A stretch of 64,000 bases of DNA from the NCBI RefSeq assembly GCF_008632075.1, contig NZ_VWVM01000002.1, positions 317,462 to 381,461 of the forward strand, read 5' to 3'. How positions within the stretch are numbered: position 1 is the first letter of the stretch; every line of letters begins with the position of its first letter. The DNA comes from Candidatus Pantoea gossypiicola. Its GTDB lineage: Bacteria; Pseudomonadota; Gammaproteobacteria; Enterobacterales; Enterobacteriaceae. The position numbers and the translations under genes were made by a program. The notes beneath the pieces were generated by a model. That model was not told where the DNA came from, did no database searches, and worked only from the letters and a program-made list of their open reading frames with translations. Positions 1-64,000 of this stretch are shown here, in pieces.

Positions 1-15
1 ATCTACAATAAACAT
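1..15 (-). CDS. ycfH: TatD-family metal-dependent hydrolase, first five codons only
   Basis: Only the start of this gene is inside the window. The minus strand reads ATG TTT ATT GTA GAT (MFIVD), matching the N-terminus of the TatD-family hydrolase YcfH, which begins MFLVDSHCHLD in E. coli. It lies 18 nt downstream of holB on the same strand, the same order as E. coli holB-ycfH. A purine-rich stretch (GAGAG) precedes the start. The call depends mostly on gene order because so little sequence is visible. Confidence 0.7.
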
Positions 16-33
16 AATTACTCTCAGATAGGT

Positions 34-1023
34 TTAACCGATCAGCGCGGGCTTCTGTTTGTCCGCCCAGCTCAGAAGCTGATCGGTCAGTAATAATTCG
101 CGATTCACTGACGCCACTTGCAGTAACTGCTCGCGACAGCGCATCCATGCCAGAGTACTGCTGTTGAGCGCGCTGGCTGAAAAATATCCGGCCAGCAGCT
201 GTACCACATCCTGGCGGTCAATATTACTCAGCCACTGACCTGCATTTTGCTGCCATTTCATCGCATCCAGCAGTAAAGAGAGCAGCCAGCCGATACGTGC
301 TGCCGCATCGTCAGCATTCAGCGCAGGTAATAGTTGCAGGATGTCCTGCTGCAACGCCGCAGGCAGCGCATCGCAAAGTTTTTGCCGCGCCTGCCACGGC
401 CCGTTTTCCAGCAGGCTCAGCGCCGCGCCAGGCGCGCCTGCGCTCAGGCGTAGCGCCGCCAGCAGCATCTGTTCATCCTGCGAGGACTGTTTCTTCAGCC
501 AGAGCAGGCTTTGTCCCTCATCGGGCGGCGTCAGATGCAGCGTCATACAGCGGCTGCGCAGTGTGGCCAGCAGACGTGACGGATCGCGGCTGCTGAGGAA
601 GAACCAGCTGTTGGCTGGCGGCTCTTCCAGCGTTTTCAGCAGGGCGTTAGCGGCCGCTTCCGAAAGCTGTGCTGCATCCGGCAGCCAGACCACTTTCGCG
701 CCGCCCTGCTGGCCAAAATGATACATTTTTTCTGTCACCTGCCGCACTGCATCGATGCCCAGGGTACTTTTGCCCTTCTCCGCCTCTAACCGATACCAGT
801 CAGGGTGAGTATTGGCCTGCATCAGCTGGCAACCGTGGCACGCTCCGCAACTTTTCAGTCCATCCGGCTGCTGGCACATCAGCCAGCGGCTTATCCCCCA
901 GACCAGCGCGTCATCGCCCATCCCAGCCATCGCCTGGATCAACAGCGCATGATGCGCGCGATTCTCCTGATGCTGGCCAATCACCTGGCGATAAGGCTGA
1001 TTCAGCCACGGATACCAGTTCAT
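34..1023 (-). CDS. holB: DNA polymerase III delta-prime subunit
   Basis: Encodes the delta-prime subunit of the clamp loader, which helps open and load the beta sliding clamp during replication. The 329-aa protein has the family zinc module (CGACHGC near residue 60), the conserved stretch KTLEEPPANSWFFL and an SRC motif in TLRSRCM. Delta-prime is an AAA+ fold without a working Walker A. A GTG one codon upstream is possible, but I chose ATG at 1023 because E. coli HolB starts MRWYPWL and this protein MNWYPWL. That ATG overlaps the tmk stop (TGATG), so translation is probably coupled. It is near the distal end of the fab-pabC-mltG-tmk run. Confidence 0.96.
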   Translation of the reverse strand: MNWYPWLNQPYRQVIGQHQENRAHHALLIQAMAGMGDDALVWGISRWLMCQQPDGLKSCGACHGCQLMQANTHPDWYRLEAEKGKSTLGIDAVRQVTEKMYHFGQQGGAKVVWLPDAAQLSEAAANALLKTLEEPPANSWFFLSSRDPSRLLATLRSRCMTLHLTPPDEGQSLLWLKKQSSQDEQMLLAALRLSAGAPGAALSLLENGPWQARQKLCDALPAALQQDILQLLPALNADDAAARIGWLLSLLLDAMKWQQNAGQWLSNIDRQDVVQLLAGYFSASALNSSTLAWMRCREQLLQVASVNRELLLTDQLLSWADKQKPALIG

Positions 1024-1655
1024 CACGCCTGCTCCGCCAGCCAGCGGTCCAGCGCCACCTGAAGTGACACTGTCACCTCTGTCAGCGACTGAGTGGCATC
1101 GATGGTCAGGATAGTGGGATCGTCTGCGGCCAGCGCCAGATAACGTGTACGGGTACGTTCAAAGAAGCGCAGCGACTCCTGCTCGATGCGGTCCAGCTCA
1201 CCGCGCGCACGGGCGCGCTGCAGACCGATTTCAGGCGTGACATCAAGATAGAGCGTCAGATCGGGACGGAAATCACCCAGGACCGCATCGCGCAGCGTCT
1301 GCATCAGTCCGCTGTCAAGACCACGGCCACCCCCCTGATAAGCCTGAGAGGAGAGATCGTGACGATCGCCGATTACCCAGGCACCGCGAGCCAGCGCCGG
1401 TTTAATCACCGTCTCTACCAGCTGAACCCGCGCGGCATAGAGCATCAGCAGTTCGGCTTTATCCGTCACCTGCTCACCCTCAATGCCCTGCTTAACCAAA
1501 ACCCGGAGCTGTTCTGCCAGCGGCGTACCGCCAGGCTCACGGGTATAAACCAGATCACTGATGCCACGAGCGCGCAGCGTAGCGACGATGGCGTCGCGTG
1601 CGGTGGTTTTTCCAGCGCCTTCCAGGCCTTCGATGACGATAAACTTACTGTTCAT
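1023..1655 (-). CDS. tmk: Thymidylate kinase
   Basis: Phosphorylates dTMP to dTDP in the cytoplasm, an essential step for dTTP supply. The 210-aa protein has the P-loop GLEGAGKTT at residues 10-18, the DRH-containing segment [19 protein letters not shown] that binds dTMP, and an Arg-rich LID region ([15 protein letters not shown]). The length is normal for bacterial Tmk. Its start overlaps the end of mltG by 11 nt and its stop overlaps the holB start, so mltG-tmk-holB look translationally coupled. The ATG start gives [10 protein letters not shown], as expected for the family. Confidence 0.97.
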
Positions 1656-2664
1656 TTTTTTCCTTCAGCGTCTGCCGGTAGACCTGCACCGCCTTATTAT
1701 GGCTGGCGAGATTGGTGGTAAACGTATGCCCGCCCTTGCCGTCTGCAACAAAGTAGAGATAGTTAGTTTTCTCGGGATGGGCCGCTGCCTGCAGTGAGGC
1801 TTTGCCCGGCATCGCGATCGGTCCCGGCGGCAGACCATTAATGATATAGGTATTGTACGCGCTGGCCGTCTCAAGATCTTTGCGGGTCAGCGTACCGTTA
1901 TAGCTGTCACCCATGCCGTAGATCACCGTGGGATCAGTCTGCAAACGCATACCTGTGCGCAGGCGATTGATAAACACCGAGGCCACGCGCGCGCGCTCTT
2001 CGCTGACGCCGGTCTCTTTCTCGATGATCGAGGCCATGGTCACCAGATCCTGTGGCGTTTTGTACGGCAGATTATCCGCCCGTCCCTGCCACACCTCATC
2101 GATGGTTTTCTTCATCCGATCATGCGCGCGTTGCAGCAGCGCCATATCGGTCGTGTTGGCGGTGTAGAGATACGTGTCCGGGAAGAAGTTGCCCTCCAGT
2201 TGCTCAGGCTCCACGTTGAGTGCGCTGGCAAGAGTGGCGAACTGATCATCTTTCAGAGTGTGGCGGATATAGGGCGCTTTACGCAGCTCGCTGAGCCACT
2301 CTTTCAGCCGCTGCCCCTCCACAAACCGTACCGGGAACTGCGCCTCTTTACCACTCGCCAGCAGCTGTAACAGCGAGCGTACGGTCATGGCCGGTTCAAG
2401 GCGATAGGTGCCCGCTTTAAAGGTCGCCAGCTCCGGCTCCAGCCGCAGCAGCGCGCCAAACCAGATACTGTGAGGAATGATGTTTTTCTCTTCCAACTGC
2501 GCCTGGAGCGCGACCCGGCCCGTACCGGCTGGCAATGTGAAGATTGTTTCCTGCTTAATGGTCAACGGGGTAGCGGCAAACTGCTTAACCTGCCAGTAAC
2601 TCAGCACAGCCGCAAGACCCACAATCGCCAGCAGGCTGACGAGAATTTTTTTGCTTCGAATCAT
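1645..2664 (-). CDS. mltG: Endolytic murein transglycosylase MltG
   Basis: Membrane-anchored lytic transglycosylase that cleaves nascent glycan strands and is thought to set chain length during peptidoglycan synthesis. The 339-aa protein has one N-terminal membrane segment (about residues 7-24), a LysM-like middle part and a YceG catalytic domain with ASIIEKETG, whose first Glu is the expected catalytic residue, followed by [11 protein letters not shown] and the [10 protein letters not shown] motif. Its ATG overlaps the pabC stop codon (ATGA), and its end overlaps tmk. Orthologue of E. coli YceG in the same order. Confidence 0.96.
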
Positions 2665-3476
2665 GATGCATCCATTATCTTTTTACAGCCTGCGTGCAAC
2701 TGATTAAACAGCGAGCGCTCAGTAAACTGTACGGCTTCTATCTGTCGGACCGGCAGAACCGGCATCAGCGCGTTACATATCACCACTTCATCAGCGGCCA
2801 GCAGCTGTGCCGGTGCGCTTTTTATCACCTGACAAGCCTGACCTGCTGCTGCAAGTTGCGCCATCAGACTTCGCCGCATAATGCCATCCACGCCTGACGC
2901 GGAGACATCAGGCGTAAAAATTTGCCCGCCCTGCCGCCAGAATAAATTGGCCGCACAGCATTCCACCACCCAACCTTCAGTGTCAAGCACCAGCGCCTCG
3001 TCAGCGTCTGTCTGGTCAAGATGAGCCCGAATCATCACCTGCTCCAGTCGGTTAAGGTGCTTGATACCCGCAAACTGCGGGTTTCGCGCCAGACGAATCG
3101 GACTCAGCCGGAGTGAAGCACCATGCTGTTGTAACCCGGCATAGTGTTGCGGCCAGGGCGCTAATGAGACGATGCGCGAGGGTTCACCACAGACAGGGCG
3201 GCTATAACCCCGTCCGCCGCTGCCGGCACTGATAATCACTTTCAGCACCGCCTGCGCCTGATCATGCGCGGCCTGTCTCATCTCAGCCTCAAGCTGATCC
3301 CAGTCGACACCGCCGATCCATAACCGCTCGCAGCCCGCTTTGAGGCGCTGCATATGACTCTCCAGCAGCAGGATTTTACCCTGACACACGGCGGCGGTAG
3401 TAAAGCAGCCATCGCCGAACTGCAGGCCGCGGTCGCTGGCAGCCAGCGTCGATTGTTTAACTCCGTTAATCCACAT
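2661..3476 (-). CDS. pabC: Aminodeoxychorismate lyase
   Basis: PLP-dependent lyase of the class IV aminotransferase fold that converts 4-amino-4-deoxychorismate to p-aminobenzoate and pyruvate in folate synthesis. I placed the start at ATG 3476 (MWINGV), not at the longer open frame reaching 3557. The shorter start has AGGAG upstream, fits the family length (271 aa), and the extension would run through a transcription terminator at 3531-3552. The PLP lysine is expected in GIKHLNRLE, and the C-terminal half carries [14 protein letters not shown]. The gene follows fabF and overlaps mltG by 4 nt. Confidence 0.95.
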
Positions 3477-3523
3477 CGTTCTCTCCTGAGCGTGAGACGT
3501 GATTTCAGCGCATTCTGCAGGAT

Positions 3524-3552
3524 AAAAAAAGGCCCGCATCGCGGGCCTTTTT
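3524..3552. terminator. Hairpin terminator between fabF and pabC
   Basis: A 7-bp GC-only stem (GGCCCGC / GCGGGCC, 3531-3537 and 3541-3547) with a 3-nt loop is flanked by seven A on one side and five T on the other. It can work in both directions. On the minus strand it lies just after the fabF stop and before the pabC ribosome binding site, so some fabF transcripts should end here. Confidence 0.85.
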
Positions 3553-3567
3553 AGCAATCTGCAACGA

Positions 3568-4809
3568 TTACACTTTACGGAAGATCAACGAACCGTTGGT
3601 TCCGCCGAAACCGAAGGAGTTACACAGGGTGTACTCCAGTCCAGGAACCTGACGCGCGGTGTGCGGCACGAAGTCGAGATCGCAGCCCTCATCCGGGTTA
3701 TCCAGGTTAATGGTCGGTGGAACGGCCTGGTCGCGCAGTGCCAGAATCGAGTAAATTGATTCAACAGCGCCTGCGGCACCCAGTAAATGTCCGGTCATTG
3801 ATTTGGTTGAGCTAACCATGACACTGCTGGCTGCTGCCCCGAAGACCGATTTCACCGCCTGCGCTTCCGCTTTATCACCGGCTGGCGTGGAAGTACCGTG
3901 CGCGTTGACGTAGCCAATCTGCTCTGGCGTAAGCTGAGCATCACGCAGCGCATTGATCATTGCCGCTGCGGCACCTGAACCATCTTCTGGTGGTGAAGTC
4001 ATGTGGTAGGCATCACTGCTCATACCAAAACCTACGATTTCTGCGTAGATTTCCGCACCACGTTTCTTCGCATGTTCGTACTCTTCGAGTACCACAATGC
4101 CAGCGCCGTCACCCAGCACAAAACCGTCACGATCTTTATCCCACGGGCGGCTGGCCGCTTGCGGGTTATCGTTACGGGTTGAGAGAGCGCGTGCTGCACC
4201 AAAACCACCGACACCTAATGGCGTACTGGCCTTCTCTGTGCCACCCGCCAGCATCACGTCAGCATCGTTATAGGCGATGATACGTGCGGCATGACCGATG
4301 TTATGCACACCAGAAGTACAGGCTGTCGCGATAGAGATGCTTGGACCTTTCAGGCCATACATGATGCTAAGATGACCCGCCACCATGTTAACGATGGTTG
4401 AAGGCACAAAGAATGGGCTGATTTTACGCGGGCCACCGTTGACCAGTGAGGTATGATTCTCTTCAATCAGACCTAAGCCACCGATGCCGGAGCCAATTGC
4501 TGCGCCCATACGGCTTGCATTTTCTTCGGTAATAACCAGACCGCTGTCCTGCATGGCCTGCATACCGGCCACAATGCCGTACTGGATGAAGGCATCCATC
4601 TTGCGCTGATCTTTGCGCGAGATGTAGTCATCACAATTAAAATCTCTTACCAGGCCTGCAAAACGGGTTGCATAAGCACTGGTATCAAAATGGTCGATCA
4701 GGGTAATGCCGCTCTGACCGGCAAGGAGAGCACTCCAGGTAGACTCTACGGTATTGCCGACAGGAGACAACATGCCAAGACCAGTCACAACTACACGACG
4801 CTTAGACAC
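3568..4809 (-). CDS. fabF: 3-oxoacyl-ACP synthase II (KAS II)
   Basis: Condensing enzyme of type II fatty acid synthesis. It extends acyl-ACP with malonyl-ACP and is responsible for temperature control of cis-vaccenate in E. coli. The 413-aa protein has the thiolase-fold catalytic triad: Cys164 in [10 protein letters not shown], His304 in [11 protein letters not shown] and His341 in [12 protein letters not shown]. The start is GTG, as in E. coli, preceded by GGAGG at a good distance. It lies directly downstream of acpP with a strong terminator between them, so it is probably partly transcribed by read-through or from its own promoter. Confidence 0.98.
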
Positions 4810-4853
4810 GTTCGTCCTCCAGGGAGGGGAAATAGGGAACTATGTGGGACAAA

Positions 4854-4885
4854 CAAAAAAATCAGGCGGTCGAGCGACCGCCTGA
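4854..4885 (-). terminator. Terminator downstream of acpP
   Basis: An 11-bp stem (4862-4872 with 4875-4885, TCAGGCGGTCG and its complement) is followed on the minus strand by a run of seven T (plus-strand A at 4855-4861). It sits between acpP and fabF and should end the abundant short acpP transcript. Confidence 0.9.
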
Positions 4886-4894
4886 AGATATTCA

Positions 4895-5131
4895 TTAGCC
4901 TTTATGGCTATTGATGTAGTCGATCGCTGCCTGAACGGTAGTGATTTTCTCAGCTTCTTCGTCTGGAATCTCAGTATCAAACTCTTCTTCCAGAGCCATC
5001 ACCAGCTCAACGGTATCAAGAGAATCGGCACCCAGGTCTTCTACGAAAGATGCAGAGTTGGTGACTTCTTCCTCTTTCACACCCAGCTGCTCACTGATGA
5101 TTTTCTTAACGCGTTGTTCGATATCGCTCAT
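4895..5131 (-). CDS. acpP: Acyl carrier protein
   Basis: Small acidic carrier that holds growing acyl chains on a 4'-phosphopantetheine arm during fatty acid and lipid A synthesis. The 78-aa protein is nearly the E. coli sequence, with the attachment Ser37 in GADSLD. The four-helix protein is rich in Asp and Glu. It lies between fabG and fabF and has its own strong downstream terminator, which fits high-level separate transcription. No alternative identity is likely. Confidence 0.98.
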
Positions 5132-5241
5132 ACTATTTAATTTCCTATCAAAACTCGCTTACGCGATGGTTTTCGTAGTGTATAAAATGGTGAAAAAGAT
5201 GCAACAAAATCCCGGCTGGTCGAACCACGATTTTGCGTTAT

Positions 5242-5261
5242 TTTGCGGTTTTAACCGCAAA
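5242..5261. promoter_or_regulatory. Perfect inverted repeat between fabG and acpP
   Basis: TTTGCGGTT and AACCGCAAA are separated by two T, giving a perfect 9-bp inverted repeat in the 154-nt fabG-acpP gap. It could be a hairpin that ends fabG transcripts, a messenger-stabilising stem, or an operator near the acpP promoter. No long T run follows on the minus strand. Confidence 0.4.
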
Positions 5262-5285
5262 TAAAGCAAATGATTTCGTGATTTA

Positions 5286-6020
5286 TCAAACCATGTACAT
5301 TCCGCCATTGACGTGCAGCGTTTCACCTGTGATGTAGGCTGCTTCGTCAGAGGCTAAAAATGCCACAGCATTGGCGATTTCCTGCGCTTCGCCTAAGCGA
5401 CCCGCAGGGACTTCCGCCAAAATACCGGAACGTTGATCTTCGTTCAGTGCCCGCGTCATGTCAGTCTCAATAAAGCCTGGAGCCACGACGTTGACGGTAA
5501 TGCCACGTGACGCGATTTCGCGCGCCAGTGATTTGCTAAAACCAATCAAACCTGCCTTTGCTGCTGCGTAGTTTGCCTGGCCCGCGTTACCCATGGTGCC
5601 AACAACGGAACCAATGGTGATGATACGGCCCACGCGCTTTTTCATCATGGCACGCAGGACCGCCTTAGAAAGGCGGAATACCGATGTGAGGTTAGTATCC
5701 AGGATATCCTGCCACTCATCGTCCTTCATGCGCATGAGAAGATTATCACGCGTAATGCCTGCATTATTGACTAAAATATCCACTTCGCCAAATTCAGCGC
5801 GAATATTCTCTAAAACGCTGTTAATTGAATCAGCGTCAGTCACGTTCAGTAACAGGCCTTTACCCTTGTCGCCAAGGTAAGCACTGATGGCGTCGGCGCC
5901 ACTCTGGCTGGTTGCAGTTCCTACCACTTTCGCACCACGTGCCGCCAGTGTTTCTGCAATCGCACGACCAATGCCGCGACTCGCGCCGGTAACCAGCGCA
6001 ACTTTACCTTCAAAGCTCAT
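5286..6020 (-). CDS. fabG: 3-oxoacyl-ACP reductase
   Basis: NADPH-dependent reductase of fatty acid elongation, turning 3-oxoacyl-ACP into (R)-3-hydroxyacyl-ACP. The 244-aa short-chain dehydrogenase has the Rossmann motif TGASRGIG at residues 11-18, NNAG at 85-88 and the catalytic Ser138, Tyr151 and Lys155 (YAAAK). The C-terminus HVNGGMYMV is typical. It lies between fabD and acpP, 10 nt downstream of fabD, so it is co-transcribed with fabHD. Confidence 0.98.
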   Translation of the reverse strand: MSFEGKVALVTGASRGIGRAIAETLAARGAKVVGTATSQSGADAISAYLGDKGKGLLLNVTDADSINSVLENIRAEFGEVDILVNNAGITRDNLLMRMKDDEWQDILDTNLTSVFRLSKAVLRAMMKKRVGRIITIGSVVGTMGNAGQANYAAAKAGLIGFSKSLAREIASRGITVNVVAPGFIETDMTRALNEDQRSGILAEVPAGRLGEAQEIANAVAFLASDEAAYITGETLHVNGGMYMV

Positions 6021-6030
6021 GATTTTCCTC

Positions 6031-6963
6031 TTATTCCTTACCGAGTGCAGCCGTCAGGGATGCCGTATCGTTAACGGCAGCCGCTGTCAGGCTATCGACA
6101 ATACGTTTGGTCAGACCGGTCAGGACTTTACCTGGACCCATCTCCAGCAGCTGTGTCACGCCCTGTGCCGCCATCGCCTCCACGCTCTCGGTCCAGCGAA
6201 CCGGGCTGTAGAGCTGACGAACCAGCGCATGACGGATGGCAACAGCGTCAGTTTCCGCTGTCACATCGACGTTATTGATCACCGGCACCGCGGGTGCATT
6301 AAACGTAATGCTTTCCAGGGCAACGGCCAGTTTATCGGCAGCGGGCTTCATCAGTGCGCAGTGAGAAGGCACGCTGACCGGCAGCGGCAGAGCACGCTTA
6401 GCGCCCGCAGCTTTACAGGCAGCACCCGCACGTTCAACGGCTTCTTTGTTACCCGCAATAACCACCTGGCCCGGCGAGTTGAAGTTAACCGGTGAAACAA
6501 CCTGACCCTGCGCGCTCTCTTCACAGGCTTTACGAATAGCCGCGTCATCCAGGCCAATAATTGCCTGCATTGCGCCGGTGCCTTCTGGCACCGCTTCCTG
6601 CATCAGTTTGCCACGCAGTTCAACCAGCTTCACCGCATCGGCAAAGTTAAGCACACCCGCACAAACCAGCGCCGAATATTCGCCCAGGCTGTGACCTGCC
6701 ATCAGGACAGGCTGTTCACCGCCCTGCTGCTGCCAGACACGGTAGATGGCTACAGAGGCGGCTAACAGTGCAGGCTGAGTCTGCCAGGTTTTGTTCAGCT
6801 CTTCAGCCGGACCCTGACTCACTAACTGCCACAAATCATAGCCCAGCGCATCAGAGGCTTCACGGAAGGTCTCTTCTACCAGCGGATATGTCGCTGCTAA
6901 TTCAGTCAGCATGCCCACGGTCTGTGAACCCTGACCCGGAAAAACAAATGCAAATTGCGTCAT
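6031..6963 (-). CDS. fabD: Malonyl-CoA:ACP transacylase
   Basis: Transfers malonyl from CoA to ACP, supplying the extender unit for fatty acid elongation. The 310-aa protein has the oxyanion-hole motif FPGQGSQ at residues 8-14, the nucleophile Ser92 in GHSLGE and the catalytic His201 in VPSHCALM. Length and sequence match enterobacterial FabD closely. It lies 16 nt downstream of fabH and 10 nt upstream of fabG, in the usual fabHDG order. Confidence 0.98.
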   Translation of the reverse strand: MTQFAFVFPGQGSQTVGMLTELAATYPLVEETFREASDALGYDLWQLVSQGPAEELNKTWQTQPALLAASVAIYRVWQQQGGEQPVLMAGHSLGEYSALVCAGVLNFADAVKLVELRGKLMQEAVPEGTGAMQAIIGLDDAAIRKACEESAQGQVVSPVNFNSPGQVVIAGNKEAVERAGAACKAAGAKRALPLPVSVPSHCALMKPAADKLAVALESITFNAPAVPVINNVDVTAETDAVAIRHALVRQLYSPVRWTESVEAMAAQGVTQLLEMGPGKVLTGLTKRIVDSLTAAAVNDTASLTAALGKE

Positions 6964-6979
6964 CTTCTGTTCCTGTCAA

Positions 6980-7933
6980 TCAAAAGCGAACCAGCGCAGA
7001 ACCCCAGGTGAATCCACCACCAAAGGCTTCCAGCAGAATAAGGTGTCCGGGTTTGATGCGGCCATCACGAACCGCTTCATCCAGTGCGCTGGGCACCGAT
7101 GCAGCAGAGGTATTGCCATGGCGATCCAGTGTGACGACCACTTTATCCATGGTCATACCGAGTTTTTTCGCGGTAGCGCTGATAATGCGCAGGTTAGCCT
7201 GATGCGGCACCAGCCAGTCCAGCATTTCACGATCGAGATTATTGGCCTGCAGCGTTTCATCAACGATGTGGGCCAGTTCGGTGACGGCGACCTTGAAGAC
7301 TTCGTTACCTGCCATAGTGACATAGGCTGGCTGATCCTGATGGGCACGATCCTGATAAGGCAGCGTCAGAAGCTGCGCATAGCGACCATCAGCATGAAGG
7401 TGAGTAGAGATAATCCCCTGCTCTTCGCTCTGGCCCAGGACGACCGCACCCGCGCCATCACCAAACAGGATGATGGTGCCGCGATCTTCCGGATCCAGCG
7501 CGCGTGCCAGGACATCAGCACCGATGACCAGAGCATGCTTAACCGCGCCATTTTTGATGTATTGATCGGCTACGCTCAGTGCATAGGTGAAACCTGCACA
7601 GGCGGCAGCAAGGTCAAACGCCGCACAATCTTTGATTTCCAGCATTTGCTGGATCATGCAGGCGGAGCTGGGGAAAGCATGGCTGGACGACGTTGTGGCG
7701 ACAATAATCAGCCCAACATCGTTCGCGTTAATACCTGCCATTTCAAGCGCGCGTTGCGCCGCGCTGAATCCCATGGTGGCGACGGTTTCGTCAGGCGCAG
7801 CAATGCGACGCTCACGGATGCCGGTACGGGTAACAATCCACTCGTCCGACGTCTCCACCATTTTTTCCAGATCGGCATTGGTGCGAACCTGGCTGGGCAG
7901 ATAACTGCCCGTACCGATAATTTTGGTATACAT
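6980..7933 (-). CDS. fabH: 3-oxoacyl-ACP synthase III (KAS III)
   Basis: Starts each fatty acid chain by condensing acetyl-CoA with malonyl-ACP. The 317-aa protein has the active-site Cys112 in [12 protein letters not shown], then VPHQANLRI with the catalytic His and GNTSAAS with the catalytic Asn. The C-terminus [16 protein letters not shown] is highly conserved. It abuts plsX (the plsX stop is directly before the fabH ATG), linking initiation of acyl chain synthesis to phospholipid synthesis. Confidence 0.98.
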
Positions 7934-8974
7934 CTAGGCTTTGTCACTCCTGGCTAATACAGCATCAAGGCGCGCAGCAATTCGCTCGGGAATTTGCTGC
8001 CTCACCGCCTGCTCTGCCTGTTCTATCGCCACGGCGAAGGCGTGTTGATTTGCTGCACCGTGACTCTTGATCACTGTTCCGCGCAATCCTAACAGACAAG
8101 CGCCATTGTACTGGTCAGGGTTGAGTTGCCCGAAGCGCTTCGCCAGACGTTTCTGAATCCAACGCCCCAGCAACTGAAGCCACCATGACCGTTTTTTACC
8201 TTCCCCTGATGACTTCAGCAGAGAAAGAAACATTCTTACCACGCCTTCCATCGTCTTCAGCGTGACATTTCCGACAAAACCGTCACAGACCATTACATCC
8301 GTTTTACCGGTAAGCAGCTCGTTACCTTCGAGGTAACCAATATAGTTGATGTGCGGTGATTCTCGCAGCATTACTGCGGCGTCGCGGATGGTTTCCAGCC
8401 CTTTAGTCTCTTCATGACCAATATTGAGCAACGCGACGCGGGGCCGTGGAATACCAAGCACATGCTCAGCCATCACCGACCCCATCACAGCAAACTGCAT
8501 CAGCATCGCACTGTCTGAGCCCACATTCGCACCCAGATCCAGCACCACGGTTTTACCCTGTTGCTGATGCGGTAAAACGGACATCAGCGCCGGACGCTTA
8601 ATCCCATCCAGCGGTTTTAATAAGAGTGTCGACAGCCCCATCAGCGCACCGGTATTGCCGGCGCTGATGCAGGCTTGTGCACGTCCCTCTTTAACCATCT
8701 CCAGTGCCACGCGCATTGAACTGCCGCGACTGTTCCGGATGGCCTGAGCGGGCCGCGCATCACTTGCAATAACCGATTCGGCAGGGATAACCTGCAAACG
8801 CCCCATCAGGGAGGAATCCGCTTTGGCAAGCAATGGCGTGAGAGTGTCGGGATGTCCGACCAGAAGAAGGAATAGTTCCGAATGAGAGGCCAGTGCCTGC
8901 AATGCTGCAGGCACTGTCACGCAGGGACCGAAGTCCCCGCCCATGGCATCAATCGCCAGGGTCAAACGTGTCAA
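7934..8974 (-). CDS. plsX: Phosphate acyltransferase PlsX
   Basis: Makes acyl-phosphate from acyl-ACP for the first step of phospholipid synthesis, as a peripheral membrane enzyme. The 346-aa protein starts with [12 protein letters not shown], a PlsX signature, and contains SAGNTGALM and [16 protein letters not shown], both conserved. It lies 25 nt downstream of rpmF, in the standard rpmF-plsX-fabH order. The ATG start gives [14 protein letters not shown] as in E. coli. Confidence 0.97.
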
Positions 8975-8999
8975 GGTATCGCCTTGCTAAGCAAGAAAC

Positions 9000-9170
9000 T
9001 TACTTAACGATAACCTTGCGACCGCGGTAGTAACCGTCCGCAGTGATGTGGTGACGCAGATGAGTTTCGCCAGAAACTTTATCTACTGACAGAGCAGCAG
9101 TGGTCAGCGCATCGTGTGAGCGACGCATACCACGCTTAGAACGGGTGGGTTTATTCTGTTGTACGGCCAT
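9000..9170 (-). CDS. rpmF: 50S ribosomal protein L32
   Basis: Small basic ribosomal protein of the large subunit. Translation of the minus strand from ATG 9170 gives 56 residues starting [20 protein letters not shown] and ending GRKVIVK, which is L32. The Cys pairs of zinc-binding L32 are absent, as in other Enterobacterales. It lies between yceD and plsX, the usual order, with only 14 nt separating it from yceD, so it shares a transcript with the fab genes. Confidence 0.97.
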
Positions 9171-9184
9171 GGACCTTACTCCTA

Positions 9185-9706
9185 TTACTTACGCTTTAAA
9201 CTGGCTAATACGGCAAATGGATTTGGTTTCTCCGCCTCTGCAGGCAGTTTGCCAAAGACCATGTCCGCCTCGGACACTTCACAGTGTTCAGAATCGTGCA
9301 CCGGAACGACCGGCAGCGCGAGAATCAGTTCATCCTCGACAACCGCCAGCAGATCGATCTCACCAAACTCGTTGACATCGACCGGCTCGTACGCTTCCGG
9401 TAATGCCTCGGCCTGCTCTTCAGAAGAGACAGGGCTGAAGCAGTAACTCACTTTTACGTGATGGGGAAAAGTCTGGTTGCAGCGCTGACAACGTAACGTC
9501 ACCTGTACTTCAGCAGTACCCGTCAGTACCGCCAGACGTTGGTTATCAACCGCAAACGACATGGCACAATCCACATCACTGTCCACACTAACGACCGACT
9601 CGGCCACACGCTCCACCTGAACAGATGTGTAGACACCCTGATAATCAAGGCGCTTCTGAGCGGTGCGGACAGGGTCCAGCGTTAGGGGTAATTTTACCTT
9701 TTGCAT
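9185..9706 (-). CDS. yceD: YceD, DUF177 protein for large ribosomal RNA accumulation
   Basis: A 173-aa DUF177 protein that in plants and bacteria is linked to 23S rRNA accumulation; its molecular role is not settled. It carries CQRCNQTF, one Cys pair of a likely metal site, and the acidic segment [22 protein letters not shown] typical of the family. The start [22 protein letters not shown] matches E. coli YceD. It is the first gene of the yceD-rpmF-plsX-fab run, and the 140-nt gap to divergent yceF should hold both promoters. Confidence 0.93.
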
Positions 9707-9846
9707 AGGGCGCGCATATTAACTTTGTAATGTCATAGAGTCAAAGAAAAAGGCCGTTAAACAGCATCTTTCAACCACTATTCGCATCCAGTGCGGCGCA
9801 CAGTTTAAAATGACTGTCACCAATTCGCTATTACTATTGAAAAAAA

Positions 9847-10434
9847 ATGACGCCATCAATTCTTTTAGCTTCAACCTCGCCCTTTCGGCAGGCATTACTG
9901 CGCAAACTGGGCCTGCCTTTTAATACCGCTGCGCCTGAGGTAGATGAGTCACCGCAGCCCAGTGAAAATGCCGAAGCGCTGGTCACCCGTCTCGCCGTAG
10001 CGAAAGCGCAGGCACTGGCAAAAGCCTGGCCTGACCACTGGATAATCGGCTCCGATCAGGTCTGCGTGCTGGATGGCGCGATCGCCGGTAAGCCTCACAC
10101 GGCAGAGAATGCGCGGGCGCAACTGCGTGCCGCCAGCGGCCAGGCGATTACTTTTTATACCGGGCTGGCTCTTTTTCATCCGGCCAGTGGCAGGCTGCTG
10201 CAGTGTTGCGAACCCTTCGTAGTGCATTTCCGCACCTTAACCGACGCTGAAATTGCCGGGTATGTGGAAAAGGAGCAGCCGCTGCAATGTGCAGGCAGCT
10301 TTAAAAGTGAAGGTCTGGGAATTTGTCTGTTTGACCGGCTGGAGGGGCGCGATCCTAATACGCTGATAGGGCTGCCGCTGATTGCGCTCAACGGAATGTT
10401 GCAGCAGGCCGGCATCAATCCTTTAACGGAGTGA
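9847..10434 (+). CDS. yceF: Maf-like nucleotide pyrophosphatase YceF
   Basis: House-cleaning pyrophosphatase of the Maf family; E. coli YceF hydrolyses 7-methyl-GTP. The 195-aa protein begins with the [13 protein letters not shown] motif that binds the phosphate chain and has the metal/catalytic segment [12 protein letters not shown], then [13 protein letters not shown], all family signatures. No clear ribosome binding site is visible before the ATG; the upstream sequence is a run of A. It is divergent from yceD and convergent with rluC, as in E. coli. Confidence 0.93.
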
Positions 10435-10447
10435 TGCCGGAGAACGA

Positions 10448-11404
10448 TTACGCTTTCAGCTGACGCAGCTTATTCAGGCACTGCTTCAGGCCATCATCCA
10501 GCGGCGCTTCGACACGCATGACTTCGCCAGTGCCGGGATGGGTAAAGGTCAGTGCCGCCGCGTGCAGGAACAGGCGTTTCAGACCAGTTGACGCCAGCTG
10601 ACTGTCAAAGTCACGTTCGCCATAGCGATCGTCGAAGGCGATAGGATGCCCGGCGTGCAGCGTATGTACACGAATCTGGTGGGTGCGTCCGGTGACCGGA
10701 CTTGCTTTCACCAGCGTGGCAAACTCAAACCGCTCTTCCACTTTAAAGCGGGTTTCAGAGGCTTTACCTTCGCTGCTGACGCGCACGACACGCTCACCGC
10801 TCTGGAGAATATTTTTCAGCAGGGGTGCCTGAACGACCTTAAGATGCGACGGCCAGTTGCCGCGCACCAGCGCCAGATAATCCTTCTGCATCCCTTTTTC
10901 GCGCAGTTGCTCATGCAGGGAGCGCAGCGCCGAGCGCTTTTTCGCCACCAGCAGAATACCGGAGGTGTCACGGTCCAGGCGATGCACCAGTTCCAGGAAG
11001 CGTGCTTCGGGACGCAGTGCGCGCAGGCCTTCGATGACGCCGAAGGTCAACCCGCTGCCTCCGTGAACGGCGGTGCCGGAAGGCTTGTTCATCACCAGCA
11101 GCGCCTCATCTTCATACAGAATGGCGTCAGCCAGCGAGGCCACTTTTGCCAGCTTCGGTGACACGGCCTCGTCATCGCGTTCGGCGACCCGCACCGGTGG
11201 AATGCGAACCTCATCGCCCTCCTCCAGCTTATATTCGGGCTTGACGCGCTTTTTATTCACCCGCACCTCGCCTTTGCGTACGATGCGATAAACCATGCTT
11301 TTTGGCACACCCTTGAGCTGGGTGCGCAAAAAGTTATCAATGCGTTGTCCGGCATTTTCAGCCGTGATGGCGACAAATTGTACGCCCGGATTCTCTGTTT
11401 TCAT
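10448..11404 (-). CDS. rluC: 23S rRNA pseudouridine(955/2504/2580) synthase
   Basis: Converts three uridines in 23S rRNA (955, 2504 and 2580 in E. coli) to pseudouridine. The 318-aa protein has an N-terminal S4 RNA-binding domain (about residues 20-80) and an RluA-type catalytic domain with Asp144 in HRLDRDTSG. The RTHQIRVH motif follows. It is divergent from rne across a 572-nt gap, as in E. coli, where rluC lies next to rne. Confidence 0.97.
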   Translation of the reverse strand: MKTENPGVQFVAITAENAGQRIDNFLRTQLKGVPKSMVYRIVRKGEVRVNKKRVKPEYKLEEGDEVRIPPVRVAERDDEAVSPKLAKVASLADAILYEDEALLVMNKPSGTAVHGGSGLTFGVIEGLRALRPEARFLELVHRLDRDTSGILLVAKKRSALRSLHEQLREKGMQKDYLALVRGNWPSHLKVVQAPLLKNILQSGERVVRVSSEGKASETRFKVEERFEFATLVKASPVTGRTHQIRVHTLHAGHPIAFDDRYGERDFDSQLASTGLKRLFLHAAALTFTHPGTGEVMRVEAPLDDGLKQCLNKLRQLKA

Positions 11405-11976
11405 GGCGGCGATTCTAAATAGTGTCCCCTGATAGCGCCACCCCTTTTTCTGTGCTTAACTCTGGGATTGATGTGGCGGCAGGTCGCCTCCCTGCTGACT
11501 TTTTCAGCAAACCGCTGCTTTGTCCGACACATTAATAAGTTAAATGTAAAGAAACTTCACAAGCTGGCTAAAGTCGCCTTGCTATATGAAGGTTAGCAGT
11601 GGAATAATGCTTGAGTTTCTTACCTGAAGCATTTCAGGGCAGAAAAAGAGCGAAATTGTCATTTTGCCGGATTGAGCAGACACGCAGCAATGGCGTAAGA
11701 CGTAATGCGAAATCAGGCACTTAGCGGGCTGCGGGTTGCGGCCTGGACAACAGTATGGGATGCACGGGTTTTTTAATTGTCTCAGGCATTTCCACTATCT
11801 GGTGCTGTTTTCCCTTATGAAAAACAGGCCACCGACGTTATTTGCGCCCCTCGCGCGGTCGACAGCCGTGAGGTTGACGACATTGCACTAAGTCACGGGG
11901 CCATCGGTTGATACTCGTCCAGGGTAACTATGCCCGCAGCTGTAATCACTCATGAAAGAATAACGAGTAAGTCACG
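11405..11976 (+). promoter_or_regulatory. rne promoter region and long structured 5' leader
   Basis: This 572-nt gap between rluC and rne holds no convincing gene. In E. coli the rne messenger has a leader of about 360 nt that RNase E itself reads for feedback control, so most of this stretch is probably leader. A clear stem is seen at 11801-11833: GGTG-CTGTTTT pairs with AAAACAG-(GC)-CACC across a small loop. A T-rich stretch lies at 11769-11776. The exact promoters are not assigned. The segment just before the gene, ending GAATAACGAGTAAGTCACG, lacks a strong ribosome binding site. Confidence 0.6.
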
Positions 11977-14900
11977 ATGAAAAGAATGTTAATAAACGCA
12001 ACTCAGCAGGAAGAGTTGCGCGTTGCCCTGGTTGACGGTCAGCGTCTGTACGACCTGGATATCGAAAGCCCCGGACACGAACAGAAAAAAGCCAACATCT
12101 ACAAAGGTAAAATCACTCGCATTGAACCCAGCCTTGAAGCTGCGTTTGTCGACTACGGCGCAGAGCGTCACGGTTTCCTCCCGTTAAAAGAAATTTCCCG
12201 CGAATATTTCCCCTCCAGCTATAACGCACATGGTCGTCCGAATATTAAAGACGTGCTGCGTGAAGGCCAGGAAGTCATTGTTCAGATCGATAAAGAAGAA
12301 CGCGGCAATAAAGGCGCTGCGCTGACCACCTTTATCTCTCTGGCAGGCAGCTACCTGGTACTGATGCCGAATAACCCACGTGCAGGCGGTATCTCTCGCC
12401 GCATCGAAGGTGACGATCGTACCGAGCTGAAAGAAGCGCTGTCGGCGCTGGATCTGCCGGAAGGCATGGGCCTGATCGTGCGCACTGCCGGCGTCGGTAA
12501 ATCTGCCGAGTCGCTGCAGTGGGACTTAAGCTTCCGTCTCAAGCACTGGGAAGCGATTAAGAAAGCCGCTGAAAACCGCCCTGCACCGTTCCTGATCCAT
12601 CAGGAAAGCAACGTAATTGTGCGTGCCTTCCGCGACTATCTGCGTCAGGACATCGGTGAAATCCTTATCGATAACCCGAAAGTACTGGAACTGGCGCGTC
12701 AGCATATCGCGGCGCTGGGCCGTCCGGACTTCAGCAGCAAAATTAAGCTCTACACCGGTGAAATTCCGCTGTTCAGCCACTATCAGATCGAATCGCAAAT
12801 CGAATCCGCCTTCCAGCGTGAAGTCCGCCTGCCTTCCGGTGGATCGATTGTGATCGACAGTACCGAAGCACTGACCGCTATCGATATCAACTCAGCACGT
12901 GCCACGCGCGGCGGTGACATTGAAGAGACAGCGTTCAACACCAACCTTGAAGCGGCCGATGAGATTGCGCGTCAGCTGCGCCTGCGTGACCTGGGCGGCC
13001 TGATCGTTATCGATTACATCGATATGACGCCGGTACGCCATCAGCGCGCAGTAGAGAACCGTTTGCGTGAAGCTGTCCGTCAGGACCGCGCCCGTATTCA
13101 GATCAGCCACATTTCACGTTTCGGCCTGCTGGAGATGTCCCGTCAGCGTCTGAGCCCGTCATTAGGTGAATCCAGTCATCACGTCTGCCCACGCTGTAGC
13201 GGCACCGGCACCATTCGCGATAACGAGTCGCTGGCCCTGTCGATTCTGCGTCTGATTGAAGAAGAAGCGCTGAAAGACAACACCAAAGAAGTACACGCCA
13301 TTGTTCCGGTTCAGGTGGCCTCTTACCTGCTGAACGAAAAACGTGAAGCGGTCAACGCGATTGAAAAACGCCAGGGTGGCGTGCGGGCGATCATCGTTCC
13401 TGATGACAAGATGCAGACCCCACACTACTCCGTGCTGCGCGTGCGCAAAGGCGAAGAGACGCAGACCCTGAGTTATCACCTGCCGAAGCTGCATGAAGCC
13501 GAAATGGCGATGCCGTCGGATGAGGAGCACTCTGAGCGTCGTCGTCCTGAGCAGCCCGCTCTGGCTGCCTTTGTGATGCCTGATGCGCCTCCTGCGCCGG
13601 TAGAAGTTGAGCCTGACGTGAAGCGCGCTGAAGCTCAGCCAGCAGCAAAAACAGCCCCGGCTGTTGCTGCACCAGCGACCGTCAGCACCGGTTTCTTCGG
13701 GCGTCTGCTTGGCGGCCTGAAAAAAATGTTCGCTGGCGAAGAAGCGCCTGCTGCTGCGCCAGTGAGCACTGAGGTTGCTGAACCGCAGAAAGCGACTGAA
13801 GAGCAGGAAAGCAACACTGGCCGTGGCGAGCGCCGCAGCAACAATAACAACCGTCGTAACAACAATCGCCGTGAGCGTACGCCACGTAACGGTGACAATG
13901 CACAGTCCCGTGAAGGCCGTGAACCACGCGAAAGTCGCGAGCCGCGTGAAAGCCGTGAACCGCGCGAAAGTCGTGAGCCACGTGAAAGCCGCGAGCCGCG
14001 CGAGGGTAACGATAACCGTCGCAACAAGCGTCAGTCTCAGACGAGTGAAGTGCGCGAAGAGCGTCCGGCACTGAGCGTAGAAGCGCGTCAGCAGCGTGAT
14101 GAGCAGCAGCAACAGCGCCGTGAACAGCGTGCTGAACGTCAGCGTCGTCGTCAGGAAGAGAAACGAGCCGGTGAAGAAGCGGCCAAAGCGGCTGAGCAGC
14201 CAGCCGTCGTTGCTGAAGCTCTGGATGTCACTGAGGCGCAGGATGATGAACGCGTTCAGGTTATGCCGCGTCGTAAGCCACGTCAGCTGAACCAGAAGGT
14301 GCGCGTTGATGATAACCGTCAGCCTCTGCCACCCGAAGCCAGCAACATCGCTCAGCCTGCTGAAGTGCGTCAGTCACAGCCAGCAGACATTGCTCAGACA
14401 CAGCCTGAGTTCCAGGCTTCGCAGAGTGACGAGCAGGATGAAAACGACAGCCGTGATAACGCCAATATGCCGCGTCGTTCACGTCGTTCCCCACGTCATC
14501 TGCGCGTCAGCGGACAGCGTCGTCGTCGTTACCGTGATGAGCGTTATCCGACGCAGTCAGCGATGCCTCTGGCCGCTGCCGCTGCTTCACCTGAAATGGC
14601 ATCCGGCAAAGTCTGGATTCGCTATCCGGTGAGCCAGACCAGCGAAGAGCAGGTTCAGAATGTAACGCACGAGACGCCAGCTTATAACAGCGAAGAGACC
14701 GCAGAGGCGACCCATGCGTTGCCGGTTGCTGCCGCCGTTGAATCGGTTGCTCAGGATGCGCCAGTGCAACAGGCCGAGCCGCAGGCAGAAACGCCAGTGG
14801 CGATCGTCAACACTGACGATACCCGTGCTATCGACACTCCGGTTGACGAGCAACCGTCTGTTGTTCCGGCTGCTGATGAAGCTAAAGCGGAAGCTGTAGC

Positions 14901-15414
14901 GGCTGAAGCCGTGCCTGCTGAGTCCGTGGCTGAAACGCCCGTGTCACAGCCTGCTGAGCCGGTCACCGAAACGGCAGTGGTAACGCCAGCTGCTGAGGTT
15001 TCACAGCCTGCCAGCGTTGCTGAGCAGTCAGCTACTGATGTCAGCGAAGAGATCGCAGCAGAGGTGGAAGAAGTGCTGAACGCGCCGGTTGCTGCTCACG
15101 CTGAAACCGCACCAGTCAGTGAACCTCATGCGCCGGTTGCCGCTCGCGATATCGCGCCTGTAGCACCGGTAACGGCGGTGACGGCGGTCGAGCCAGTCGC
15201 ATCAGCGCCTGCTGCTGAAGCGGTGCCAAATGACGGTACGCGCTGGAAGCACTATGCTTCTGCACCGATGACCAAAGCGCCTGCGCCGGTCTGGCAGTCA
15301 GAGCCTGCTCCGCACAGTGACTGGGTACGGGCACCGTATGAGTTCGATGGTCGCGGTTCTGCGGGTGGTCATAGCGCCACCCATCACGCTACTGCCCCGG
15401 CGACAAAGCCGTAA
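11977..15414 (+). CDS. rne: Ribonuclease E
   Basis: Essential endonuclease of the RNA degradosome. It cuts mRNA, rRNA and tRNA precursors and is bound to the inner membrane. The 1145-aa protein is somewhat longer than the E. coli enzyme (1061 aa). An S1 domain spans about residues 36-125. The Mg-binding Asp303 ([13 protein letters not shown]) and Asp346 (IVIDYIDM) and the Zn-link Cys404 and Cys407 (CPRCSGTG) are all present. A short amphipathic segment [15 protein letters not shown] (about 570-585) is the membrane anchor. The C-terminal half is disordered, with Arg-rich RNA-binding blocks, an unusual EPRESR repeat near residues 648-676, and the PNPase-binding end [13 protein letters not shown]. 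Confidence 0.98.
13921..14007 (+). repeat. Tandem 18-bp coding repeat in rne (EPRESR units)
   Basis: Within the Arg-rich part of rne the protein repeats the unit E-P-R-E-S-R four to five times in a row. At the DNA level the units are about 18 bp (for example GAACCACGCGAAAGTCGC), with third-position changes between copies. Alternating acidic and basic residues would form a charged helix or disordered block next to the RNA-binding segments. Confidence 0.85.
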
Positions 15415-15435
15415 CGCATAAGCGGTTATAAACTG

Positions 15436-15463
15436 AACCCCGGCCAGAAAGCCGGGGTTTTTT
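15436..15463 (+). terminator. rne terminator
   Basis: A 9-bp stem (AACCCCGGC at 15436-15444 with GCCGGGGTT at 15451-15459), a 6-nt loop and a run of six T lie 22 nt after the rne stop. The next 200 bases (15464-15667) show no supported gene. Confidence 0.92.
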
Positions 15464-15667
15464 ATGGCGTCGATTCAGTCACCAGACACACAAAGAATTA
15501 ATACTGCCCTGTTTACGTCGTCAGCCATCAGTAAAGATGGGGTCAGTTATCTTGTGCAGAAAAACATCAGGCATGCATGGGTGCGGGATAGCGTGAAATG
15601 AGGGAACAGGAAAGCTATGCAGACAGGCTTGATGACAACGCGTCCCGCCACTGGCTGAATCACAGGC

Positions 15668-15702
15668 AAAAAAATCCCACCCTTCTTTAACAGGAGGGTG
15701 GG
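15668..15702 (-). terminator. Terminator of the flgKL transcript
   Basis: On the minus strand CCCACCCT (plus 15695-15702) pairs with AGGGTGGG (plus 15676-15683), followed by seven T. It lies about 50 nt past the flgL stop and should end the flg operon transcript. Confidence 0.88.
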
Positions 15703-15750
15703 AAAACGTAAGCGCATCCGGTTAAAGTACGCTCAAAATTTCAGGTCAGA

Positions 15751-16716
15751 CTACGAATTCATCTGGAACAATGACATTTTGGACATATCAGTGAAGGTCT
15801 TATAAGAGGCCTGAAGTGCTGTCTGCTGCATGGTGTAGCTGGAAGCCGCTTCCGTTAAATCCACGTTAACCAGGTCACTCATCTGCGAGCTGTAAATCAC
15901 TTTACGGTCGTCGCCCTGCGCATTCAGCGTATCAATTTCACCAAGCTGAGTACCAATCTCAGAAACCACGGTTGAGACATTATTCAGCGCGTTGCCCAGC
16001 CCGCGGTTGGTTTTATCCATTGCATCCTGGAATGTCTGCTTAGTCGCGGCATCCGCATCATCCTGGGGGACTTTGAGTGCTGCAATGGCGCTATCCAGCA
16101 TCTTAAACAGATTGGTTTCGCTGGCGCTGCCATCCGGCTCTTTAGTGGCATTGCTGGTGATTGACATGAAGATGCTGTCACCGGTATGCGCCACGGTCAT
16201 GGTACGACTGGTATCAACCTTCTGGGTGATCGCATCGGTGCCGCCTGCGTAACTGACGCCCGTGCCCGCCGTATCAACAAAAGGCGCGCTGTCGGTTTTA
16301 TAGCCGGCAAAAATATAGCGGCCATTGGCATCTTTGCTGTTAGCCAGGTTCAGCAGCTGGGCGCGAACACCCTCCAGCTGGGTAGCAATCGAACCACGAT
16401 CGTCGTCGCTCAGCGTACCCGTTGAACCATTGACGATCAGCGCCTGCGCCGCAATGATGCCATTGGTCACGCCTTTCAGCGTATTGTCCTCCAGTGACAG
16501 GCCCTGTTCAGCAAAGGTGCGCGCCAGCGCGTACTGTTCACCCTGCTGCTGAGTCTGAGTCAACACCACAGCACGTGACGCGGCAATCGGGTCATCGGAG
16601 GGATTCGTTACACGACGACCGCTGGAGAGCTGCTCACCCACTTTCAGCCAGGAGGCTTGCGAGTCAGTAATGCCGCGCACCTGCTGTTCAAAAATCATAT
16701 TTGTACTGATTCGCAT
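15751..16716 (-). CDS. flgL: Flagellar hook-filament junction protein FlgL (HAP3)
   Basis: Second of the two junction proteins that join hook to filament, exported through the flagellar type III system. The 321-aa protein has the flagellin-like N-terminus MRISTNMIFEQQVRGI and a C-terminal flagellin-like helix (VDLTEAASSYTMQQTALQASYKTF region). Asparagine and alanine-rich coiled-coil ends flank a variable middle. It lies 14 nt downstream of flgK, from which it is co-transcribed. The ATG start is supported by a nearby GGAGA sequence. Confidence 0.96.
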   Translation of the reverse strand: MRISTNMIFEQQVRGITDSQASWLKVGEQLSSGRRVTNPSDDPIAASRAVVLTQTQQQGEQYALARTFAEQGLSLEDNTLKGVTNGIIAAQALIVNGSTGTLSDDDRGSIATQLEGVRAQLLNLANSKDANGRYIFAGYKTDSAPFVDTAGTGVSYAGGTDAITQKVDTSRTMTVAHTGDSIFMSITSNATKEPDGSASETNLFKMLDSAIAALKVPQDDADAATKQTFQDAMDKTNRGLGNALNNVSTVVSEIGTQLGEIDTLNAQGDDRKVIYSSQMSDLVNVDLTEAASSYTMQQTALQASYKTFTDMSKMSLFQMNS

Positions 16717-16730
16717 GTTATCTCCTGCCC

Positions 16731-18380
16731 TTAGCGAATATTGATCAATGCATTAAACACGGTGCTGGCAGTCTGGAGCACCTGCGCATTGGCCATGTAA
16801 TATTGCTGATACTTGGTCAGATTGGCGTACTCCTCATCAAGGTTTACACCAGAGACCGACTGCTGGCGTTCGGTCAGCTGACTGACCACACTTTTCTGCG
16901 TCGTACTGGTCGTTTCCAGCGAGCTGGTTTTGTTACCCACGGTGCTGACGATAGCTGCATAGGCCTGTGACAGCGTGGCATTACCGCCGACCAGTTTTAC
17001 ATCCTGCAGATTCAGCAGTTTCTGCGCATTACGGTTATCACTTTCACCGCCAACCGCGCTCGCAGCAGCCACCTGAGATTCGCTGGTGATTGCCACGGAC
17101 ATATCGTTGATCACATTCTGGACCGGCTTCACCAGGAAGCTGTCTTTGGCGGCAGGGGCAGGTGAGGCACCCACAGTCAGTTTCAGGCCATCAAAACTCA
17201 GCGTAGTGTTGCCACTGGCATCGGTACTCTGGGTGATGGCGGCTGCGGTGCTGTCTGACGCACGCGTTGCGGTCCAGTTACTGCCGTCATAACTCACGGT
17301 GTAGTTAGTGGCTTTCAGTGCGCTGGTGTCGGTCCATTCAGCGGTTACGGAGGCGGCGGTACTGTTTTTACTATTGCTCACCACGGCTGGACTGCCGATA
17401 TTAAAGAAATCGACGCCCTGGTCGCCGTTGCTGTCAAAGCCCTGCTTATGAACGTCGTTGAAGCTGGTGGTAAACGCCGCCGCTAACTGACCCAGCTGGT
17501 TCTGCGCCAGATCGAGATCCTGGGTGCGGAACGCCAGCAGACCGCCCAGCGAGCCGGTGGTGATCAGCTTTTCCGGGATCTCAACGTTGCCCGCCTGCTT
17601 GTCAACATAGCCAATCGTAGTGCGCGTCGGATCGCTGCTGGCGTTCATTGCCACCAGATCGTGAGATTTGTTGCCGTTCACCAGCGTCAGGCCGTTGGCC
17701 ATAGATACCGTGTAATTGCCATCCTGCTGCGATACCGTCACGCCAACGACTTTATTCAGGTCATTGACCAGCTGATCACGCTTATCAAGCAGATCGTTAG
17801 GCGCAGCACCGTTGCCATTAGTCAGCTTGCCAATCTGCTGGTTAAGATCGGCAATCTGGCTGGTGAGGGTGTTGACCTGTTTAACACTGGAACTGACATC
17901 AGAATTGACGCTGTTCTGCATATTGTTCAGGTATTGCGCTGAGGTCTGGAACTGGTTCACCAGACCCTGCGCATTGCTGAGCATCGACTGACGCGCTGAC
18001 GGATCGTTGGCGTTGCTGACGACGTTCTGCAGGTTGGTAAAGAAGCCCTGCAGCGAGGTCGACAGGCTGGTCGTCGCGGTCGACAGCAGATCGTCAATGT
18101 TAGAAATCTGCGTATGCTGAGTATCGACTGCACTGTAGCTCGCGCTGGCACCCCGCAGCTGTGTAGCAATGAATGAATCATACTCACGTTGTACACCGGT
18201 GATGTTCACGCCGTTACCATAATAGCTATTACCCTGAAGGGTACTGTTCGCCTGCGCCAGTACTGTGGTCTGACGTGAATAGCCCGCCACGGTGTAGTTA
18301 GAAATGTTGTTACTGGTGGTGCTCAGAGCGGCCTGCGCGGCACTCAATCCACTCATCGCGGAGTTAATTATGCTGGACAT
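16731..18380 (-). CDS. flgK: Flagellar hook-associated protein 1, FlgK (HAP1)
   Basis: Junction protein next to the hook, needed before filament assembly. The 549-aa protein starts MSSIINSAMSGLSAAQAALSTTSNNISN, the family N-terminus with the rod/hook ANN-type motif, and ends with a helix around YQQYYMANAQVLQTASTVFNALINIR. The central part (about 300-410) is low in conserved residues, as is usual for the surface-exposed domain. It has its own sigma-28 promoter at 18467-18493 and so can be made late, apart from the hook-basal-body genes upstream. Confidence 0.97.
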   Translation of the reverse strand: MSSIINSAMSGLSAAQAALSTTSNNISNYTVAGYSRQTTVLAQANSTLQGNSYYGNGVNITGVQREYDSFIATQLRGASASYSAVDTQHTQISNIDDLLSTATTSLSTSLQGFFTNLQNVVSNANDPSARQSMLSNAQGLVNQFQTSAQYLNNMQNSVNSDVSSSVKQVNTLTSQIADLNQQIGKLTNGNGAAPNDLLDKRDQLVNDLNKVVGVTVSQQDGNYTVSMANGLTLVNGNKSHDLVAMNASSDPTRTTIGYVDKQAGNVEIPEKLITTGSLGGLLAFRTQDLDLAQNQLGQLAAAFTTSFNDVHKQGFDSNGDQGVDFFNIGSPAVVSNSKNSTAASVTAEWTDTSALKATNYTVSYDGSNWTATRASDSTAAAITQSTDASGNTTLSFDGLKLTVGASPAPAAKDSFLVKPVQNVINDMSVAITSESQVAAASAVGGESDNRNAQKLLNLQDVKLVGGNATLSQAYAAIVSTVGNKTSSLETTSTTQKSVVSQLTERQQSVSGVNLDEEYANLTKYQQYYMANAQVLQTASTVFNALINIR

Positions 18381-18466
18381 CTCGGTTCCTTACGTTCCCC
18401 GTCAACCGGGCTGGCAGACATCAAAGTGGGTGCCAGCTGGCGAAAACGCTTCTGGCTATAGGGATG

Positions 18467-18493
18467 TTATCGGCTTGCTTAAGTGAAACTTGA
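18467..18493 (-). promoter_or_regulatory. Sigma-28 (FliA) promoter for flgKL
   Basis: On the minus strand TCAAGTTT, an 11-nt spacer and a perfect GCCGATAA match the FliA consensus TAAAGTTT-N11-GCCGATAA in all but one position. It lies about 90 nt before the flgK start, in the flgJ-flgK gap, and marks flgKL as late flagellar genes. Confidence 0.92.
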
Positions 18494-18503
18494 GGCGAAA
18501 TAA

Positions 18504-19466
18504 TCAGAACAGGTCGCCAATATCCTGGCTGTACGCTTTGACGACTTTGTCGCCCATGCTTTTGAATTGCTGAATCATTCCCACCAGCTTTTGCGCATAT
18601 TTTGGATCGGTGGCATAGCCCGCCGCCTGTAACGCCTGCGCGCCCTGCTCTGCGCTTGAGGCGTTGGTCACCGCCGCATAGCGAGGGTTTTTGGTCAGCA
18701 GTTTGACGTAATCAGTCAGCGCCTCGAAATAGGAGTTATAGACCCGGAAGCTGGCCCGGACTTTCTTCGCTGCGCCCTGCTCATATTCGGTGGTCATGAT
18801 ATCGGTGGTGTCACCTTTCCAGTCACCGCTGGCTTTAATCCCGAACACGTTATAACTCGGCTTGCCGTCGCGGGTAAGGATCTGTCGCTGGCCCCAGCCC
18901 GACTCCAGCGCAGCCTGCGCCAGAATCAGGTGATGCGGAATACCACTCTGCTGACTGGCCGCCTGCGCCGGCTGCGTCAGCTGAGCGATAAACTCACGGC
19001 TGTCGCTTGGCAGCCCCGTCGGTGACGCGACCGGCGGCAGACGTGGCATCGCCTTGCGCACCATCTGCTCCAGCTGCTGGGCGGGCAGTGGTGTGGCCCC
19101 GCTGGTGCTGAGAATAAAGCTGTTATCCAGCTTCATCGGCACCGTACCGGCTTTTTCATCCGGCGCGGTGGCGGGCTGCATCTGTTTGACGATGGTTTCC
19201 GCCAGCCCGAGGCCACGCTTGCCCATCTCCTGTGCAATCTGCTGGTCATACATAGAGGTAAAGAGTTTGGTCTGCTCGTTGCCCATAATGCCGTCCTGCG
19301 GCAACGCATCACGCATACTCTTCAGCATCATCTGTACAAACATCCCTTCGACCTGACGTGCAACCTGCAACGCATGTCCTTTCGGATCGTTGCTCGCCTG
19401 GCGTTTAAGATCATTCAGGGAGCGGCTGTCGAAAGCCGGACTCGTGACAGATTGCATATCAGCCAT
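18504..19466 (-). CDS. flgJ: Flagellar rod assembly protein and muramidase FlgJ
   Basis: Caps the growing rod and opens the peptidoglycan for it. The 320-aa protein has two parts. The N-terminal rod-cap half (about 1-150) contains VEGMFVQMMLKSMRDALPQDG. The C-terminal GH73 glucosaminidase-like half (about 165-310) has the catalytic Glu in AQAALESGWGQ and NVFGIKASGDWKG. Its start overlaps the flgI stop by one base. No signal peptide is seen, which fits export by the flagellar system. Confidence 0.97.
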   Translation of the reverse strand: MADMQSVTSPAFDSRSLNDLKRQASNDPKGHALQVARQVEGMFVQMMLKSMRDALPQDGIMGNEQTKLFTSMYDQQIAQEMGKRGLGLAETIVKQMQPATAPDEKAGTVPMKLDNSFILSTSGATPLPAQQLEQMVRKAMPRLPPVASPTGLPSDSREFIAQLTQPAQAASQQSGIPHHLILAQAALESGWGQRQILTRDGKPSYNVFGIKASGDWKGDTTDIMTTEYEQGAAKKVRASFRVYNSYFEALTDYVKLLTKNPRYAAVTNASSAEQGAQALQAAGYATDPKYAQKLVGMIQQFKSMGDKVVKAYSQDIGDLF

Positions 19467-20575
19467 CAGATAATTTCCAGTTTGGCACGCAGACAGCCGG
19501 CACTCTGCATCGACTGCAGAATCGACATCAGTTCGATAGGTGATGCACCCAGCGCATTCAGCGCACGCACTACGTTGTTCAGATTGGCGCTGGCATTGAC
19601 GCGCTGCAGCGCACCGCCGGTCTGGCGCAGATCGATCTGAGTCTGCGTGGTCGCCACGGTCTGACCACCGGCCAGCGGGGTATCAGGCTGACTGACGTTC
19701 TGCTGCTGGTTAACCGTCACAGAGAGGTTACCCTGCGCCACCGCGCACTGATTCAGCGTCACTTCGCGGTTCATCACCACCGAGCCGGTACGGGAGTTGA
19801 TAATCACTTTGGCATCTTCAACCGGAATCGAGACGTTAATGTTCTGGATATCGGCCAGCAGACGCACCTGCGCGCCATTATTCGGTGAGACGCGGATCTG
19901 CACGGTGCGGGCATCCAGCGGCTGCGCTGCGCCATAGCCGCCACGGGCGTTGATCGCATCAGCAATACGCTGCGCCATCGAGAAGTCTTCGTTGTTCAGT
20001 TGCAGGTTAATGGTGTTCTGTGAGCCAAAGTTGCTCTGCAGTTCACGTTCAACCGTTGCACCGCCAGTGATGCGGCCACCGTTCAGTTGGTTGACCTGAA
20101 CACTACTGCCGCCCGCAGAGGCACCCGCACCACCGACCAGGATGTTGCCCTGAGCCAGCGCATAGACCTGGTTATCGACCCCTTTCAGCGGTGTCATTAA
20201 CAGCGTGCCGCCACGCAGGCTTTTGGCGTTACCCAGCGATGAGACCACCACATCCAGGTTTTGTCCCTGACGGGCAAACGACGGCAGCTTAGCGGTGACC
20301 ATGACGGCTGCCACGTTCTTCAGCTGCATGTTGGTGCCCGCAGGAACGGTGATGCCAAGCTGTGAGAGCATGTTGCTGACTGTCTGGGTAGTAAATGGCG
20401 TCTGCGTGGTCTGGTCACCGGTGCCATCCAGACCCACCACCAGGCCATAGCCCAGCAGCTGGTTATCACGTACGCCCTGTACCGTGGTTAAATCACGAAT
20501 CAAATCGGCTTTGGCCAGCAGGCTGACGCCCAGCAGCAGCGCCAGCCCGGCGCGTAACAGCGTTAACTTTTTCAT
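19466..20575 (-). CDS. flgI: Flagellar P-ring protein FlgI
   Basis: Forms the periplasmic P ring in the peptidoglycan layer. The 369-aa precursor has a Sec signal peptide ([23 protein letters not shown], cleavage expected after AKA) and conserved stretches such as [20 protein letters not shown] and [11 protein letters not shown]. It lies between flgH and flgJ, 9 nt downstream of flgH. Length and order are as in E. coli and Salmonella. Confidence 0.97.
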
Positions 20576-20584
20576 TGAAACCTC

Positions 20585-21295
20585 TTACATCGGCGAGATG
20601 TTCAGGAAGAAACGCTGGAACCAGCCCATGGTCTGCGCCTCATTGATGTAACCATTTCCGACGTACTCAATACGTGCATCGGCGACAGCGGTAGATAACA
20701 CGGCGTTACTGGCGCTGATGGTGCGTGGGTTGACCACGCCCGAGAAGCGAATGAACTCCGTGCCCTGATTAATGGCGATCTGTTTTTCACCGACCACATG
20801 CAGGTTGCCGTTTGACAACACCTGATCCACGGTGACGGTAATGGTGCCGGTAAAGGTGTTATTGGCGGATGCGCCGCCTTTACCTGCGAAGTCGTTTTTG
20901 CCTTCGGCGCTGAGATTGGCTTTTTCGCCACCTGCACCCACCAGGCCTGCCAGACCCGTTGGCACGCCGCTCACACCAAAGCTGTTGCTGCCGTCGCGGC
21001 TGGCACTGGCTGAGGAGCTTTTGCTGGCGCTGACGTTTTCCTGCAGCGTGATGGTCAGGGTGTCGCCGATGTTGCGTGGACGGCGATCTTCAAACAGCGG
21101 CTGATAGCCGTAGTTAAGTGGCGCGACGCCCTGGAATATAGAGCCGTTTACCACCGGTGGCGCGGACGGCATCGGCTGCGCCGTGGTTGCGCCTTCGACC
21201 AGCGGAGTACGCGGGACCAGGGCACATCCGTTAAGAGTTAGCAGCAACGAGGCGACTAACCAATGTCCAGGCTTGAGAATCTGTTGCTTCGCCAC
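20585..21295 (-). CDS. flgH: Flagellar L-ring lipoprotein FlgH
   Basis: Forms the outer-membrane L ring. The 236-aa precursor has a lipoprotein signal with lipobox LNGC (Cys24 is the lipidated residue). The conserved region [24 protein letters not shown] and the C-terminal [23 protein letters not shown] identify FlgH. It lies between flgG and flgI. The residue after the Cys is Ala, so outer-membrane sorting is expected. Confidence 0.97.
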
Positions 21296-21355
21296 GGTGT
21301 CACGACCTTATTAATGTCTGTATCTCAGGCCAGCACGGGCTGGCCCTGTTCGGGA

Positions 21356-22138
21356 TTAAAGCTGAGTTAATTTCGCCAGCATCTGATCAGAGGTGCTGAT
21401 CGCCTTGCTGTTGATTTCGTAAGCGCGCTGCGTCTGAATCATCGTAACCAGCTCTTCCGCTACGTTAACGTTCGAGGTTTCGGTGTAGCCCTGATAGAGC
21501 AGACCCGCGCCGTTCTGACCTGGCGTGCTGTCCGTCGGTGCGCCCGATGCCTGCGTTTCTTTGTAGAGGTTTTCACCCACGCTATCGAGACCGGCGTCGT
21601 TCATAAAGGTGCTCAGCGTTAACTGACCGACCTGTGCGGCCTGGGCCTGACCCTGCTGCGTCACGCTGACCACACCGTCACGCGACACCGTAATGCTGGT
21701 GGCGTTGGCCGGAATGGTAATGCCTGGCTGCACCGGGAAACCGGAGTTGGTCACCAGCTGACCGTTCTGATCAACCTGAAACGCGCCATCACGGGTATAC
21801 GCAGAGGTGCCGTCCGGCATCTGAATCTGAAAATAACCCTGACCGTTAATAGCGATATCTTTTGAGTTACTGGTCTGCGACAGGTTGCCCTGAGTATGCA
21901 GCCGCTCAGTCGTCACCGGACGCACACCTGTACCGATCTGCAGGCCCGATGGCAGCGTTGTCTGTTCTGATGACTGCGTGCCCGGCTGGCGCATAGTCTG
22001 GTACATCAGATCTTCGAACACCGCACGTGAACGTTTAAAGCCGTTGGTGCTGACGTTTGCCAGGTTGTTGGCAATGACGTCCATGTTCATCTGCTGCGCA
22101 TCAAGACCGGTCTTAGCGATCCATAAAGAACGAATCAT
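21356..22138 (-). CDS. flgG: Flagellar distal rod protein FlgG
   Basis: Forms the distal rod of the flagellum. The 260-aa protein starts [36 protein letters not shown], with the ANNLAN rod/hook motif, and ends with the [26 protein letters not shown] region characteristic of axial proteins. It lies 17 nt downstream of flgF. Length equals that of the E. coli protein (260 aa). Confidence 0.98.
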
Positions 22139-22155
22139 GTTGTTATCCTCGCGCC

Positions 22156-22911
22156 TTAGCTCATGTTCAGGAGCTGATTGGCTTTTTGTTCATTTTCGTC
22201 GACGTTGGTGATGACTTTCATCTGCATCTCAAAACGTCGGGCGTTGGCGATCATATCGACCATGGTTTCCACTGGCTTGACGTTGCTGCCTTCCAGTACG
22301 CCAGGCATCACCTGCATGGTGGCATCGGCCTGCAGCGCAGCACCACGGGTCGCCTGCGTTGCCGCGGTAGGACGGAACATGCCGTCATCACTGCGCTGCA
22401 GCTCCTGACCGGTTGCCCTGACCAGCTTCAGCTTGCCCAGCTGAACCGTGGCGTTCGGCGAATCACCGGCGTTCAGCCCGGTGATGGAGCCGTCTGCAGC
22501 AATGGTGATTTCCGTACCCTGCGGGATCACAATCGGACCGCCATCGCCCATCACAGGATTGCCCTGAACCGTCAGCGTTCCGGTCGGACTGATTTGCATA
22601 TTGCCGTTGCGGGTATAGGCTTCGCTGCCGTCAGCGGTACGCACCGCCAGCCAGCCATCCTGCTGCACCGCCACATCGAGCGGACGCTCGGTGTAATCCA
22701 TTGCGCCCTGACTCATGTCGGCACCGGGTGTAGAGGCGGCGACCAGCGTACGGGTCGGCAGCGACCAGCCACTCACCGGCACCGCGCGCAGCGCATTCAG
22801 CTGTGCACGAAAGCCGGGTGTTGAGGCGTTGGCGAGGTTGCTGGCGGTAACCGCCTGCTGATCCAGCGTCTGGCTGGCCGCGCCCATCGCGGTATATATC
22901 GCGTGATCCAT
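22156..22911 (-). CDS. flgF: Flagellar proximal rod protein FlgF
   Basis: One of the proximal rod proteins. The 251-aa protein begins [38 protein letters not shown], an axial-protein N-terminus, and has the C-terminal [25 protein letters not shown]. It sits between flgE and flgG with 20 and 17-nt gaps. Both terminal helices are intact, so it should assemble normally. Confidence 0.97.
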
Positions 22912-22931
22912 ATGGCAATCCTGTTAGCGAA

Positions 22932-24188
22932 TTAACGTAAGTTAACCAGCGTGTTAAGAATCTGGTCCTGAGTTTTGATGGTCTGCGCATTCGCCTGATA
23001 GTTACGCTGCGCGACGATCATGTTCACCAGCTCTTTACTCATGTCGACGTTGGACGATTCCAGTGCACCCGCTGTCAGTGAACCAAAGGTGCCGGTGTTG
23101 GCCAGACCGATCGCTGCCTGACCGGATGCACTTGATGCAGACCAGACGTTGTCGCCCTGTGACTGCAGACCTTCCGGGTTAGAGAAGCTTGCCAGCACAA
23201 TCTGACCCAGCAGCTGGGTTTTCTGGTTTGAGTAGGTCCCGGTAATCGTGCCGTCATCGTTGATCGCGTAGCTGGTCAGATCGCCTGGCGCATAGCCATC
23301 CTGCGTCGGGCTGCCAAAGGTGGTGCTGCCGGTGTTCTGTTGCAGGCTGCCCAGCATGCTCAGGTTGATCGGCTGATTGGCGACCGCGCCATTGGCACCG
23401 CCCACGTTCAGCGTCAGGCCGACGGTGCCATCCGTGGTGGTGCTCACAACGGCACCGGTGGCATCCAGCTTAGAGACGCTGGTCAGCTTACCGCTGGTGT
23501 CAAACGCCATTCTGAAGTCACCCGCTGAGGTGCCGGTGTTGCCATCAATGGTGTGGACTGTCCAGCTGTTGCTGGTGGTGTCTTTCACGAAATACATGTC
23601 GAGCGCATGGTCATTACCCTGCGAGTCGAACACGGTGGCCGTGGTTTTCTTGTTGTAGCTGTCTGCGTTCGCCGTCGAGAAGGTGGTCACCGTTGGCGTG
23701 GTATCCGTTGAGTTCAGGTTGGCAACCAGTCCGGCAGTGGTGGTCGCGCGGGCTGACATCTGCGTGGTAGGAATAGTCAGCGCCACCGGGTTCGCCCCCG
23801 CCTGGATAGTGGCCGGTGAACCGCTTGCCGGATAGCCGGTGACGTTCAGCCCCTGGGTATTCACCAGGTTACGGTTGGCATCCAGCGTTAACTGGCCGTT
23901 ACGTGAATAGAAAACGCCGCCGCTGCTGTCGGTCATACGGAAGAAGCCGTTACCGCTCAGCGCAACGTCCAGGCCACGGCTGGTGGTGGTGGTCGCGCCA
24001 TCGTTAAAGTTCTGGATCACCGCAGCGACTTTGGTACCGAGACCAACGTTCGAACCGGCAAACATATCGGCAAACGCGATGGTGCTGGATTTAAAGCCCG
24101 CAGTCGCGGAGTTAGCAATGTTGTTACCGATGACATCAAGGTTACTTGAAGCAGCACCAAGGCCGCTGACCGCTTGGGAAAATGACAT
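22932..24188 (-). CDS. flgE: Flagellar hook protein FlgE
   Basis: Main subunit of the hook, the universal joint of the flagellum. The 418-aa protein has the N-terminus MSFSQAVSGLGAASSNLDVIGNNIANSATAGFKSS and C-terminal ESSNVDMSKELVNMIVAQRNYQANAQTIKT, both signatures of the axial family. The middle is Thr-, Ser- and Gly-rich and variable, as expected for the exposed hook domains. It lies downstream of the hook-cap gene flgD. Confidence 0.97.
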   Translation of the reverse strand: MSFSQAVSGLGAASSNLDVIGNNIANSATAGFKSSTIAFADMFAGSNVGLGTKVAAVIQNFNDGATTTTSRGLDVALSGNGFFRMTDSSGGVFYSRNGQLTLDANRNLVNTQGLNVTGYPASGSPATIQAGANPVALTIPTTQMSARATTTAGLVANLNSTDTTPTVTTFSTANADSYNKKTTATVFDSQGNDHALDMYFVKDTTSNSWTVHTIDGNTGTSAGDFRMAFDTSGKLTSVSKLDATGAVVSTTTDGTVGLTLNVGGANGAVANQPINLSMLGSLQQNTGSTTFGSPTQDGYAPGDLTSYAINDDGTITGTYSNQKTQLLGQIVLASFSNPEGLQSQGDNVWSASSASGQAAIGLANTGTFGSLTAGALESSNVDMSKELVNMIVAQRNYQANAQTIKTQDQILNTLVNLR

Positions 24189-24214
24189 GTGTTTGTTTCC
24201 TGTCTACAGGTTAA

Positions 24215-24889
24215 TCAGAGAATCTGACGTACGTCGTCAAGGGTGGCGGAGCCCATGGTGCCGAGATCCAGTTTTGTGGTGTTGTTCGCAGTACTCACCC
24301 CATTGACGTAGGCGTAGTTAAGCGGTTGTGCCACCAGTTGTGTGTTGCCATTGCTTGCGGCAATCGTAACGCTGTATTTACCATCCGGTGCGACAGAGCC
24401 ATCAGTCAGCTTGCCGTCCCACGAGAAGGTGTGGACGCCAGCACTCAGCGCGCCCAGATCGACGGTATCGATCACCGTGCCACTGGCATCTTTAATGGTG
24501 GCGGATGCGCCAGTAGAAGCGGAAGCCAGCTCTACACCAAATGGCGTGGTGGTGCCGTTGCCTACCAGAATTTGTCCGCCATTAACCATCACGCCATGCC
24601 CAATCAGCGTGGAGCTCTGCAGCGACTGGCTGGTGCTGATCTGACCGGAGATCGATCCCAGCGTGGTATTCAGTTTTTCAATGCCGCTCAGGGTATTGAT
24701 CTGTGCCAGCTGCGTGGTGAGCTGGCTGTTATCCATTGGATTGGTTGGATCCTGGTTCTTTAACTGCGTCACCAGCATGGTCAGGAACTGATTCTGCAGA
24801 TCCTGTGCGTTGTTGCCGGTGCCACTGGTGCTGGATGAGCTAAGGACCGTGGGGTCCAGCTTTTCATTAACGCCTACCGCGATAGCCAT
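24215..24889 (-). CDS. flgD: Flagellar hook capping protein FlgD
   Basis: Scaffold that caps the hook during assembly and is lost from the finished flagellum. The 224-aa protein has the N-terminal export region with FLTMLVTQLKNQDPTNPMDNSQLTTQLAQ, a hallmark of FlgD, then FlgD Ig-like and Tudor-like parts (about 80-220). It lies between flgC and flgE. No unusual features. Confidence 0.97.
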   Translation of the reverse strand: MAIAVGVNEKLDPTVLSSSSTSGTGNNAQDLQNQFLTMLVTQLKNQDPTNPMDNSQLTTQLAQINTLSGIEKLNTTLGSISGQISTSQSLQSSTLIGHGVMVNGGQILVGNGTTTPFGVELASASTGASATIKDASGTVIDTVDLGALSAGVHTFSWDGKLTDGSVAPDGKYSVTIAASNGNTQLVAQPLNYAYVNGVSTANNTTKLDLGTMGSATLDDVRQIL

Positions 24890-24901
24890 GGTTTTTCTCC
24901 G

Positions 24902-25306
24902 TTATTGCCCGATCGTCAGGGTTTTCATCATCATCGACTTCACGGTGTTGAGCACCTCGACGTTGGCCTGGTAGCTGCGTGACGCCGACATGGTGTTGAC
25001 GCTTTCAGAAACCACATCCACGTTCGGCATCTTCACGTAACCTTTGGCATCAGCCATCGGATTACCAGGGTCATAGACCAGCTTCGCAGGTGTCGGATCG
25101 TCCACGACGCGTGCCACTTTCACACCGCCGGTCGCTGAACCCGGAGCCGCATCGGTCTGGAAGACGACCTGCTTTGCCACGTAAGGCTTGCCATCGGGAC
25201 CGGTGACGCTGTCGGCGTTTGCCAGGTTACTGGCACTGACGTTTAATCGCTGTGATTGCGCGGTCATCGCTGAGCCGGCAATGTCAAAAATATTCAGCAA
25301 GGCCAT
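24902..25306 (-). CDS. flgC: Flagellar proximal rod protein FlgC
   Basis: Proximal rod protein of the basal body. The 134-aa protein starts [33 protein letters not shown] and ends with [40 protein letters not shown], the two conserved axial segments. It lies 2 nt downstream of flgB and is probably translationally coupled to it. Confidence 0.97.
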
Positions 25307-25308
25307 AA

Positions 25309-25722
25309 TTATTGCCCTTGTAACACGCTCATCATGCCTTTGATCTGGCTACTGATGAGGGTGAGGTCGGTTTGATATTTCAGGCTGTTATCCGCGAACT
25401 GCGTACGCTCACGGTCCATATCTACGGTATTGCCGTCGGCAGAAGGCTGATCGGGAATGCGATAAAGCATATCCATCGATGGCGCTCCGTTTGTCTGTGC
25501 TTCAATGTGGCGAGCTGACGTGACTTTTAACGCCATGCTGCTGCCTTCCGCACGACCATTGGACATCACCCGACTCAGCTCGCTGGCAAAGTCGATATCC
25601 CGGGCCTGATAACCAGGGGTATCGGCGTTGGCAATATTTGACGCCAGGATCTCCTGACGTTGAGCACGCAGGTTGAGGGCCTCCGTTCCAAATTTCAGCG
25701 CCGCATCCAGTTTGTCGAGCAT
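25309..25722 (-). CDS. flgB: Flagellar proximal rod protein FlgB
   Basis: First gene of the flgB-L operon, encoding a proximal rod protein. I chose ATG 25722 ([12 protein letters not shown]), 20 codons inside the longest open frame, because GGAGGAA lies at the right distance before it and the product (137 aa) then matches the family. The N-terminal helix with [21 protein letters not shown] is conserved. The 154-nt gap to divergent flgA should contain the FlhDC-dependent class 2 promoters for both directions; I could not assign them precisely. Confidence 0.96.
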
Positions 25723-25876
25723 GTTTCCTCCGCGTATGAGAATTTTGAGTTCGCAGCTTAATTTGAAAAAGCAAGCCGTCATCGTCTGAATAACGCCTTA
25801 AATGACCGCTATTTTGACAATTGAGGATTTTTCTTAACGGGTACACTCGTCGCCATCATCAGTGAGGAACTGCACA

Positions 25877-26536
25877 ATGCGTCGATATCTGACTCTGCTG
25901 ACCAGCCTGCTGGTCGTGATCGCCCTTCCGGCTTCTGCCGGGGATCTCAATGCACAACTGAATCAATTTTTTAAAGCGCGTGACGCTCAGCATGCTGCAG
26001 GCATGGTGGTCGTGGTTCGCACCCCTAAAGAGCAATGGCCAGCCTGTGACATGCCAAAGTTCACTCTGCCGGGCAATAGCCGGTTATGGGGCAACATGAG
26101 CGTGGCGGCAAACTGCGATGAGAATCGCCGTTATATCCAGGTACAGGTTCAGGTCACCGGCTCCTATCTGGTGGCGACCCGGCTGCTGAGCCAGGGCAGT
26201 AGCGTCAGCGAAAGTGATTTCACGCTGCAAACCGGCCGCCTTGATGCCCTGCCTGCCCGCGCCCTGCTGAATGCGGACGCAGTCGCAGACGCCGTAGTGC
26301 TGCGTGATATACAGCCAGGACAGCCGATTAATCCCTCCACGCTGCGTCAGCCATGGCGTGTTAAAGCGGGTCAGAATGTGATGGTGATTGCCAGCGGAGA
26401 CGGCTTTGACGCCAGCGGTGAGGGCAAGGCGCTGAACAACGCCGCCCGCTCGCAGTCGGTTCGCGTGAGGATGGCAAATGGCCAGATTGTCAGCGGTAAG
26501 GTGCGCGAGGATGGGAATATTCTTATAACGCTGTAA
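25877..26536 (+). CDS. flgA: Flagellar P-ring assembly chaperone FlgA
   Basis: Periplasmic chaperone that helps FlgI form the P ring. I chose ATG 25877, which has GAGG nine bases upstream and gives a clean Sec signal peptide (MRRYLTLLTSLLVVIALPASA). A GTG 15 nt upstream is possible but would put extra residues before it. The 219-aa product has a SAF/FlgA C-terminal domain with RDIQPGQPINPSTLRQPWRVKAGQ and ends with GKVREDGNILITL. It is divergent from flgB and followed by flgM. Confidence 0.95.
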   Translation: MRRYLTLLTSLLVVIALPASAGDLNAQLNQFFKARDAQHAAGMVVVVRTPKEQWPACDMPKFTLPGNSRLWGNMSVAANCDENRRYIQVQVQVTGSYLVATRLLSQGSSVSESDFTLQTGRLDALPARALLNADAVADAVVLRDIQPGQPINPSTLRQPWRVKAGQNVMVIASGDGFDASGEGKALNNAARSQSVRVRMANGQIVSGKVREDGNILITL

Positions 26537-26541
26537 AGTGT

Positions 26542-26568
26542 TAAAGAAGCCCGTAGTGCTGCCGATAG
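26542..26568 (+). promoter_or_regulatory. Sigma-28 (FliA) promoter for flgMN
   Basis: TAAAGAAG, an 11-nt spacer and GCCGATAG match the FliA consensus TAAAGTTT-N11-GCCGATAA closely. It starts six bases after the flgA stop and about 70 nt before flgM, where Salmonella and E. coli also have a class 3 flgM promoter, so anti-sigma production rises with FliA activity. Confidence 0.9.
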
Positions 26569-26640
26569 AAGAATCAACAAAGCGATAACGCTATTATGAT
26601 TCAGGTGGCAGACTTCCCCTGACCGTACAGGAGCCCGAAT

Positions 26641-26946
26641 ATGAGCATTGACAGAACGCAACCTCTGAAACCCGCCAGCACCGTACAGAGCCGCGACAGC
26701 AGTGAGTCTGGCAGCAGCAAAGTGCGTCAGAGTGCCAGTCCGGTATCAGCCACGACCCCTGCTGCAGCCCAGGTGAGCCTGAGCAGCGCGCAGTCGCAGC
26801 TGATGCAGCCGAGCAGCAAAGATATTAACGTCGAGCGCGTTGAACAACTGAAAACTGCCATTCGTAATGGTGAACTGAAGATGGATACCGGCAAAATCGC
26901 CGATGCGCTGATTGCCGACACTAAGGCGTATTTAGAGGGTAATTAA
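26641..26946 (+). CDS. flgM: Anti-sigma-28 factor FlgM
   Basis: Binds and inhibits sigma-28 (FliA) until the hook is complete, then is exported through the hook. The 101-aa protein is polar and mostly disordered in its first half (Ser and Gln-rich), with the conserved FliA-binding C-terminal half [28 protein letters not shown]. Its ATG has AGGAG upstream. It lies between flgA and flgN and is driven by both flgA read-through and the sigma-28 promoter at 26542. Confidence 0.96.
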
Positions 26947-26951
26947 TTCCC

Positions 26952-27383
26952 ATGAGTAATTTGCAGACCACATTAGATAAGATGCAGGACGTGCTGGCGT
27001 CGCTTTCAGCGGTGCTGGAAGAAGAGCAGCAGCAACTGGCAGCGGGCAGTATCAACAGCAACCTGTTGCAGCGCATCACCGAAGATAAAAGTGCGCTGCT
27101 CAGTACGCTGAACTATCTGGATGAGATGCGCCGCACCGCTGAACAGAGTCAGGCGACATCGGCACCTTATCGTGGTCAGAACGACATGGCACGCCGCTGG
27201 GACAGCATTCAGCAGCATACCCGTCGTCTGCAGAATGCCAATGTTCATAATGGCATGCTGCTGCAGCATCAGATTCGCTACACGGAAAATGCACTTGAAG
27301 TGCTGAAGCCGCATCAGACTCAGGCCTTTTATGGTCCCGATGGGATGGGTAAAGGTCAGGCAACGTTAAGTCGTAAAGCCTGA
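26952..27383 (+). CDS. flgN: Flagellar export chaperone FlgN
   Basis: Cytoplasmic chaperone for the junction proteins FlgK and FlgL. The 143-aa protein is mostly helical and Gln-rich, with heptad-like spacing (LDKMQDVLASLSAVLEEEQQQLAAG) and the C-terminal RYTENALEVLKPHQ segment of the family, which in known FlgN proteins lies in the substrate-binding part. It starts 5 nt after flgM and is followed by a strong terminator, so it is the last gene of the flgAMN transcript. Confidence 0.95.
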   Translation: MSNLQTTLDKMQDVLASLSAVLEEEQQQLAAGSINSNLLQRITEDKSALLSTLNYLDEMRRTAEQSQATSAPYRGQNDMARRWDSIQQHTRRLQNANVHNGMLLQHQIRYTENALEVLKPHQTQAFYGPDGMGKGQATLSRKA

Positions 27384-27397
27384 GCCGAAAAGTAGCG

Positions 27398-27426
27398 AAA
27401 AAATCCCGCCTGGTGCGGGATTTTTT
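27398..27426. terminator. Bidirectional terminator between flgN and murJ
   Basis: TCCCGC (27404-27409) and GCGGGA (27415-27420) form a stem extended by flanking A and T runs (six or more each side), so it can end transcripts from flgN on plus and from murJ on minus. Confidence 0.9.
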
Positions 27427-27457
27427 ATGGGTTTAGTTTATTGTCAGTTAATCAGGC

Positions 27458-28996
27458 TTATACAGCCGTGCGCCGTGCATAGTCGCGTAGCCGGAAGCCC
27501 AGCAGCCCCAGCGCCAGGAAATAAGCGCCTCCGCCGACAGCACACACCGCCGCCAGACGCAGCAGTCGCCACAGCATAGCGCCCTGTTCCCAGGCCGGCA
27601 TCCACTGCAGCATGCCAAACAGCGCGCCAGCCATCACCACCACGGCAATCAGCAGGCGGAGCAGGAAACTACCCCAGCCCGGCTGCGGCACAAAGATATT
27701 CTTCTTACGCAGCTGCCAGTAGAGCAGCGACGCATTCAGACAGGCCGCCAGACCAATCGACAGTGACAGACCGGCATGTTTCAGCGGGCCAATAAACGCC
27801 AGGTTCATGAGCTGCGTCATGATCAGCGTGACAATCGCGATTTTCACCGGCGTTTTGATGTCCTGACGGGAATAGAAACCGGGCGCCAGCACCTTAACCA
27901 CAATCAGGCCCATCAGTCCGACGGAGTAGGCGATCAGCGCACGCTGCGTCATCAATGCATCAAAAGCTGTGAATTTACCGTACTGGAACAGCGCCACGGT
28001 CAGCGGACCGGAGAGCATGCCAAGCGCCACGGCACTCGGCAGCGCCAGCAGGAAGCAGAGTCGCAGGCCCCAGTCCATCAGTCGGGAATATTCATCATGG
28101 TTGCCGCTGGCAAAACTTTTAGCCAGCGACGGCAGCAGAATGGTGCCCAGCGCCACGCCCAGCACACCCGAAGGAAACTCCATCAGGCGATCCGCGTAGT
28201 ACATCCAGGAGACCGAACCCGAAACCAGAAACGAGGCGAAGATGGTGTTGATGATCAGCGAGATCTGACTGACGGAAACGCCCAGAATAGCCGGGCCCAT
28301 CTGACGCATCACTCGCCACACGCCCGCGTCGCGCAGATTAAGACGCGGCAGCACCAGCATTCCCAGCTTTTTCAGGTGGGGAAGCTGATAGCCGAGCTGC
28401 AGCACACCGCCCGCGACCACCGCCCAGGCCAGAGCCATCACCGGTGGATGAAAGTGCGGCGCAGCAAACAGCGCAAAACCAATCATGCTGACATTCAGCA
28501 GGGTTGGCGCAAACGCCGGTACCGAGAAGCGGTTCCAGGTGTTCAGCACCGCCCCCGCCAGCGACGCCAGCGAAATCAGCATAATGTAGGGAAAAGTTAC
28601 CCGCAGCAGCGAACTGGTCAGTGCAAATTTATCGGCACTGTCGGCAAAGCCAGGAGCCGTGACCATAATGACCCAGGGCGCAGCGATCATCCCCGCCACC
28701 GTAACCAGCGCCAGTACCAGCGTCAGCAGGCCCGAGACATACGCCAGGAACAGTTTCGTCGCCTCTTCACCCTGCTTACTTTTATATTCAGCCAGAATCG
28801 GCACAAATGCCTGAGAAAATGCGCCTTCAGCAAAAATACGGCGCAGCAGATTGGGCAGTTTAAACGCAACAAAGAAGGCATCAGTCGCCATTCCGGCACC
28901 AAACACCCGCGCCACGATAGCATCACGGGCAAAGCCCAGTACGCGGGAAAACAGGGTCATAGAACTGACCGCTGCCAGCGATTTCAACAAATTCAT
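27458..28996 (-). CDS. murJ: Lipid II flippase MurJ
   Basis: Moves lipid II across the inner membrane for peptidoglycan synthesis; essential in E. coli. The 512-aa MOP-superfamily protein has about 14 membrane segments. I chose ATG 28996 ([25 protein letters not shown]), 18 codons inside the longest frame, because the E. coli protein starts there. Conserved Arg and Asp residues in the first helices (SRVLGFARD) line the central cavity in known structures. It lies next to flgN as in E. coli and is not preceded by a strong ribosome binding site. Confidence 0.96.
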
Positions 28997-29116
28997 AATT
29001 GACGGCGCATCCTGAAAAGAATCGGCAAAAAGGAGAATTAGCGCGGGCACCCGAGGATGCCCGGCGACAGTCTACTGCCACGGAGGGAAATGACCAGCAC
29101 GGAGTGTTACAAGGCG

Positions 29117-30037
29117 TTATTCCTGCGTCGCCTCACGCCACAGTTTTTCCACCACACGCTGCGCCATCAGCGCCTGCTCACCGCTGGTTTCAGGCTTCGT
29201 CTGATTTTGTACGCAGTCGATAAAATGGCGTGCTGCACCGCTGAAGCCGCGCTGCGTCAGATGGCTCTGCCAGGCTGGCGGCGGGGTGATAAGCAGGCCA
29301 TCACTGCGTTCTTCCTGCCAGTCACGCATCTCGCTGATGTCGATGCATTTACCGTCACACACTGCGCTGACCCGCTCGCGCTGACTGCCTGCGCGCCGGT
29401 GCATACTGGTGGTGATCGCCAGACCTTCAACAGCGAAATGGTGTTCGGCATAGAGCATCTGCCCCTGTTCATTGGTATCAATGCGTCCGTGAACCTGGCG
29501 AACAGGCTTGCCGCCCAGCCAGAGCGCGGTGTCCACCACATGCAGGTAGTCATCAAGCAGGGTAAAGCGAAGATCCCGTGGCCCGACGCTGTCGCTGCGG
29601 TGCTTTTCAATCCGCAGAGAGGCGGCATCAGCCATCTCCGTCTGCAGCTGCTGATAGCGCGGCGCGAAGCGGCGGTTAAATGCCACCATCAGTTTACGCT
29701 GACGTTTTTCTGCCAGCGCCACCAGCGCTTCAGCCTGCTCCAGGGTTTCAGCCAGCGGCTTGTCGACGCAGACATCTTTTCCTGCCAGCAGCAGCACCCT
29801 GACCACTTCATAGTGGGTGGCGGTGCTGCTGTGGACAAACACCGCGTCGCAGGCTGCGGCTAATTCATTCAGTGATCCAAAGCACTGCATGCGATAGCTG
29901 TCACAGATCGGGCGGGCTTTGGCCTGATTCGGGGAAAACGCCCCTACCAGTGTCCAGTCCGTCGCGGCCGACAGCACCGGCAGCCAGGCTTTCTGCGCAA
30001 TACCACCCAATCCCACCACGCCTATACGTAATGTCAT
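29117..30037 (-). CDS. yceM: Gfo/Idh/MocA-family oxidoreductase
   Basis: Predicted NAD(P)-dependent oxidoreductase, known as YceM or MviM in E. coli; its substrate is unknown. I chose ATG 30037 (MTLRIGVVGLGGIAQKAWLPVLS), which puts the Rossmann motif GVVGLGGIA at the N-terminus, and rejected the longer frame, which runs back into yceH in another frame. The 306-aa protein has the family lysine motif VDKPLAETLEQA and a C-terminal beta-sheet domain. It starts one base after the yceH stop codon (30039), so the two are probably coupled. Confidence 0.93.
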   Translation of the reverse strand: MTLRIGVVGLGGIAQKAWLPVLSAATDWTLVGAFSPNQAKARPICDSYRMQCFGSLNELAAACDAVFVHSSTATHYEVVRVLLLAGKDVCVDKPLAETLEQAEALVALAEKRQRKLMVAFNRRFAPRYQQLQTEMADAASLRIEKHRSDSVGPRDLRFTLLDDYLHVVDTALWLGGKPVRQVHGRIDTNEQGQMLYAEHHFAVEGLAITTSMHRRAGSQRERVSAVCDGKCIDISEMRDWQEERSDGLLITPPPAWQSHLTQRGFSGAARHFIDCVQNQTKPETSGEQALMAQRVVEKLWREATQE

Positions 30038-30038
30038 C

Positions 30039-30677
30039 TCAGCTCTCCGGTTGCAGCAATTGGGTAAGTTGCGCCTGAAGTGCTGCAACCTGCTGTTCCA
30101 GCGTAGTGACGCGCGCCGCCAGATCACCCTGCTCGTCAGGCGCGTCGGCAGCCTGATGCGCGTCATCTTCATCGCCCAGCAGATGCATAAAGCGGCTTTC
30201 ACGCTTGCCTGGCTCACGCGCCAGGCGGATGACCTGTGCACTGTCGTCACGCTGCATCAAGCTTTCCAGCGTCTGTTCCACGTCGCCGACATCGCTGAAC
30301 TCATGCAAGCGACCGCTGCGGGTTCGCAGTTCACCTGGCGTCTGGGGGCCACGCAACAGCAGCAGGGTGAGAAGAGCCACTTCCGCACTGTTGAGTTTCA
30401 GTGTGCCAAACGCGGAGTTACAAAAACGCTGCTCATATTTTACCACCCGCTGTCCGGCGGCGCTGCTGCCGGTGACCAGATGACGCTTTTCCAGCTGATC
30501 GAGCTGATTCTGTACCTCGCTTTCACTCAGCTCCATCACCGGCTCGCGATTCGATTTCTGATTACAGGCCACCACCACGCCATTCAGTGACAGCGGATAC
30601 TGCTCTGGCGTGGTGACCTGCTTCTCCAGCAGGCAGCCCAGCACGCGCAACGCCTGCGCTGATAAAGCCATCTTCAT
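30039..30677 (-). CDS. yceH: YceH, DUF480 winged-helix protein
   Basis: Conserved protein of unknown function. The DUF480 family folds as two winged-helix domains. The start is taken at ATG 30677 ([20 protein letters not shown]), with GAGG seven bases upstream; a GTG 24 nt further upstream, overlapping rimJ, is less likely. The 212-aa product contains the family core [27 protein letters not shown] and a C-terminal coiled coil ([22 protein letters not shown]). It lies between rimJ and yceM, as in E. coli. Confidence 0.93.
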
Positions 30678-30690
30678 GCTCACGTCCTCA

Positions 30691-31284
30691 TTATTGTCCA
30701 CGCCGGTCAGGCGTCCATTCCCGCAGAGTTAAGGCTGTCAGCACGTGATCCTGCCAGCGTCCGTCGATCAACAGATAATCTTTCGCGTAACCCTCTTTCT
30801 CAAAACCGAGTCGCGCCAGCAGATCGCCGCTGCGCTGGTTGTGCGGCATGTAGTTCGCCATGATGCGGTGAATATGCTGCTGGCGCTGCATATAACGGAT
30901 AGCCGACTGCAAGGCTTCGAACATCAGCCCCTGCCCCTGCCACTTTTCACCCAGTGAATAGCCGAGATAACAGGCGTGAAAGGAACCGCGCAGCACGTTA
31001 CTGAAGTTCGCCACGCCCCGCACTTCGGTTTCATCGCTGTCCATGAGAATAAAATAGAAGGCCGTTCCCTGCTTGTGCATGTCGGAAATCAGCCCGAGGC
31101 GCGCCTGCCAGCCCGAAGGGTAGCAGTGGCTATCGTCGCGCACCGGCTCCCATGGTTTTAAAAACAGTCGGTTTTCCGAATAGTAATCTGCCATTCGCCA
31201 GGCATCACGTTCGTGAACCAGACGGACCACCAGACGATCGGTGGTTAATCGCACCCGGGGCGCGGCAGAACGATAGCCAAACAT
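30691..31284 (-). CDS. rimJ: Ribosomal protein S5 alanine N-acetyltransferase
   Basis: GNAT-family enzyme that acetylates the N-terminal alanine of ribosomal protein S5 and is linked to 30S assembly in E. coli. I chose ATG 31284 ([20 protein letters not shown]), with AGGAG at the right spacing. This trims six codons from the longest frame. The 197-aa product has the acetyl-CoA motif [16 protein letters not shown] and the family sequence [29 protein letters not shown]. It lies next to yceH as in E. coli. The 286-nt gap to divergent grxB holds no gene, whereas E. coli has mdtH here. Confidence 0.95.
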
Positions 31285-31570
31285 CCTGACTCCTGAAATC
31301 AATGGCTGTGAGTGATAGCCGTCATTACCCGGCTTTCACTATAACCGCCGCCTGGGCTGCGGTAAAACGTTACAGCGGTTTAGCTTTAAAGAGGTTGATT
31401 TTGCTCTGTTATCACAGCGGCGAACAGTTGGTTTGTCCTACTACAGCACACATGCTGGCTGGCAGGTTTGCCCTGCAGGGTAATCTCTTCCATACTTTTT
31501 ACGCGCCCGAAACAGGATGAATTGATTCACTCTGTTAAACACTAAACCTGTAAAAATCCGGGAGATCAGG

Positions 31571-32218
31571 ATGAAACTCTATATCTATGACCATTGTCCT
31601 TTCTGCGTTAAAGCGCGAATGATTTTTGGTCTGAAAAATAAGCCGGTTGAGCTGGTGGTGATGCTCAACGACGATGAAGAGACGCCAAAACGACTGATCG
31701 GGCAGAAAATGGCACCGATTCTGCAAAAGCAGGATGGCAGCGCAATGCCTGAGAGCATGGAGATCGTGCATTACGTCGATCAGCAGGATGGCGCGCCGCT
31801 GATCACTGGCGCGCTGAACCCGGCAATTGGCGACTGGCTGCGTCACATGAACAGCTATGTCAATAAACTGCTGCTGCCGCGCATTGCCGAAGCGGCGTTT
31901 GCCGAGTTCGCGACGCCTGAGGCGCGTGACTATTTCCGCAGCAAAAAACAGGCGAGTATCGGTGATTTTGAGACGCTGAAAAGCCACTCGGCCGGGCTGA
32001 TTAAGAATGTAAGTGAGGATCTGCGCAAACTGGACAAATTAATCGTTCAGCCCAATGCGGTAAACGGCGAGCTATCGCAAGATGATTTTAATCTCTTCCC
32101 GCTACTCCGCTCTCTGACGCTGGTCGCCGGAATCGACTGGCCGAGCCGGGTCGCGGACTACCGCGATAACATGGCGAAACAGACTCAGGTTAATCTGCTC
32201 TCTTCGATAGCGCATTAG
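31571..32218 (+). CDS. grxB: Glutaredoxin 2
   Basis: Unusual glutathione S-transferase-like glutaredoxin that reduces protein disulfides with glutathione. The 215-aa protein has the active-site Cys9-Pro-Phe-Cys12 in a thioredoxin-fold N-terminal domain and a helical C-terminal domain (about 85-210). A GGAGAT ribosome binding site precedes ATG 31571. It lies upstream of yceB and pyrC as in E. coli. Confidence 0.96.
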   Translation: MKLYIYDHCPFCVKARMIFGLKNKPVELVVMLNDDEETPKRLIGQKMAPILQKQDGSAMPESMEIVHYVDQQDGAPLITGALNPAIGDWLRHMNSYVNKLLLPRIAEAAFAEFATPEARDYFRSKKQASIGDFETLKSHSAGLIKNVSEDLRKLDKLIVQPNAVNGELSQDDFNLFPLLRSLTLVAGIDWPSRVADYRDNMAKQTQVNLLSSIAH

Positions 32219-32228
32219 TCCCGCCCCA

Positions 32229-32256
32229 GATGAGAGACGCTGCGGCGTTTCTCATC
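32229..32256 (+). terminator. Hairpin after grxB
   Basis: GATGAGAGACGC (32229-32240) pairs with GCGTTTCTCATC (32245-32256) apart from one G-U-type position, with a four-base loop. Only a mixed CCCTTTCC tract follows, so termination is plausible but may be weak. Confidence 0.6.
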
Positions 32257-32334
32257 CCTTTCCTGATGACACCCGCCACGCATTCAGGCAGGCTATGGCC
32301 TGTTTACTGGCTCTGATATTCAGGATAAAGATCG

Positions 32335-32898
32335 ATGAAAAAGGCTTTTTTCGGGCTGACTGCCCTGTTGATGGCGCTGCTGGTTAGCGGATGTAATCAA
32401 CTGACGCAATACACCATCAGCGAACAGGAAGTAAACCAGGCGCTGCAGAAGCACAATAACTACGAGAAAGATATTGGCGTTTCCGGGCTGGTTAACGCAC
32501 ACATCGTGCTGAACAACCTGACCAGTCAGATTGGTCGCGAAGAACCGGGTAAAGTGACGCTCTCCGGTAATGCAAAAATCAACGTTACCTCACTGTTTGG
32601 CCCGCAGCAGGCCGATATGCAGCTGAAAATGCGTGCTCAGCCGGTTTATGATCAGCAGCAGGGCGCAATTTATCTGCGCGATCTGGAGATTGTAGACGCC
32701 CAGGTGGCCCCGGAAAAAATGGCATCCATCATGAAGACACTGACGCCTTATCTGAATCAGTCGCTGAAAAGTTATTTTGATCAAAAACCCGCCTATGTGC
32801 TCAGCGCAGACCGCAGCAAAGGCGAGTCGCTGGCGAAGAAATTTGCCAAAGGACTGGAAGTGAAGCCTGGCGAACTGGTCATTCCCTTTACGCAGTAA
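32335..32898 (+). CDS. yceB: YceB lipoprotein, DUF1439
   Basis: Predicted lipoprotein of unknown function. The 187-aa precursor has a lipoprotein signal with lipobox VSGC (Cys20 lipidated) and then Asn21, so outer-membrane sorting is likely. The rest is a DUF1439 beta-rich domain with YTISEQEVNQALQKHNNYEKDIG and a C-terminal helix rich in Lys. It lies between grxB and pyrC, as in E. coli. An AGGAT ribosome binding site precedes the ATG, and a hairpin terminator follows at 32907. Confidence 0.93.
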   Translation: MKKAFFGLTALLMALLVSGCNQLTQYTISEQEVNQALQKHNNYEKDIGVSGLVNAHIVLNNLTSQIGREEPGKVTLSGNAKINVTSLFGPQQADMQLKMRAQPVYDQQQGAIYLRDLEIVDAQVAPEKMASIMKTLTPYLNQSLKSYFDQKPAYVLSADRSKGESLAKKFAKGLEVKPGELVIPFTQ

Positions 32899-32906
32899 TC
32901 CCGATT

Positions 32907-32930
32907 TCCGCGCCATCCGGCGCGGATTTT
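32907..32930 (+). terminator. yceB terminator
   Basis: TCCGCGCC (32907-32914) and GGCGCGGA (32919-32926) form an 8-bp stem with a four-base loop followed by TTTT, 8 nt after the yceB stop codon. Confidence 0.85.
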
Positions 32931-32951
32931 CTCTGGCGGCATAAAAAGCAG

Positions 32952-32967
32952 GTGCAAACGGTTGCCT
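32952..32967 (+). promoter_or_regulatory. PurR operator of pyrC
   Basis: The core GCAAACGGTTGC (32954-32965) matches the PurR box (GCAAACG-TTTGC type) and lies where the -35 region of the pyrC promoter should be, as in E. coli pyrC, which PurR represses. The -10 element TATGCT is at 32975-32980. Confidence 0.8.
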
Positions 32968-32984
32968 GAATCCCTATGCTTAGA

Positions 32985-33024
32985 CCCCGGCCAAAACATG
33001 CCTTTTGTTTCCTTTCTGCCGGAG
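32985..33024 (+). promoter_or_regulatory. pyrC start-switch leader hairpin
   Basis: Transcription should begin within CCCCGGC (32985-32991), seven or so bases after the -10 TATGCT. CCGGC there can pair with GCCGG at 33018-33022, which covers the ribosome binding site GGAG. In E. coli, starting at C (high CTP) makes this hairpin and starting at G (low CTP) does not. The same layout is visible here. Confidence 0.7.
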
Positions 33025-33032
33025 CTTCACAG

Positions 33033-34076
33033 ATGACAGCACAACCTCAGCAACTTACCCTGCGTCGCCCTGACGACTGGCATATTCATCTGCGTGATGA
33101 TGAGATGCTCAAAACGGTCCTGCCCTATACCAGCGCGGTGAATGGTCGTGCCATTGTGATGCCAAACCTGGTGCCCCCGGTAACCAGCGTGGCGGCCGGT
33201 GAAGCGTACCGCGATCGCATTCTGGCGGCGCTACCCGCCGATCACGCCTTTACGCCGCTGATGACCTGCTACCTGACCGACTCGCTGGATCCTGATGAGC
33301 TTGAGCGCGGTTTCACCGCCGGTCTGTTCACCGCGGCGAAGCTCTATCCGGCGCACGCCACCACCAACTCCAGCCATGGCGTGACCAACATCGCGTCCAT
33401 TGCTCGCGTGCTGGATCGGATGCAAAAGATCGGTATGCCACTGTTGATCCATGGTGAAGTCACTGATGCGCATATCGACATTTTTGACCGTGAAGCCCGC
33501 TTTATTGAAACCGTGATGGTGCCGCTACGCAGCCAGTTTCCGGCACTGAAAGTGGTGATGGAGCACATTACGACGCAGGATGCCGCTCAATATGTTGCCG
33601 ATGCCGGTGAAACACTGGGCGCAACTATTACCCCGCAGCATCTGATGTTTAACCGCAACCACATGCTGGTGGGCGGTATTCGCCCGCACCTCTACTGTCT
33701 GCCAATCCTTAAGCGCAACGTGCATCAGGAAGCGCTGCGTAAAGTGGTGGCAAGCGGGAATCCACGCTTCTTCCTTGGCACCGACACCGCGCCGCATCTG
33801 CGTCATCTCAAAGAGTCCAGCTGCGGCTGTGCGGGCGTATTTAATGCACCGACGTCGTTGCCCGCCTACGCCACCGTTTTTGAAGAGCTGAACGCGCTGG
33901 AACATTTTGAAGCATTCTGTTCTGAAAATGGCCCGCGTTTTTACGGCCTGCCGCTGAATGAGGGGACGATCACGCTGGTGCGTGAGCCGTGGCAGGTGCC
34001 AGAGTCAATTGCACTCGGCAGCCACTCACTGGTGCCGTTCCTGGCCGGTGAAACGCTGAACTGGCGCATTGCATAA
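33033..34076 (+). CDS. pyrC: Dihydroorotase
   Basis: Converts carbamoyl-aspartate to dihydroorotate in pyrimidine synthesis. I chose ATG 33033 ([23 protein letters not shown]), with GGAG upstream; the longest frame starts 19 codons earlier, upstream of the transcription start. The 347-aa zinc enzyme has His17 and His19 in HIHL, the carboxylated Lys103 in [16 protein letters not shown], and the Asp of GTDTAPH. Regulation appears to be by PurR and by the CTP-sensitive start-switch leader. Confidence 0.97.
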
Positions 34077-34100
34077 TTTTACTTGCCTCCGGCTCAATGA

Positions 34101-34120
34101 TACTGTAAATATATACAGTA
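34101..34120 (+). promoter_or_regulatory. LexA box of dinI
   Basis: A near-perfect SOS box, CTGT-N8-ACAG (34103-34118) with an A/T-only spacer inside a TA-flanked 20-bp palindrome, sits about 20 nt before the dinI start. LexA should repress dinI until DNA damage. Confidence 0.95.
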
Positions 34121-34138
34121 TCTTAATCGGAGGCTATT

Positions 34139-34384
34139 ATGCGCGTTGAAATTACCGTATCCAATACCCGACCTCTTCCTGCTGGCGCGATTGAAGCGTT
34201 AAGCGATGAATTATCGCGCCGCATCGACGAACAGTTCCCTGATTCGACCAATCACGTCAAGGTACGTTACGCCAGTGCCAACAATCTCAGCGTGCTGGGC
34301 GGTGGAAAAGAGACGCGCGACCAGATCAGCGAAATCCTGCAGCAGACGTGGGAAAGCGCTGACGACTGGTTCATTACTGATTAA
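34139..34384 (+). CDS. dinI: DNA damage-inducible protein I
   Basis: Small acidic regulator that binds RecA filaments and tunes the SOS response. The 81-aa protein matches E. coli DinI, starting MRVEITVSNTRPLPAGAIEALSDELSRR and ending with an acidic tail (QQTWESADDWFITD). The gene has a LexA box 20 nt upstream and an AGGC-type ribosome binding site before the ATG. It lies between pyrC and bssS as in E. coli. Confidence 0.96.
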   Translation: MRVEITVSNTRPLPAGAIEALSDELSRRIDEQFPDSTNHVKVRYASANNLSVLGGGKETRDQISEILQQTWESADDWFITD

Positions 34385-34403
34385 CCGCCACTGTGCTTTT
34401 TTT

Positions 34404-34428
34404 CCGGGTGTCGCCACCCGGTTTTTTT
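34404..34428 (+). terminator. dinI terminator
   Basis: CCGGGTG (34404-34410) and CACCCGG (34415-34421) form a 7-bp stem with a 4-nt loop followed by seven T. Confidence 0.9.
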
Positions 34429-34529
34429 ATCTTTTCTCCCCTCTCGCACTTCTCCCTCTCTGCATCTAGACTCTTAATGATCAATGCCCTATCCTTGCGC
34501 TCGTCACGCATAACAGGAGGTGCGACACC

Positions 34530-34802
34530 ATGACTACTGATAAACCGGAAGAGGCGATGACCTTTGGTGAGTTGTTAGCACTGATTGGTGATCAAAAGCG
34601 TCGTTTAACGGTGCTGGAAAATGCCTTTTCCAGTCTGATTTTCTGTCTTGACGATCGTGCCAGTCAGTTGCTGGTGCACAATCTGTCGCTGGAAGCCCAA
34701 AATCAAAATCATGATGAGCAGCTTCAGCAGCACTTTGCCCGTCTTGCAGAAACACTGCAAAAACGTGGCGGTGGCATTGTGCCGGAAACCCCGACACTTT
34801 AA
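34530..34802 (+). CDS. Small helical protein of unknown function (90 aa)
   Basis: A strong ribosome binding site (AGGAGGT) lies before ATG 34530 and a terminator follows at 34853, so the gene is likely real. The 90-aa product is Leu- and Gln-rich and almost certainly helical, with a coiled-coil stretch DQKRRLTVLENAFSSLIFCL and a long second helix. The layout (Glu-Leu-Leu, then a helix with Leu-Glu and a Leu-rich part) recalls small Enterobacterales helix proteins such as IraP and YecF, but I cannot confirm homology. No such gene lies between dinI and bssS in E. coli. Confidence 0.75.
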   Translation: MTTDKPEEAMTFGELLALIGDQKRRLTVLENAFSSLIFCLDDRASQLLVHNLSLEAQNQNHDEQLQQHFARLAETLQKRGGGIVPETPTL

Positions 34803-34852
34803 GTTCGCTCACGCGGCTTAACCCGCTTTTACATGCCCATTGAACAGTGATA

Positions 34853-34877
34853 AAAATGCCTGCCCGCCAGGCATTTT
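34853..34877 (+). terminator. Terminator after the 90-aa gene
   Basis: AAAATGCCTG (34853-34862) and CAGGCATTTT (34868-34877) form a 10-bp stem with a CCCGC loop followed by A then TTTTTT-like sequence. Confidence 0.85.
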
Positions 34878-35047
34878 ATTTTTCAACGTCCTCCTTTCAA
34901 ACACAAATATTCTGTGAGAAGCTGGTTCACGGCATTTTTTAAACAGTGATACCCACTTTTACTGTTATAATTGTCTCGCTATCGCAATAAAAAAGCCGCA
35001 TTGAACCTCATCATGCACTTCGTTTAACGAGTAATAAGGAGGTTATA

Positions 35048-35302
35048 ATGGACAGAAGAAAAGACGTTATCCAGACCCATCCGCTGGTGGGCTGGGACAT
35101 CAGTACCGTTGATAGCTATGATGCCATGATGATCCGCCTGCACTCGCTGTCGTCGCAGGATCAAAAAGAAGAAGAAGCGGATGTTGGCCCAACCTACTGG
35201 CTGACAACGGATGTGGCAAGGCAGTTTATCTCGATCCTCGAAGCGGGCATCGCCAAGATAGAATCAGCTGAGCAACCAGAACGACTTCTTAATAAGCATT
35301 AA
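35048..35302 (+). CDS. bssS: Biofilm formation regulator BssS
   Basis: Small cytoplasmic regulator of biofilm formation and stress response (YceP in E. coli). The 84-aa product shares the core DVIQTHPLVGWDISTVDSYDAMMIRLH and WLTTDVARQFISILEAGIAKIES with the E. coli protein. An AAGGAGG ribosome binding site precedes the ATG. It lies between dinI and solA as in E. coli and has its own terminator. The upstream 245-nt gap is AT-rich and probably contains its promoter. Confidence 0.95.
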   Translation: MDRRKDVIQTHPLVGWDISTVDSYDAMMIRLHSLSSQDQKEEEADVGPTYWLTTDVARQFISILEAGIAKIESAEQPERLLNKH

Positions 35303-35319
35303 TATCTGCCGCATCAAAG

Positions 35320-35344
35320 AGGCGCCCTCAGGGGTGCCTTTTTC
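35320..35344 (+). terminator. bssS terminator
   Basis: AGGCGCCC (35320-35327) pairs with GGGTGCCT (35332-35339) with one G-U pair, followed by five T. Confidence 0.85.
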
Positions 35345-35396
35345 GTTTCTGTTTCTGGTATGCTTTTGATTATCTGACTCTTAGAGTGTCGTTATC

Positions 35397-36509
35397 ATGA
35401 TTTATGATCTTATCGTCGTCGGCAGCGGTTCAGTGGGCGCGGCGGCTGGCTACTATGCTACCCAGGCAGGTTTATCGGTATTAATGATCGACAGCGGTCA
35501 TCCTCCTCACAATCAGGGAACGCATCATGGTGAGAGCCGGCTGATTCGTCACGCCTATGGTGAAGGCGAACATTATGTTCCGCTGGTTCTGCGGGCGCAG
35601 ACGCTGTGGGATGAGCTGGAACAGCGCGCCAGTGAGCGCATCATGCATCGCAGTGGCGTACTTAACCTTGCTCCTGAGCACTCCCCCTTTATCCGGAACG
35701 TTATCGACAGCGCGACCCGCTGGCAGCTCAATATCGAGGTGATGCAGCCTGATGAAGTACGTAAGCGCTGGCCGCAAATCAACGTGCCAGAGGGTTATCT
35801 GGGCATCTTTGAGCCGCAGTCCGGCTTTCTGAAATGTGAACAGGCGGTTCGCAGCTGGATCCAGCTGGCGGAACAGGCGGGCTGTGCGCAACTATTTAAC
35901 TGCCCGGTCTCAGAGATTGGTCGTGATGGTGACCTGCAACAGGTCACTACCCTGGATGGCATCTATCGGGGCCGCAAAATGCTGATAAGCGCGGGCACCT
36001 GGGTCGGCAAATTAATTCCTGGCCTGCCGGTCGCCCCTACCCGCAAGGTATTTGCCTGGTATCAGGCAGATGGCCGCTACAGCGAGAATAATAAGTTCCC
36101 CGGCTTTACGGTTGAGATGGCAGATGGCAGCCAGTTTTACGGCTTCCCGGCGGATAACAACGCACTGAAGGTCGGTCGCCATGATGGCGGTCAGCTGATG
36201 CAGCAGCCTGAAGATCGTAAACCTTTTGGCGCAGTAGCGGCGGACGGCAGTGAGGCCTTTGGTTTTCTCCGACAGTTTTTACCTGGCGTCGGCGTCTGTC
36301 TGCATGGCGAAGCCTGCAGCTACGATTTCAGCCCGGACGAAGATTTTATTATCGACACCCTGCCGGGTGAACCTGACCGCCTGTTAATCACCGGACTCAG
36401 CGGACATGGGTTTAAATTTGCCAGCGTCTTAGGCGAGCTTGCTGCGGAATTCGCACAGCAAAAACCGTTCTCCTTTGATTTGTCCCCCTTCTGCCTCTCG
36501 CGTTTCTGA
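35397..36509 (+). CDS. solA: N-methyl-L-tryptophan oxidase
   Basis: Flavoprotein of the sarcosine-oxidase (MTOX) family that oxidatively demethylates N-methyl-tryptophan and similar N-methyl amino acids; its physiological role is unclear. The 370-aa protein has the FAD motif [14 protein letters not shown] at residues 8-20, [15 protein letters not shown], and the likely covalent FAD-linking Cys in [14 protein letters not shown]. The C-terminal [15 protein letters not shown] is conserved. It is downstream of bssS as in E. coli, with a short AT-rich spacer and no obvious strong ribosome binding site. Confidence 0.94.
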
Positions 36510-36804
36510 CTCTGGTAACGGGTGGCATCAGTGTGATGCCACCCGGCTGACATAATCTGACGAAAACTGATTTTTCTTGACATAATGAGTGTCTTTATTT
36601 CGCCCATAGTGTTAATTACCGCCATTTAACGTTGACAACTTTCCCGCCAGAAATATCTCATTCAGTAATATTGGTCATTTCGCCATAGTTTTATTCAACC
36701 TTTTCATCCCGGAAATTAAAATTTATAGAAGCGTAAGGACGATTGCTTTTATATTTCATAATGTGGATGCTTATTTCAGATTATGTCACCATGAAATCCA
36801 CATT

Positions 36805-37380
36805 ATGTTATTACGTAATACACCTCATCAGTTTGGACTGGTTGCTGTGCTATTGCACTGGTCAATGGCGCTGGCGATTTATGCCATGTTTGCGCTGGGA
36901 CTCTGGATGGTTGGCCTGGGCTACTATGACAGTTGGTATCACGACGCGCCGGAAATCCATAAAAGTATTGGCGTCATTCTGATGCTGACGCTGATTATTC
37001 GCCTGCTGTGGCGCGTTATTTCACCGCCGCCAAAGCCGCTGAGCAGCTATTCCCCGCTGGTGCGCCTCAGTTCAGTCGTGGCGCACCTGCTCCTTTATAC
37101 CCTGCTGCTGGCCATTCTGATCAGTGGCTATCTCATCTCTACCGCCGATGGCAAACCCATCGCTGTATTTAACTGGTTTACGCTGCCCGCGCTGTTCAGC
37201 GGCGCAGGCGAACAGGCAGACCTGGCAGGCGACATTCATCTCTGGCTGGCCTGGACGGTTGTGGTCCTGTCGGGACTGCATGGTCTGGCTGCGCTAAAGC
37301 ATCACGTTATTGATCGCGATATCACCCTAAAACGGATGTCAGGTTTCCGTCTCCCCTTACCCTCTGAAAAGGATAAATAA
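36805..37380 (+). CDS. yceJ: Cytochrome b561 family protein YceJ
   Basis: Predicted diheme membrane cytochrome of the b561 family, in an operon with yceI. I chose ATG 36805 ([19 protein letters not shown]), which gives 191 aa, close to the E. coli length (188 aa). The product has four membrane segments with His residues in helices 1, 2 and 4 positioned for heme ([42 protein letters not shown]). It ends 1 nt before yceI. The start is uncertain because the ribosome binding site is weak. Confidence 0.9.
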
Positions 37381-37381
37381 T

Positions 37382-37957
37382 ATGTTTAAGAAGACCTTGC
37401 TGGCGATGACCGGTGCCAGCCTGCTGCTCGGCTCAATGACTGCCGGTGCCGCAGACTATAAGATTGATAAAGAGGGCCAGCACGCCTTTATTCAATTCCG
37501 CATTCAGCATCTCGGTTACAGCTGGCTCTATGGCACCTTCAAAGATTTTGACGGCAGCTTTACCTTCGATGAGAAGAACCCGGCCGCAGATAAAGTTGAC
37601 GTGACCATCAACACCAGCAGCGTTGACACCAATCATGCAGAGCGTGACAAGCACCTGCGTAGCGCTGACTTCCTGAACAGCAGCAAAAACCCACAGGCAA
37701 CGTTCAAATCCACAGCAGTGAAGAAAGAGGGTGATGAGCTGAAGATTACCGGCGATCTCACGCTGAATGGCGTGACTAAACCGGTGACGCTGGAGGCAAA
37801 AATGCTGGGTGAAGGCAAAGACCCGTGGGGCGGCTACCGCGCTGGTTTTGAAGCCGAGGGAGAAATTACACTGAAAGATTTTAACATTACCAAAGATCTG
37901 GGGCCAGCTTCGCAAAAGGTGGAGCTGATGATCTCGGTTGAAGGTGTGCGCCAGTAA
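37382..37957 (+). CDS. yceI: Periplasmic lipid-binding protein YceI
   Basis: Periplasmic protein of the YceI lipocalin-like family, thought to bind isoprenoid or similar lipids, induced by alkali in E. coli. The 191-aa precursor has a Sec signal peptide ([24 protein letters not shown]) and a conserved mature start [13 protein letters not shown]. The body has [21 protein letters not shown] and GLNVTKPVT-type strands ([14 protein letters not shown]). It lies downstream of yceJ with 1 nt between them. A stem that may work as a terminator follows at 37976. Confidence 0.95.
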
Positions 37958-37975
37958 AACAGCAAGCCGCCTGAA

Positions 37976-38001
37976 GCTGACTTCAGGCGGCCACGCTTAT
38001 T
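37976..38001. terminator. Hairpin between convergent yceI and trhO
   Basis: GCCGCCTGAAG (37976-37986) pairs with CTTCAGGCGGC (37991-38001) across a four-base loop. Neither side has a long T run, so it is an imperfect terminator that could serve both genes. It overlaps the last codons of trhO. Confidence 0.6.
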
Positions 38002-39046
38002 TCTTCACTGGCGACGGAATGGTCATGTTTAACAGGCCACGCGACTTGTTAAAGATCTTGTTGCCATTCTCACGTCCCGCCCGACGAGCGCGCTGCTCCT
38101 CCGGTGAGAGTTTCGCTTCTTCCTGACAGATCGGACTACAGCAGTTCTCAAATTTCTCTGCGCAGCTTTTGCACTGGATAAACAGCAGATGACAGCCGTC
38201 ATTCACGCAATTGACATGGGTATCACAGGGTTCGCCGCACTGATGACAGTTCGACAGCACGTCGTCAGAGATCCGCTCACCCATCCGCTCATCAAACACA
38301 AAGTTTTTGCCTTTGAAGCGAACCGGTAGTCCCTGTTCACGGGCGCGTCGGGCATACTCGATGATGCCGCCTTCAATGTGGTAAACATCCTCGAAGCCGT
38401 TATGCCGCATCCAGGCGCTCGCCTTTTCACAGCGGATCCCGCCGGTGCAGTACATGACGATCTTTTTGTCTTTCTGATCCTGCAACATATCAACCGCCAT
38501 CGGCAGCTGATCGCGGAAGGTATCAGCAGGTACTTCCAGCGCATTATCGAAGCGGCCCACTTCATATTCGTAGTGGTTACGCATGTCAACGAACAGGGCG
38601 TCAGGATCGTCCAGCATGGCGTTAACTTCTGCCGCTTTAAGATACTGACCCACGTCGCTGGCATCAAAACTGGCGTCATCGATACCATCCGCGACAATGC
38701 GATCGCGCACTTTAAGGCGCAATACCCAGAATGATTTTCCATCATCATCCAGCGCAATATTCATTCGCAGGTTGTTCAGCGCCGGATCAAAGCCATACAG
38801 CCACTCTTTCATCTTTTCATACTGGCTGGCGGGCACGCTGATCTGTGCATTAATACCTTCGTGCGCGACATAGACGCGGCCAAAGACCTTGAGTGACGTC
38901 AGGCCAAGGTAGAGCGCATCGCGGAATGCTTTAGGGTCGGCAATCTGGAAATATTTATAAAAAGAGACTGTGGTACGCGGCTCAGTTTCAGCCAGCATGC
39001 GCGCCTTCAGCTCTTTATTGGAAACGAGGTTATGTAACACTGGCAT
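37997..39046 (-). CDS. trhO: tRNA uridine(34) hydroxylase
   Basis: Makes 5-hydroxyuridine at tRNA position 34 (YceA in E. coli). I chose ATG 39046 ([18 protein letters not shown]), with AGGA upstream; the longest frame is 23 codons longer but lacks that match. The 349-aa protein has a ferredoxin-like N-terminal part, a rhodanese domain (about 130-225) with the catalytic Cys in [11 protein letters not shown], and a Cys-rich C-terminal region (HCQCG..., [20 protein letters not shown]). It is convergent with yceI as in E. coli. Confidence 0.93.
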
Positions 39047-39299
39047 GGTGTTCTTTCCTGTTATCAATAGGAGAAATTTAGCGGGCACATGATACCTGAT
39101 TTCACCGGGATGCAAAGACCAGTCTCGGAATCAGGCACGGGTTGCTGTTTTTTCCGGCACTATCTGACTATTTAACAGCAGCCTGCAGTAGCCTGTTCTG
39201 TCAGTGATATTTATACGCACGATAAAAACTGGCACAATGTCGTAAATCAATGAGATATCAGCACTGCATGGTGCGCGACGCAGGAAAATTAATCTTCAC

Positions 39300-40223
39300 A
39301 TGACTCAGTTGCCTCAGTTTTCACGAGAACTGCTTCACCCGCGCTATTGGCTGACCTGGCTGGGTGTCGCTTCTCTTTATCTTTTAGTGCTACTTCCTTA
39401 TCCCCTGCTTTATGTGCTCGGCTGCAATATTGGTCGTATTGGGATGCGTTTTATGACGCGACGCGTCAGTATCGCCCGACGTAATCTGGAATTAACATTC
39501 CCTGATATGCCGGTTAACGAACGCGAAGCGATGGTTAAGCACAATTTTGAATCAGTCGGCATGGGGTTGATTGAGACCGGTATGGCGTGGTTCTGGCCAG
39601 ACTGGCGCATCAACAAATGGCATAAGCCTTCGGGTCTGGAGCATATCCAGCAGGCGCGAGATAGTCAGCGTGGCGTGCTGCTCATCGGCATGCACTTTCT
39701 GACGCTGGAGATTGGTGCACGCATGTTTGGCATCCATAATCCTGGCATTGGTGTCTACCGCCCCAATGACAATAAACTGATCGACTGGCTGCAGGTAAAA
39801 GGTCGGATGCGGTCAAATAAAAGCATGATCGACCGTAAAGATCTTAAAGGCATGATCCGCGCACTGAAGCACGGTGACATCATCTGGTACGCACCCGATC
39901 ATGATTATGGCCCGCGTAGCAGCGTCTTTGTGCCCTTTTTCGCTGTAGAAAAAGCAGCCACGACGGTGGGCACTCATCTGCTGATCCGCACCGGTAAACC
40001 GGCGGTTATCCCCTTTGTGCCGCGTCGTCTGCCCGACGGCCGGGGTTATGAACTGATGATACTGCCTGACATCAGCGCCGAATTTACGCTGGAAAGCGAT
40101 GAAGTGACCGCCGCCAGGATGAATAAAGTGGTCGAAGAGGGCGTCCTGTTGGCTCCCGAACAGTACATGTGGCTCCACCGCCGCTTTAAAACACGCCCTG
40201 AAGGCGAGCCTTCACGTTATTAA
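39300..40223 (+). CDS. lpxL: Lipid A lauroyltransferase LpxL
   Basis: Inner-membrane acyltransferase that adds the fifth acyl chain (laurate) to Kdo2-lipid IVA. The 307-aa protein has an N-terminal membrane anchor (about residues 17-38) and the HX4E catalytic motif in [65 protein letters not shown] is highly conserved with LpxL. LpxP is a possible alternative, but the neighbourhood (trhO-lpxL) is that of E. coli lpxL. A hairpin terminator follows. Confidence 0.93.
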
Positions 40224-40229
40224 TCAGTG

Positions 40230-40263
40230 CGCGCTAAATGTCCGCCGGGCATTTAGCGCGTTT
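40230..40263 (+). terminator. lpxL terminator
   Basis: CGCGCTAAATG (40230-40240) and CATTTAGCGCG (40250-40260) form an 11-bp stem with a 9-nt loop followed by three T. Confidence 0.8.
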
Positions 40264-40763
40264 CTGACCCGACATCCTGCTAAATAAATCAGTTACTCAG
40301 CACAGAAGAATCCTTTCAGCCATATTTCAGAGCCAGCGATGAGTATGGGACTCTAACCGGAATATAATTTCTTTCTGATTACCGTTAAACTCGCTAACCA
40401 ATTAATTCACCGCAAAGCGCTGCATGCTCACTTTAGCTTTTTATTAATTAATATTGCAGCGATCTCTGTTTAATTTTATCTGGCGCTATTTATTCCGTCT
40501 TCCAGGCCTAATCCTATTTAGCCGACCTTAATGATATCCCTGCGCTTATGAATCAACAAAAATTAACTTATTTTACAAACGATTAGTCAGTTAATCTGGC
40601 TTATATTCCATTTTTTATTTTTTTAACGTACTGATAGATCGTTATGGAATTTGAAGTCGTTTGTGCTTATCGGTAATTTCATTTGTAACAGTCAGACCTT
40701 TAATAGACCTGGCTAAAACTATAAAAAAGACAATACACAGCAACCTCTAACGGGACAGATGAT
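40264..40763. other. AT-rich intergenic stretch before the Cys-rich small gene
   Basis: This 500-base stretch between lpxL and the next gene is clearly richer in A and T than its neighbours (runs such as ATTAATTAATATT and TTTTTTATTTTTTT). I see no coding frame I would support. In E. coli, mdtG lies between lpxL and msyB; it is missing here. Base composition suggests either a degraded region or transferred DNA that came with the small gene at 40764. Confidence 0.6.
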
Positions 40764-41030
40764 ATGAACAAAGGTCTCTACTATTACGTTACTATCGGCA
40801 CCGATCAGGATAATTATCATTTTCTCCATCGAAAAGGGTGCAAACGCCTGCCAGATAAAGAAGAGCTGATATTTATCGGCACCTTATATAATCTGAGCCA
40901 GGCACTTTCGATCGCCAGAATTAATTTTAAGAAAGTGAAGCCCTGTATAAAATGTTGTATCCGCTACTCCGCACCGGTGATTCATGAGTCTGTTCAACCC
41001 GTCCTGCACTTTCCACAAAAGATGATTTGA
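40764..41030 (+). CDS. Small Cys-rich protein of unknown function (88 aa)
   Basis: The 88-aa product has a compact core (about residues 5-72): YYVTIGTD, then HRKGCKRLPD, IGTLYNLSQALSIARINF and CIKCC. The pattern His-x3-Cys, Arg-Leu-Pro, a Gly-hydrophobic strand, an Ala-rich helix and Cys-x2-Cys-Cys looks like a small zinc-binding fold in which one His and two or more Cys meet. I recall similar small domains in Bacteroidetes proteins but cannot name the family. Its codon use is AT-rich relative to flanking genes and the upstream region is AT-rich, so it may be transferred. Start ATG 40764 has only a weak GGGACA site. Confidence 0.7.
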   Translation: MNKGLYYYVTIGTDQDNYHFLHRKGCKRLPDKEELIFIGTLYNLSQALSIARINFKKVKPCIKCCIRYSAPVIHESVQPVLHFPQKMI

Positions 41031-41160
41031 CCCAGGCTGGCGGAAAATGGCTTATTTCCCGCCAGTTGCAACGCCCTGCCCTTTCCCTCCCTCAGATTTC
41101 GTCTATCCTTCACTGAAATCAAAATAATCCGTAGTTAATGAACCCGTAAGGAGAAGAGCG

Positions 41161-41562
41161 ATGAGCATGTACAGTACGTTAGAGGAAGCGATTGATGCTG
41201 CACGTGAGGAGTTCCTCGCTAACAACCCTGAAGTGGATGAAGAAGAAGCTTCGATCGGTCAGTTTGGTCTGCAGAAATATGTGATGCAGGATGGCGATAT
41301 CATGTGGCAGGCTGAGTTCCTGGCAGATGAAGGTGATGCGGGTGAATGTCTGCCTTTCCGCAGTGGCGAAGGCGCACAGGCTATTTTTGATGCTGACTTT
41401 GATGAAGTGGAGCTGCGTCAGGAGTGGTTAGCGGAAAATACGCTGCATGAGTGGGATGATGGCGAATTCCAGCTGGAGCCGCCGCTTGACACCGAAGAGG
41501 GTGAAGCTGCGGCACAAGAGTGGGAGGATGATAACAGCGACTCCGATCGCAGTTATTCGTAA
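41161..41562 (+). CDS. msyB: Acidic protein MsyB
   Basis: Very acidic cytoplasmic protein that as a multicopy plasmid suppresses secretion defects in E. coli and is used as a solubility tag. The 133-aa product is about 30 percent Asp and Glu and shares YATLEEAIDAAREEFL-type and QDGDIMWQAEFLADEGDAGECLP segments with E. coli MsyB, plus NTLHEWDDGEFQLEPPLDTEEG. The C-terminal tail is longer by about nine residues. A GGAGAAG ribosome binding site precedes the ATG. It is convergent with yceK and overlaps it by 10 nt at the ends. Confidence 0.95.
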   Translation: MSMYSTLEEAIDAAREEFLANNPEVDEEEASIGQFGLQKYVMQDGDIMWQAEFLADEGDAGECLPFRSGEGAQAIFDADFDEVELRQEWLAENTLHEWDDGEFQLEPPLDTEEGEAAAQEWEDDNSDSDRSYS

Positions 41563-41795
41563 GGACCGTGACTGGCATCCACCGGTAATAACAGGGTGTC
41601 CACCACCAGTGACAGCGGCAGATCAAGGATGGTCAGAACCCGCCACCCGCTGTCACGCACATCCCACTGCACGCCGGGATAATACTGATTACCGTGCCCC
41701 TGTCCGGGCACGGTACGGCTGATAATACTGCCGCATCCGCTTAAACAGAGCACAGCCGCAATGATAACGCCTGCCTTAAATAACCCTTTCACCAC
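41553..41795 (-). CDS. yceK: YceK lipoprotein, DUF1375
   Basis: Small lipoprotein of unknown function; E. coli YceK is its orthologue. The 80-aa precursor has a lipoprotein signal with lipobox LSGC (Cys21) and Gly next, so the outer membrane is a likely destination. The mature part GSIISRTVPGQGHGNQYYPGVQWDVRD followed by DLPLSLVVDTLLLPVD is highly conserved. The C-terminus ends GPYE. It lies between msyB and opgH, as in E. coli, and its 3' end overlaps that of msyB on the other strand. Confidence 0.94.
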   Translation of the reverse strand: MVKGLFKAGVIIAAVLCLSGCGSIISRTVPGQGHGNQYYPGVQWDVRDSGWRVLTILDLPLSLVVDTLLLPVDASHGPYE

Positions 41796-41891
41796 TGATA
41801 TCCGCCCTGATTAACCGTTTAAATCGTCACACGCTGCCTGCGATGACGCCAGCACTCAATTTATCATCCTGATGCTGTTTTAATCCGATAA

Positions 41892-41917
41892 AAAAAGCGG
41901 CATCGCTGCCGCTTTTT
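41892..41917 (-). terminator. opgGH terminator
   Basis: AAAAAGCGGCA (41892-41902) and TGCCGCTTTTT (41907-41917) form an 11-bp stem with a four-base loop and T runs in both directions; on minus it ends the opgGH transcript 5 nt after the opgH stop. Confidence 0.9.
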
Positions 41918-41921
41918 CAGA

Positions 41922-44474
41922 TTACGCGTTTTTTGCCAGCGCGTGAGGGTTAAGCGTGAGTTTCTGATAACTCTCTACCCACTGATGATACTTGTCCGCA
42001 TTTTCCCACAGTCGGGTATGAACACGGGCCAGCACCACCGGATCGCTGATCAACTGCAAACGCTGCTCGCGACCCAGTTTATCCGGAGCATCGCTCAGCG
42101 CCTGATCGACACGGCGATCGCGGGCATAGTCCAGTAACTGACTCTGCTTATGACGTGATGTCGCCAGTGCCGTTGCCAGCGCGTTAAAGGCGGGATGGAA
42201 CAGGGCATGCATAAAGCCATTTTCCAGCGCGCGTTCGCGGTTCAGCAGCACGTAGCGGTCGGTATCCACCAGTTCCTGCGGCGGCGAGTACTCTTCCGGG
42301 ATCAGGAACAGCTTCGCTCGCTTGCTTTTGAGGCCCAATGTTGCGCGGCTCGACATGACCGAGACAAACGGCGACAGGATCAGTGAGAAGACAATCGGTG
42401 CCAGCCACCACAGGAAGTTAAGATCCAGCAGTCCCATACCAATTGCCCATACCAGGCCCAATGCCATCTGTGAACCGTGACGTTTAAACGCTTCGCTCCA
42501 CGGCGTCGCATCGTCATCACGCTGTGGAGAGTTCCAGACGACTTCCCAGCCAAGGAAAGCACTGGCCACAAACACCGTGTGGAACAGCATGCGCACCGGT
42601 GCCAGTAGCACCGAGAACAGCGTTTCCAGCACCAGTGATGCCAGCAGACGCAGTGGACCACCGTAGGCCTTAGAGCCTTTAAACCAGATCAGCACCACAC
42701 TCAGCATCTTCGGCAGGAACAGAAGCACCATCGTGGTCGAGAAGAGCGCTATGGCCAGCTCGGGACGCCACTGTGGCCAGACCGGGAACAGCTGCCTGGG
42801 TTGCAGGAAGTAGGTCGGTTCCATCAGCGTATGCACCACCTGTAAGGCAGTGGAGAGCGCCAGGAACATGAACCACAGCGGAGCCGACAGGTAAGACATG
42901 ACACCGGTCAGGAACACCGCACGGTGAACCGGGTGCATCCCTTTTACCAGGAACAGGCGGAAGTTCATCAGGTTGCCGTGACACCAGCGGCGATCACGCT
43001 TCAGCTCATCCAGCAGGTTCGGTGGCAGCTCTTCATAGGAACCCGGCAGGTCATAGGCAATCCAGACGCCCCAGCCGGCACGACGCATCAGCGCGGCTTC
43101 AACGAAGTCATGCGACATGATTGAACCGGCAAAGGAGCCTTCACCCGGTAACGGGGCCAGCGCGCAGTGCTCAATAAAGGGTTTCACGCGGATAATGGCG
43201 TTGTGACCCCAGTAGTGAGACTCGCCCAACTGCCAGAAGTGCAGACCAGCAGTAAATAACGGACCGTAGACGCGGGTTGCGAACTGCTGACAGCGCGCAT
43301 AAAGCGTATCCATACCCGAGGCTTTCGGCGACGACTGGATGATACCGGCATTCGGATTCGCATCCATCATGCGTACCAGACCGGTGAGACACTCACCGCT
43401 CATGACGCTATCGGCATCCAGCACCACCATGTAGCTGTAGTTGCTGCCCCAGCGACGGCAGAAGTCATCAATGTTACCGCTTTTACGCTTCACACGACGA
43501 CGGCGACGGCGATAGAAGATCTTGCCTGCCCCGCCGACGTCACGGACCAGTTCCATCCAGGCTTTCTGTTCGGCAACGGCGATATCCGCATCGTAGCTGT
43601 CACTGAGGATGTAGACGTCAAAGTGCTCTGCGTTACCGGTGCGAACCACAGACTCCCAGGTCGCACGCAGACCGGCGTAAACACGCTCTACGTCTTCATT
43701 ACAGATCGGCATAATCAGCGCGGTGCGATGCGCCGGATTCAGCGGCTCATCCCCGACTGTGGAGTAGGAGATGCTGTATTTATCGCGCCCGATCAGCAGC
43801 TGCAGGAAGCCCATCAGGGCGGTCCAGAAACCGGCTGACACCCAGCAGAACAGAATGGCAAACAGGAACAGGATGCCGGTCTGCAGCACATACGGCAGGA
43901 TCTGCATCACTGACTGCTGCCAGTTCTGGTTGATCATCTCCATCGGGTCCAGCAGCGTCCAGCCCTGATAGGGCAGAATGCTTTTCATGTACCAGGTGGC
44001 AACCACGGTCTGGAAAAGGGTCAGGATCAGCAGGATGTAGCGGCGAATCGAACCGACATGACGCCACTTCTCTTCAGCACGCTGCTCTTCCGCATTGGCA
44101 TAACGCGGCACCGATTTGTGACCACGCAGTGAGTCCCAGGCACGGGCAACCGGGTTGGTACGCCAGGCTTCCGGGAACATCAGTGAGCGTTTAACCTTCG
44201 GCATCGCTTTCAGCGTGGTACGGTCAAGATAATCTTTACCCAACTGCTGGCCGTCGGCCAGCGAATCGGGCCAGGCCATTTCGACCCGCGATGAGACCGA
44301 TTTTAACGGCGCATCGTCGGGGCGATCACTGGCTGCGACATCCCTGCCCAGCGCATCATGGATGAAGTGGAACTCGCCGGCATTCTGCAATGAGACGCTC
44401 AGGCGGGCCTTCCCTGCCGCATCCAGCGGCAGAGATTCCACATAACGTTGAGGTGTAAAAGTGGATTTATTCAT
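41922..44474 (-). CDS. opgH: Glucans biosynthesis glucosyltransferase OpgH
   Basis: Inner-membrane glucosyltransferase that makes the beta-1,2-linked backbone of osmoregulated periplasmic glucans from UDP-glucose. It also acts as a nutrient-dependent division inhibitor in E. coli. The 850-aa protein has membrane segments near residues 140-160 and 195-215 and four or more after 515, and a GT2 domain (about 245-480) with VVLDADSVM (DXD) and the acceptor-site motif [12 protein letters not shown]. Its start overlaps the opgG stop by 8 nt, so the two are translationally coupled. A strong terminator lies just beyond. Confidence 0.97.
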
Positions 44475-46032
44475 TGGCAGGTAACTGATAGCTCCAGGTT
44501 TCCGTCAATGTCTTGTCGCCGCTTACCAGGGCCGCACGCATTTCGGTGGACTGTTTGGCATCTTTTACACGCAGACGCAACACCAGACGCCAGCCTTTGG
44601 TGACCGGGTTATAACGTACGCTCTGCTCGACCACATCAGCATTTTTGCCGACGCTGACCTGCGGTGCCACCTGGCTGTTTTCCGCCATCTTACTCATGTC
44701 TTTACCCACGAAGTCGATGGTGAAAGCCACGGTGCCATCCGGCTGACGCACGAGATTAGACTGCTTCACGTCACCCGCTGAACGGAGGGTGTTTTTGACC
44801 CAGGCCGTATCGTCGGAGTGCAGCTGGTTTTCATCGCGTGAGAAGTGCAGACGATATTTGAAGTTCATCTCTTTGCCAGGCTCTGGCAGCGTCTCTGGCG
44901 TCCAGAACGCAACGATGTTGTCGTTGGTTTCGTCGGCCGTCGGGATTTCAACCAGTTCGACCCGGCCTTTACCCCAGTCGCCGATTGGCTCAACCCAGCC
45001 GCTTGGACGCAGATCATAGCGGTCATCAAGATCCTGATAGTTGTTAAAGTCACGCCCGCGCTGCAGCAGACCAAAGCCTTTTGGATTCTCGATAGTATAG
45101 GTGCTCACCGCCAGATGACGCGGGTTATTCAGCGGACGCCAAATCCACTCCCCGTTGCCATTGTGGATTGAGAGACCGTCAGAGTCGTGCAGAGCCGGAC
45201 GGAAGTTGTTCACCGTAGATGGCTGGTTCTGCCCGAACAGGAACATACTGGTCAGCGGCGCAATACCCAGTTTGCCAACGTTATCACGCAGGTAGACTTT
45301 TGACTGCACATCAACGGTTGACGCCTCACCCGGATGCAGCACAAAGCGATACGCACCCGCCGCGCGCGGCGAATCGAGCAGTGCATAGATCACCAGCTGT
45401 TTGTCCTGTGGTTTCGGACGCTGAATCCAGAACTCTTTGAAACGCGGGAACTCTTCACCAGACGGCAGCGCCGTATCGATGGCAAGTCCACGCGCCGACA
45501 GGCCATAAACCTGACCGGCACCGATCACCCGGAAGTAGCTGGCACCCAGGAAGCTGGCGATCTCATCGTTTTTACCCTTGTTGTTCAGGGGATAAAGGAC
45601 TTTGAAACCGGCAAAACCGAGGTTTTTCACCGCATCCGCGTCATGTTTTACATTACCGAAATTAAAATAATCGGGGTTGTATTTAATCTCGCGCACCGCG
45701 CTGGCGGTCACTTCGTTAATCTGCACCGGGGTATCGAAGTACATGCCCTGATGATAGAACTCCAGCTTGAATGGCGTGCGCAGTTTGCCCCAATACGCTT
45801 TATCGTGGTTAAACTGGATCTGCTGATAATCAGCAAATTTCATTTCACGAAATTGAGAGGGTAAATTGCTTTTAGGCGCTTCGAAGCTTTTCCCTGCCAA
45901 CGCTTTGGCTTGTTTTGCAACATCATCGATATTAAACGCCCAACTGTTATTAGCGTACAACGCCAGCAGAACTGCAGTACCAATCCAGCGTACCTTCATC
46001 AGTCCGGCTTTATTTTTTTCTTTAGTCAGCAC
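44467..46032 (-). CDS. opgG: Glucans biosynthesis protein OpgG
   Basis: Periplasmic protein that adds beta-1,6 branches to osmoregulated periplasmic glucans. The precursor has a Sec signal peptide ending ALYANNSWA, then [18 protein letters not shown] and [21 protein letters not shown]. Two starts are possible: GTG 46032 (521 aa), 2 nt after a run of G, and ATG 45999 (510 aa), which is closer to the E. coli length but lacks a ribosome binding site. I give the longer one. An ATG 2 nt upstream of the GTG opens a two-codon frame (ATG TGC TGA). It is divergent from opgC, as in E. coli. Confidence 0.93.
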
Positions 46033-46270
46033 ATCCCCCCCTTTCGTGTGCTTAAATCAAACCCGTTTATCTTAAAGGATTATTCGGTTTTCCGACAGCT
46101 TATGCGCAACATTGTTCCCGCATTTAGTCAGGCTTAACGCTACTTTTAGGACAATTAGACACTACGGATTCCACTGATAGTATACCCGGTTTATCCCAGG
46201 TAGAATTTTGCCCGAGCATAATCCGGTTTCAGGGTGAAACTGGCCAAACGTACTAACGAACTGGAACTTT

Positions 46271-47413
46271 ATGAGTACTGTAAAACCTGAACGTGAATAC
46301 TTCCTCGACTCCATCCGCGCATATCTGATGTTACTGGGGGTGCCGTTTCACGTTTCCCTCATCTACTCAGCACAGAAATGGGCAGTAAACAGCCAGGAGG
46401 CCTCGGTATGGCTGACGCTGCTGAATGATTTTATTCATGCGTTTCGTATGCAGGTCTTTTTTGTCATCTCGGGTTACTTCTCCTACATGCTGTATCTGCG
46501 CTATCAGCCGCGTCGTTTCCTGAAGGTGCGTCTGGAGCGTGTCGGGATCCCCATGCTCACCGCCGTGCCGCTGATTACGCTGCCGCAATTTTTCATGCTG
46601 AAAGCCTGGACAGATAAGCTGGCAGACTGGCCCCGCTTCACCCCCTATCAGAAGTTTAATAACCTGATGTGGGAGCTGATTTCGCACCTGTGGTTTCTGG
46701 TGGTGCTGGTGATGCTGACCACGCTGGGTATGGTGACGTTTCGCTGGCTGCGCGACCAGCACCGCGCCATAGACTACACGCGGGTCGGCTGGGGTACGCT
46801 GACGGTGGGTGTACTGGCCTGGGCCCTGCTCTGGTGTGTGTTCCGCCGTCTGGTGTTTATCTTCCAGCCCGCCTGGCTGATGGATGGTCTGTTCAATATC
46901 ATCGTGATGCAGACGCTCTTCTACCTGCCCTTCTTTATGCTGGGCGCACTGGCGTGGAAGCATCCGCCGCTGAAAGCGCTGTTTGTGCGGTTTAATCCGG
47001 TGATGTGGATAGGTGCAGTGCTGATGTTTGTCGCTTACTGCACAAACCAGCGTATGAGCAGTGGTGATGGCTGGCTGTATGAGCTGGATGCGCTGATTAC
47101 CACGCTGATGGGGCTCTGCATGCTTAATGTCTGCTTCTGCTTTGGTCATAAGCTGTTGAATGCCCATTCACCACGCATTATGTATCTGGTTAATGCGTCG
47201 CTGTTTATCTATCTGGTGCATCATCCGCTGACGCTGCTGTATGGCATTTATGTCACGCCGCGCATCGAAAACAACACGCTGGGCTTCTTCGTTGGCCTGC
47301 TGATGGTGTTTGGCATCGCCTTTCTGCTGTATGAGATCCACCTGCGCATTCCACTGCTGCGCTTCCTGTTCTCAGGGAAGTTTGAGCGCAAACAGGTCGG
47401 ACAAGGGCATTGA
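46271..47413 (+). CDS. opgC: Glucans biosynthesis protein OpgC
   Basis: Inner-membrane acyltransferase (acyltransferase-3 family) that succinylates osmoregulated periplasmic glucans. The 380-aa protein has about ten membrane segments. It starts with [26 protein letters not shown] and includes [21 protein letters not shown] and [13 protein letters not shown], which are conserved in OpgC. It is divergent from opgGH, so the intergenic 238 nt controls both. The ATG is preceded by GGAAC rather than a classic ribosome binding site. Confidence 0.94.
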
Positions 47414-47479
47414 TGGTGTTATATACAGACAGCACAAAAACTTAAAGCGATGGGAGCAAACGCCAGTAGCAAAGCATAG

Positions 47480-47657
47480 CGGGCCATGGACAAAAACGCC
47501 GGGAGCGTTTTTGAACAACGCAACGCGTTGGCCCGGCAACGGGCGCACCTCAGGGATGAGGTGCGTAATCGCCCGCGCTGAGCCCGCCAGGGATGGCGGG
47601 TTTTGCGTCTTTGCGAAGGGCGTATGCTCCCTGAGCCCGCGCAGGGTCCATCCTGGA
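47480..47657 (+). repeat. Cluster of hairpins with GGGA-containing loops
   Basis: Between opgC and clsC I find three neighbouring hairpins whose loops hold GGGA. The first (47491-47513) has a 9-bp stem and CGGGA loop, closed by CGGGCCA/TGGCCCG at 47480-47486 and 47529-47535. The second (47544-47565) has a 9-bp stem and a GGGA tetraloop, closed by CGGG/CCCG. The third (47583-47600) has a 7-bp stem and GGGA tetraloop followed by TTTT. A weaker stem CCCTG/CAGGG (47629-47646) and a TGGA stem follow. The sequence CAGGGATG occurs twice. Confidence 0.85.
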
Positions 47658-47659
47658 TC

Positions 47660-49120
47660 TTAAAGCAGCCACTCAATCGGCAGTCGCCACACTAACCGCA
47701 CCTGCAGCCGTTGCCACCAGGAGCAGCCCGGCTCGTGTTTATGCACGATCTGTTGCGGCTCATCGGGATACTCCAGCCAGTTGACTCTTCCCCATTTATC
47801 CAGCCGCAGCGTCCATGCCCGATCACGCATCGACTGGCTGAAGCGCTGATGCGTTTCTCCGGCCAGCGCCGCACTCTCGATAACCAGTCCCATCTCGGTA
47901 TTCAGCACCGCTGAACGGGGATCGAAGTTAAACGAGCCGATAAACAGCGTCTGTTGATCCACCGAAAAGGTTTTCGCATGCAGGCTGGAGCCAGAGTTAC
48001 CGGTTAATCCCCGGTCGTGCGGGGCTTCAGGGACGCCCGCCTGCGGTTTCAGTTCATAGAGCGCAATGCCGTGGCGCAGCAACTTTTTACGCCATTTGGC
48101 GTACCCGGCATGAACAATCGACACATCGTTGGCTGCCAGCGAGTTGGTCAGAATGGCAATTTTCACCCTTTTGCGCTTCAGCGCCAGCAACTGGGCGACG
48201 CCTGCGCGGGTTGGTACAAAGTAGGCAGAGATGATGTCGAACTGCTCCTGCGGCGTGCCAATCACCTCCAGCATCCGCTGCGGCAGCAGGCTTCTGGCGC
48301 GCGCTTTACCCAGCCCTTTACGCGGATCGTCACTCAGCAGGCGCGCTTTTGCCCAGGTCAGCGCCAGCGTACCCTCTTCCAGCTCCTGCAGCAGCGATGA
48401 ATTTTCCAGCCGCTGCAGATAGCGCTGTACCGGCTCACTGTGACGCCATTCTGCTGGCAGACTCACACTGTCCTCTTCCGGCGTCTCATCATCCAGCACC
48501 TTCTGCAGCGGGGATACCGGCTTACTATGCCAGTAGCGTTCAAAATCCTCTGCAACCTCTTTCACTACCGGGCCTATCGCCATCACGTCGAGATCGGCAA
48601 ACAGCGGTTCATTACCGGTGCCGAAATATTCGTCGCCGACATTGCGGCCGCCGACTACGGTCGTCACGCCATCCACCGTAAAGCTTTTGTTATGCATGCG
48701 GCGGTTCAGACGGGCAAAATCGGTGAGATAGCCCAGTGCTCGCAGGGTGCGAAATGAGAATGGATTAAACAGCCGGACCTCAATATTGGGATGGCGATTA
48801 AGCTGGGCCAGCGTATCGTCCAGGCCCGGCGTATTATTATCATCCAGCAACAGCCGTACCTTCACGCCGCGTCGGGCTGCCTCCAGTACGGCGCTGAACA
48901 GCAGTCGGCCCGAGAGATCGTTTTGCCAGATGTAATACTGAATATCGAGTGAACACTCCGCTTTCTGCATCAGCAGATAACGGGCAGCAAAGGCATCCAG
49001 CCCATCGCTCAACTGATGGACACCGCTCAGCCCTGGGTGGCGCTGACACTGAGGCTCCAGCCGTGTTTCCAGCCAGCTGGTCTGTTCTGATGGCTGCGAG
49101 AGCTCAAACGCTTCGGTCAT
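47660..49120 (-). CDS. clsC: Cardiolipin synthase C
   Basis: Phospholipase D-family enzyme that makes cardiolipin from phosphatidylglycerol and phosphatidylethanolamine (YmdC in E. coli). I chose ATG 49120 (MTEAFELSQPSEQTSWLE), with AGGGA at good spacing, instead of the longer frame to 49255. The 486-aa product has the two catalytic HxK motifs: HNKSFTVDG and HAKTFSVDQ. It lies next to opgC as in E. coli, although the hairpin cluster lies between. No N-terminal membrane helix is obvious; the protein may be peripheral. Confidence 0.94.
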   Translation of the reverse strand: MTEAFELSQPSEQTSWLETRLEPQCQRHPGLSGVHQLSDGLDAFAARYLLMQKAECSLDIQYYIWQNDLSGRLLFSAVLEAARRGVKVRLLLDDNNTPGLDDTLAQLNRHPNIEVRLFNPFSFRTLRALGYLTDFARLNRRMHNKSFTVDGVTTVVGGRNVGDEYFGTGNEPLFADLDVMAIGPVVKEVAEDFERYWHSKPVSPLQKVLDDETPEEDSVSLPAEWRHSEPVQRYLQRLENSSLLQELEEGTLALTWAKARLLSDDPRKGLGKARARSLLPQRMLEVIGTPQEQFDIISAYFVPTRAGVAQLLALKRKRVKIAILTNSLAANDVSIVHAGYAKWRKKLLRHGIALYELKPQAGVPEAPHDRGLTGNSGSSLHAKTFSVDQQTLFIGSFNFDPRSAVLNTEMGLVIESAALAGETHQRFSQSMRDRAWTLRLDKWGRVNWLEYPDEPQQIVHKHEPGCSWWQRLQVRLVWRLPIEWLL

Positions 49121-49275
49121 GAAAATTCCCTGTAAAGTGCAGTTATTTTTATTATTCCCCGGCACGGCGTCTGACGCCATACCTCTGCGCCGATTGAGTG
49201 AGCGGTCATGGGCGTTTTTTAGTCTAGACTTAACCGGACGATCTGTGACCGGCATTTGTCCGGCAGGAGAGGAAT

Positions 49276-50439
49276 ATGTCCCATCAATCCCTTACAGATG
49301 CCCGCCAGCGCTACCATCCCAGCCTGTTTCGCAGCTTTTTCCAGGGCAGTTTCCCCTGCTCCACCGCCTGCCGTACGCCAGGGAAACGGCTGGATATGGT
49401 GATCAGCAGCGGACACGATATGCTGCTGGAAAAAGATTATGCCGCACTGGCTGAGCAGCATCTGCTCACCGCCCGCGACGGTGCGCGCTGGCATCTGATT
49501 GAAAAGATTCCAGGTCATTATGACTGGCAGAGCTTTCTGCCCATGGTTGATGCCGCACGACGTCAGCAGATGGAGATTATCTGGGAGCTGGCGCACTTCG
49601 GTTATCCCGATCATCTTAATATCTGGAAAGCCGAATTTGTTGATCATTTTAGCCGGTTCGCCCGCGCGATGGCGCAACTGATGCGCGACCAGGGCATTGA
49701 GCGCCCCTTCTTTACGCCGGTGAATCAAATCTCATTCTGGTCATGGGCTGGTGCGGATGTCGCCTGGTTTAATCCTCATGCCGCACAGCGTGGTAAAGAG
49801 CTGAAGCGCCAGCTGGTCCGTGCCTCGCTGGCGGCGATTCATGCGATTCGTGAAGTCTATCCGGAGGCACGCTTTGTGCTGACCGACCCGCTGGTTCAGA
49901 TTGCCCATCATCCCGATAACCCGGACAGCAAGCCTTATGCCGATGCGCATCATCAGGCGCAGTTTGAAGCCTGGGATATGCTGGCTGGCCGCGTTGATAA
50001 GGAGTTAGGCGGCAGTGAAGATTGCCTGGATATCCTCGGTCTGAACTACTATCCCGACAACCACTGGTTTTTTCCCGATCAGCCGATGCTACAGGATGAT
50101 CCGGTGCGCGAGCCGCTGCATATTCTGCTGGCGCAGTGCTGGCAGCGCTTCCGGCGCCCGATGCTGATTGCCGAAACCGGCGCAGAGGGTGACTCGCGTG
50201 CGCCCTGGCTGCAGGAGGTCAGTGAGAACGTGGCGGTGGCGCTGGATCAGGGCATTGCGGTGGAGGGTATTTCGCTCTATCCCGTGGTGGAGTATCCCGC
50301 CTGGGCAGATGATCGGCGTTCGCCAGGTCCGCTGCTGGGACTCGCCGATCCTAATGGCAACCGAAACCTGCATGAGGCGTTAGCGCTGGTGTTGCGCAGT
50401 CAGCAGATTAAGTTTGCGACGCGTAATCAGACAGGCTGA
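49276..50439 (+). CDS. Beta-glucosidase-like clan GH-A protein, possibly inactive
   Basis: The 387-aa protein has the (beta/alpha)8 look of clan GH-A glycosidases: WELAHFGYPDHL, TPVNQISFWSWAGADVAWFNP, LGLNYYPDNHWF, LIAETGAEGDSRAPWL and GISLYPVVEYPAWADD. Related proteins carry NE at the acid/base position of strand 4; here residue 151 is Gln (codon CAA at 49726-49728). The expected nucleophile Glu300 in IAETGAEG is present. A strong ribosome binding site (GGAGAGG) precedes ATG 49276. There is no signal peptide, so it is cytoplasmic. No E. coli counterpart lies here. Substrate unknown. Confidence 0.8.
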   Translation: MSHQSLTDARQRYHPSLFRSFFQGSFPCSTACRTPGKRLDMVISSGHDMLLEKDYAALAEQHLLTARDGARWHLIEKIPGHYDWQSFLPMVDAARRQQMEIIWELAHFGYPDHLNIWKAEFVDHFSRFARAMAQLMRDQGIERPFFTPVNQISFWSWAGADVAWFNPHAAQRGKELKRQLVRASLAAIHAIREVYPEARFVLTDPLVQIAHHPDNPDSKPYADAHHQAQFEAWDMLAGRVDKELGGSEDCLDILGLNYYPDNHWFFPDQPMLQDDPVREPLHILLAQCWQRFRRPMLIAETGAEGDSRAPWLQEVSENVAVALDQGIAVEGISLYPVVEYPAWADDRRSPGPLLGLADPNGNRNLHEALALVLRSQQIKFATRNQTG

Positions 50440-50600
50440 GACGGTAGCTTTTTGGGATGACAGGACTGAACGTCGAGCGTGGGGTCGGCAGGATGACGAA
50501 CGTCGGTCAGCCAGACCATCGTAAACAGGAACGTCACCCCGATCAGGCAGGCAGCCAGTAAACCGATAATTGCGATTAATTTATCATCTCCGGAGTCCAT
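50427..50600 (-). CDS. Small single-span membrane protein (57 aa)
   Basis: Translation from ATG 50600 gives 57 residues: an acidic MDSGDDK start, one hydrophobic segment of about 25 residues (LIAIIGLLAACLIGVTFLFT), then a polar tail with DVRHPADP and a Cys. An AAGGAGAAGG ribosome binding site lies at the right distance. It lies 40 nt after another small membrane protein (50641-50784), so the two probably form an operon. Its end overlaps the end of the convergent beta-glucosidase-like gene by 13 nt. I do not recognise a family. Confidence 0.75.
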   Translation of the reverse strand: MDSGDDKLIAIIGLLAACLIGVTFLFTMVWLTDVRHPADPTLDVQSCHPKKLPSQPV

Positions 50601-50640
50601 CGCCTTCTCCTTATTGAGTCCGTTGGAGCCCCTGTGTGCG

Positions 50641-50784
50641 TCAGCTCATCCAGAGCGTAATCATCAGCACAAAGATTATAAGCGTTACCGAGGTCACCGC
50701 AAGCACCACTATCGCAAAGTGCGCATCGTCAAGTGACTGGCGAATTGGCTCATCCTGATCGTCGGGCGGCAAGGGCAAAGACAT
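50641..50784 (-). CDS. Small single-span membrane protein (47 aa)
   Basis: Translation from ATG 50784 gives 47 residues: MSLPLPPDDQDEPIRQSLDD, polar and acidic, then a hydrophobic helix FAIVVLAVTSVTLIIFVLMI ending at TLWMS. AGGAT precedes the ATG by six bases. The arrangement, a negatively charged N-terminus and one membrane span, is like the next gene (50427-50600), so the two may act together. Unknown family. Confidence 0.72.
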   Translation of the reverse strand: MSLPLPPDDQDEPIRQSLDDAHFAIVVLAVTSVTLIIFVLMITLWMS

Positions 50785-50895
50785 AACTATCCTGTGAAAA
50801 ATAGGGAGTCGCCGGACGTGATGCGGCAGGTGACAGTGTAAATGAAAGGCTTATTGCCGTCCGGTTCTTTCGTCCGAAAAATAAACCAGCCCGTG

Positions 50896-51162
50896 TCATT
50901 CCGGAATCAGAGCCTGCCAGTCGCCCCGTGAGTAAGCGAGTTTCATCGTTACACTCTTTTCGTCATTGGCCGGCAGGTTGCTGGCAATCTTTATACTCAA
51001 AACATCTGCCGACAGATCATGGCAACCGCGCGTACATGAGTGAGCGGCCAGGGCTGCCAGTCGTAACTGGATATCCAGATCGAGACGGGCAGTCCAGCGA
51101 CTAAAGCGATGATGAATCTCGCCCTGCCCCGACGAAGTCACAGAAGACGATCCCAACTGCAA
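50896..51162 (-). CDS. Uncertain open frame of 88 aa
   Basis: An open frame runs from a TTG at 51162 to a stop at 50896, filling most of the 410-nt gap between the efflux operon and the small membrane proteins. The product has no recognisable motif apart from a Cys pair (HSCTRGCHD). The frame remains open upstream into the end of the outer-membrane factor gene. No good ribosome binding site is visible. It may be a remnant or chance frame; I list it only so the gap is accounted for. Confidence 0.25.
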   Translation of the reverse strand: MQLGSSSVTSSGQGEIHHRFSRWTARLDLDIQLRLAALAAHSCTRGCHDLSADVLSIKIASNLPANDEKSVTMKLAYSRGDWQALIPE

Positions 51163-51194
51163 AACTCTGGCGGCGGCTGGATCGGCCAGGTTAA

Positions 51195-52580
51195 TTACGG
51201 TGTGGCAGCGGGCGTCCAGCCACCGCCCAGCGCACGGTAGAGGTCGATCTGCGCCAGCAGCAGGTTATTTTTGACCGTCACCCGATTGAGCTGGGTGGAA
51301 AACAGGGTACGCTGCGCATCCAGTTCATCCAGATACGAGGCGTAACCGTTCTGATAGCGATTGCGGGCAATGCGCAGCGCCTCCGTTACATAGGCTTCCT
51401 GCTTTTGCAGTGCCTGGAGCTGTTCCTCACCCCGTCTGATGGCATCAATGGCATCGCTGACTTCCGAAAAGGCGTTGCGCACCACTTTTTCGTAGCCATA
51501 AAGTGCCTGATTGCGTGTCGCCATGGAGACATCCACCTGCGCCGTCAGCGCTTCACGGTTCAGCAGCGGTGCGAGAATGCTGCCACCCACGCTCCACAGC
51601 CGGAACGGGTCATCCGCCAGCTGATGCAGCACCGAACTCTGCAGGGTACCGGTGGCGGTGAGGTTCAGACCTGGCAACAGCTTCGCCCGCGACGATGCCA
51701 GGCTCGCATCTGCGGCCAGTAACTGACGCTGTGCCTGCACAATGTCCGGACGGCGATTAAGCAGCTCTGAGGGCAGCAGTGACGGCATTTGCTGCGGTAA
51801 GATCTGGTCGAACTGCTGGCGACGGGCGATGCTGCGCGGATTCATGCCCACCAGGATGCTCAGCGCATTCTCCTGCTGGGTGATCTGATGCTGCAGCTGC
51901 GGCATCTGCGCTCTGGCTGATTGATATTCCGAGGCGGCCTGCATCCACTCCAGTCTGGAGGTGTAGCCGGTTTCAAACTGACGCTGTGCCAGCTTCAGGG
52001 AGTTGTTGCGCGTCGCCAGCGTCGCCTCCGTCACCCGCAGCTGCTCATCCAGCGCACAGAGGTTAAGATATCCTGACGCCACCGAACTGGCGATGGTCAG
52101 CCCGGCCGCAGATGCGGCAGCCTGCTGCGCCGCTAAGGTCGCCTGTGCGGCCGAAATGCTACTGCTGCGCGCCCCCCAGAGATCGACCTCATAGTTTGCC
52201 TGTAATAAGCCCTGGAAAACATCGGTTTCATACGGCTGGCCCGTTACTGACGAAAGCGTGCGCTCGCGGGTCGCAGCAACCCCGGCGCTCAGGGTCGGAA
52301 AGTTATCGCCCTGCGTGGCGCGTAGCTGGGCGCGATACTGATCAACCCGGGATCGCGCCGTGAGAATATCGGGATTATTACGCAGCGCCTGCGTCACCAG
52401 CCGGTTGAGATATTCATCATGAAACGCACGCCACCACTCTGCTTCCGGTGCCGCCGTTGGCCCGACACTGTTGCGCCAGGCTTCGGGGATCGGCAGAGAG
52501 GCCGGTGCCTTTTCAACCTGCGTGGCGCAGCCTGTCAGTGCCAGCGTCAGCGCGCTGACCAGTAAGCCGCGTCGCATCAT
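51195..52580 (-). CDS. Outer-membrane efflux lipoprotein (NodT/OprM type)
   Basis: Outer-membrane channel of a tripartite efflux system. The 461-aa precursor has a lipoprotein signal with lipobox LTGC (Cys18) and two repeated outer-membrane-factor domains (about 60-250 and 265-450), with family motifs such as ANYEVDLWGARSSSISAAQA, LLNRRPDIVQAQRQLLAADA and RYQNGYASYLDELDAQRTLF. Its start overlaps the stop of the adaptor gene (ATGATG region), so it is translated with it. It is the last gene of the MarR-MFS-HlyD-OMF operon. Confidence 0.93.
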   Translation of the reverse strand: MMRRGLLVSALTLALTGCATQVEKAPASLPIPEAWRNSVGPTAAPEAEWWRAFHDEYLNRLVTQALRNNPDILTARSRVDQYRAQLRATQGDNFPTLSAGVAATRERTLSSVTGQPYETDVFQGLLQANYEVDLWGARSSSISAAQATLAAQQAAASAAGLTIASSVASGYLNLCALDEQLRVTEATLATRNNSLKLAQRQFETGYTSRLEWMQAASEYQSARAQMPQLQHQITQQENALSILVGMNPRSIARRQQFDQILPQQMPSLLPSELLNRRPDIVQAQRQLLAADASLASSRAKLLPGLNLTATGTLQSSVLHQLADDPFRLWSVGGSILAPLLNREALTAQVDVSMATRNQALYGYEKVVRNAFSEVSDAIDAIRRGEEQLQALQKQEAYVTEALRIARNRYQNGYASYLDELDAQRTLFSTQLNRVTVKNNLLLAQIDLYRALGGGWTPAATP

Positions 52581-53671
52581 GGCGCGGCCTCAGCAGCGGG
52601 CTGAGCGGCGGTGTCGATGTTAACTTCAACTGACATCCCTGGACGCAACTGATGCATATCCTGATCGTTGATGCGGATGCGAACCGGAATACGCTGTGCG
52701 ATTTTAACGAAGTTGCCGGTAGCGTTATCGGGCGAAATGGCGCTGAACTCCGAACCGGCGGCCGGTGAGATAAATTCCACCTGCCCGTTGAAGCGTTTGC
52801 CATCCAGCGCATCGACCCGAATCGTCACCGGCAGGCCGGGACGAATATTGGCCAGCTGGGTCTCTTTCAGATTCGCGATGATCCATTTGTGATTCGGGAC
52901 CACCGAGGTCAGGCGCGTTCCCGCCGTGACATAGGCACCGGTGCGAACCGACAACTGACCGAGCTGGCCATCGTCGGGCGCGGTAATGCGGGTATTGGCC
53001 AGATCGATCTCAGCCAGTTCCAGCGCGGCGCGAGCGCTCCCGACATCGCCTTCAAGCGCATCACGGTTAACGATGACAGTTTGCAGGTTCTGCCGGGCGA
53101 CAGCGATCTGTGCGGCAGCCTGACGCACCTGGGCCTGGGCCTGGGCATTGGCGGCTCGGGCAGCGTCACGCTCGCGCACTGACAGCGATCCATCTGCCGT
53201 AAGATTTTCAACACGCTTCAGATCAAAACCGCTTTTCAGCGCCTGGGCTTTGGCATTCTCCAGCGCCGCTTTGTTGCTCTGGATAGTTGCTTCGGCACTG
53301 CGCCGCTGCTGCAGATTATTGTTGAGTGCCGCCTGCTTCATCGCCAGCTGCGCCTGCGCCTGATGCACCCGCTGGCGATAGATACGGTCGTCAATCGTCA
53401 TCAGCAGCTGCCCTTTTTTCACCGGCTGCAGGTCAATCACCTCTACCGACGTGAGATAGCCATTAACCTGCGGACTGATAAAGGTGACCTGACCGCGCAC
53501 ATAGGCGTTTTCGGTACTTTGTATGGCGCTGGTGAAGGGCCAGAGTTGCCAGGCGTAGAGAATAACCAGTACGCCAATCACCACAATGCCGCTGCCTGCG
53601 GCAATAGAAAGAATACGGCGGCGATTCGCGCGCTCGCGTTCCGCCGCCTGAAGCTCATCCTGCTGACTCAT
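52577..53671 (-). CDS. HlyD/EmrA-type membrane fusion protein
   Basis: Periplasmic adaptor linking the MFS pump to the outer-membrane channel. The 364-aa protein has one N-terminal membrane span (about residues 22-44), a split biotinyl-lipoyl domain (ENAYVRGQVTFISPQVNGYLTSVEVIDLQPVKKGQLL), a long alpha-hairpin with Gln- and Ala-rich coiled coils (about 85-210) and a beta-barrel part. Its ends overlap the MFS gene (4 nt) and the channel gene (4 nt), so the three are translationally coupled. Confidence 0.94.
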   Translation of the reverse strand: MSQQDELQAAERERANRRRILSIAAGSGIVVIGVLVILYAWQLWPFTSAIQSTENAYVRGQVTFISPQVNGYLTSVEVIDLQPVKKGQLLMTIDDRIYRQRVHQAQAQLAMKQAALNNNLQQRRSAEATIQSNKAALENAKAQALKSGFDLKRVENLTADGSLSVRERDAARAANAQAQAQVRQAAAQIAVARQNLQTVIVNRDALEGDVGSARAALELAEIDLANTRITAPDDGQLGQLSVRTGAYVTAGTRLTSVVPNHKWIIANLKETQLANIRPGLPVTIRVDALDGKRFNGQVEFISPAAGSEFSAISPDNATGNFVKIAQRIPVRIRINDQDMHQLRPGMSVEVNIDTAAQPAAEAAP

Positions 53672-55353
53672 TGTTTCTCCGTTGATTCCTGTAACGCGGC
53701 CAGCTGTTGCTGCTCACGCAGGTTAAATTGCGCCTGACGCCAGTCAAGATAGCGACGTCGGGTTAAACGCCAGATCACCCACATCAGCGTGACCAGGGCC
53801 AGCGCGGCAGTTAACAGGTAGGTGTCGTTATAAGCGAGCACGTTGGCCTGCAGCGTGGCAACCGTCTGTAACTGGCTGGTGCTCTGCGCGCTGCGCAGAA
53901 CATCGTCACCCACCAGCGAATTAAACAGCGCATTGTACTGGCTGAGCCGCTCAGTAACATTGGGATCGAGCAGTGAGAGCTGATCGCCCAGCAGACTGGA
54001 GTGATATTTTTCCCGCCAGACCTGAAAGGTGCCCAGAATCGCCGAGCCGATGAGTCCGCCCAGGTTCTGACTCATACCAAACAGCACCACAAAACTCACC
54101 AGATTTTTCGGCTGCGTGACCACGCTGCCAATACCCATCAGCATGGCGGGTGCCATGAAAAATGCGCTGCTGAAGCCCAGCAGAAACTGGCTGAAATACA
54201 TCTCGGGCCCACGGGTCAGCGGACTGGATTGCGCATCCATCAGCGAGGCGATAATCATCACCACCAGCGAGGCGACAATCGGCCAGTTAAGATGTGCGGG
54301 CTTGATGGTCAGCGCACTGGCAGCGATACCCACGATAACCCCGGCCATGATTGCCAATGCCAGACCGCGCATCTGATCGTTCTGCAGGCCGATCTGCTGC
54401 AAAAAGCCGACCGCACCGGTGTTCTGCTCCGCCAGTACAATTCGGATCATGATCATCACAATGCCCAGCCGCACCATCATGCCGCTGCTCAGCCAGCGGG
54501 TATTAATCAGCGGGTTGCGCCGGTTATGCTCAATGACGATCGCCGCGACAATCAGTGTCAGGGCAATCGCGGTACAGATACCGAGCCAGGGCGTGGTAAA
54601 CCACCACTCAATACGGCCCAGCGTCAGTACACCGCACAACAGCGCCATGCCGGGCGCCAGCAGGATAAAGGTGACGAAGTCCATCTTCTCAAACGTTTTG
54701 ATGCGATCGCCCGGCGGCAGTTTCACCAGCAGAACCCCACCGAGCGCAATCAGCGCCAGACCGAGTTCAAAAAGATAGAGACCGCGCCACTCGTTGAGCT
54801 GCAGTAATTCCGATGAGAATAAGCGGGCCAGCGGGATAGCCAGCTGCGAGACCGTCAGGCCTATCACCAGCGCTTTCAGCCTGTGTTTCGCGGGCCAGGC
54901 CTGTACCTGGTAGTAGATACCCAGCGAGCTGAGCGCCGCAGCCACCATGCCGTGGGCCGTGCGCACAACGATTGCCGAGCTGAGGTCGTTAGCGAAAAGA
55001 TGAAAGAACGCCACCAGCACATATAGCACCAGAAACGCTTCGGTAAAGACGCGCAGGCCAAACTGCTGACGGAACTTCACCAGCAGCAGGTTGATCGAGA
55101 TATTACCCATTACGTAGACCGCAGGCAGCCAGGCAATCTCATTCGACCAGGCCCCAAAGGTGCCCTGCAGATTAACCAGATTTGCTGTGACCAGCGCGTT
55201 ACTTAGCGCACCCGTCAACGAGATCAGTAAGCCAATCAGACCAAACGCCAGACGTTTTGGCATCGGATGCAGCGGGGTCGAGGGCGAACCCGGCAGCATC
55301 GGTTTTTCATGCGGCAACCACTCGCGGACAGCGTAGGGATTTCGCTTTGCCAC
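53668..55353 (-). CDS. MFS multidrug transporter of the DHA2/EmrB type
   Basis: Proton-driven inner-membrane pump, probably exporting drugs or toxic compounds through the adaptor and channel encoded next. The 561-aa protein has about 14 membrane segments, the EmrB-type N-terminal motif WLPAVYVMGNISINLLL and a large periplasmic loop near residues 440-500. The start MAKRNPYAVREWLPHEKP adds a long polar N-terminus. It begins 2 nt after the MarR regulator gene. The substrate is not predictable. Confidence 0.92.
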   Translation of the reverse strand: MAKRNPYAVREWLPHEKPMLPGSPSTPLHPMPKRLAFGLIGLLISLTGALSNALVTANLVNLQGTFGAWSNEIAWLPAVYVMGNISINLLLVKFRQQFGLRVFTEAFLVLYVLVAFFHLFANDLSSAIVVRTAHGMVAAALSSLGIYYQVQAWPAKHRLKALVIGLTVSQLAIPLARLFSSELLQLNEWRGLYLFELGLALIALGGVLLVKLPPGDRIKTFEKMDFVTFILLAPGMALLCGVLTLGRIEWWFTTPWLGICTAIALTLIVAAIVIEHNRRNPLINTRWLSSGMMVRLGIVMIMIRIVLAEQNTGAVGFLQQIGLQNDQMRGLALAIMAGVIVGIAASALTIKPAHLNWPIVASLVVMIIASLMDAQSSPLTRGPEMYFSQFLLGFSSAFFMAPAMLMGIGSVVTQPKNLVSFVVLFGMSQNLGGLIGSAILGTFQVWREKYHSSLLGDQLSLLDPNVTERLSQYNALFNSLVGDDVLRSAQSTSQLQTVATLQANVLAYNDTYLLTAALALVTLMWVIWRLTRRRYLDWRQAQFNLREQQQLAALQESTEKQ

Positions 55354-55355
55354 TG

Positions 55356-55787
55356 CTACATACTTCCCATACGGCTCAGCAGTTGTTGCAGTACACGTTC
55401 GGTGACGGCCAGATCCTGCGGATCGATATCGGCCAGCATTTCAGTACGGAGTGCATCAGCCTCGGTTTTCACTTTAGCAAACGCTTCGTTGCCCTTTTCG
55501 GTCAGCACCAGGTGGCGTTTACGGCGATCTTCCGGCGGTTGTACGCGCGTCAGCAGTGACTGTTTGACCAGCCGATCCACCAGCGGCACCATGCTGGCAT
55601 CTTCCAGTCCCAGCAACTGCGCCAGTTCGGTCTGAGTCATGCGTTGCGGTTCGCTGGCAATCAGCCCGATAGCCATCCAGCTGCTCATGCTTAAGCCGCT
55701 ATCTTTGAGGTGACGATCCACCGCCAGCCGCCAGGCGTGGGCGGTCAGATGCAGTAAATGGGTAAAGGTACGGGTATGCTGAGACAA
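55356..55787 (-). CDS. MarR-family regulator of the efflux operon
   Basis: Winged-helix repressor expected to sense a small aromatic or lipophilic ligand and control its own operon. The 143-aa protein has the MarR core: LSMSSWMAIGLIA, MTQTELAQLLGLEDASMVPLVDRLVKQSLLTRVQPPEDRRKRHLVLTEKG. The only usable start is TTG 55787, because a stop lies two codons upstream. The operator-like palindrome TTAGCAGCCTAA is at 55791-55802 and covers the AGG of the ribosome binding site, so binding should block both transcription and translation initiation. Confidence 0.9.
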   Translation of the reverse strand: MSQHTRTFTHLLHLTAHAWRLAVDRHLKDSGLSMSSWMAIGLIASEPQRMTQTELAQLLGLEDASMVPLVDRLVKQSLLTRVQPPEDRRKRHLVLTEKGNEAFAKVKTEADALRTEMLADIDPQDLAVTERVLQQLLSRMGSM

Positions 55788-55790
55788 ATG

Positions 55791-55802
55791 TTAGCAGCCT
55801 AA
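55791..55802. promoter_or_regulatory. MarR/SlyA-type operator
   Basis: TTAGCAGCCTAA is an imperfect palindrome close to the SlyA-type consensus TTAGCAAGCTAA. It lies 3 nt upstream of the TTG start of the MarR gene and covers its likely ribosome binding site. It also lies in the 145-nt gap to the divergent AraC gene, which it might affect too. Confidence 0.6.
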
Positions 55803-55932
55803 TAGTAAGATTTCTAATTGAGTGGAAGCGTTATTATACGCAAAGCGAAACGCGATTGAAAAGCGTCCGGTCTGTTAAAAATTAGTGGATCACGTCAGAA
55901 TGTCCAGAGGCCGCAACCGGGAGCCAGATAAC

Positions 55933-56781
55933 ATGCAACAGTCATCAGCAAACTGGGTCGATCTGCGCCGCGACGCCGTCAGTGGTATCGAGGCCCTGCG
56001 CGCCCATTTTACCGGTCACGCCTATGATCCGCACTGGCACGATAGTTATCTGATTGGCGTGACCGAGCAAGGTGTACAGCAGTTTCATTCGCGACGCAAA
56101 CAGCATCAGAGTCGTCCCGGAACAGTCTTTATGCTGGAGCCGGAGGAGCTGCATGATGGGGATGCTATCAACGACAGCGGTTTCACCTACCGGATGCTCT
56201 ATCTTTCTCCACAGCAGATTGCCCGCCACCTCGCCCCTGAGCAGGCTGATGCACCCTCACCGCGTGAGCTGCGGTTTGCCGCCACGCTGCGCGATGATCG
56301 CCCTCTGGCGTATGCCGTCTGGCACGCATTTGATGCGCTGTGGCACAACCATCCTGCCATCATCAAAGAGGCAGCGATGGATCGGTTGTTCGGTCAGCTT
56401 ACTCCGCACCAGCAGTGGTCACTGCCCGCACAGTCCATAGACAGAGATGCCCGGCTGGCGCTGCAGGCGCGTGACTGGCTGATTGCCCATCATGCGGATA
56501 ATCCTGGTCTGGCACAGATGGCACAGCATCTGCAGACAGATCGCTTCCGGCTGTCGCGCCTGTTTCAGACACACTGGGGGTTGCCACCCCACGCCTGGCT
56601 GGTGCAGTGGCGACTGAGCCAGGCACGACGCCAGCTGGCGCAGGGCCAGCCTGTCGCCGATGTCGCCGCTGCGCTGGGTTTCGCCGATCAGAGTCATCTG
56701 GGCCGCTGGTTTAAGCGCGCCTGCCAGCTCTCCCCCGCCCGTTATCAGCACGCCTGCACAAATCTTCCAGACCTGGGTTAA
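55933..56781 (+). CDS. AraC-family regulator
   Basis: Transcription regulator with an N-terminal cupin-like AraC-binding domain (GHAYDPHWHDSYLIGVTEQGVQQFHSRR, typical ligand-binding segment) and a C-terminal two-helix-turn-helix DNA-binding domain with RFRLSRLFQTHWGLPPHAWLVQWRLSQARRQLAQG and ADVAAALGFADQSHLGRWFKR. I chose ATG 55933 (MQQSSANWVDLRRDA), with GGGAG upstream; the frame begins 16 codons earlier. The 282-aa product is followed by a DUF2000 gene 41 nt downstream, a pairing that is common and suggests it controls that gene. Confidence 0.92.
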   Translation: MQQSSANWVDLRRDAVSGIEALRAHFTGHAYDPHWHDSYLIGVTEQGVQQFHSRRKQHQSRPGTVFMLEPEELHDGDAINDSGFTYRMLYLSPQQIARHLAPEQADAPSPRELRFAATLRDDRPLAYAVWHAFDALWHNHPAIIKEAAMDRLFGQLTPHQQWSLPAQSIDRDARLALQARDWLIAHHADNPGLAQMAQHLQTDRFRLSRLFQTHWGLPPHAWLVQWRLSQARRQLAQGQPVADVAAALGFADQSHLGRWFKRACQLSPARYQHACTNLPDLG

Positions 56782-56822
56782 GCCACTTGCCACAATGCGT
56801 TTTTTCAGACAGGAGAAACGCA

Positions 56823-57230
56823 ATGCAGAACAAACGATGTGTGATGATACTCAATGCCGCTCTGCCGCCAGGCAAAGCTACCAATGCTGCCGCTGTAATG
56901 GCGTTAACCCTGGGGCAGCGTCATCCGGCGCTGGTCGGTAACAATCTGGAAGATGCGGAGAAGCGCTCCTCTCCCGGTTTCATTACTACCGGCATTCCGG
57001 TTCTGGCGGCCACTGATGAACAACTCACTATTTTGCGTGAACAGTGCGAACAGGCGGAGTGTGATCTGGTGCTGTTTCCCGAAGCGGGTCAGAGCACCAC
57101 CGATTATCAGGCGCTGGGTGACGTACTGCGGCAACAACCGCGTCAGCAGTGGCGTCTGTCTGGACTTGCTATGGTCGGTGATAAGAAAGCGCTGCGTAAG
57201 CTGACGGCAAAACTGGCGCTTTTCAGTTAG
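56823..57230 (+). CDS. DUF2000 family protein
   Basis: Small protein of the DUF2000 family, which has a peptidyl-tRNA hydrolase-like fold; the function is unknown. I chose ATG 56823 (MQNKRCVMILNAALPPGKATNAAAVMA), 12 codons inside the longest frame, because AGGAGAAACGCA gives a good ribosome binding site. The 135-aa product has GITTG-type and FPEAGQSTTDYQAL segments and NN (GNNLED) in the conserved position. It is likely co-transcribed with the AraC regulator upstream. Confidence 0.85.
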   Translation: MQNKRCVMILNAALPPGKATNAAAVMALTLGQRHPALVGNNLEDAEKRSSPGFITTGIPVLAATDEQLTILREQCEQAECDLVLFPEAGQSTTDYQALGDVLRQQPRQQWRLSGLAMVGDKKALRKLTAKLALFS

Positions 57231-57386
57231 TTTTTCAGCAGGAAGCAGACTGCTGTTTCCCTTGCCTCTCCCATTCCATCAGCCGACCCCATCGCTTGTA
57301 TAGGTTATTTGTACAGATTTGGGTTCGGATTAATCCTTATAAGTTGCTGATAAGTGAATAATAGCACTTTTTATCAAAGGATCGGA

Positions 57387-57512
57387 TTGTACAGATCGCC
57401 CTTCATTGTATAAGTTTACTGCCATGAGTTGTCATGCGACTCTGTAACGAATGATGCACTTGCGTCGCCTCTGAAGGTGTCAGTGGATTTCCACCTTCAG
57501 AGGTTATTTTTT
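57387..57512 (+). ncRNA. Candidate small RNA of about 92 nt
   Basis: TTGTAC (57387-57392), a 16-base spacer and TATAAG (57409-57414) look like a sigma-70 promoter. Transcription would start near 57420 and end at the strong terminator: CCTCTGAAGGTG (57468-57479) pairs with CACCTTCAGAGG (57492-57503) in a 12-bp stem, followed by TTATTTTTT. The transcript has no long coding frame. A small stem CATGA-GTTG-TCATG (57423-57436) occurs near its 5' end. It does not resemble the well-known enterobacterial sRNAs I can recall. It could instead be a terminated leader or the end of the DUF2000 transcript. Confidence 0.5.
57468..57511 (+). terminator. Strong intrinsic terminator
   Basis: A perfect 12-bp stem, a 12-nt loop and a U-rich tail (TTATTTTTT). 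It lies 238 nt after the DUF2000 stop and 113 nt before the AriR-like gene. Confidence 0.9.
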
Positions 57513-57623
57513 ATCTGCTCAGTTTTGTAGCTGGCACCATCGCATCTGTCCATGTGATGGTTTTTTTGATCGATTTTGTCCTGACATCCGAACCGGAATC
57601 GGGCTGTTCTGAAGGGCTTACAC

Positions 57624-57884
57624 ATGCAACATAGTCTTCCCCGGACCAATCAGGAAATTGCTGATTACTTTAATCCTGCCGCCAATAAGCCAGCCAGCGA
57701 GATGGAAATGCTGGGTATCCTTGTTGCAGAGATCCTGCAATCAGGTATGCCAGTGAATAATAAGGCTATTATCTCGAAGCTTATTCACCGGCTGGAACTG
57801 GAAAACGACAGGGAGATGCTGGACATCTACCGGCAGCTGCTTGACCTGGTGGTCCACAAAACCCCGGACGATTTTTCACTGTAA
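57624..57884 (+). CDS. AriR/YmgB-like small regulator
   Basis: Small two-helix protein of the YmgB/AriR type, linked in E. coli to biofilm formation, acid resistance and the Rcs pathway. The 86-aa product shares with YmgB the central MPVNNKAIISKLIHRLELENDREMLDIYRQLLDLVV and the end with PDDF. Such proteins form dimers through the long helices. The start ATG 57624 lies after GGGCTTACAC without a strong ribosome binding site. A weak hairpin (GACTCC/GGAGTC at 57889-57906) follows the stop. Confidence 0.88.
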   Translation: MQHSLPRTNQEIADYFNPAANKPASEMEMLGILVAEILQSGMPVNNKAIISKLIHRLELENDREMLDIYRQLLDLVVHKTPDDFSL

Positions 57885-58021
57885 TCGCGACTCCACGGAG
57901 GGAGTCATTCCCCTTTTTCTGGTATCTTCGCCAGTCGCCCGGTACTATCTATCCCTCACCATTATCCAAATCTTCCCGCCCCTCGCGCGGGAGCAAAACA
58001 ACTAAAGAGCCTGCAAACTTT

Positions 58022-59527
58022 ATGACTCAAACCAATGATGTTGCCGCAACCGACGTTGTGACGGGCGATATCAGTGTGGGGCGCGTTCTGCGTTCGCCTG
58101 CGCTGCTGACCCGCGAATGCCTGGCCGGTGTGATTACCGCGCTGGCGCTGATCCCCGAAGTGATCTCCTTTTCCGTTATTGCCGGGGTTGACCCTAAAGT
58201 CAGCCTTGTCGCCTCTGTGGTGCTCTGTCTTACACTGTCGATACTGGGTGGTCGTCCGGCAATGGTCACGGCAGCGGCAGGTTCCGTAGCGCTGGTTATC
58301 GGGCCGATGGTCCATCTGCACGGTGTTGAATATATTCTGCCAGCAGTGGTGATGGGCGGCGTGATTCAGATTCTGTTTGGCGTTGCGGGTCTGGCGCGCA
58401 TGATGCGCTATATCCCCCGATCGGTCATGCTGGGATTTGTGAATGCGCTCGGCGTGCTCATTTTCTTTGCTCAGGTGCCGCACGTCTGGGGGCAGCCATC
58501 CCTGGTATGGTGCTTCTTTGCCATCACCCTGGCTATCGTGCTGCTGCTACCACGCCTGTTAAAGAGTGTTCCTTCTCCTCTGGTCGCCATTGTGGTGGTG
58601 ACTGCGGTCGCACTGTTAATGGGCTATCGCATGCCGAACGTGGGCGATGAAGGGCCAATGAGCCCCGGCCTGCCCGGTTTTAACAGTCTGCTGGTGCCGC
58701 TTAACTTGCAGACCCTGCAGATTATCTGGCCCACCGCACTAAGCATCGCCTTTGTCGGACTGATGGAATCGCTGCTGACCGCCAAACTGGTTGATGACCT
58801 GACCGATACCCCCTCCAGTAAGCGACGTGAAGCCTGGGGCCTTGGGGTAGCAAATATCTTTGCCGGTTTTTATGGCGGCATCGCCGGGTGCGCGATGATA
58901 GGGCAGACGATTGTCAACGTTGAGCTGGGCCGGGCGCGTAGCCGAGTCTCCACCGTAGCCGCTGGCCTGGTCCTGCTGTTGCTGGTGACCGGGCTCAGCC
59001 GGATTATGGCGCAAATCCCGATGGTGGTGCTGGCTGGGATCATGATGGTGGTGGCGGTGAAAACCGTTAACTGGCATAGCCTGCAGCCCGCTACCCTGAA
59101 ACGTATGCCGTGGTCAGAGACGCTGATTATGGTGCTCACAGTGGCAGTGACGGTCTGGACAGGGAATCTGGCGCTGGGCGTGCTGGCTGGGGTGCTCCTC
59201 GCGATGCTGCTCTTTGCCCGTCGTATTGCGCACGTTATCCATGCGGAACGCCAGCTGAGCGACGATGGCAGGTCAGTGCGCTATGTGGTGCGTGGTCCGC
59301 TGTTCTTTGCCAGCAGCAACGATCTGTTTGAGCATTTCGATTATGCCCACGACCCGAAAAAGGTGACGATCGATTTAACCCACGCACAAATCTGGGATGC
59401 ATCAAGCGTTGCGGCACTGGATGGCATTGAGTATCGCTATCAGCGTTATGGTGCAGAGGTGACCATTGAGGGGCTGGATCCACGCAGTACTGATTTCCAT
59501 CAGCGTCTGACCGGTAATTTCGGCTAA
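58022..59527 (+). CDS. SulP-family anion transporter with STAS domain
   Basis: Inner-membrane transporter of the SulP family (sulfate, bicarbonate or dicarboxylates). The 501-aa protein has about 10-14 membrane segments (about residues 35-405) and a C-terminal cytosolic STAS domain (about 415-495), where DLTHAQIWDASSVAALDGIEYRY is the conserved motif around the usual phosphorylation-site region. The signature RECLAGVITALALIPEVISFSVIAGVDPKV lies near the N-terminus. The substrate cannot be told from sequence alone. A hairpin follows at 59537. Confidence 0.93.
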   Translation: MTQTNDVAATDVVTGDISVGRVLRSPALLTRECLAGVITALALIPEVISFSVIAGVDPKVSLVASVVLCLTLSILGGRPAMVTAAAGSVALVIGPMVHLHGVEYILPAVVMGGVIQILFGVAGLARMMRYIPRSVMLGFVNALGVLIFFAQVPHVWGQPSLVWCFFAITLAIVLLLPRLLKSVPSPLVAIVVVTAVALLMGYRMPNVGDEGPMSPGLPGFNSLLVPLNLQTLQIIWPTALSIAFVGLMESLLTAKLVDDLTDTPSSKRREAWGLGVANIFAGFYGGIAGCAMIGQTIVNVELGRARSRVSTVAAGLVLLLLVTGLSRIMAQIPMVVLAGIMMVVAVKTVNWHSLQPATLKRMPWSETLIMVLTVAVTVWTGNLALGVLAGVLLAMLLFARRIAHVIHAERQLSDDGRSVRYVVRGPLFFASSNDLFEHFDYAHDPKKVTIDLTHAQIWDASSVAALDGIEYRYQRYGAEVTIEGLDPRSTDFHQRLTGNFG

Positions 59528-59536
59528 GAGGATACG

Positions 59537-59564
59537 TTCTGCTGCCTCTCCGGCAGCAGAATTT
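59537..59564. terminator. Hairpin between SulP gene and small membrane protein gene
   Basis: TTCTGCTGCC (59537-59546) and GGCAGCAGAA (59552-59561) form a 10-bp stem with a five-base loop followed by TTT on plus. It lies between convergent genes; termination strength is uncertain. Confidence 0.65.
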
Positions 59565-59763
59565 ACTCAGCCTGTTGTCGGCGCGCCCGATAACGGCCCA
59601 CCATCGTAATCAGCGCCTGATAGATTAAACCGGCGTAGAGACTTGTCAGAATCGCCAGACCAGGCTCCTTGCCCTGCTGCTGCCATGACATAAACCACAT
59701 GAATACGCCCCACAGAACAGAGAACACCAGCCAGCCGCGGACGAACTTCATCATGCCATTCAT
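59563..59763 (-). CDS. Small two-span membrane protein (66 aa)
   Basis: I chose ATG 59763 (MNGMMKFVRGWLVFSVLWGVFMWFM), preceded by AAGAGGAG. The 66-aa product has two hydrophobic segments (about residues 8-25 and 33-53, the second GLAILTSLYAGLIYQALITMVG) separated by a short polar loop QQQGKEP and a basic tail RYRARRQQAE, so the C-terminus should be cytoplasmic. No family recognised. It is convergent with the SulP gene and divergent from a small lipoprotein gene. Confidence 0.8.
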   Translation of the reverse strand: MNGMMKFVRGWLVFSVLWGVFMWFMSWQQQGKEPGLAILTSLYAGLIYQALITMVGRYRARRQQAE

Positions 59764-59956
59764 AACGACTCCTCTTAAATGAAGCGCTACCTTAGCGTGC
59801 TCCTGCCCGCAACGCATTCCCGGCTTGCAGGAGTTGAGAGGCGTCTCAAATAATCGCCATTAATTTACGCTACGCAGCGGGCGCTCAACGCTGTCTGCGC
59901 GATTTTTTGGCGATTCTCTATACTTTACGTTCCGCTTACCTGATCAGGGAATTACG

Positions 59957-60121
59957 ATGAAACGTACGGCTTATCTGTTATCGACGCTGGCTATTCTTGC
60001 TACCCTCACCGCTTGTGCCCCACCACCGCCGGGCAGAGATGCCCCACCACCACCACCAGGCGGACAGCAGCCAGTTGGTGCACCGGGCGGTGTCGGCCCG
60101 GCAGGTCAACCGCAGGGATAA
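59957..60121 (+). CDS. Small proline-rich lipoprotein (54 aa)
   Basis: Translation from ATG 59957 gives a 54-aa precursor with a lipoprotein signal MKRTAYLLSTLAILATLTAC (Cys20 lipidated) and a mature part of only 35 residues made almost entirely of Pro, Gly, Gln, Ala and Val (APPPPGRDAPPPPPGGQQP and so on). Such short proline-rich lipoproteins could act as spacers in the periplasm. The ribosome binding site CAGGGA is close to the ATG. The stop at 60119-60121 is followed by a 30-nt gap before the LacI-like gene on the other strand. Confidence 0.75.
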   Translation: MKRTAYLLSTLAILATLTACAPPPPGRDAPPPPPGGQQPVGAPGGVGPAGQPQG

Positions 60122-60153
60122 TGTGTTTCAGGCCAGCCTGCGTCGCAGGCTGG

Positions 60154-60999
60154 CTAATGCCGGAAGGCGCAGCCACAGGCGGACATCTCACCCGGTATAA
60201 CTTTGCCAGAATGGGAGTGACGCTGCTGTAATTGCCCCTCTTCACCGCTGTTTTCTGCCTGCTGCCCCAGCCAGCGATCTAACGCCCGGCCAATGAGCTG
60301 TCTGATGTCAGGTGACCAGCTGGTCAGATGCCAGGTCGGACTGCGGGCTTCCTCACTGTCGCCGAATCCAGCCACCGCCAGATGCGTACCCTGACCAAAA
60401 TCGCGTACTGCCTGTATCGCACCAAACGCCAGCAGATCGCTTTCACAGAAAAGTGCCTGAATGCGCTCAGCGGCACGGGTCTTTTTCAGATACTGCATCA
60501 TCGCCTGATAAGCGCCGTCACGGTCGCCAGCGCCAGCAGTCAGTTCTGCATCCAGCTTCATGCCCGCTGCCTGTAATGTGGTGCAGTAGCTCTGCTTTTG
60601 CGCCCTGTCACCGGGCTGGCTCTGCAAAAAGCCAAACCGCTGATGCCCCTGCGCGAGCAGTAACGCTGCGGTTGCTTCGCCCGCCCGCAGCGCATCCGCC
60701 TGCCATTCAGGTTCAGCGTCAATCTCCAGCACCGGCAGATTGCAGGCACTGATGGACTTGTTTCCGGGCAACAGCAGCAACCCCCGCAGCGCAAGGGATG
60801 TCGCCTGCTGGATGAGTGCAGTCAGTGCCACGTCGGTTTCGGCATTCAGCAGCACGGTGATAACCCCGCGCGCATTGAGCTGGCGCGTTACCTCATTTAG
60901 CATTTTCTGTTGACAGGGGTTGAGCAGCTGGCTGGCGACAACGCCGATAACTGGAGGTAAAGCCGGTTCCGTTAAGACAGGAATAGAAGGTGTACTCAT
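60154..60999 (-). CDS. LacI-type sugar-sensing domain protein without a DNA-binding domain
   Basis: The 281-aa product looks like the periplasmic-binding-like effector domain of LacI-family regulators: IGVVASQLLNPCQQKMLNEVTRQLNARG, RGLLLLPGNK, LLLAQGHQRFGFLQSQPGDRAQKQSYCTTLQAAGM, ALFCESDLLAFGAIQAVRDFG and VAGFGDSEEAR. The helix-turn-helix normally found before it is missing, and the 150 nt upstream do not encode one in any frame I checked. I chose ATG 60999 (MSTPSIPVLTEPALP). The C-terminus is Cys/His-rich (MSACGCAFRH). It could be an orphan sensor, a co-regulator, or a truncated regulator. Confidence 0.75.
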   Translation of the reverse strand: MSTPSIPVLTEPALPPVIGVVASQLLNPCQQKMLNEVTRQLNARGVITVLLNAETDVALTALIQQATSLALRGLLLLPGNKSISACNLPVLEIDAEPEWQADALRAGEATAALLLAQGHQRFGFLQSQPGDRAQKQSYCTTLQAAGMKLDAELTAGAGDRDGAYQAMMQYLKKTRAAERIQALFCESDLLAFGAIQAVRDFGQGTHLAVAGFGDSEEARSPTWHLTSWSPDIRQLIGRALDRWLGQQAENSGEEGQLQQRHSHSGKVIPGEMSACGCAFRH

Positions 61000-61142
61000 T
61001 GGCGTTAACTTCTCTGAGACGACAAACAATCCCCCACTTTACGGTAAGCCAGGGTATTTCAACAGATTACAGAGTTCGATGCAGGCCGCAAAAATGAGTG
61101 AAATCAGATGTAAATGGGTTTGCGGTGGCAGAGCAGCAGGCG

Positions 61143-61268
61143 TCAAGAAGAGGTGAGAGATGGACCGGGCAGCAGGAATTGAACCCGCATCGTCAACCCA
61201 TTAAGAGTTGCAGTAATACCTTTATACCATGCCCGAAAGTTTGCCAGGACAGCGCACTGTGTAAACAA
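61143..61268 (-). CDS. Doubtful 41-codon frame overlapping the tRNA-like gene
   Basis: An AAGGAGG box (plus 61276-61282) lies seven bases before a TTG (61268) that opens a frame of 41 codons running through the whole tRNA-like gene to TGA at 61143. A ribosome binding site this strong is notable, but the sequence is better explained as a tRNA-Gly-like gene. The promoter I would assign to the tRNA starts transcription downstream of this TTG. Confidence 0.2.
   Translation of the reverse strand: MFTQCAVLANFRAWYKGITATLNGLTMRVQFLLPGPSLTSS
61161..61236 (-). tRNA. tRNA-Gly(UCC)-like gene with predicted UAA anticodon
   Basis: The 76-nt minus-strand sequence folds as a cloverleaf. The acceptor is TCGGGCA/TGCCCGG with a terminal T-G pair, and encoded discriminator T plus CCA lie at the 3' end. 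The D arm is GTA/TAC with loop TAAAGGTAT, the anticodon stem CAACT/GGTTG, the variable region ACGAT, and the T arm GCGGG/CCTGC with loop TTCAATT. It closely follows E. coli glyT (tRNA-Gly UCC) outside the anticodon arm. The loop CTTAATG puts UAA at positions 34-36 and U, not a purine, at 37. It may be a functional odd tRNA, a pseudogene or an attachment-site relic. Confidence 0.65.
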
Positions 61269-61295
61269 GATTAGTCCTCCTTTCAGAACTCACAA
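61268..61295 (-). promoter_or_regulatory. Candidate promoter for the tRNA-like gene
   Basis: On minus, TTGTGA (plus 61290-61295), a 16-base spacer and TAATCT (plus 61268-61273) form a plausible sigma-70 promoter. Transcription would begin near 61261, giving a 25-nt leader before the tRNA-like sequence at 61236. Confidence 0.45.
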
Positions 61296-61445
61296 GCGCA
61301 AGCGCCGTGTATTTTCAGGAATCGCTGCATAACCCCATTAACAAGGTACCGGCACCTGCAGACATTGATTATTCCGCTAATCTTAAATTTCAGGCAGCCT
61401 GTCCCGACCGGGACGTATGGCCAACACTACATAGAGGTCAAGACT

Positions 61446-61703
61446 ATGCCTTCAGGACAATTCTACGTGGTTGATCAGCCAGAACTGAGCTTTACCGCGA
61501 ACTATCGTCTGGATAGGGTCAATGATAAACCCTTTGCCTCTCGAATGGTTCTGGATATCCAGAAGCAGTCACAGCCAACAGATGTATTCGATGCTATAAG
61601 CATCGGGCATGAAGTGACCTTTGTTTCGTCCAGTGGAGAGGCGCAAAGAATGGTGCTGGTAAGTGATACGGAGGATGAACTGGTGTTCAGCTCCCGCGGC
61701 TGA
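61446..61703 (+). CDS. Small protein of unknown function (85 aa)
   Basis: I chose ATG 61446 (MPSGQFYVVDQPELSFTANYRLD), with GAGGTC upstream, rather than the longer frame beginning 27 codons before. The 85-aa product is beta-rich with no Cys, has DQPELSFTANYRLDRVNDKPFASRMVLDI and a C-terminal VTFVSSSGEAQRMVLVSDTEDELVF pattern of alternating hydrophobic residues. No family recognised. It lies on the plus strand between the tRNA operon terminator and the tRNA-like gene. Confidence 0.7.
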   Translation: MPSGQFYVVDQPELSFTANYRLDRVNDKPFASRMVLDIQKQSQPTDVFDAISIGHEVTFVSSSGEAQRMVLVSDTEDELVFSSRG

Positions 61704-61761
61704 CGGCGGTTGATACCGCCAGTCGGATCTTTTCGTTGCCGTCATGCCAGATAACAGGCAC

Positions 61762-61784
61762 AAAAAAACCGCCCTTGGGCGGTT
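61762..61784 (-). terminator. Terminator of the tRNA operon
   Basis: AACCGCCC and GGGCGGTT (plus 61767-61774 and 61777-61784) form an 8-bp stem with a two-base loop, followed on minus by seven T. It ends the pgsA/tRNA-Gly-Cys-Leu transcript about 50 nt past tRNA-Leu. Confidence 0.88.
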
Positions 61785-61836
61785 ACGACATTACTGCATA
61801 TTACTTTGTTTTATTCTTTTTTCTGCGGCAGAAATA

Positions 61837-61923
61837 TGGTGCCCGGGGCGGGACTTGAACCCGCACGACCTTACGATCGAGGGATTTTAAATCCCTTGTG
61901 TCTACCGATTTCACCACCCGGGC
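61837..61923 (-). tRNA. leuZ: tRNA-Leu (anticodon UAA)
   Basis: An 87-nt class II tRNA: acceptor GCCCGGG/CCCGGGC, a long variable arm (CTCGATCGTAAGGTCG region) as in all Leu tRNAs, T loop TTCAAGT, and the anticodon TAA within GGATTTAAAATCC. The 3' ACCA is encoded. The third tRNA of the Gly-Cys-Leu cluster downstream of pgsA, as in E. coli glyW-cysT-leuZ. Confidence 0.97.
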
Positions 61924-61933
61924 AGGGTGTAAC

Positions 61934-62007
61934 TGGAGGCGCGTCCCGGAGTCGAACCGAGGTACACGGATTTGCAATCCGCTGCATAGCCACTCTGCCA
62001 ACGCGCC
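61934..62007 (-). tRNA. cysT: tRNA-Cys (anticodon GCA)
   Basis: A 74-nt tRNA with acceptor GGCGCGT/ACGCGCC, anticodon GCA in GGATTGCAAATCC, T loop TTCGACT and encoded TCCA end. It sits between tRNA-Gly and tRNA-Leu with 10-nt and 40-nt spacers, as in E. coli. Confidence 0.97.
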
Positions 62008-62047
62008 TTAAACTCATGTGCCGTCAGGTTAACCTGACCTGCGAATC

Positions 62048-62123
<76 letters not shown>

Positions 62124-62275
62124 AATTTTCAGCAATTTCGTCGAACCTGCTGATTTTATTTATCTTCTGGCAGCCTGGCTGCCGTTCGATGCGTTGCATT
62201 CTACTTAGATGACGCAATGAGTCAATAAAATTATCCTCACAGCGCGTCCGTTTGCTGCTTTTTAAATCGTATCGA

Positions 62276-62824
62276 TCACGGTTCGAGCAGATCGCCGCGC
62301 GCGGCGCTTAAATACTGGAACATAGACCAGAAAGTCAGCACTGCAGCAATGTATAACGCGACTACGCCAACCGCCACAACGGTGGCATCAGGTCGCCACA
62401 GCAAGGCAAACAGTGAGAACATCTGCGCGGTGGTTTTCACTTTACCAATCCAGGAAACCGACACGCTGCTGCGTTTGCCAATCTCCGCCATCCATTCACG
62501 CAGTGCGGAGATAATGATCTCGCGGGCAATCATGGTGGCTGCGGGCAGCGTGATCCACCAGGCGTGGAAATATTCCGCTACCAGCACCAACGCAATCGCC
62601 ACCATCACTTTATCCGCTACTGGATCGAGAAACGCACCAAAGCGCGTGGTCTGCTTCCAGCGGCGCGCCAGAAAGCCATCAAACCAGTCAGTGATGGCAG
62701 CAAAAACGAAAATCAGTGAGGTAGCCAGCGGCGCCCAGGTGAACGGCAGATAGAAAGCCAGCACAAAGAACGGGATGAGCACGACTCGAAACAGGGTGAG
62801 ACACGTCGGGATGTTTAATTGCAT
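62276..62824 (-). CDS. pgsA: Phosphatidylglycerophosphate synthase
   Basis: Inner-membrane CDP-alcohol phosphotransferase that makes phosphatidylglycerophosphate from CDP-diacylglycerol and glycerol-3-phosphate. The 182-aa protein has the signature DG-x2-AR-x8-G-x3-D-x3-D, visible as DGFLAR, then GAFLDPVAD, and about five membrane segments. The start [20 protein letters not shown] matches the family. It lies downstream of uvrC and before the tRNA cluster, the standard enterobacterial order. Confidence 0.97.
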
Positions 62825-62893
62825 ATGCCGGTAACTGTCTGGATATAGGTAAAATTTAGCCTATGTTCCTACATTGCCCCCCCCGTTTCAATG

Positions 62894-64000
62894 CTAGTGT
62901 TTCAGTGAGTAGTATATTTTTTCTGCCAGCGCGTGTGAGATACCCGGTACATTGGCGATCTCCTCTACCGACGCATTCATCAGCGGTTGCAGGCCCCCCA
63001 TGTACTTGAGCAGTTGCTGACGTCGTTTTGGCCCCACCCCTTCGATGCTCTCCAGTGCACTGGTATTCTTTACTTTAGCCCGTTTTTTACGGTGGCCCGA
63101 AATAGCATGATTGTGAGCGTCGTCACGAATGTGCTGGATCACATGCAGCGCGGGCGAATCCGGTGGCAGCGAAACGCCCTCACCTTCCGCCTCAAAGAAC
63201 AGCGTCTCCAGTCCGGCTTTACGATCGCTGCCTTTCGCAACGCCGAGTAAAATGGGCCGGTTTTTATCCCACGGCACATCCAGCTCTGCGAAAACCTGCT
63301 TTGCCTGAGAGAGCTGGCCTTTACCGCCATCGATCAGAATCACATCCGGGATTTTATCTTCTTCAATCGCCTTACCATACCGGCGTCGTAACACCTGATT
63401 CATGGCAGCGTAATCATCGCCCGGCGTAATGCCGGTGATATTATAGCGACGATAGTCAGCACGCAGCGGACCGTTCTGGTCAAACACCACACAGGATGCG
63501 ATGGTCTGCTCACCCATGGTGTGGCTGATATCGAAACACTCCATGCGCGTGATCCGGTCGAGCTCAAGGAACTCCGCCAGTGCCATCAGCCGCTGATGAA
63601 TCGTGGAGTGCTGAGACAGACGCGTGGTTAATGCCGTCGCGGCGTTGGTGCGCGCCAGTTTAAGATAACGGGCGCGATCGCCACGCGGCTTGCTCTGGAT
63701 ATTCACCCGGCGTCCCGCCAGTGCACTGAGCGACTCCGCCAGCAGTTCGCGCTCCGGCAAGGTAAAGTCCAGCAGAATATCACCCGGCAGCGTGCGTGCC
63801 TCGCTGCCCTGCAGATAAAACTGCCCGACAAAGGTCTGAACCACTTCGGCAAGATCGGTATCTACCGGCACTTTCGGGAAGTAGCTGCGGCTGCCTAATA
63901 CTTTACCCTGACGGATAAACAGCACGTGAAGACAGGCCATGCCCGCTTCATAAGCTACACCCATCACATCCAGATCATCACCCTGATTGGAAACAAACTG
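62894..64000 (-). CDS. uvrC: Excinuclease ABC subunit C, C-terminal part
   Basis: Nuclease subunit of UvrABC nucleotide excision repair; it makes the 3' and 5' incisions. The window holds the last 368 codons; the N-terminal GIY-YIG domain lies beyond the right edge. The visible part includes the RNase H-like endonuclease domain ([39 protein letters not shown]) and the C-terminal helix-hairpin-helix pair ([37 protein letters not shown]). The reading frame is open to position 64000. Upstream of pgsA as in E. coli. Confidence 0.96.

What the first reader, a model, noticed from the sequence alone, without database searches (positions are those of the whole stretch)
61161..61236. tRNA-Gly-like gene with a predicted UAA anticodon, outside the tRNA operon
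The sequence shows a full cloverleaf with an encoded CCA and near-identity to E. coli tRNA-Gly(UCC) in the acceptor, D and T arms, including U73, which is a glycine identity element. The anticodon stem has been rebuilt (CAACT/GGTTG) and the loop CTTAATG places UAA at the decoding positions. If charged with glycine, it would put Gly at Leu UUA codons, a mistranslating tRNA. If not, it may be a pseudogene, a regulatory decoy, or the scar of an integrated element that carried a tRNA end. A plausible promoter lies just upstream (61268-61295).
Basis: partly seen in the sequence, partly recalled or inferred. Interest (0 to 1): 0.75.

Follow-up and report, generated by a model that had tools for sequence, protein, structure and literature searches.

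The report
Non-decoding tRNA mimic in Pantoea
This is a small RNA gene that descends from a glycine tRNA but whose codon-reading loop drifts freely while the rest is strictly conserved, so it probably works outside protein synthesis; relatives sit beside a small zinc-ribbon gene in prophages, a plasmid and chromosomes of related bacteria.

Summary
The tRNA-like gene is real (61161-61236, minus strand; Rfam tRNA 36.6 bits). It is neither a mistranslating tRNA nor a decaying pseudogene. Of 61 Pantoea genomes, 16 hold a well-scoring relative and 2 a decayed one; three Mixta-like genomes and one genome of a further genus also have it. Among 11 genomes at the window's locus, 64 body positions took 10 changes where four-fold sites predict about 116; the seven loop positions took 10 (about 13 predicted). 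Loops have 6, 7, 9 or 11 bases, U33 is often missing and the 'anticodon' differs between sister species, so decoding cannot be what is conserved. Pair 51-63, which tunes EF-Tu binding, is never G-C.

All 14 copies examined outside the window's locus (some found through the ORF) lie just behind a small zinc-ribbon ORF: at several chromosomal places, on a Mixta plasmid and inside prophages. At the window's locus only 1 of 13 genomes has that ORF; the others keep the RNA alone.

Best reading: a tRNA-Gly-derived RNA, probably phage-borne, kept by the host and acting through elbow and acceptor arm off the ribosome, as decoy or regulator. Expression, charging and partner are untested.

The parts
61161..61236 (-). 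tRNA-like RNA (tRNA-Gly-derived; acceptor, D and T arms conserved, anticodon loop CTTAATG not conserved among relatives)
   Evidence: ARAGORN and Rfam; relatives and conservation
61197..61205 (-). variable anticodon loop: nine bases TCTTAATGG with the canonical stem, seven (CTTAATG) if the outer T-G pair forms
   Evidence: 10 changes at 7 positions against 10 at 64 body positions; alignment of 23
61268..61295 (-). putative promoter TTGTGA-16-TAATCT
   Evidence: same form and 16-base spacer in 10 of 10 genomes; not reported by the consensus scan
61293..61304 (-). upstream block CGCTTGCGCTTG
   Evidence: invariant in 10 of 10 genomes aligned; might also serve the divergent ORF at 61365-61703

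Best explanation
The element is a functional non-coding RNA descended from a tRNA-Gly of the UCC type. Shown by comparison: the cloverleaf, the T-loop and D-loop bases, G3-C70, C2-G71 (22 of 23) and U73 (21 of 23) are kept; the anticodon loop is not, in sequence or length; homologues travel with a small zinc-ribbon ORF in prophages, on a plasmid and at several chromosomal places. Inferred: it arrived with a phage-borne cassette; most genomes with the window's locus lost the zinc-ribbon ORF and kept the RNA; it is transcribed from the upstream promoter and trimmed by RNase P and the usual 3' enzymes. Least certain: it folds into an L shape, binds a protein that reads only elbow and acceptor arm of tRNAs, and works off the ribosome as a decoy or regulatory ligand; the 51-63 pair, weakened in every copy, would help to keep it away from EF-Tu.
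For: Body conserved about ten-fold below the four-fold-site rate while loop and flanks drift; cloverleaf pairing 94.6% with 24 double-changed cells against 12.6 in shuffles; loops of 6, 7, 9 and 11 bases, U33 absent from 10 of the 18 seven-base loops; pair 51-63 G-U in 16, A-U in 6, broken in 1 of 23, never G-C, A51-U63 being one of the changes reported for S. aureus tRNA-Gly species that avoid EF-Tu (passages of PMC4052509); zinc-ribbon ORF 4-47 bases upstream in 15 copies; phage genes around the cassette; B. cereus tRNA-Other as precedent for a pseudo-tRNA with a regulatory role (passages of PMC3399842).
Against: No expression, charging or binding data. The strict promoter scan finds nothing. 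The window copy folds only moderately better than shuffles (z -1.95) and its lone-strand fold prefers a shifted D arm. Pair 27-43 fails in 17 of 23 and the 3' A of CCA is not kept by all. Some copies are decaying: G044, G033, G080's second copy, probably G011 and the Mixta plasmid's. Most Pantoea genomes searched (43 of 61) show no such RNA, so it is dispensable to the genus. The partner protein is unknown.
Confidence: 0.6

Rival explanations
1. Non-ribosomal glycine donor: GlyRS charges the RNA, it escapes EF-Tu and hands glycine to a transferase, as is proposed for some tRNA-Gly species of Staphylococcus aureus in cell-wall building.
For: U73, C2-G71 and G3-C70 kept in most copies and 51-63 weakened; S. 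aureus species carry A51-U63 (passages of PMC4052509).
Against: G1-C72 is in 0 of 23 and C35 with C36 in 0 of 18 seven-base loops, so charging should be poor; two prophage copies have A73; G18 G19 are kept, unlike the S. aureus species; the two ORFs next to the gene are no transferases by the libraries searched.
Confidence: 0.12
2. Cis-acting processing module: the tRNA-like fold marks an RNase P cut that defines the 3' end of the zinc-ribbon mRNA or separates it from the next gene.
For: The RNA starts 4-47 bases behind the zinc-ribbon stop codon in 15 copies.
Against: In 12 of 13 genomes with the window's locus the ORF is not found, yet in the window's group the body stays conserved.
Confidence: 0.1
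3. Phage counter-defence against tRNA nucleases: the loop varies because it escapes or baits host anticodon nucleases.
For: Phage-borne copies; phage tRNAs are reported to carry anticodon-loop changes that evade nucleases (PMC10264068 abstract; passages of PMC11455837).
Against: Those phage tRNAs must still decode; these cannot. The loop evolves at, not above, the four-fold-site rate, so no diversifying selection is seen. PADLOC has no match for the linked proteins.
Confidence: 0.07
4. Pseudogene or scar of an integrated element without function.
For: Decayed copies exist and prophages carry the cassette.
Against: 10 body changes where about 116 are expected at the four-fold rate, with diverged flanks in the same place; compensatory changes.
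Confidence: 0.07
5. Decoding tRNA, reading UUA as glycine or leucine.
For: Cloverleaf, encoded CCA and UAA in the loop of the window copy.
Against: Anticodon, U33 and loop length are not conserved in relatives; the genome has an ordinary tRNA-Leu(UAA) next door at 61837-61923.
Confidence: 0.03

Closest known systems
Bacillus cereus pseudo-tRNA tRNA-Other (PMC3399842, passages read)
   Same: A tRNA-like gene that is not used in translation and lies beside imported DNA; there it is reported as part of a regulatory RNA.
   Different: Its Trp-type anticodon was tested for a T-box role; here the loop is not conserved. No sequence comparison was made here. A zinc-ribbon partner and prophage carriage are peculiar to the present family as far as I saw.
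Staphylococcus aureus non-proteinogenic tRNA-Gly (PMC4052509, passages read)
   Same: tRNA-Gly derivatives with A51-U63 in place of G51-C63.
   Different: S. aureus species change G18 G19 and serve as glycine donors; here G18 G19 are invariant and the glycine anticodon is lost.
Phage tRNAs that evade anticodon nucleases (PMC10264068, abstract; PMC11455837, passages)
   Same: Phage-borne tRNA-type RNAs with altered anticodon arms.
   Different: Those replace cleaved host tRNAs and so must decode; these cannot.
ECs_2282/YmcF-like putative zinc-binding proteins (NF047912, PF23641)
   Same: The cassette ORF of G007 is a relative (27.2 and 21.6 bits).
   Different: Both scores are below the curated cut-offs (37 and 27), and 48 of the 59 loci fetched for such ORFs show no tRNA-like RNA.

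Membership tests
tRNA by structure (Rfam RF00005) | score at or over the gathering cut-off of 29 bits | tested here: met
   36.6 bits
Decoding tRNA | seven-base loop with U33 | tested here: not met
   U33 in 8 of 23 aligned copies; 10 have a seven-base loop without it, 5 another length; the window copy itself has U33
Decoding tRNA | anticodon conserved among orthologues | tested here: not met
   loop changes at about the four-fold-site rate
tRNA-Gly | identity set U73, G1-C72, C2-G71, G3-C70, C35, C36 | tested here: not met
   G1-C72 0 of 23, C35 with C36 0 of 18; U73 21, C2-G71 22, G3-C70 23 of 23 (set)
Pseudogene | body changes at the neutral rate | tested here: not met
   10 changes against about 116
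S. aureus non-proteinogenic tRNA-Gly | weakened 51-63 pair | tested here: met
   never G-C in 23 copies
S. aureus non-proteinogenic tRNA-Gly | G18 G19 replaced | tested here: not met
   both invariant in 23 copies
Regulatory pseudo-tRNA | transcribed, not on ribosomes, removal changes gene expression | not testable with these tools
   needs RNA-seq, polysome and deletion data
ECs_2282/YmcF-like protein (cassette ORF) | score over the curated cut-off | tested here: not met
   27.2 of 37 bits and 21.6 of 27 bits for the best of the ORFs tried

The most novel reading that the evidence does not exclude
A family of phage-borne tRNA mimics that have given up the anticodon (prophage copies can close to a four-base loop), paired with a zinc-ribbon protein as a two-part accessory cassette that moves between prophages, plasmids and chromosomes of Erwiniaceae, and of which the Pantoea agglomerans group has kept the RNA half as a stand-alone ligand of some tRNA-binding protein.
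Probability: 0.4. Interest if true: 0.85.

Novelty: new variant of a known kind. Interest (0 to 1): 0.7.

Why it matters
Gene finders call this one gene tRNA-Leu, Gln, Pro, Val, Stop and so on in sister species (ARAGORN does), which hides a conserved RNA that is not a decoder. If its partner is found, it would show how a tRNA can be turned into a ligand for a tRNA-binding protein, and a phage use of tRNA mimicry other than codon supply or nuclease evasion. The natural set of loops on one conserved body is a ready-made mutagenesis experiment.

Tried and rejected
Decoding was rejected on the variable loop. A role as leader of the downstream LacI-like gene was rejected because that ORF is absent behind the RNA in G014 and G042 and begins 0.7 and 2 kb away in G007 and G009. 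tRNA-Gly genes of lambdoid phages and prophages found by similarity proved to be ordinary UCC genes in the four stretches that read as whole tRNAs; HK639 holds only a 3' half. The T-arm pattern hit 17 contigs; 15 gave a model match: 9 are the P. agglomerans-type RNA without a zinc-ribbon ORF within 420 bases, 4 hold the cassette, L419 is a glyT-like gene and L414 scored only 44.8 bits. The contigs of L413, L415 and L418 are those of L409, L410 and L408. In the named collections no close relative of the RNA was found (best 78-80% identity, the glyT level, or half matches; none at E 1e-6 for the L409 copy); the zinc-ribbon ORF of L409 had no phage match and two plasmid matches, one of which carries a diverged RNA. 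Literature searches listed no description of this RNA; I saw listings and abstract beginnings, and of five papers passages or the abstract.

Rows dropped before counts: G009 and G044 were left out of the parsimony count, G009 for lack of the neighbouring gene in its fetched stretch, G044 as decayed; G044, G080's second copy and G033's remnant were left out of alignment A5, as were G002 and G049, whose RNA is identical to the window's. In one search the loop was taken as nine positions (32-40), as seven (32-38). The family-wide model search used a strict limit and printed a truncated list, so weak relatives may be missed.

Full report
What is there. The window comes from a Pantoea genome: its pgsA protein is 99% identical to that of P. 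agglomerans NBRC 102470. Past uvrC, pgsA, the glyW-cysT-leuZ tRNA operon (names recalled from E. coli) and a divergent ORF (61365-61703, plus) lies a tRNA-like gene at 61161-61236 on the minus strand. ARAGORN reads tRNA-Leu(TAA); Rfam's tRNA model gives 36.6 bits, over its cut-off of 29, while 73 of the genome's 75 tRNA matches score higher. It is 78% identical to the genome's glyT-type tRNA-Gly(UCC).

Relatives. A DNA search of 61 Pantoea genomes gave 17 with a match above the ordinary glyT level (E at most 5.8e-10). In 16 of them the RNA scores 79.7-101.9 bits with the covariance model R1, more than glyT itself (75.1); most of the 16 built the model. G044 scores 63.7. G033 holds a further remnant of 17.3 bits. 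R1 run over 295 genomes of 154 genera of the family added one genome of another genus, G080; the 14 other hits that I read were ordinary tRNA-Gly genes. A search with the linked zinc-ribbon ORF over 392 genomes of the family led to three genomes of genus g131 (G190, G356, G415), whose pgsA region is nearest to Mixta theicola among the named loci.

The loop is free, the body is not. In the alignment of 23 sequences the seven-base loops read CTTAATG, CTTCATG, CTTCAGG, CTTTATG, CTTAACG, CAGCATG, CAGAATG, CCTGGTG, CTTCGGG, TGTTACG, TGTTATG, CGTTGAG, CGTACCG and CGTACAG; four copies have a six-base loop that can close to a tetraloop (G020, L338, L409, L410) and one an eleven-base loop (G032). In the window's group the canonical five-pair stem leaves nine bases, of which the outer two can pair (T-G or T-A) to leave seven. 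Counting changes on a tree of a neighbouring transporter gene in 11 genomes, the 64 body positions took 10 changes, the seven loop positions 10, and 269 four-fold sites 488; at the four-fold rate the body should show about 116 (Poisson P 5e-37) and the loop about 13. Pairwise against G000, the body differs at 0-2 of 64 positions in nine genomes whose four-fold divergence is 0.14-0.36, and at 5 in G007 (0.44); G009 (no four-fold data) differs at 8 and the decayed G044 (0.47) at 13. The 100-base flanks range from 0.92 down to 0.41 identity, where shuffled sequence gives 0.45. The loop evolves at about, not above, the four-fold rate, so there is no sign of diversifying selection.

Structure. With the cloverleaf written on the alignment, 94.6% of cells pair (shuffled 91.2, sd 0.7) and 24 cells change on both sides (shuffled 12.6, sd 3.2); none of 500 shuffles reached either. 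Sliding the partners drops pairing to 26-55%. The number of pairs with double changes (5; 19 of 500 shuffles reach it) and of further pair types (216 of 500) is less telling, and related sequences can beat shuffles without structure. Pair 27-43 fails in 17 of 23. T8, A14, G18, G19, T54, T55, C56 and A58 (tRNA numbering mine) are invariant in the 23, as a normal elbow needs. Folded alone, the window copy has z -1.95 and prefers a shifted D arm; the 12 other relatives range from z -2.97 to +0.57. G011, with +0.57 and two broken pairs, is probably decaying.

Identity and EF-Tu. The bacterial glycine set is U73, G1-C72, C2-G71, G3-C70, C35 and C36 (passages of PMC9976931). U73 (21 of 23), C2-G71 (22) and G3-C70 (23) persist; G1-C72 (0 of 23) and C35 with C36 (0 of 18 seven-base loops) do not. 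Pair 51-63, G-C in glyT, is G-U in 16, A-U in 6 and unpaired in 1 of 23. A51-U63 is one of the changes reported in the S. aureus tRNA-Gly species that avoid EF-Tu (passages of PMC4052509). So charging should be poor and EF-Tu binding weak; both are predictions.

A two-part cassette. In 15 copies a zinc-ribbon ORF of 49-75 residues (starts chosen by script; pattern C-x2-C, in G032 C-x2-Y, then HGA-x-C-x2-C) ends 4-47 bases upstream on the same strand: G007 at the window's locus and 14 copies elsewhere, two of them decayed. No copy examined outside the window's locus lacks it, but five of the 14 (G356, G415, G080's second copy, G033, the Mixta plasmid) were found through the ORF; the other nine were found, or found again, through the RNA. 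At the window's locus it is found in G007 and not in the other 12 genomes fetched, G009 and G044 included. The ORF is a sub-cut-off relative of ECs_2282/YmcF-like proteins. Of 59 loci fetched for such ORFs (30, 29), 11 show the RNA or its remnant, so the RNA marks one branch. Contexts differ: near a YciG-like stress ORF in G017 and G032 (cluster c22; name mine), a general stress gene on the 8.4-kb Mixta hanseatica plasmid, and, by my reading without a family search, cardiolipin-synthase-like and TonB-like ORFs in G020. Viral contigs carry it within phage DNA: L338 with exonuclease VIII, RecT and a methyltransferase on one side and an IraP-like ORF on the other; L409 with a phage repressor, GhoS-like ORFs (below Pfam's cut-off) and a second zinc-ribbon ORF followed by what looks by eye like a decayed RNA. 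Nine other viral contigs carry the P. agglomerans-type RNA without the ORF; I read them as host flank of a prophage, and L334, the one whose ORFs I listed, also holds the divergent host ORF of the window.

The window's group. There the RNA stands alone. Against it: a strict sigma-70 scan reports nothing, in some genomes another pair scores as high or higher, and the block could serve the divergent ORF. The encoded CCA is not kept by all: CCT in G057, G001, G007 and G009, CCC in six P. agglomerans-type viral contigs.

Conclusion. The evidence supports a retained, non-decoding RNA derived from tRNA-Gly, probably of phage-borne origin. What is conserved is what maturation enzymes and proteins that read elbow or acceptor arm see; what is lost is what the ribosome and GlyRS need. 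I commit to an off-ribosome role as decoy or regulatory ligand of such a protein (0.6 for the whole statement; the partner is open). The nearest functional precedent that I read of is B. [quoted passage not shown]

Noticed in passing
window 60154-61029, minus: LacI-type sugar-binding domain protein (PF13377, PF00532) of 291 aa in which neither Pfam nor NCBIfam shows a DNA-binding N-terminus; it lies just downstream of the tRNA-like gene.
   Followed up: no
window 61365-61703, plus: Conserved 112-aa ORF (85 aa from the inner start) divergent from the tRNA-like gene, without a Pfam or NCBIfam match.
   Followed up: partly
L121 (G057) and L126 (G001): About 40 kb (G057) and 8 kb (G001) lie between pgsA and the tRNA-like gene, against about 1 kb in the window, so elements have inserted at this tRNA operon.
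   Followed up: partly
L409 1602-3727: Two zinc-ribbon ORFs in tandem, each followed by a GhoS-like ORF, in a prophage early region; the first tRNA-like RNA looks decayed by eye.
   Followed up: partly
L338 5181-5546, plus: IraP-like anti-adaptor ORF (95.9 bits) directly behind a prophage copy of the tRNA-like RNA.
   Followed up: no
L194 and L196: Phage or prophage tRNA clusters (Met/Ile, Lys, Thr, Gly) behind the Q antiterminator.
   Followed up: no
L197 (phage HK639) 2001-2037: A glyT 3' half behind the Q gene, perhaps a recombination scar.
   Followed up: no
window 11616-11952, plus: RNase E 5' UTR element rne5, 186.5 bits; ordinary.
   Followed up: no
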